A stretch of DNA of 10,709 nt, taken from the NCBI GenBank assembly GCA_016840945.1, contig JAEORJ010000189.1, positions 1-10,709 on the forward strand. The letters are read 5' to 3'. The notes under the pieces were generated by a model. The model had not been told where the DNA came from, ran no database searches, and saw nothing but the letters and a program-made list of their open reading frames with translations. Numbering within the stretch: the first letter of the stretch is position 1; every line of letters starts with the position of its first letter. Both the position numbers and the translations under genes were made by a program. Positions 1-10,709 of this stretch are shown here, one piece after another. The DNA is from Candidatus Gerdarchaeota archaeon (lineage in GTDB: Archaea > Asgardarchaeota > Heimdallarchaeia > JABLTI01).

Positions 1-546
1 AAACTCAATGAAGTAGATCACATAATATTAGGATTGTTAAATCACGAACCAATGTCTGGATATGATATTAAAGGGAGAATCGAGTATATGATAAGTTATT
101 TCTACCCCGAAATTGGATTCAATAAAATCTATCCTTCTCTTAAGAAATTAGAGACTGCTAAAATGATTTCCTTGAGGATCGATGATACGGACTATCCTCC
201 AAAGAAGATTTATTCTGTCACGAAATTAGGAAAAGAGCAATTGATCTCATGGTTATCAGAACCTTTACATGAAACTCATCATGGTTTTACATTATTCCAA
301 GAATTTCTAGTCAAATTACACTTTAGCAGTGAAGTCCCTCGAGAGATAGTTTTACGGAACATTGAGTTTTTAGAAGGGTGGTTTGCAAATACAATAGGTA
401 TCTTCAATCAATATGAAAATCAATTAAACAAGATTTTGGATTCAGAAGATCATAAATTCTATTTGTTAAACTTACTTTTTGGCAAAACTGTCTATGAATC
501 GTTAGATAAATGGATTAATCAAGCAAAAAAAACGCTTATGAAATAA
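1..546 (+). CDS. PadR-family transcriptional regulator (5' end outside window)
   Basis: DNA-binding repressor-type protein with a PadR winged helix and a C-terminal helical dimerisation domain. The frame is open to the first base. The residues before the first possible start codon (TTG at 34), reading K-L-N-E-V-D-H-I-I-L-G, continue the usual PadR opening 'ILGLL..EPMSGYDIK', so the true start lies left of the window and TTG 34 is unlikely to be it. The winged helix spans about the first 85 visible residues: the 'SGYDIK' helix, then 'IYPSLKKLE', which matches the PadR recognition-helix consensus 'lYp.L.rLe', then the wing 'KKIYSVTKLGKEQL'. The remaining ~95 residues fit the PadR C-terminal (Vir_AR type) helical bundle: 'FLVKLHFSS', 'IEFLEGWFANTIGIFNQYE'. 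At ~181 visible residues only a few should be missing. The ligand and targets are unknown. The propeller gene starts 54 bp downstream on the same strand with its own TATA-like box, so an operon is possible but not required. Confidence 0.88.
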   Translation, partial: KLNEVDHIILGLLNHEPMSGYDIKGRIEYMISYFYPEIGFNKIYPSLKKLETAKMISLRIDDTDYPPKKIYSVTKLGKEQLISWLSEPLHETHHGFTLFQEFLVKLHFSSEVPREIVLRNIEFLEGWFANTIGIFNQYENQLNKILDSEDHKFYLLNLLFGKTVYESLDKWINQAKKTLMK

Positions 547-564
547 TGTTAATTTAATTTGTGC

Positions 565-579
565 AATTAATTAATAAAT
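565..579 (+). promoter_or_regulatory. TATA-like promoter element for the propeller gene
   Basis: The A/T run AATTAATTAATAAAT is centred about 28 nt upstream of the ATG at 601. This spacing would place transcription start at or within a few bases of the start codon. No Shine-Dalgarno sequence precedes that ATG, which fits a leaderless or near-leaderless mRNA. In DNA this AT-rich the match alone is weak evidence. Confidence 0.35.
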
Positions 580-600
580 GAAATACAAGAAATATCCTTT

Positions 601-1986
601 ATGAAGAAGTCCAAAATTAGTAAAAAGATAACAACAAGCTCTTTTATTTTTTTGATTATTAGTTTAATTTACACCTCAAATCTAGTTAATGATCAGAAAA
701 TTGTTTTGATATCTGGTTGTGAAACTTATGAAGAGACTACGCTAGATGTTTTATGGAATAAAACCTACGGGGGCGGGTATACTCATTCTGGTCGCTCAAT
801 TATCAAAAGTACATCAGGTGGATATGTTATTTCTGGTTGGACTAATGGTTCTGGTATGGGAGATTTAGATGTATTGTTAATAGGGACTACTTCAGATGGT
901 AGTGAACTATGGAATAAAACTATTGGTGATGTAGAGGAAGATAAAGGATATCAAATTATAAATTGTCAGTCCGGGGGATTTGCAGTAGTATCAACATATA
1001 CTAACACAAGTGTCGCTATAACGAATTCTGATTGTATGGTTACTCGATTAACTAATGATGGGACAATAATTTGGAATAAATACTATAGTGGACCTGAACA
1101 AATAGGAAACTCATATGTTGGCGATATGGGAAGATCAATAATCCAATGCACAAATGGCGATTTTGTTGTTGCTGGAGTAACCATGACAGCAATTGGCAAT
1201 TGTGACCTTTGGTTTTTTAGAATAACCCCAAGTGGAATTAGACTCTGGGATAAAACTTTTCACCATTGGGATATTGATAGATGTTTTGAACCTCACTCAA
1301 TTGTTCAATGCCAAAGTGGAGGTTTTGCTATTGTAGGATACACCTATAATACTTCACAATCAAATGATGTTTGGTTAATACGAACTGATGATAATGGCAA
1401 TCATCTTTGGAATCAAACTTTTGGTGATGCTGCTGGGTATCAAAGACCAGAAGCTTTAGTTGAATGTTATGATAATGGTTTTGCAATTGTAGCAAATACC
1501 CACAGTTTTGGTGCTGGAGGAGCGGATGCTTGGATTATACGTACAAACCAATTTGGTAACCAGTTGTGGAATAATACCTATGGTGGCACACTTGAGGATG
1601 GATGTTCATACATAATGGAAATGGCTGATAACGGATTTACTCTAGCTGGTTCAACACATAGCTTTGATATTGGTAATGGTGATGCATGGTTAATTAAAAC
1701 TGATGAAAATGGTACCATCGCTTGGAATTTTACAATAGGGACTGAGTTTGGTAATAGTGCTCAAGCATTTGTTTATGAGGGGAATGGCATATACACTATA
1801 CTAGGATCAACATTTAGCGTAGGTGAATCTTTTAGCAAAATCTGGTTATTTAAAATTCAAGTTAATACTACGATTATAACAATTACCCCTAGTATTACCA
1901 CAAATAACACTGAAATGGCTATTGTACCTATTTTATTACCCTTAATTGTTGTTTGTTATATTAAAATAGCAAAAAAGAAAAAATGA
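601..1986 (+). CDS. Exported, C-terminally anchored seven-bladed beta-propeller-like repeat protein
   Basis: Predicted cell-surface protein of unknown ligand. Residues 1-12 are basic and 13-29 hydrophobic (signal peptide or N-terminal anchor). A lipobox-like I-S-G-C lies at 37-40, an alternative lipid attachment point, though far from the hydrophobic stretch. Seven units of ~52-58 residues follow. Each opens with a W-N-K-T-[YI]-G type motif (W52, W104, W158, W216, W270, W323, W375), has a central 'S-I-I-x-C-x-x-G-G-F' strand and closes with 'D-x-W-L-I-[KR]-T-x-x-x-G'. The last unit closes at I414-W415-L416-F417. A Cys recurs at one repeat position in units 2-5 (C122, C183, C237, C289). About eleven N-X-S/T sequons are present, many on the repeat-opening W-N-x-T. 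Residues ~438-455 form a membrane helix followed by K-rich I-A-K-K-K-K, so the propeller should face outside. The repeats resemble those of large surface proteins common in archaea. The specific function is unknown. Confidence 0.8.
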   Translation: MKKSKISKKITTSSFIFLIISLIYTSNLVNDQKIVLISGCETYEETTLDVLWNKTYGGGYTHSGRSIIKSTSGGYVISGWTNGSGMGDLDVLLIGTTSDGSELWNKTIGDVEEDKGYQIINCQSGGFAVVSTYTNTSVAITNSDCMVTRLTNDGTIIWNKYYSGPEQIGNSYVGDMGRSIIQCTNGDFVVAGVTMTAIGNCDLWFFRITPSGIRLWDKTFHHWDIDRCFEPHSIVQCQSGGFAIVGYTYNTSQSNDVWLIRTDDNGNHLWNQTFGDAAGYQRPEALVECYDNGFAIVANTHSFGAGGADAWIIRTNQFGNQLWNNTYGGTLEDGCSYIMEMADNGFTLAGSTHSFDIGNGDAWLIKTDENGTIAWNFTIGTEFGNSAQAFVYEGNGIYTILGSTFSVGESFSKIWLFKIQVNTTIITITPSITTNNTEMAIVPILLPLIVVCYIKIAKKKK

Positions 1987-1990
1987 AAAA
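1971..1990 (-). terminator. T-rich terminator of the GTPase cassette inside the end of the propeller gene
   Basis: Read on the minus strand this stretch is almost pure T (runs of 5, 6 and 6 T with two C and one A), beginning 26 nt past the 7TM stop codon. Archaeal RNA polymerase terminates at such T-tracts without a hairpin. On the plus strand the same bases encode the K-rich cytoplasmic tail and stop codon of the propeller protein. Confidence 0.5.
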
Positions 1991-2015
1991 TAGAATAGAA
2001 ATATCATAAGTAAAA

Positions 2016-2903
2016 TTACTGCTCAGATATTTCTACAGCTACATTACTCATATTAGTAGATGATGAAGCAATTGGTTCAATTTTAGCTGTAAATTCCTTG
2101 CTCATCTGTTTAACTATCCAAGCTTTACCTCGAATTCGTTTTTTAAGCCAATCAGGCATTATCCAGCCAAAATAACCTAAAATAATGCTAATCATTGCTG
2201 TAAGACCTCTAGCTGAATGAACGAAACCAACTATAATGGCATTTTCAGCAACACCTGGTATTAAGTAAAAACTGGAAATCAATGTTGATAAAACCATTAT
2301 CATGACTGAATAAAGGATAAAAGTAAAACCTCGTTTTGTTATGGGATTTTCTAAATCACGCCTAATTTTAAGTAATCGTAAAACAATGCGTATATGAATC
2401 ATGATGAAAATTGGTATATACATAATTAGACCAACAGCAGTTTTAGGTAAATATTGTATAACATTGGGACCAACAAGAATAACTGTATCATAAAAGTTAG
2501 GATTTGCTACTTCATTAATTATTTCAGAAAACATTAAGGCACTTACTAATGATACAATAGCAGTGGAGAAAATAGTCGTAACTGCTTTTAAGAAATCCTT
2601 ATCTTGTAAGATATGTCTATTTGAGAAATAATAGAAGAATACATAGGCTAAACCATAACAGAAAACAAAGGATATCTCAAGATGACCAGTATAATCATTA
2701 TCACCAATTACTACATATAAAGTCTGACCAATAGCAGTAAAAGTTTCAGCTATTGCAACAAAGAGAAAGCTAATCCATAGAATAATGGTACCCAAAGTTT
2801 TTTTCTTAATAAATTGCCTAAATAATAGAAAAACAAAGATGTTGGAGAAAATGGTTGCTCCTATAGAGATACTAAGAAAATAAACCTGATAAGCAGTAAC
2901 CAA
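2016..2903 (-). CDS. Seven-helix membrane protein, third gene of the GTPase cassette
   Basis: Integral membrane protein, 295 residues, no enzymatic domain visible. Hydrophobic segments lie at about 7-30, 37-65, 74-94, 105-127, 152-177, 191-215 and 222-249. By the positive-inside rule the basic loops (F-I-K-K-K after helix 1, R/K/H around 95-106, R-L-L-K-I-R-R at 176-182) and the tail (W-L-K-K-R-I-R-G-K from 252) are cytoplasmic, giving N-out/C-in. The G-W-I-M-P-D-W-L-K-K exit from helix 7 resembles the junction after 7TM sensor regions of some archaeal histidine kinases, but no kinase follows: only a ~45-residue polar tail. Start: TTG at 2903, chosen because AAGGAGG (2914-2920), inside the last codons of the GTPase gene, lies 10 nt upstream. 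The GTPase stop is only 5 bp upstream, so translation is probably coupled. I infer a receptor or membrane scaffold for the GTPase. An unrelated transporter or enzyme of unknown family is also possible. Confidence 0.78.
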   Translation of the reverse strand: MVTAYQVYFLSISIGATIFSNIFVFLLFRQFIKKKTLGTIILWISFLFVAIAETFTAIGQTLYVVIGDNDYTGHLEISFVFCYGLAYVFFYYFSNRHILQDKDFLKAVTTIFSTAIVSLVSALMFSEIINEVANPNFYDTVILVGPNVIQYLPKTAVGLIMYIPIFIMIHIRIVLRLLKIRRDLENPITKRGFTFILYSVMIMVLSTLISSFYLIPGVAENAIIVGFVHSARGLTAMISIILGYFGWIMPDWLKKRIRGKAWIVKQMSKEFTAKIEPIASSSTNMSNVAVEISEQ

Positions 2904-2908
2904 CGATA

Positions 2909-3445
2909 CTAAACCTCCTTTAAAACACTAATAAACCACGAAAAGGAATCAAATATACCAGCACCAGTTTTTGCAGAAGTCTCATAGCAAGCCCAAGTGA
3001 ATGAAATGTTAGTATTCAAGAGATTGAATTCGTCAATAAATTCAGCACGCGTAATTCTATCGGGTAAATCAACTTTATTTAATAATATTAAAACAGGAAC
3101 TCTATCATCAATTTGATTGTTAATAATATTGTAAAAAATTTCTTTAGATTCGGAAAGTCTAAAATGATCAGTACTATCAATAACAAATACAAGAGCATCT
3201 GATTTCTCATTAATTTGGTTCCATAAGCCACGGAAATCTTCCTGGCCACCGAGATCAAATACATTAATAGATAATGATGGAAAATCAATCGTTTCTTTAT
3301 TAACGCCTAATGTTGGAATTGTTTCTTTGAATTCTCCACGTACAAGATAATTTAGGATTGTAGTTTTGCCTGCTTTATCTAATCCGCAAATAGTCATATT
3401 TACTTGTTTTGTTCTAAATTTGAAAAGTCGTTGTAAAAGAGACAT
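2909..3445 (-). CDS. Arf/Sar-family-like small GTPase
   Basis: Ras-superfamily GTP switch, 178 residues, about Arf length. All G-boxes are visible: G1 G-L-D-K-A-G-K-T (21-28), G2 P-T-L-G with T45, G3 D-L-G-G-Q-E (64-69, catalytic-type Q68), G4 N-K-V-D (123-126), G5 T-S-A-K-T-G (156-161). The stretch D-x-G-G-Q-x-x-x-R-x-L-W (64-75) and the following 'ALVFVIDSTD' are strongly Arf-like, and distinct from Ras/Rab (DTAGQE). An N-terminal segment with hydrophobic and basic residues (L-L-Q-R-L-F-K-F-R) precedes the G-domain, as in eukaryotic Arf. Residue 2 is Ser, so N-myristoylation is not possible, and there is no C-terminal Cys box for prenylation. Start ATG at 3445 follows AAAGGTG (3454-3460) at 8-nt spacing. 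It sits 32 bp after the longin-like gene and 5 bp before the 7TM gene. The nucleotide-exchange and GTPase-activating partners are not identifiable here. Confidence 0.93.
   Translation of the reverse strand: MSLLQRLFKFRTKQVNMTICGLDKAGKTTILNYLVRGEFKETIPTLGVNKETIDFPSLSINVFDLGGQEDFRGLWNQINEKSDALVFVIDSTDHFRLSESKEIFYNIINNQIDDRVPVLILLNKVDLPDRITRAEFIDEFNLLNTNISFTWACYETSAKTGAGIFDSFSWFISVLKEV
2914..2920 (-). promoter_or_regulatory. Shine-Dalgarno site of the 7TM gene, embedded in GTPase codons
   Basis: AAGGAGG on the minus strand is a near-consensus ribosome-binding site. Its bases are also Lys-Glu and the first base of Val in the final K-E-V of the GTPase. It lies 10 nt before TTG 2903, fixes that unusual start codon, and indicates translational coupling of the two genes. 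Confidence 0.75.
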
Positions 3446-3453
3446 TATAATTT

Positions 3454-3460
3454 CACCTTT
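3454..3460 (-). promoter_or_regulatory. Shine-Dalgarno site of the GTPase gene
   Basis: AAAGGTG on the minus strand lies 8 nt before ATG 3445, in the 32-bp gap after the longin-like gene. It supports reading of the GTPase from a polycistronic message. Confidence 0.6.
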
Positions 3461-3477
3461 TTAAATTGTTTTAGTTT

Positions 3478-3990
3478 TTACCACATATCATCAGCTAATG
3501 ATTTTGCAACCTTAATACCATTTGATTCTTTGGTATCATCTTCATTTTCGATATCAATTTGCACGGTAACAACTGAACTGATTTTTATCTTCATATTTTT
3601 GCTACCAAAAGCATTGTATATTGTAGGTAAGATATTGATAAGAAGATCAATTGAAACAGCTTTGTTGTTTTTTAATTCACCAATTAAAGTTGAAAAGATT
3701 TTTCTCACATTGTTTATGTTGTAAGAAGCATTATCAAAAACAGCAACAATTGAAGCAATGTTATCACGATCAGTCTCTGATGGAATTTTAAATACAAATC
3801 CGGAAAATGCATTATCATTAGAAACAATATTTGAAGTAAAATCTCCTTCTTTTGCGCCTAATGGCATGCTTTTCAATAATATCTCATTTGAAATATCATT
3901 AGGTAAAACCTCTGGGTGCGTTTTTACCATTTCAAGACCCTTTTTACCCATTTGAACTAAACACAAACATACTGGCTTCAATTTAATCAC
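3478..3990 (-). CDS. Probable longin-like protein, first gene of the GTPase cassette
   Basis: No enzymatic motif is visible. The 170-residue sequence reads as an alternating beta/alpha domain: strand 5-13 (P-V-C-L-C-L-V-Q), strand 18-24, helix 32-43, strands around 51-56 and 63-69 (S-G-F-V-F-K-I-P), strand 77-85 (N-I-A-S-I-V-A-V-F), helix 94-108 (V-R-K-I-F-S-T-L-I-G-E-L-K) and helix 113-127. The order beta-beta-alpha-beta-beta-beta-alpha-alpha is that of longin domains, and differs from Roadblock/LC7, which begins with a helix. Longin and Roadblock proteins are regular partners of small GTPases: SRX with the Arf-family SR-beta, Mon1-Ccz1, adaptor small chains. Residues 150-170 form an acidic, probably disordered tail. 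Start: GTG 3990, since an in-frame TAA lies 6 nt upstream. No Shine-Dalgarno precedes it. The TATA-like box at 4041-4050 suggests a ~30-nt leader. The fold call is inference. A Roadblock-type or novel fold remains possible. Confidence 0.55.
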   Translation of the reverse strand: MIKLKPVCLCLVQMGKKGLEMVKTHPEVLPNDISNEILLKSMPLGAKEGDFTSNIVSNDNAFSGFVFKIPSETDRDNIASIVAVFDNASYNINNVRKIFSTLIGELKNNKAVSIDLLINILPTIYNAFGSKNMKIKISSVVTVQIDIENEDDTKESNGIKVAKSLADDMW

Positions 3991-4040
3991 GTTTTAATTA
4001 TTTTACTAACTTTAATGCCTTTCATTTTGTATCTTCGACA

Positions 4041-4050
4041 AATTTAAAGC
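4041..4050 (-). promoter_or_regulatory. TATA-like element for the GTPase cassette
   Basis: GCTTTAAATT on the minus strand lies about 55 nt before GTG 3990. With the usual ~25-nt TATA-to-start distance this gives a leader of roughly 30 nt. No other promoter-like element lies inside the cassette, which fits one transcript for all three genes. Confidence 0.4.
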
Positions 4051-4117
4051 TTACACTTGAGGTAAAAACAAAAATTACCCGAAAACAGATAAGATGAGTT
4101 TGGTTTTTCAACGCTTT

Positions 4118-4135
4118 TTGCATTTTTTTATGCAA
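4118..4135. repeat. Inverted repeat TTGCAT-T6-ATGCAA between divergent promoters
   Basis: Perfect 6-bp arms (4118-4123 and 4130-4135) flank six T. It lies about midway between the two TATA-like boxes (4041-4050 and 4197-4210), where a dimeric regulator could act on either direction. Arms this short also occur by chance in AT-rich DNA. Confidence 0.35.
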
Positions 4136-4196
4136 TAAACTAAATGATAGAATTTACCTTAATAGTAAGATAAATAATACCGATAAAAAAACTCTA

Positions 4197-4210
4197 TTTA
4201 TAATATAAAT
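4197..4210 (+). promoter_or_regulatory. TATA-like element for the DegV gene (leaderless)
   Basis: TTTATAATATAAAT is the clearest TATA-like box in the window. Its position 15-28 nt before TTG 4225 would put the transcript start at or next to that codon, so the message should be leaderless or nearly so. No Shine-Dalgarno sequence is present. Confidence 0.5.
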
Positions 4211-4224
4211 GGATTGATAACAAA

Positions 4225-5325
4225 TTGGCTGATAATATAAAACACTACACACTTTTATGTCCTTACTGCAAGAAATCCCTGTCTTTTGATTTACATGCCA
4301 AAGAGTTGGAAGAGAAATTCAGTGGTAATCTTGCTAGTATAATACTTCCATCACATGGTGAACCACCTCATACAGTTGTTGCTTATATCGATAGAGAAGG
4401 ACTTATTAGAAGTGTTCATTCCAGTTTTGAATTAATAGTTCCAAAGATTACTTTACAAAACCATTACATCACTGATGCAACAAGCGAGATTACTCCTGAA
4501 GAAGGTGAAAATCTTGGTATAACTATCCTACCATTTACAATATCAATAGATTATAGTCCTTATCGCAAATATAATGAAGAGATTTTCTTTCCAGAAGTAT
4601 ATGAAGCACTATTAGCCGATAAACGAGTTAAAAGTGAACCTGTAACAGTTGATGCATATTTAGAAGCATTCACAAAAGCTCCTGAGAACAAACCAACTAT
4701 TCTCTTAACAATTAGTAAGCGATATAGTGAAGGATATAATAATGCTATAAGAGCTAAAGAACTCCTTGCTAAAGCAAATCCAAACAAAGCTAGAAAACTC
4801 CATATCATAGATACTAAGACAACAGGGCCAATGATGAAATTAATGATGAATAAAATACTTCAAATGGATGAGAAAGGTGAGACTTTAGAATCCATTTTAG
4901 AATATCTTGAATGGATGCAAGAAAAACATATTACTTATATTTTTGTTGATTCTCTTGATGCACTTAGAAAAAGTGAGCGTGTTGGTCGAGTAACAACCTT
5001 CTTTGGTAATTTATTTGGTTTACGACCGGTTATTATCGAGAATGAGAACAATAACGGTGACCTCAAAGCTTTCAAAACTGTTAGAAGCAAAGCAGACTCT
5101 ATTAAGGAGATTACTAAAGCCATCAAAGCTCAATTTGGTAAAATGGAATTAATTGGTGTCGTATTTTATGGTATACATATAGATGATGCAATACAGCTTC
5201 GAGATAGTCTAAAGTTAGAAGATGAAACTAAAGAAAATGACTTTACGTTAGATTTCATCGGAACAGGTGTCGCTATTCACTTAAGTTATGATCTCTTAGG
5301 AATCTCTCTTTATCCAAAATTATAA
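4225..5325 (+). CDS. DegV-family fatty-acid-binding protein with N-terminal zinc-ribbon domain
   Basis: DegV/FakB-type proteins bind a single fatty acid between two alpha/beta lobes. In bacteria they present it to a kinase (FakA). No FakA is seen here, and archaeal roles are open. Residues 1-78 form an extra domain: C-P-Y-C at 12-15, then H-G-E-P-P-H (44-49) and a strand-rich 'TVVAYIDREGLIRSV', probably metal-binding through two Cys and possibly the two His. The DegV domain begins at 'YITDATSEIT' (81-90, consensus vTDStadl), followed by L-G-I-T-I-L-P-F; K-S-E-P-V-T (136-141) replaces the usual T-S-Q-P-S; 'LLTISKRYSEGYNNA' matches the I-S-S-x-L-S-G-T-Y element in degenerate form; D-T-K (196-198) and 'VDSLDALRKSERVGR' (241-255) match the D-T and v-d-t-L-x-y-L-x-k-g-G-R-i elements. 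Start TTG 4225 is the first usual start after an in-frame TAA at 4201 and sits just past a strong TATA box. The next gene follows after 91 bp on the same strand. Confidence 0.85.
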   Translation: MADNIKHYTLLCPYCKKSLSFDLHAKELEEKFSGNLASIILPSHGEPPHTVVAYIDREGLIRSVHSSFELIVPKITLQNHYITDATSEITPEEGENLGITILPFTISIDYSPYRKYNEEIFFPEVYEALLADKRVKSEPVTVDAYLEAFTKAPENKPTILLTISKRYSEGYNNAIRAKELLAKANPNKARKLHIIDTKTTGPMMKLMMNKILQMDEKGETLESILEYLEWMQEKHITYIFVDSLDALRKSERVGRVTTFFGNLFGLRPVIIENENNNGDLKAFKTVRSKADSIKEITKAIKAQFGKMELIGVVFYGIHIDDAIQLRDSLKLEDETKENDFTLDFIGTGVAIHLSYDLLGISLYPKL

Positions 5326-5416
5326 GCCTTCTATCAAATTATTCTTTAATTAGAGATTTCTTCATAATAGGCATTAGTTATACCTGTTAACAAAATAAAT
5401 AGGAAATTAAATCATC

Positions 5417-6754
5417 ATGTTAAATGAAACTGATTCTTTTTTTAGATTCTTTATAGGTTGTAAAAAAAGATTCAAATGTTATTCTAAAGACCAAATTGCC
5501 AAATATCAGTTAGCTAATGCTAAAGAAATTGTTCAATATGCTTCTGACAATGCACCATTCTTTAACAAATACTATCAAGAAGTTGACAAACATGATGTGT
5601 GGAATTTACCTATTATAACCAAGAAAATAATGATGGACAATTTTAGTGATTATAACAGTATAGGACTGAAGAAAGAAGAGCTATTAGAATTTACAGCAAA
5701 AGTGGAACGAGAACAAAGTTACGATTTACGATTTAAGGGTTATAATGTAGCTATGTCTTCAGGTACAAGTGGTAATAAAGGCTTAGTTCTAACCAGCCCC
5801 GCTGAAGAGAAATATTTACAAGCAGCTTTTTTTGCGCGATTCAGTTTTCCTCATATTGTTAGAATAAAATGGGCCTTTATGTTAAGGATAACTACACCTG
5901 CCTTTCAAGTTAGCAAGTTTGGTCAAAGATTAACTCACATAAATCTACAACTTACATTAGAGAAAATTAGAGAAAGGTTACAAAAATTCCAACCCAATAT
6001 ATTATCAGCTCCTCCTTCAATGTTGAAAATTCTAGCAAAAGAAATTCAAGAAAATAGACTAGATATTAAACCCAAAAGAGTAGTCTCATATGCGGAAGTA
6101 TTAGAACCTGATATTAAGAAAGAGCTAGAAGATGTGTTTAGAACACCCATACACCAGATATATCAAGGAAGTGAAGGGTCGATAGGACTAACTTGTAAAC
6201 ATGGTTCTCTTCATGTAAATGAAGATTTAGTCAAATTACAATTATATAATAAAGATGGTTCTGAAACAGAACCAGGGAATCCTTGTTTTGAATCAATAGT
6301 TACAGATTTGCATAAAAAATCTCAACCTATTATTAGATTCAAATTAAATGATATTTTAACGATTTCACCTGATGAATGTCAATGTGGTTCATCCTTTAGA
6401 GTGATAGAACAAATATTAGGACGAGCTGATGATCTTTTTTGGGGGGAAAGAGTAGATATTAATGAACTTCAATATATCTTTCCAGATTATATTCGAAGAG
6501 CTATTATTTCGAGTTCAGAAACAATTGAAGAATATCAAGCTCTACAAAAGAGCCCTCTAAAAATAATTATAAGATTGGTGCTTAACAGTCAAGATAATAA
6601 AGAATTACTTATAGTGAATTTACAAGAAAGCATAGGCAGGGTATTTTCTAATTACTCCTGCAAAAAACCTGATGTAGAAGTAAGATTTGAACAACCAATT
6701 AAAAATCCTCATTCAAATAAATTAATTCGTATTCAAAGGGATTTTAAGGTTTAA
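5417..6754 (+). CDS. CapK / phenylacetate-CoA ligase / F390-synthetase-like adenylate-forming enzyme
   Basis: ANL-superfamily enzyme that should activate a carboxylic acid with ATP to an acyl-adenylate, probably in the cytosol. The 445 residues are the usual length for the CapK/PaaK branch. Visible in order: N-terminal 'AKYQLANAKEIVQYASDNAPFF' type helices with 'LPIITKK' (64-70), the ATP loop S-S-G-T-S-G-N-K-G (114-122), 'APPSML' (198-203) and 'VVSYAEVLEPDIKKELE', the nucleotide-binding Y-Q-G-S-E-G (249-254), R-F-K-L-N-D (307-312), C-Q-C-G (321-324) after an earlier C260, as seen in metal-binding CapK/PaaK relatives, and G-R-A-D-D (335-339) at the hinge to the C-terminal domain. The C-terminal 'HSNKLIRIQR' (432-441) may carry the domain's lysine. 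The substrate cannot be read from sequence. Relatives act on phenylacetate, coenzyme F420 (F390 synthetase) or polysaccharide/lipid precursors. ATG 5417 is preceded by a weak AGGA (5401-5404). It may be co-transcribed with the DegV gene, which would suggest a shared acid substrate. Confidence 0.8.
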   Translation: MLNETDSFFRFFIGCKKRFKCYSKDQIAKYQLANAKEIVQYASDNAPFFNKYYQEVDKHDVWNLPIITKKIMMDNFSDYNSIGLKKEELLEFTAKVEREQSYDLRFKGYNVAMSSGTSGNKGLVLTSPAEEKYLQAAFFARFSFPHIVRIKWAFMLRITTPAFQVSKFGQRLTHINLQLTLEKIRERLQKFQPNILSAPPSMLKILAKEIQENRLDIKPKRVVSYAEVLEPDIKKELEDVFRTPIHQIYQGSEGSIGLTCKHGSLHVNEDLVKLQLYNKDGSETEPGNPCFESIVTDLHKKSQPIIRFKLNDILTISPDECQCGSSFRVIEQILGRADDLFWGERVDINELQYIFPDYIRRAIISSSETIEEYQALQKSPLKIIIRLVLNSQDNKELLIVNLQESIGRVFSNYSCKKPDVEVRFEQPIKNPHSNKLIRIQRDFKV

Positions 6755-6763
6755 TTTTTCAAT

Positions 6764-6784
6764 GTGATTGTTATAAAAAATCAC
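6764..6784 (+). terminator. Short stem-loop after the adenylate-forming gene
   Basis: GTGATT (6764-6769) and AATCAC (6779-6784) pair across a 9-nt A/T-rich loop, starting 9 nt after the stop codon. It may mark the 3' end of the DegV/adenylate-forming transcript. There is no downstream T-run, so the terminator call is weak. Confidence 0.3.
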
Positions 6785-6845
6785 CAAATATCTGAATTTC
6801 ATCAAAATTAACCGAAATATTGAATAAGAATAGATTGTTAAAATA

Positions 6846-6914
6846 AGAAGAGTAATTGAAAAAATGCTATCGTAAAAAAAGAGAGAGTGATAGCATTCTT
6901 TCAATTATTTCTTT
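6846..6914. repeat. Long imperfect inverted repeat (19-bp core hairpin)
   Basis: The core arms 6853-6871 and 6889-6907 pair at 18 of 19 positions around a 17-nt purine-rich loop. The single mismatch (A6862 with C6898) becomes a G-U pair if transcribed from the minus strand. On the plus strand two G-U pairs extend the outer stem to 6850/6910, with weaker pairing to 6846/6914. It lies between convergent genes, so it could be a bidirectional terminator, an mRNA 3'-end stabiliser or a small relic mobile repeat. Confidence 0.6.
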
Positions 6915-7087
6915 CATATATTTTTAGCAAGGTTTCTGAAAGTGGTATCATAATAATATGTGAGATTATGATTATTACAAGAACATCGTAATACCGCACT
7001 TTGTTTTGCGAATCCCAATTTATTTACCCAATAAGCAATATATCGCATCATATTTATAAATTCTCGTATAAGTTAGAAATTATTCTT

Positions 7088-7094
7088 AAAAAAA
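7088..7094 (-). terminator. T7 tract after the zinc-ribbon membrane gene
   Basis: Seven consecutive T on the minus strand begin 31 nt after the stop at 7126, preceded by another T5 about 15 nt nearer the gene. This fits the archaeal T-tract type of terminator. Confidence 0.4.
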
Positions 7095-7125
7095 TGAGAA
7101 AGAAATGTCCAAAAATACTATGAAG

Positions 7126-7806
7126 CTAAATAAACAATTTTTCTTCTGCATGAGGATTAATCATTAATATTCGTTCATTCAAGGCTTTTTGCCAGTAATA
7201 ATCACATACAAGGAAGTAAATTGAAAATAAAACCGTTGAACTCAGTAAACCTATTCCTACCCAAAATAGAGGATTTGTTGCAAAATTCAAATCAGTATAA
7301 AATATCACCATATAAAGTACATATCCGGTAATTGATAGAAAATACATCATTATGCTTACTACTAATTGCGTATTTGGATTGCTTGGCATGGTATAATTTC
7401 TAATTTGATGTCCTTCTAAATAGTCATATAATCGTTTGTATTTCATATATCTTAAAACCACATAAATAAAAGGAATAAAAATAGATAAAACAACTAAAAC
7501 AATAAGTTTCGTTCGATCACTGTCTAAAATTTGGCCTATTTTATTTGGCTCATAAGCTTTTAAAGATTTTAAGTCTTCAAAATTAAGATATAAATATACG
7601 GCATTGAAAAAACTAATGATTATTGAATAGAGGAACCATAAAAGGTAATTCCTTCTAACAAGTGTAGGCATTATGGTTTCGTATGCAATTCTTGGAGATT
7701 CCATGATTGTTCCTTTTTTTTCATCTGGTTTTAATTCCGCCCCACATTTTGAACAAAAAACATGTTCCTCAGAATTTTGTTCTCCACAATTTGGACAAAA
7801 AATCAT
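7126..7806 (-). CDS. Zinc-ribbon membrane protein with four predicted helices
   Basis: Numbered from the chosen start, the protein has 226 residues. It opens M-I-F-C-P-N-C-G and carries a C4 zinc ribbon (C-P-N-C at 4-7, C-S-K-C at 18-21), the short double-knuckle type found at the N-terminus of many archaeal membrane proteins. A charged linker follows, then hydrophobic segments at about 54-74, 100-118, 145-169 and 179-201, with basic Y-M-K-Y-K-R after the second. The arrangement recalls DUF4234-type proteins, but I cannot assign the family firmly and no function is known to me. Start: ATG 7806 was chosen over an in-frame TTG at 7821, because zinc-ribbon proteins usually start just before the first knuckle and because GGAG (7816-7819) lies 9 nt before that ATG and overlaps the TTG. 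A TATA-like box at 7854-7866 leaves a leader of about 25 nt. Although downstream of the MFS gene on the same strand, it appears to have its own promoter. Confidence 0.75.
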   Translation of the reverse strand: MIFCPNCGEQNSEEHVFCSKCGAELKPDEKKGTIMESPRIAYETIMPTLVRRNYLLWFLYSIIISFFNAVYLYLNFEDLKSLKAYEPNKIGQILDSDRTKLIVLVVLSIFIPFIYVVLRYMKYKRLYDYLEGHQIRNYTMPSNPNTQLVVSIMMYFLSITGYVLYMVIFYTDLNFATNPLFWVGIGLLSSTVLFSIYFLVCDYYWQKALNERILMINPHAEEKLFI

Positions 7807-7853
7807 TTTTGATAACTCCAATCTTCAACGTTTAATGAAATATGTTTTGAAAC

Positions 7854-7866
7854 TATTTAAAATATA
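7854..7866 (-). promoter_or_regulatory. TATA-like element for the zinc-ribbon membrane gene
   Basis: TATATTTTAAATA on the minus strand is centred ~54 nt before ATG 7806. Transcription would start near 7835 and include the GGAG ribosome-binding site at 7816-7819. Confidence 0.4.
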
Positions 7867-7910
7867 CTAAACAAAAGATGTTTTTCTAATTTTACTTCAT
7901 TTTAATCATT

Positions 7911-9245
7911 TTAACCATGACTATCATCAATAAACAGATAACCAATTGAGCTGATTAAACGTATAGCTGCAATGGAACCAAACATGATATACCCCATTTT
8001 ATTATAACCAAGAGCAAGTGTTAAAGCATCAGCAATGATACCTGCAACTAACGATCCAATAAAAGTAACAATTCCCCAAAAGAATTGCATTAATCCAGTA
8101 TAGGTTCCTTTTAAGTCTTCATGAGCAATATTTAGTATATAGGTGTTAATGCCAACAAAAGCTAAACCAACAGGAAAACCGGTTATCACACCTTCTATTA
8201 GTAACCACCACCAAGAATGATAATAAATAGCTAACATCCATAATGGACCAAATATGAACAGTGAAATACGTCCTATTGCGATTAACTTTTTCTGACCAAT
8301 TCTAGCACTAATCTTACCAGCAACAAGTTGTCCTATACCTATGAAAACAGTGAAACTGGCAAAATAAACTGACACTTCCCAAAATTCCATCTCAAGTATT
8401 TTTACTTGAGTCAATGGGTAAAGTGGCCATGATAGAGACATAAACAATCCGTTAATTGAATTAATAATAAGAAATTTCCTGAATGAACGATCTTTTAATG
8501 ATTCTAGAATTTTCGGTAATTTATAACCTTGATTTACCACTTTAGGTTCTTTTAAGAAAAATATTACAATACAACAAATCAGATAATTAAAAGCTGAAAT
8601 GCCAAAAACGATTTTGTATTGTATATCTTCCGGTATATCAATCGACCAACCAAATATTACATGTCCATGATAAACTGTATCAGCAAGATAGAAGACAATT
8701 GTTACAGCAAGCTGTATACCCACAGATAATACTAAACCTAGAGCTGAAATTCGACCAATAAAAAAAGCTCGTTCTTTAACTTTTGTAACATCACCTAACG
8801 AGGCGTTCCACACAGGTGCAATAATACTCACTGAAACTGCTTGCACTATTGACACTATAATTAACATTATTGGTTTGTCAATGAAAAGTAATAAGGTTAT
8901 AATGATAAAATTACCAAGAAATCCGAAGAATAAGAGAATCTTACGTCCCTTCAAATCACTTAATCGGCCAAAAACACCTTGCAATAAACTTACAAGCAAA
9001 TTTCTAATTGATGTTATAACTCCAAGAAGTGTACCTGATAAACCAATGAATGCTGCAAATGGTGGGAAAAAAGTACTAAAAAAAGATTCACCGGTAGAGT
9101 TTGTTATTGAGATAGCTCCATATAATTTTCTATTATTTTTAGGTGGTTCAACTCGTTCTATTTCGGAATCTGATTTTTGATCCAAAGTATTTTCATCCAG
9201 AGCATCATTTTCAAGTTGCGGAACTTTATCAGTAATTTTAACCAT
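7911..9245 (-). CDS. Major facilitator superfamily (MFS) transporter
   Basis: Secondary transporter of 444 residues, normal for the family, in the cytoplasmic membrane. Hydrophobic segments fit twelve helices starting near residue 42. The MFS signature between helices 2 and 3 is clear: G-R-L-S-D-L-K-G-R-K (93-102). The equivalent in the second half, G-K-I-S-A-R-I-G-Q-K-K (310-320), is degenerate. 'RAFFIGRISALGLVLS' (159-174) matches the helix-5 region. The two six-helix halves are joined by a basic loop around 232-256. An acidic ~40-residue tail (many D/E, P-P-K-N-N-R-K) precedes helix 1 and should be cytoplasmic. The substrate cannot be predicted: the sequence most resembles generic drug/metabolite exporter types. 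ATG 9245 has a TATA-like box about 30 nt upstream and no Shine-Dalgarno, again a near-leaderless pattern. A 6-bp inverted repeat (9294-9309) upstream of the TATA box may be an operator. Confidence 0.88.
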   Translation of the reverse strand: MVKITDKVPQLENDALDENTLDQKSDSEIERVEPPKNNRKLYGAISITNSTGESFFSTFFPPFAAFIGLSGTLLGVITSIRNLLVSLLQGVFGRLSDLKGRKILLFFGFLGNFIIITLLLFIDKPIMLIIVSIVQAVSVSIIAPVWNASLGDVTKVKERAFFIGRISALGLVLSVGIQLAVTIVFYLADTVYHGHVIFGWSIDIPEDIQYKIVFGISAFNYLICCIVIFFLKEPKVVNQGYKLPKILESLKDRSFRKFLIINSINGLFMSLSWPLYPLTQVKILEMEFWEVSVYFASFTVFIGIGQLVAGKISARIGQKKLIAIGRISLFIFGPLWMLAIYYHSWWWLLIEGVITGFPVGLAFVGINTYILNIAHEDLKGTYTGLMQFFWGIVTFIGSLVAGIIADALTLALGYNKMGYIMFGSIAAIRLISSIGYLFIDDSHG

Positions 9246-9271
9246 CTTCTGAAATTTAACTAATAATGAAA

Positions 9272-9278
9272 TAATAAA
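9272..9278 (-). promoter_or_regulatory. TATA-like element for the MFS gene
   Basis: TTTATTA on the minus strand, centred about 30 nt before ATG 9245, would give a leader of only a few bases. The box is modest in quality. Confidence 0.35.
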
Positions 9279-9293
9279 GGAATTTTATCAAAA

Positions 9294-9309
9294 ATTCATT
9301 ATTATGAAT
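9294..9309. repeat. Inverted repeat ATTCAT-TATT-ATGAAT upstream of the MFS promoter
   Basis: Perfect 6-bp arms with a 4-bp spacer lie 15 bp upstream of the MFS TATA-like box. A second weaker repeat, ATTGAA-N6-TTCAAT, lies at 9344-9361. Position suits a regulator site, but the arms are short and AT-rich. Confidence 0.3.
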
Positions 9310-9367
9310 ATAAAGATTCTCAAGAAATAATTAAAAAAATTATATTGAACAAACATTCAATTTATGA

Positions 9368-9416
9368 ATTTTGATTTTAAGAGATTACCAATATGATAAT
9401 CTCCTAAAATCAAAAT
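9368..9416 (-). terminator. 20-bp hairpin at the 3' end of the acetyltransferase mRNA
   Basis: Arms 9397-9416 and 9368-9387 pair around a 9-nt loop. Nineteen of twenty positions are Watson-Crick. The remaining one (A9380 with C9404) is a G-U pair only in the minus-strand RNA, so the stem is continuous in the acetyltransferase transcript. The stem starts at the last base of the TGA stop codon. A T7 tract follows on the minus strand at 9333-9339. It is either a terminator or a 3'-end protecting structure. Confidence 0.7.
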
Positions 9417-10486
9417 CAATTTTCAAATAATTTCTGAAGGTGATCAACGGTTATCTGAGCATTAATAGACTCCTTATGCACTTTGAAACCTAAACGATTG
9501 TTAATTGATAGCATTGGAGCATTGGTTGTAGCATTACCTGTGGTGACTATCTTTACTTTGGGGTATCGTTTTTGCACTTCCAATAGCATACTAGCTTTTA
9601 ACCACTTGCCTAATCCACGACCACGATGTTTTTCTTGTACACCAGTCATTAGTTGTGATATTATGGTACCGATATTTGGATTGTATCGCATCTGTGTTAA
9701 ACCCGAGATTTCGCCAGAAGGTTCTTTAGTAACCATTATGAGTTCTTCTCGACCCATATCCTGAAACATTTTTTCGTTATTTCTTTGAATTTCAGGAGTA
9801 ATAATAATTGCACCTATATCTAAACTACCTAATGGTTGTTGATTTATTACTTCTGTAAGTAATTTACAATAACTCTCTATAATATCATCAGGTATTGTAG
9901 AATATATTTCGAGTTTGGTATTTGGTGATCTGGCTTGTCCTTCTTCTTTCCATTGAGCAACCATATCCCAATCTACTTCATCAAAATATAATCGGTTCTC
10001 AACACCAGCTAAAGCAACTTGGGCTCCAATTTTATTTAGAAAAGCCTGACCATCCTCATTATCACTTCCTGTAATGAGAAGTTTCCTATGTTTTTCAATT
10101 GCAAAATCGTAAACCTTTTTCAAAGCTTGCATACCAATACCTTGACGGCGGTAATTTTTCAAAACATATATATCATATTGTACAAGATGCTTCGTTCCTT
10201 CATATGAGGGTGACTTTTCTGTTACAACTGCGCGCATAATCTCACCAATTTGCTTATCTGTTCTATTATCAATAATGTTGGTGAGTATAATTTCCGCTTC
10301 AGGAGTTTGTAAATTGGCTTTAATGCTTTGTTCAGCAGATTCATCACTACTAATAGGATCATCAGGATTTACCTCCATTCTTTGCTTTCTGCGGAATTCA
10401 TGATAGCGTTTCCATTCATCCTCTGTTGCTATTAGAGGATCGAATTTCGTAAATGTTATTGATTCCATGATTGTTTTTTTCATCAT
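9416..10486 (-). CDS. Tandem-domain GNAT N-acetyltransferase
   Basis: Two GNAT folds in one chain, the arrangement of mycothiol synthase MshD and many uncharacterised acetyltransferases. Positions count from ATG 10486 (356 residues). In the N-terminal domain, 'YDIYVLKNYRRQGIG' ends in the acetyl-CoA-binding R-R-Q-G-I-G (113-118), and 'GQAFLNKIGA' is the closing helix. In the C-terminal domain, 'TGVQEKHRGRGLG' gives the second acetyl-CoA loop H-R-G-R-G-L-G (287-293), followed by N-x-x-x-N-x-P-M-L-x-I-N-x-R-L-G-F (318-334), a very standard GNAT ending. Both loops keep the R/Q-x-x-G-x-G/A pattern, so both could bind acetyl-CoA. The substrate is unknown (amine, small molecule or antibiotic-like). 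Start: GTG 10495, ATG 10486, ATG 10483 and ATG 10468 are all in frame. 10486 was preferred because the TATA-like box (10511-10520) would start transcription near 10490, past the GTG. It faces a regulator gene across a palindromic site. Confidence 0.85.
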   Translation of the reverse strand: MMKKTIMESITFTKFDPLIATEDEWKRYHEFRRKQRMEVNPDDPISSDESAEQSIKANLQTPEAEIILTNIIDNRTDKQIGEIMRAVVTEKSPSYEGTKHLVQYDIYVLKNYRRQGIGMQALKKVYDFAIEKHRKLLITGSDNEDGQAFLNKIGAQVALAGVENRLYFDEVDWDMVAQWKEEGQARSPNTKLEIYSTIPDDIIESYCKLLTEVINQQPLGSLDIGAIIITPEIQRNNEKMFQDMGREELIMVTKEPSGEISGLTQMRYNPNIGTIISQLMTGVQEKHRGRGLGKWLKASMLLEVQKRYPKVKIVTTGNATTNAPMLSINNRLGFKVHKESINAQITVDHLQKLFEN

Positions 10487-10510
10487 AAATAACACCGTTA
10501 TTTCTATTTG

Positions 10511-10520
10511 ATTATAATAT
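10511..10520 (-). promoter_or_regulatory. TATA-like element for the acetyltransferase gene
   Basis: ATATTATAAT on the minus strand is centred 29 nt before ATG 10486. Its upstream end overlaps the left arm of the inverted repeat at 10517-10539, so a protein bound there could block TBP/TFB access. Confidence 0.45.
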
Positions 10521-10539
10521 TTCGATTATATCGAAATAT
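10517..10539. promoter_or_regulatory. Operator-like palindrome in the divergent promoter region
   Basis: ATATTTCGAT, then TAT, then ATCGAAATAT: perfect 10-bp arms with a 3-bp spacer. Size and symmetry suit a dimeric winged-helix regulator. It overlaps the acetyltransferase TATA-like box and lies 15 bp upstream of the box of the divergent regulator gene. The C-G steps in each arm make it stand out from its AT-rich surroundings. Confidence 0.6.
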
Positions 10540-10554
10540 ATTCACTACATCAAC

Positions 10555-10566
10555 ATATTTAAATAT
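10555..10566 (+). promoter_or_regulatory. TATA-like element for the winged-helix regulator gene
   Basis: ATATTTAAATAT, itself symmetric, is centred 28 nt before ATG 10588, giving a predicted leaderless transcript. No Shine-Dalgarno sequence precedes the ATG. Confidence 0.45.
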
Positions 10567-10587
10567 TCCCAAATGATAGGTAAATAC

Positions 10588-10709
10588 ATGAAAAGCAAGA
10601 AATTTTTTAAAACACATTCCGAGGATGCCCTTTCACCTGAAGAAATGTTGGATATAATATTAGATCCTGTTAGATCAAAGATTGTTTTTGAAATAGTATT
10701 AAAGGGTGA
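10588..10709 (+). CDS. ArsR-like winged-helix transcriptional regulator (3' end outside window)
   Basis: Forty complete codons from ATG 10588 run off the window edge. After a basic start (M-K-S-K-K-F-F-K) and a polar stretch, 'MLDIILDPVRSKIVFEIVLKG' matches the first helices of ArsR/HTH_20 domains, consensus '...ll.dptRlkIl..L..ge', including the D-P-x-R-x-K-I signature. The recognition helix and any sensor domain are not visible, so ligand and exact family are unknown. Transcription diverges from the acetyltransferase gene, with a 10+10 bp palindrome in between, a common layout for a local regulator that also controls itself. Confidence 0.7.
   Translation, partial: MKSKKFFKTHSEDALSPEEMLDIILDPVRSKIVFEIVLKG

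Follow-up and report, generated by a model that had tools for sequence, protein, structure and literature searches.

The window, a stretch of 10,709 nucleotides of DNA from a Candidatus Gerdarchaeota archaeon, contains three adjacent minus-strand genes encoding a longin-domain protein (LO), an Arf-like small GTPase (GT) and a seven-transmembrane protein (TM), in that order (Table 1). A preliminary description of this DNA had reported the trio, with intergenic gaps of 32 and 5 bp, and was confirmed on the list of open reading frames. Direct reading of the sequence also verified the ribosome-binding-like sites that it had placed upstream of the second and third genes and, as its downstream T-tract, a T-rich stretch beyond position 2016. 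The promoter-like box proposed upstream is best interpreted, by eye, as an archaeal TATA-like sequence, CTTTAAAT; a scan for bacterial sigma-70-type promoters gave a count of 67 versus a shuffle mean of 62.6 (sd, 7.1), which is no excess. A scan for bacterial terminators gave no excess over shuffles. The homologue alignment has a consensus LO N terminus of MKPxSLCLVQMG, indicating that LO probably starts at the TTG at 3976-3978 (166 amino acids) rather than at the GTG as called.

Table 1. Positions of the three genes and of their sequence features in the window
Feature	Position	Strand	Basis or remark
LO (longin-domain protein) gene	3478..3990	minus	170 aa as called, GTG start at 3990
GT (Arf-like small GTPase) gene	2909..3445	minus	178 aa
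TM (7TM membrane protein) gene	2016..2903	minus	295 aa, TTG start
TATA-like CTTTAAAT	4042..4049	minus	upstream of LO and the cassette; by eye
Arg75 codon of LO (CGT), proposed arginine finger	3766..3768	minus	between strand 4 (61-69) and strand 5 (77-85)
GGTGA ribosome-binding-like site	3453..3457	minus	precedes GT ATG; direct sequence reading
P-loop GLDKAGKT of GT, residues 21-28	3362..3385	minus	GT sequence and alignment
Gln68 of DLGGQ of GT, candidate catalytic glutamine	3242..3244	minus	GT sequence and alignment
GGAGGT ribosome-binding-like site	2913..2918	minus	precedes TM TTG; direct sequence reading

All three genes are genuine and form a set. A search of anti-phage families with LO, GT and TM gave no match for any of them. 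Elsewhere in the window lie a 461-amino-acid protein (601-1986) with hydrophobic ends and a weak, sub-cut-off delta-60 repeat match, resembling by eye a surface repeat protein; a DegV-domain protein (4225-5325) with an additional N-terminal part containing CxxC; an F390-synthetase-related protein above the NCBIfam cut-off (5417-6754); and a protein in which two stretches matched acetyltransferases (GNAT) (9416-10495).

Occurrence and co-divergence of the cassette

A search of 5.8 billion proteins yielded 52 homologues of LO and 19 of TM, the window's own included. The named sources were Asgard (Heimdallarchaeota, Thorarchaeota or Asgard group) with the exception of one Bathyarchaeia-labelled genome, which held one LO and one TM; the Asgard setting suggested earlier was thus borne out by nearly all of the named homologues. 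The LO alignment, when run against GTDB contigs, detected 12 loci in four Heimdallarchaeota/Asgard genomes. TM was located downstream on the same strand at all 12 of these loci, with GT in between at 11, in one case as a 73-amino-acid piece.

Among 227 genomes of the Asgard phylum, an LO match was detected in 33 and a TM match in 72 at an E value of ≤0.001, many of these being weak. Strong matches were clearly delimited both for TM (28 at E < 1e-35 in 12 genomes, the next being 3.4e-15) and for LO (32 at E < 1e-20 in 13 genomes, the next being 6.3e-18). At most 16 LO and 10 TM candidates were scored per genome, so that weak matches may be missed; scoring of every TM candidate in four genomes (G001 to G004) returned an identical strong set. 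All 28 strong TM genes had LO directly upstream on the same strand, an arrangement far beyond chance, and the conserved neighbourhood that had been anticipated was therefore found, with these genes not being scattered. The gap between LO and TM was 547 to 607 bp in 20 cases and 44 to 167 bp in the other 8. The GTPase-sized gaps contained an intact GT in 18 cases and a GT with internal stops in two (C60 and C49 of G004); LO and TM were broken too at C49. One of the GTPase-less pairs (G060:C55) had a TM with two internal stops. As the GT gene was absent between LO and TM in 8 of the 28 copies, the constant pair is LO plus TM. Six cassettes were present in one genome and five in each of two others. 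The architecture of the cassette is, on these counts, well supported.

Co-divergence was examined with the 18 intact cassettes of the 227-genome scan and that of the window. Pairwise distances were correlated at 0.878 for LO-GT, 0.836 for LO-TM and 0.921 for GT-TM, while none of 5,000 free permutations of the partners exceeded 0.44. When partners were permuted within genomes only, so that the history of the species was retained, the means were 0.62, 0.58 and 0.54, respectively, and the shuffles reached the observed values 0, 1 and 1 times in 5,000; there are 4,320 possible orders, such that the unchanged order is expected about once. The best LO-GT shuffle, at 0.869, was close to the observed value. 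Of 78 locus pairs, 60 had no flanking gene in common and the other 18 had one or more flanking homologues in common; the flanking genes of the window had a match at none of 12 loci. The co-divergence and the differing flanks indicated joint duplication and divergence of LO, GT and TM amid varying gene neighbours.

Predicted properties of the three proteins

The predicted structure of LO consists of a longin core (approximately residues 8 to 127), a beta hairpin (132 to 146) and a low-confidence tail helix leading to a conserved Trp170. The predicted topology of strand-strand-helix-three strands-two helices is that of a longin domain, as is the fold match, in agreement with the longin-like assignment of the preliminary description. 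The best fold matches were GATOR1/SEA-complex chains of the NPRL2 kind, and the structural alignment with NPRL2 continued past helix 3 into the hairpin (model residues 4 to 156). No Pfam or NCBIfam family matched LO above the cut-off, and for the 52 homologues no curated longin family was present among the 25 families listed of 34 Pfam families with an E value of ≤1. Searching of the PDB with the LO sequence alone gave no match; the LO profile gave five matches, all weak and unrelated, the best being CsgE (E value of 0.023). Profile comparison of LO with NPRL2 gave a low probability of 15 to 17% with a broad LO family alignment; a narrow LO alignment gave nothing significant, the broader family being required. 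In a further control, scores of 19.3 and 12.3 were obtained for the LO profile with the GT and TM alignments, respectively. A search with NPRL2 gave 251 proteins, of which the best 120 listed were vertebrate where named; these sequences were too alike to deepen the profile. Pfam NPR2 had no match above the cut-off in the 227 Asgard genomes and three weak matches, all outside the N-terminal part of the model. At 170 amino acids in total, and with no Pfam NPR2 match, LO lacks the DENN or other C-terminal part of the NPRL2/SMCR8 family and so was not classed as a member, while looking like an arginine-finger GAP of this type.

The profile alignment placed Arg75 of LO opposite Arg78 of NPRL2. Passages in the literature bear on this residue: by its title, a paper by Shen et al. 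(2019, cited in PMC8213707) has Arg78 catalysing GATOR1-stimulated hydrolysis; PMC8213707 notes that doubt has been cast on the finger role in NPRL2 and FLCN and describes Arg147 of SMCR8 as directed into the ARF1 active site; and, in a preprint (PMC12803157), an Arg between strands 4 and 5 of Avl9/DENN GAPs is proposed as a mark of longin GAPs. Arg75 was kept in 95 of the 101 rows of the LO alignment, some of which are near-duplicates or partial sequences. The six exceptions were a broken cassette with Cys (L018), a distant relative (L057) and L046, L120, L121 and L122, which are the only strong LO genes found without a TM match. Arg75 was, accordingly, present in 27 of 28 cassette copies versus none of four strong paralogues lacking a TM gene. 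These four form two like pairs (Glu/Glu and Lys/Lys), indicative of a single loss or two, and as L046 lies only about 117 bp from the end of its contig, a following TM gene is possible there. The paralogues with Glu or Lys are at G001:C22 (L120), G002:C21 (L121), G063:C260 (L046) and G003:C164 (L122), with L046 and L122 at contig ends; the upstream neighbour of L120 and L046 resembles by eye an HtrA-type protease, a similar gene being about 2.5 kb from L121.

All eight GTPase-less pairs kept Arg75, and the GTPase on which they act may be encoded at another locus. The genomes G001 and G003, each with a GTPase-less pair, were checked for a lone cassette-type GTPase gene, and both had one without an adjoining LO or TM (L119, the same as L126, and L103, respectively). 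No LO or TM match was listed for the L103 contig.

Assignment of GT as an Arf-like GTPase, made previously, was upheld by a match to Pfam Arf well above the cut-off (E value of 1.2e-42; 145.7 bits versus 22.3) and by best PDB sequence matches of the Arf type. In phmmer the first of these was 3lrp, listed as ADP-ribosylation factor 1 and from P. falciparum, and the second was 8oun, deposited as 'GTP-binding protein' and presumably an Asgard ArfR GTPase. The nucleotide motifs of the window GT were intact (GLDKAGKT, PTLG, DLGGQ and NKVD). All 19 cassette GTs kept the AGKT of the P-loop and the Gln, and all started with a similar short hydrophobic/basic N terminus, a candidate amphipathic membrane helix; the guanine-specificity motif NKxD was replaced by HKxD in seven, and PT was absent in one (L123). 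The HKxD change may alter nucleotide preference. In a rough tree, built on 49 sequences that came from a restricted number of loci and with PfArf1 as the one eukaryotic Arf, the group nearest to PfArf1 excluded the cassette GTs, which clustered apart. A single GT clade was not accepted, as the smallest split with all 19 added one broken-cassette copy and two single genes with a support of 0.47. Arf-like genes of four Heimdallarchaeota/Asgard genomes (L090 to L093) grouped with P. falciparum Arf1 in the same tree.

Seven helices were predicted for TM, as had been described, with an N-outside/C-inside orientation. The window protein had eight Lys/Arg residues in the three predicted inner loops, seven in the helix-7 end and one in the three outer loops. 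A beta-hairpin loop was predicted between helices 4 and 5, and a basic conserved segment, PDWLKKRIRGKAWI, was present at the helix-7 end. Mapped on the predicted model, the inner face, above all its loops and the helix-7 end, appeared to be conserved and the outer face to be variable. TM had no Pfam or NCBIfam family above the cut-off. The best PDB fold matches of the model were among GPCRs; no GPCR sequence family was detected in Pfam or NCBIfam, and there was no PDB sequence match at an E value of ≤10. GPCRs are known for the motifs E/DRY and NPxxY, and TM has an invariant Arg96 at the helix-3 end within NRH, not DRY. TM was, therefore, not classed as a GPCR family member on sequence family and motif.

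Proposed mechanism and alternatives

We propose a receptor-controlled switch in which the 7TM protein acts as a sensor governing a stand-alone longin GAP for the Arf-like GTPase, a reading to which we give an even chance of being correct. GT in its GTP form would sit on the membrane via its N-terminal helix. LO would be the GAP of GT, binding beside the active site with Arg75 inserted as an arginine finger, in the manner that has been proposed for NPRL2 towards Rag and observed for SMCR8 towards ARF1. TM would retain LO at the membrane and use its variable outer face to sense an outside signal, whereupon the conserved inner face would release or engage the GAP. The signal would set the on-time of GT, and each duplicated cassette would be a separate channel. 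A comparable logic is found in the plant 7TM-RGS receptor, where RGS and G-alpha fill the roles proposed here for the longin GAP and the Arf-like GTPase. The observations are the cassette with its three-gene co-divergence, the folds predicted for its products, the pattern at Arg75 and the conservation of the modelled TM faces; we infer GAP activity, membrane binding of GT, contact between LO and TM, sensing and the direction of control. Several points count against this reading: the LO-NPRL2 profile probability is low; the finger role of NPRL2 Arg78 has been questioned; most known longin GAPs are pairs of longin-DENN proteins, whereas LO is a single longin and DENN is absent from the cassette; and retention of Arg75 in the eight GTPase-less pairs requires a GTPase made elsewhere.

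An unlikely, though the most credible, alternative is that TM itself is the exchange factor of GT, as GPCRs are for G-alpha, with LO merely ending the signal. A predicted N-out 7TM bundle with its best PDB matches among GPCRs would suit this role, as would the high conservation of the inner loops and helix-7 end and the GT-TM correlation being the strongest of the three. However, GPCRs dominate the solved 7TM structures, which biases the list of matches, no GPCR sequence family was found for TM, and GT is the part that drops out, in 8 of 28 copies. As the LO-TM pair survives this loss, LO is the likeliest direct partner of TM and a receptor-controlled GAP is preferred over GPCR-like exchange.

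Less probable still is a role of the cassette in membrane anchoring or trafficking, comparable to that of SRX/SR-beta or a coat adaptor, in which TM would be a dock that senses no signal; up to six diverged copies per genome and variable outer faces are better suited to many inputs than to one housekeeping dock. Marginally behind this and likewise improbable is LO as an exchange factor or scaffold of the TRAPP, Mon1-Ccz1 or DENN Rab-GEF kind anchored by TM, against which stand the strand 4-5 Arg, nearly invariant and proposed to be a hallmark of longin GAPs, and best fold matches to chains of a GAP complex. Adjacency without functional reason, for example in one old inherited block, could draw on the flanking homologues of the 18 locus pairs but is contradicted by the 60 pairs lacking any, the unmatched flanks of the window, the within-genome co-divergence and the LO-TM adjacency in all 28 copies, and is highly implausible.

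Known systems and distant Asgard relatives

The receptor-controlled GAP proposed above has structural analogies, derived from predictions, to known systems. NPRL2 of GATOR1 and Npr2 of SEACIT, acting as Rag GAPs, have in common with LO, as predicted, the longin fold and the Arg of the strand 4-5 loop; in contrast, LO is a stand-alone protein of 170 amino acids with no DENN part and no NPRL3-like partner in the cassette, adjoins a 7TM gene and is accompanied by an Arf-like rather than a Rag GTPase. GPCR-G protein systems and the plant 7TM-RGS system of AtRGS1 are alike in their logic of an N-out 7TM sensor, a GTPase and a GAP, but the cassette has no GPCR or RGS sequence match, a monomeric Arf-like GTPase and a separate longin GAP. 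Asgard ArfR GTPases have an Arf-family G domain in common with GT. Bacterial MglA-MglB is a small GTPase with a cognate small GAP, as proposed for GT and LO; MglB is a roadblock protein, and this system is not known to have a 7TM partner. A longin-borne Arg finger acts on ARF-family GTPases in SMCR8-C9orf72 and Avl9/DENND6A (PMC8213707; preprint PMC12803157), which are longin-DENN proteins for which the relevant passages mention no receptor gene partner, while LO is without DENN.

The preliminary description had the cassette predating eukaryotic trafficking or signalling systems; this was not supported, as close TM homologues were present in just 12 of the 227 genomes of the phylum and the cassette GTs are not nearest to the one eukaryotic Arf in the rough tree. 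With the cassette in so few Asgard genomes, ancestry to eukaryotic systems is unproven. Tentatively, the cassettes may constitute a prokaryotic analogue of receptor-G protein signalling, with several parallel channels per cell, each made of a 7TM receptor, a stand-alone longin GAP and an Arf-like GTPase from one cassette, and LO may be an extant single-domain relative of the GAP core found in GATOR1, FLCN and C9orf72-SMCR8. If so, the origin of longin arginine-finger GAPs lay in archaea and preceded both DENN domains and lysosomes. Small GTPases are numerous in Asgard archaea, but their partners are hard to assign. According to a structural study, the small GTPase genes of strain MK-D1 do not as a rule share operons with genes for roadblock, longin or TRAPPC3 proteins, making it difficult to match GTPases with GAPs or GEFs from genome layout (PMC10933270). 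In the cassette a GTPase is directly matched with a candidate GAP and a putative membrane sensor, and among its many copies are natural variants and broken ones that can serve as controls, such that the origin of longin GAPs and receptor-controlled GTPase switching become testable with three small proteins. No description of a longin-Arf-7TM cassette was found among titles and the starts of abstracts, a scope outside which lie the Asgard Arf papers Vargova 2025 and Zhu 2025 (cited in PMC12554972), so that absence from print is not established.

Distant relatives of LO and TM occur in other neighbourhoods, suggesting that the pairing of a longin with a membrane protein may be a wider Asgard theme. 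Seven distant LO relatives (L047, L050, L051, L053, L054, L056 and L061) precede two genes of about 215 amino acids, with five to seven hydrophobic segments in each of those at the four loci checked (L047, L053, L054 and L061). A 300-amino-acid GTPase adjoins L048, L049, L053 and L061, being upstream in the last two, and Pfam gave an Arf domain for those at L048, L053 and L061. Identification of these neighbours as Rag GTPases was rejected, the Arf match being far better than that to Rag. Some distant TM relatives are preceded by a gene of about 150 amino acids, starting with IYIISRNGVPI or similar at L076, L077, L078, L084 and L088; several other distant TM loci lacked this gene (e.g., L073, L081 and L083). 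Four of the genes were tested: those of L076, L078 and L088 had weak, sub-cut-off roadblock, Sybindin or Fuz/Mon1-longin matches among unrelated ones, and that of L129 had no such match; those of L077, L079 and L084 are alike by position only. The LO relative at L058 (1102-1929) has 275 amino acids, with a C-terminal extension that by eye resembles a second longin/roadblock domain and would make it a fused longin pair.
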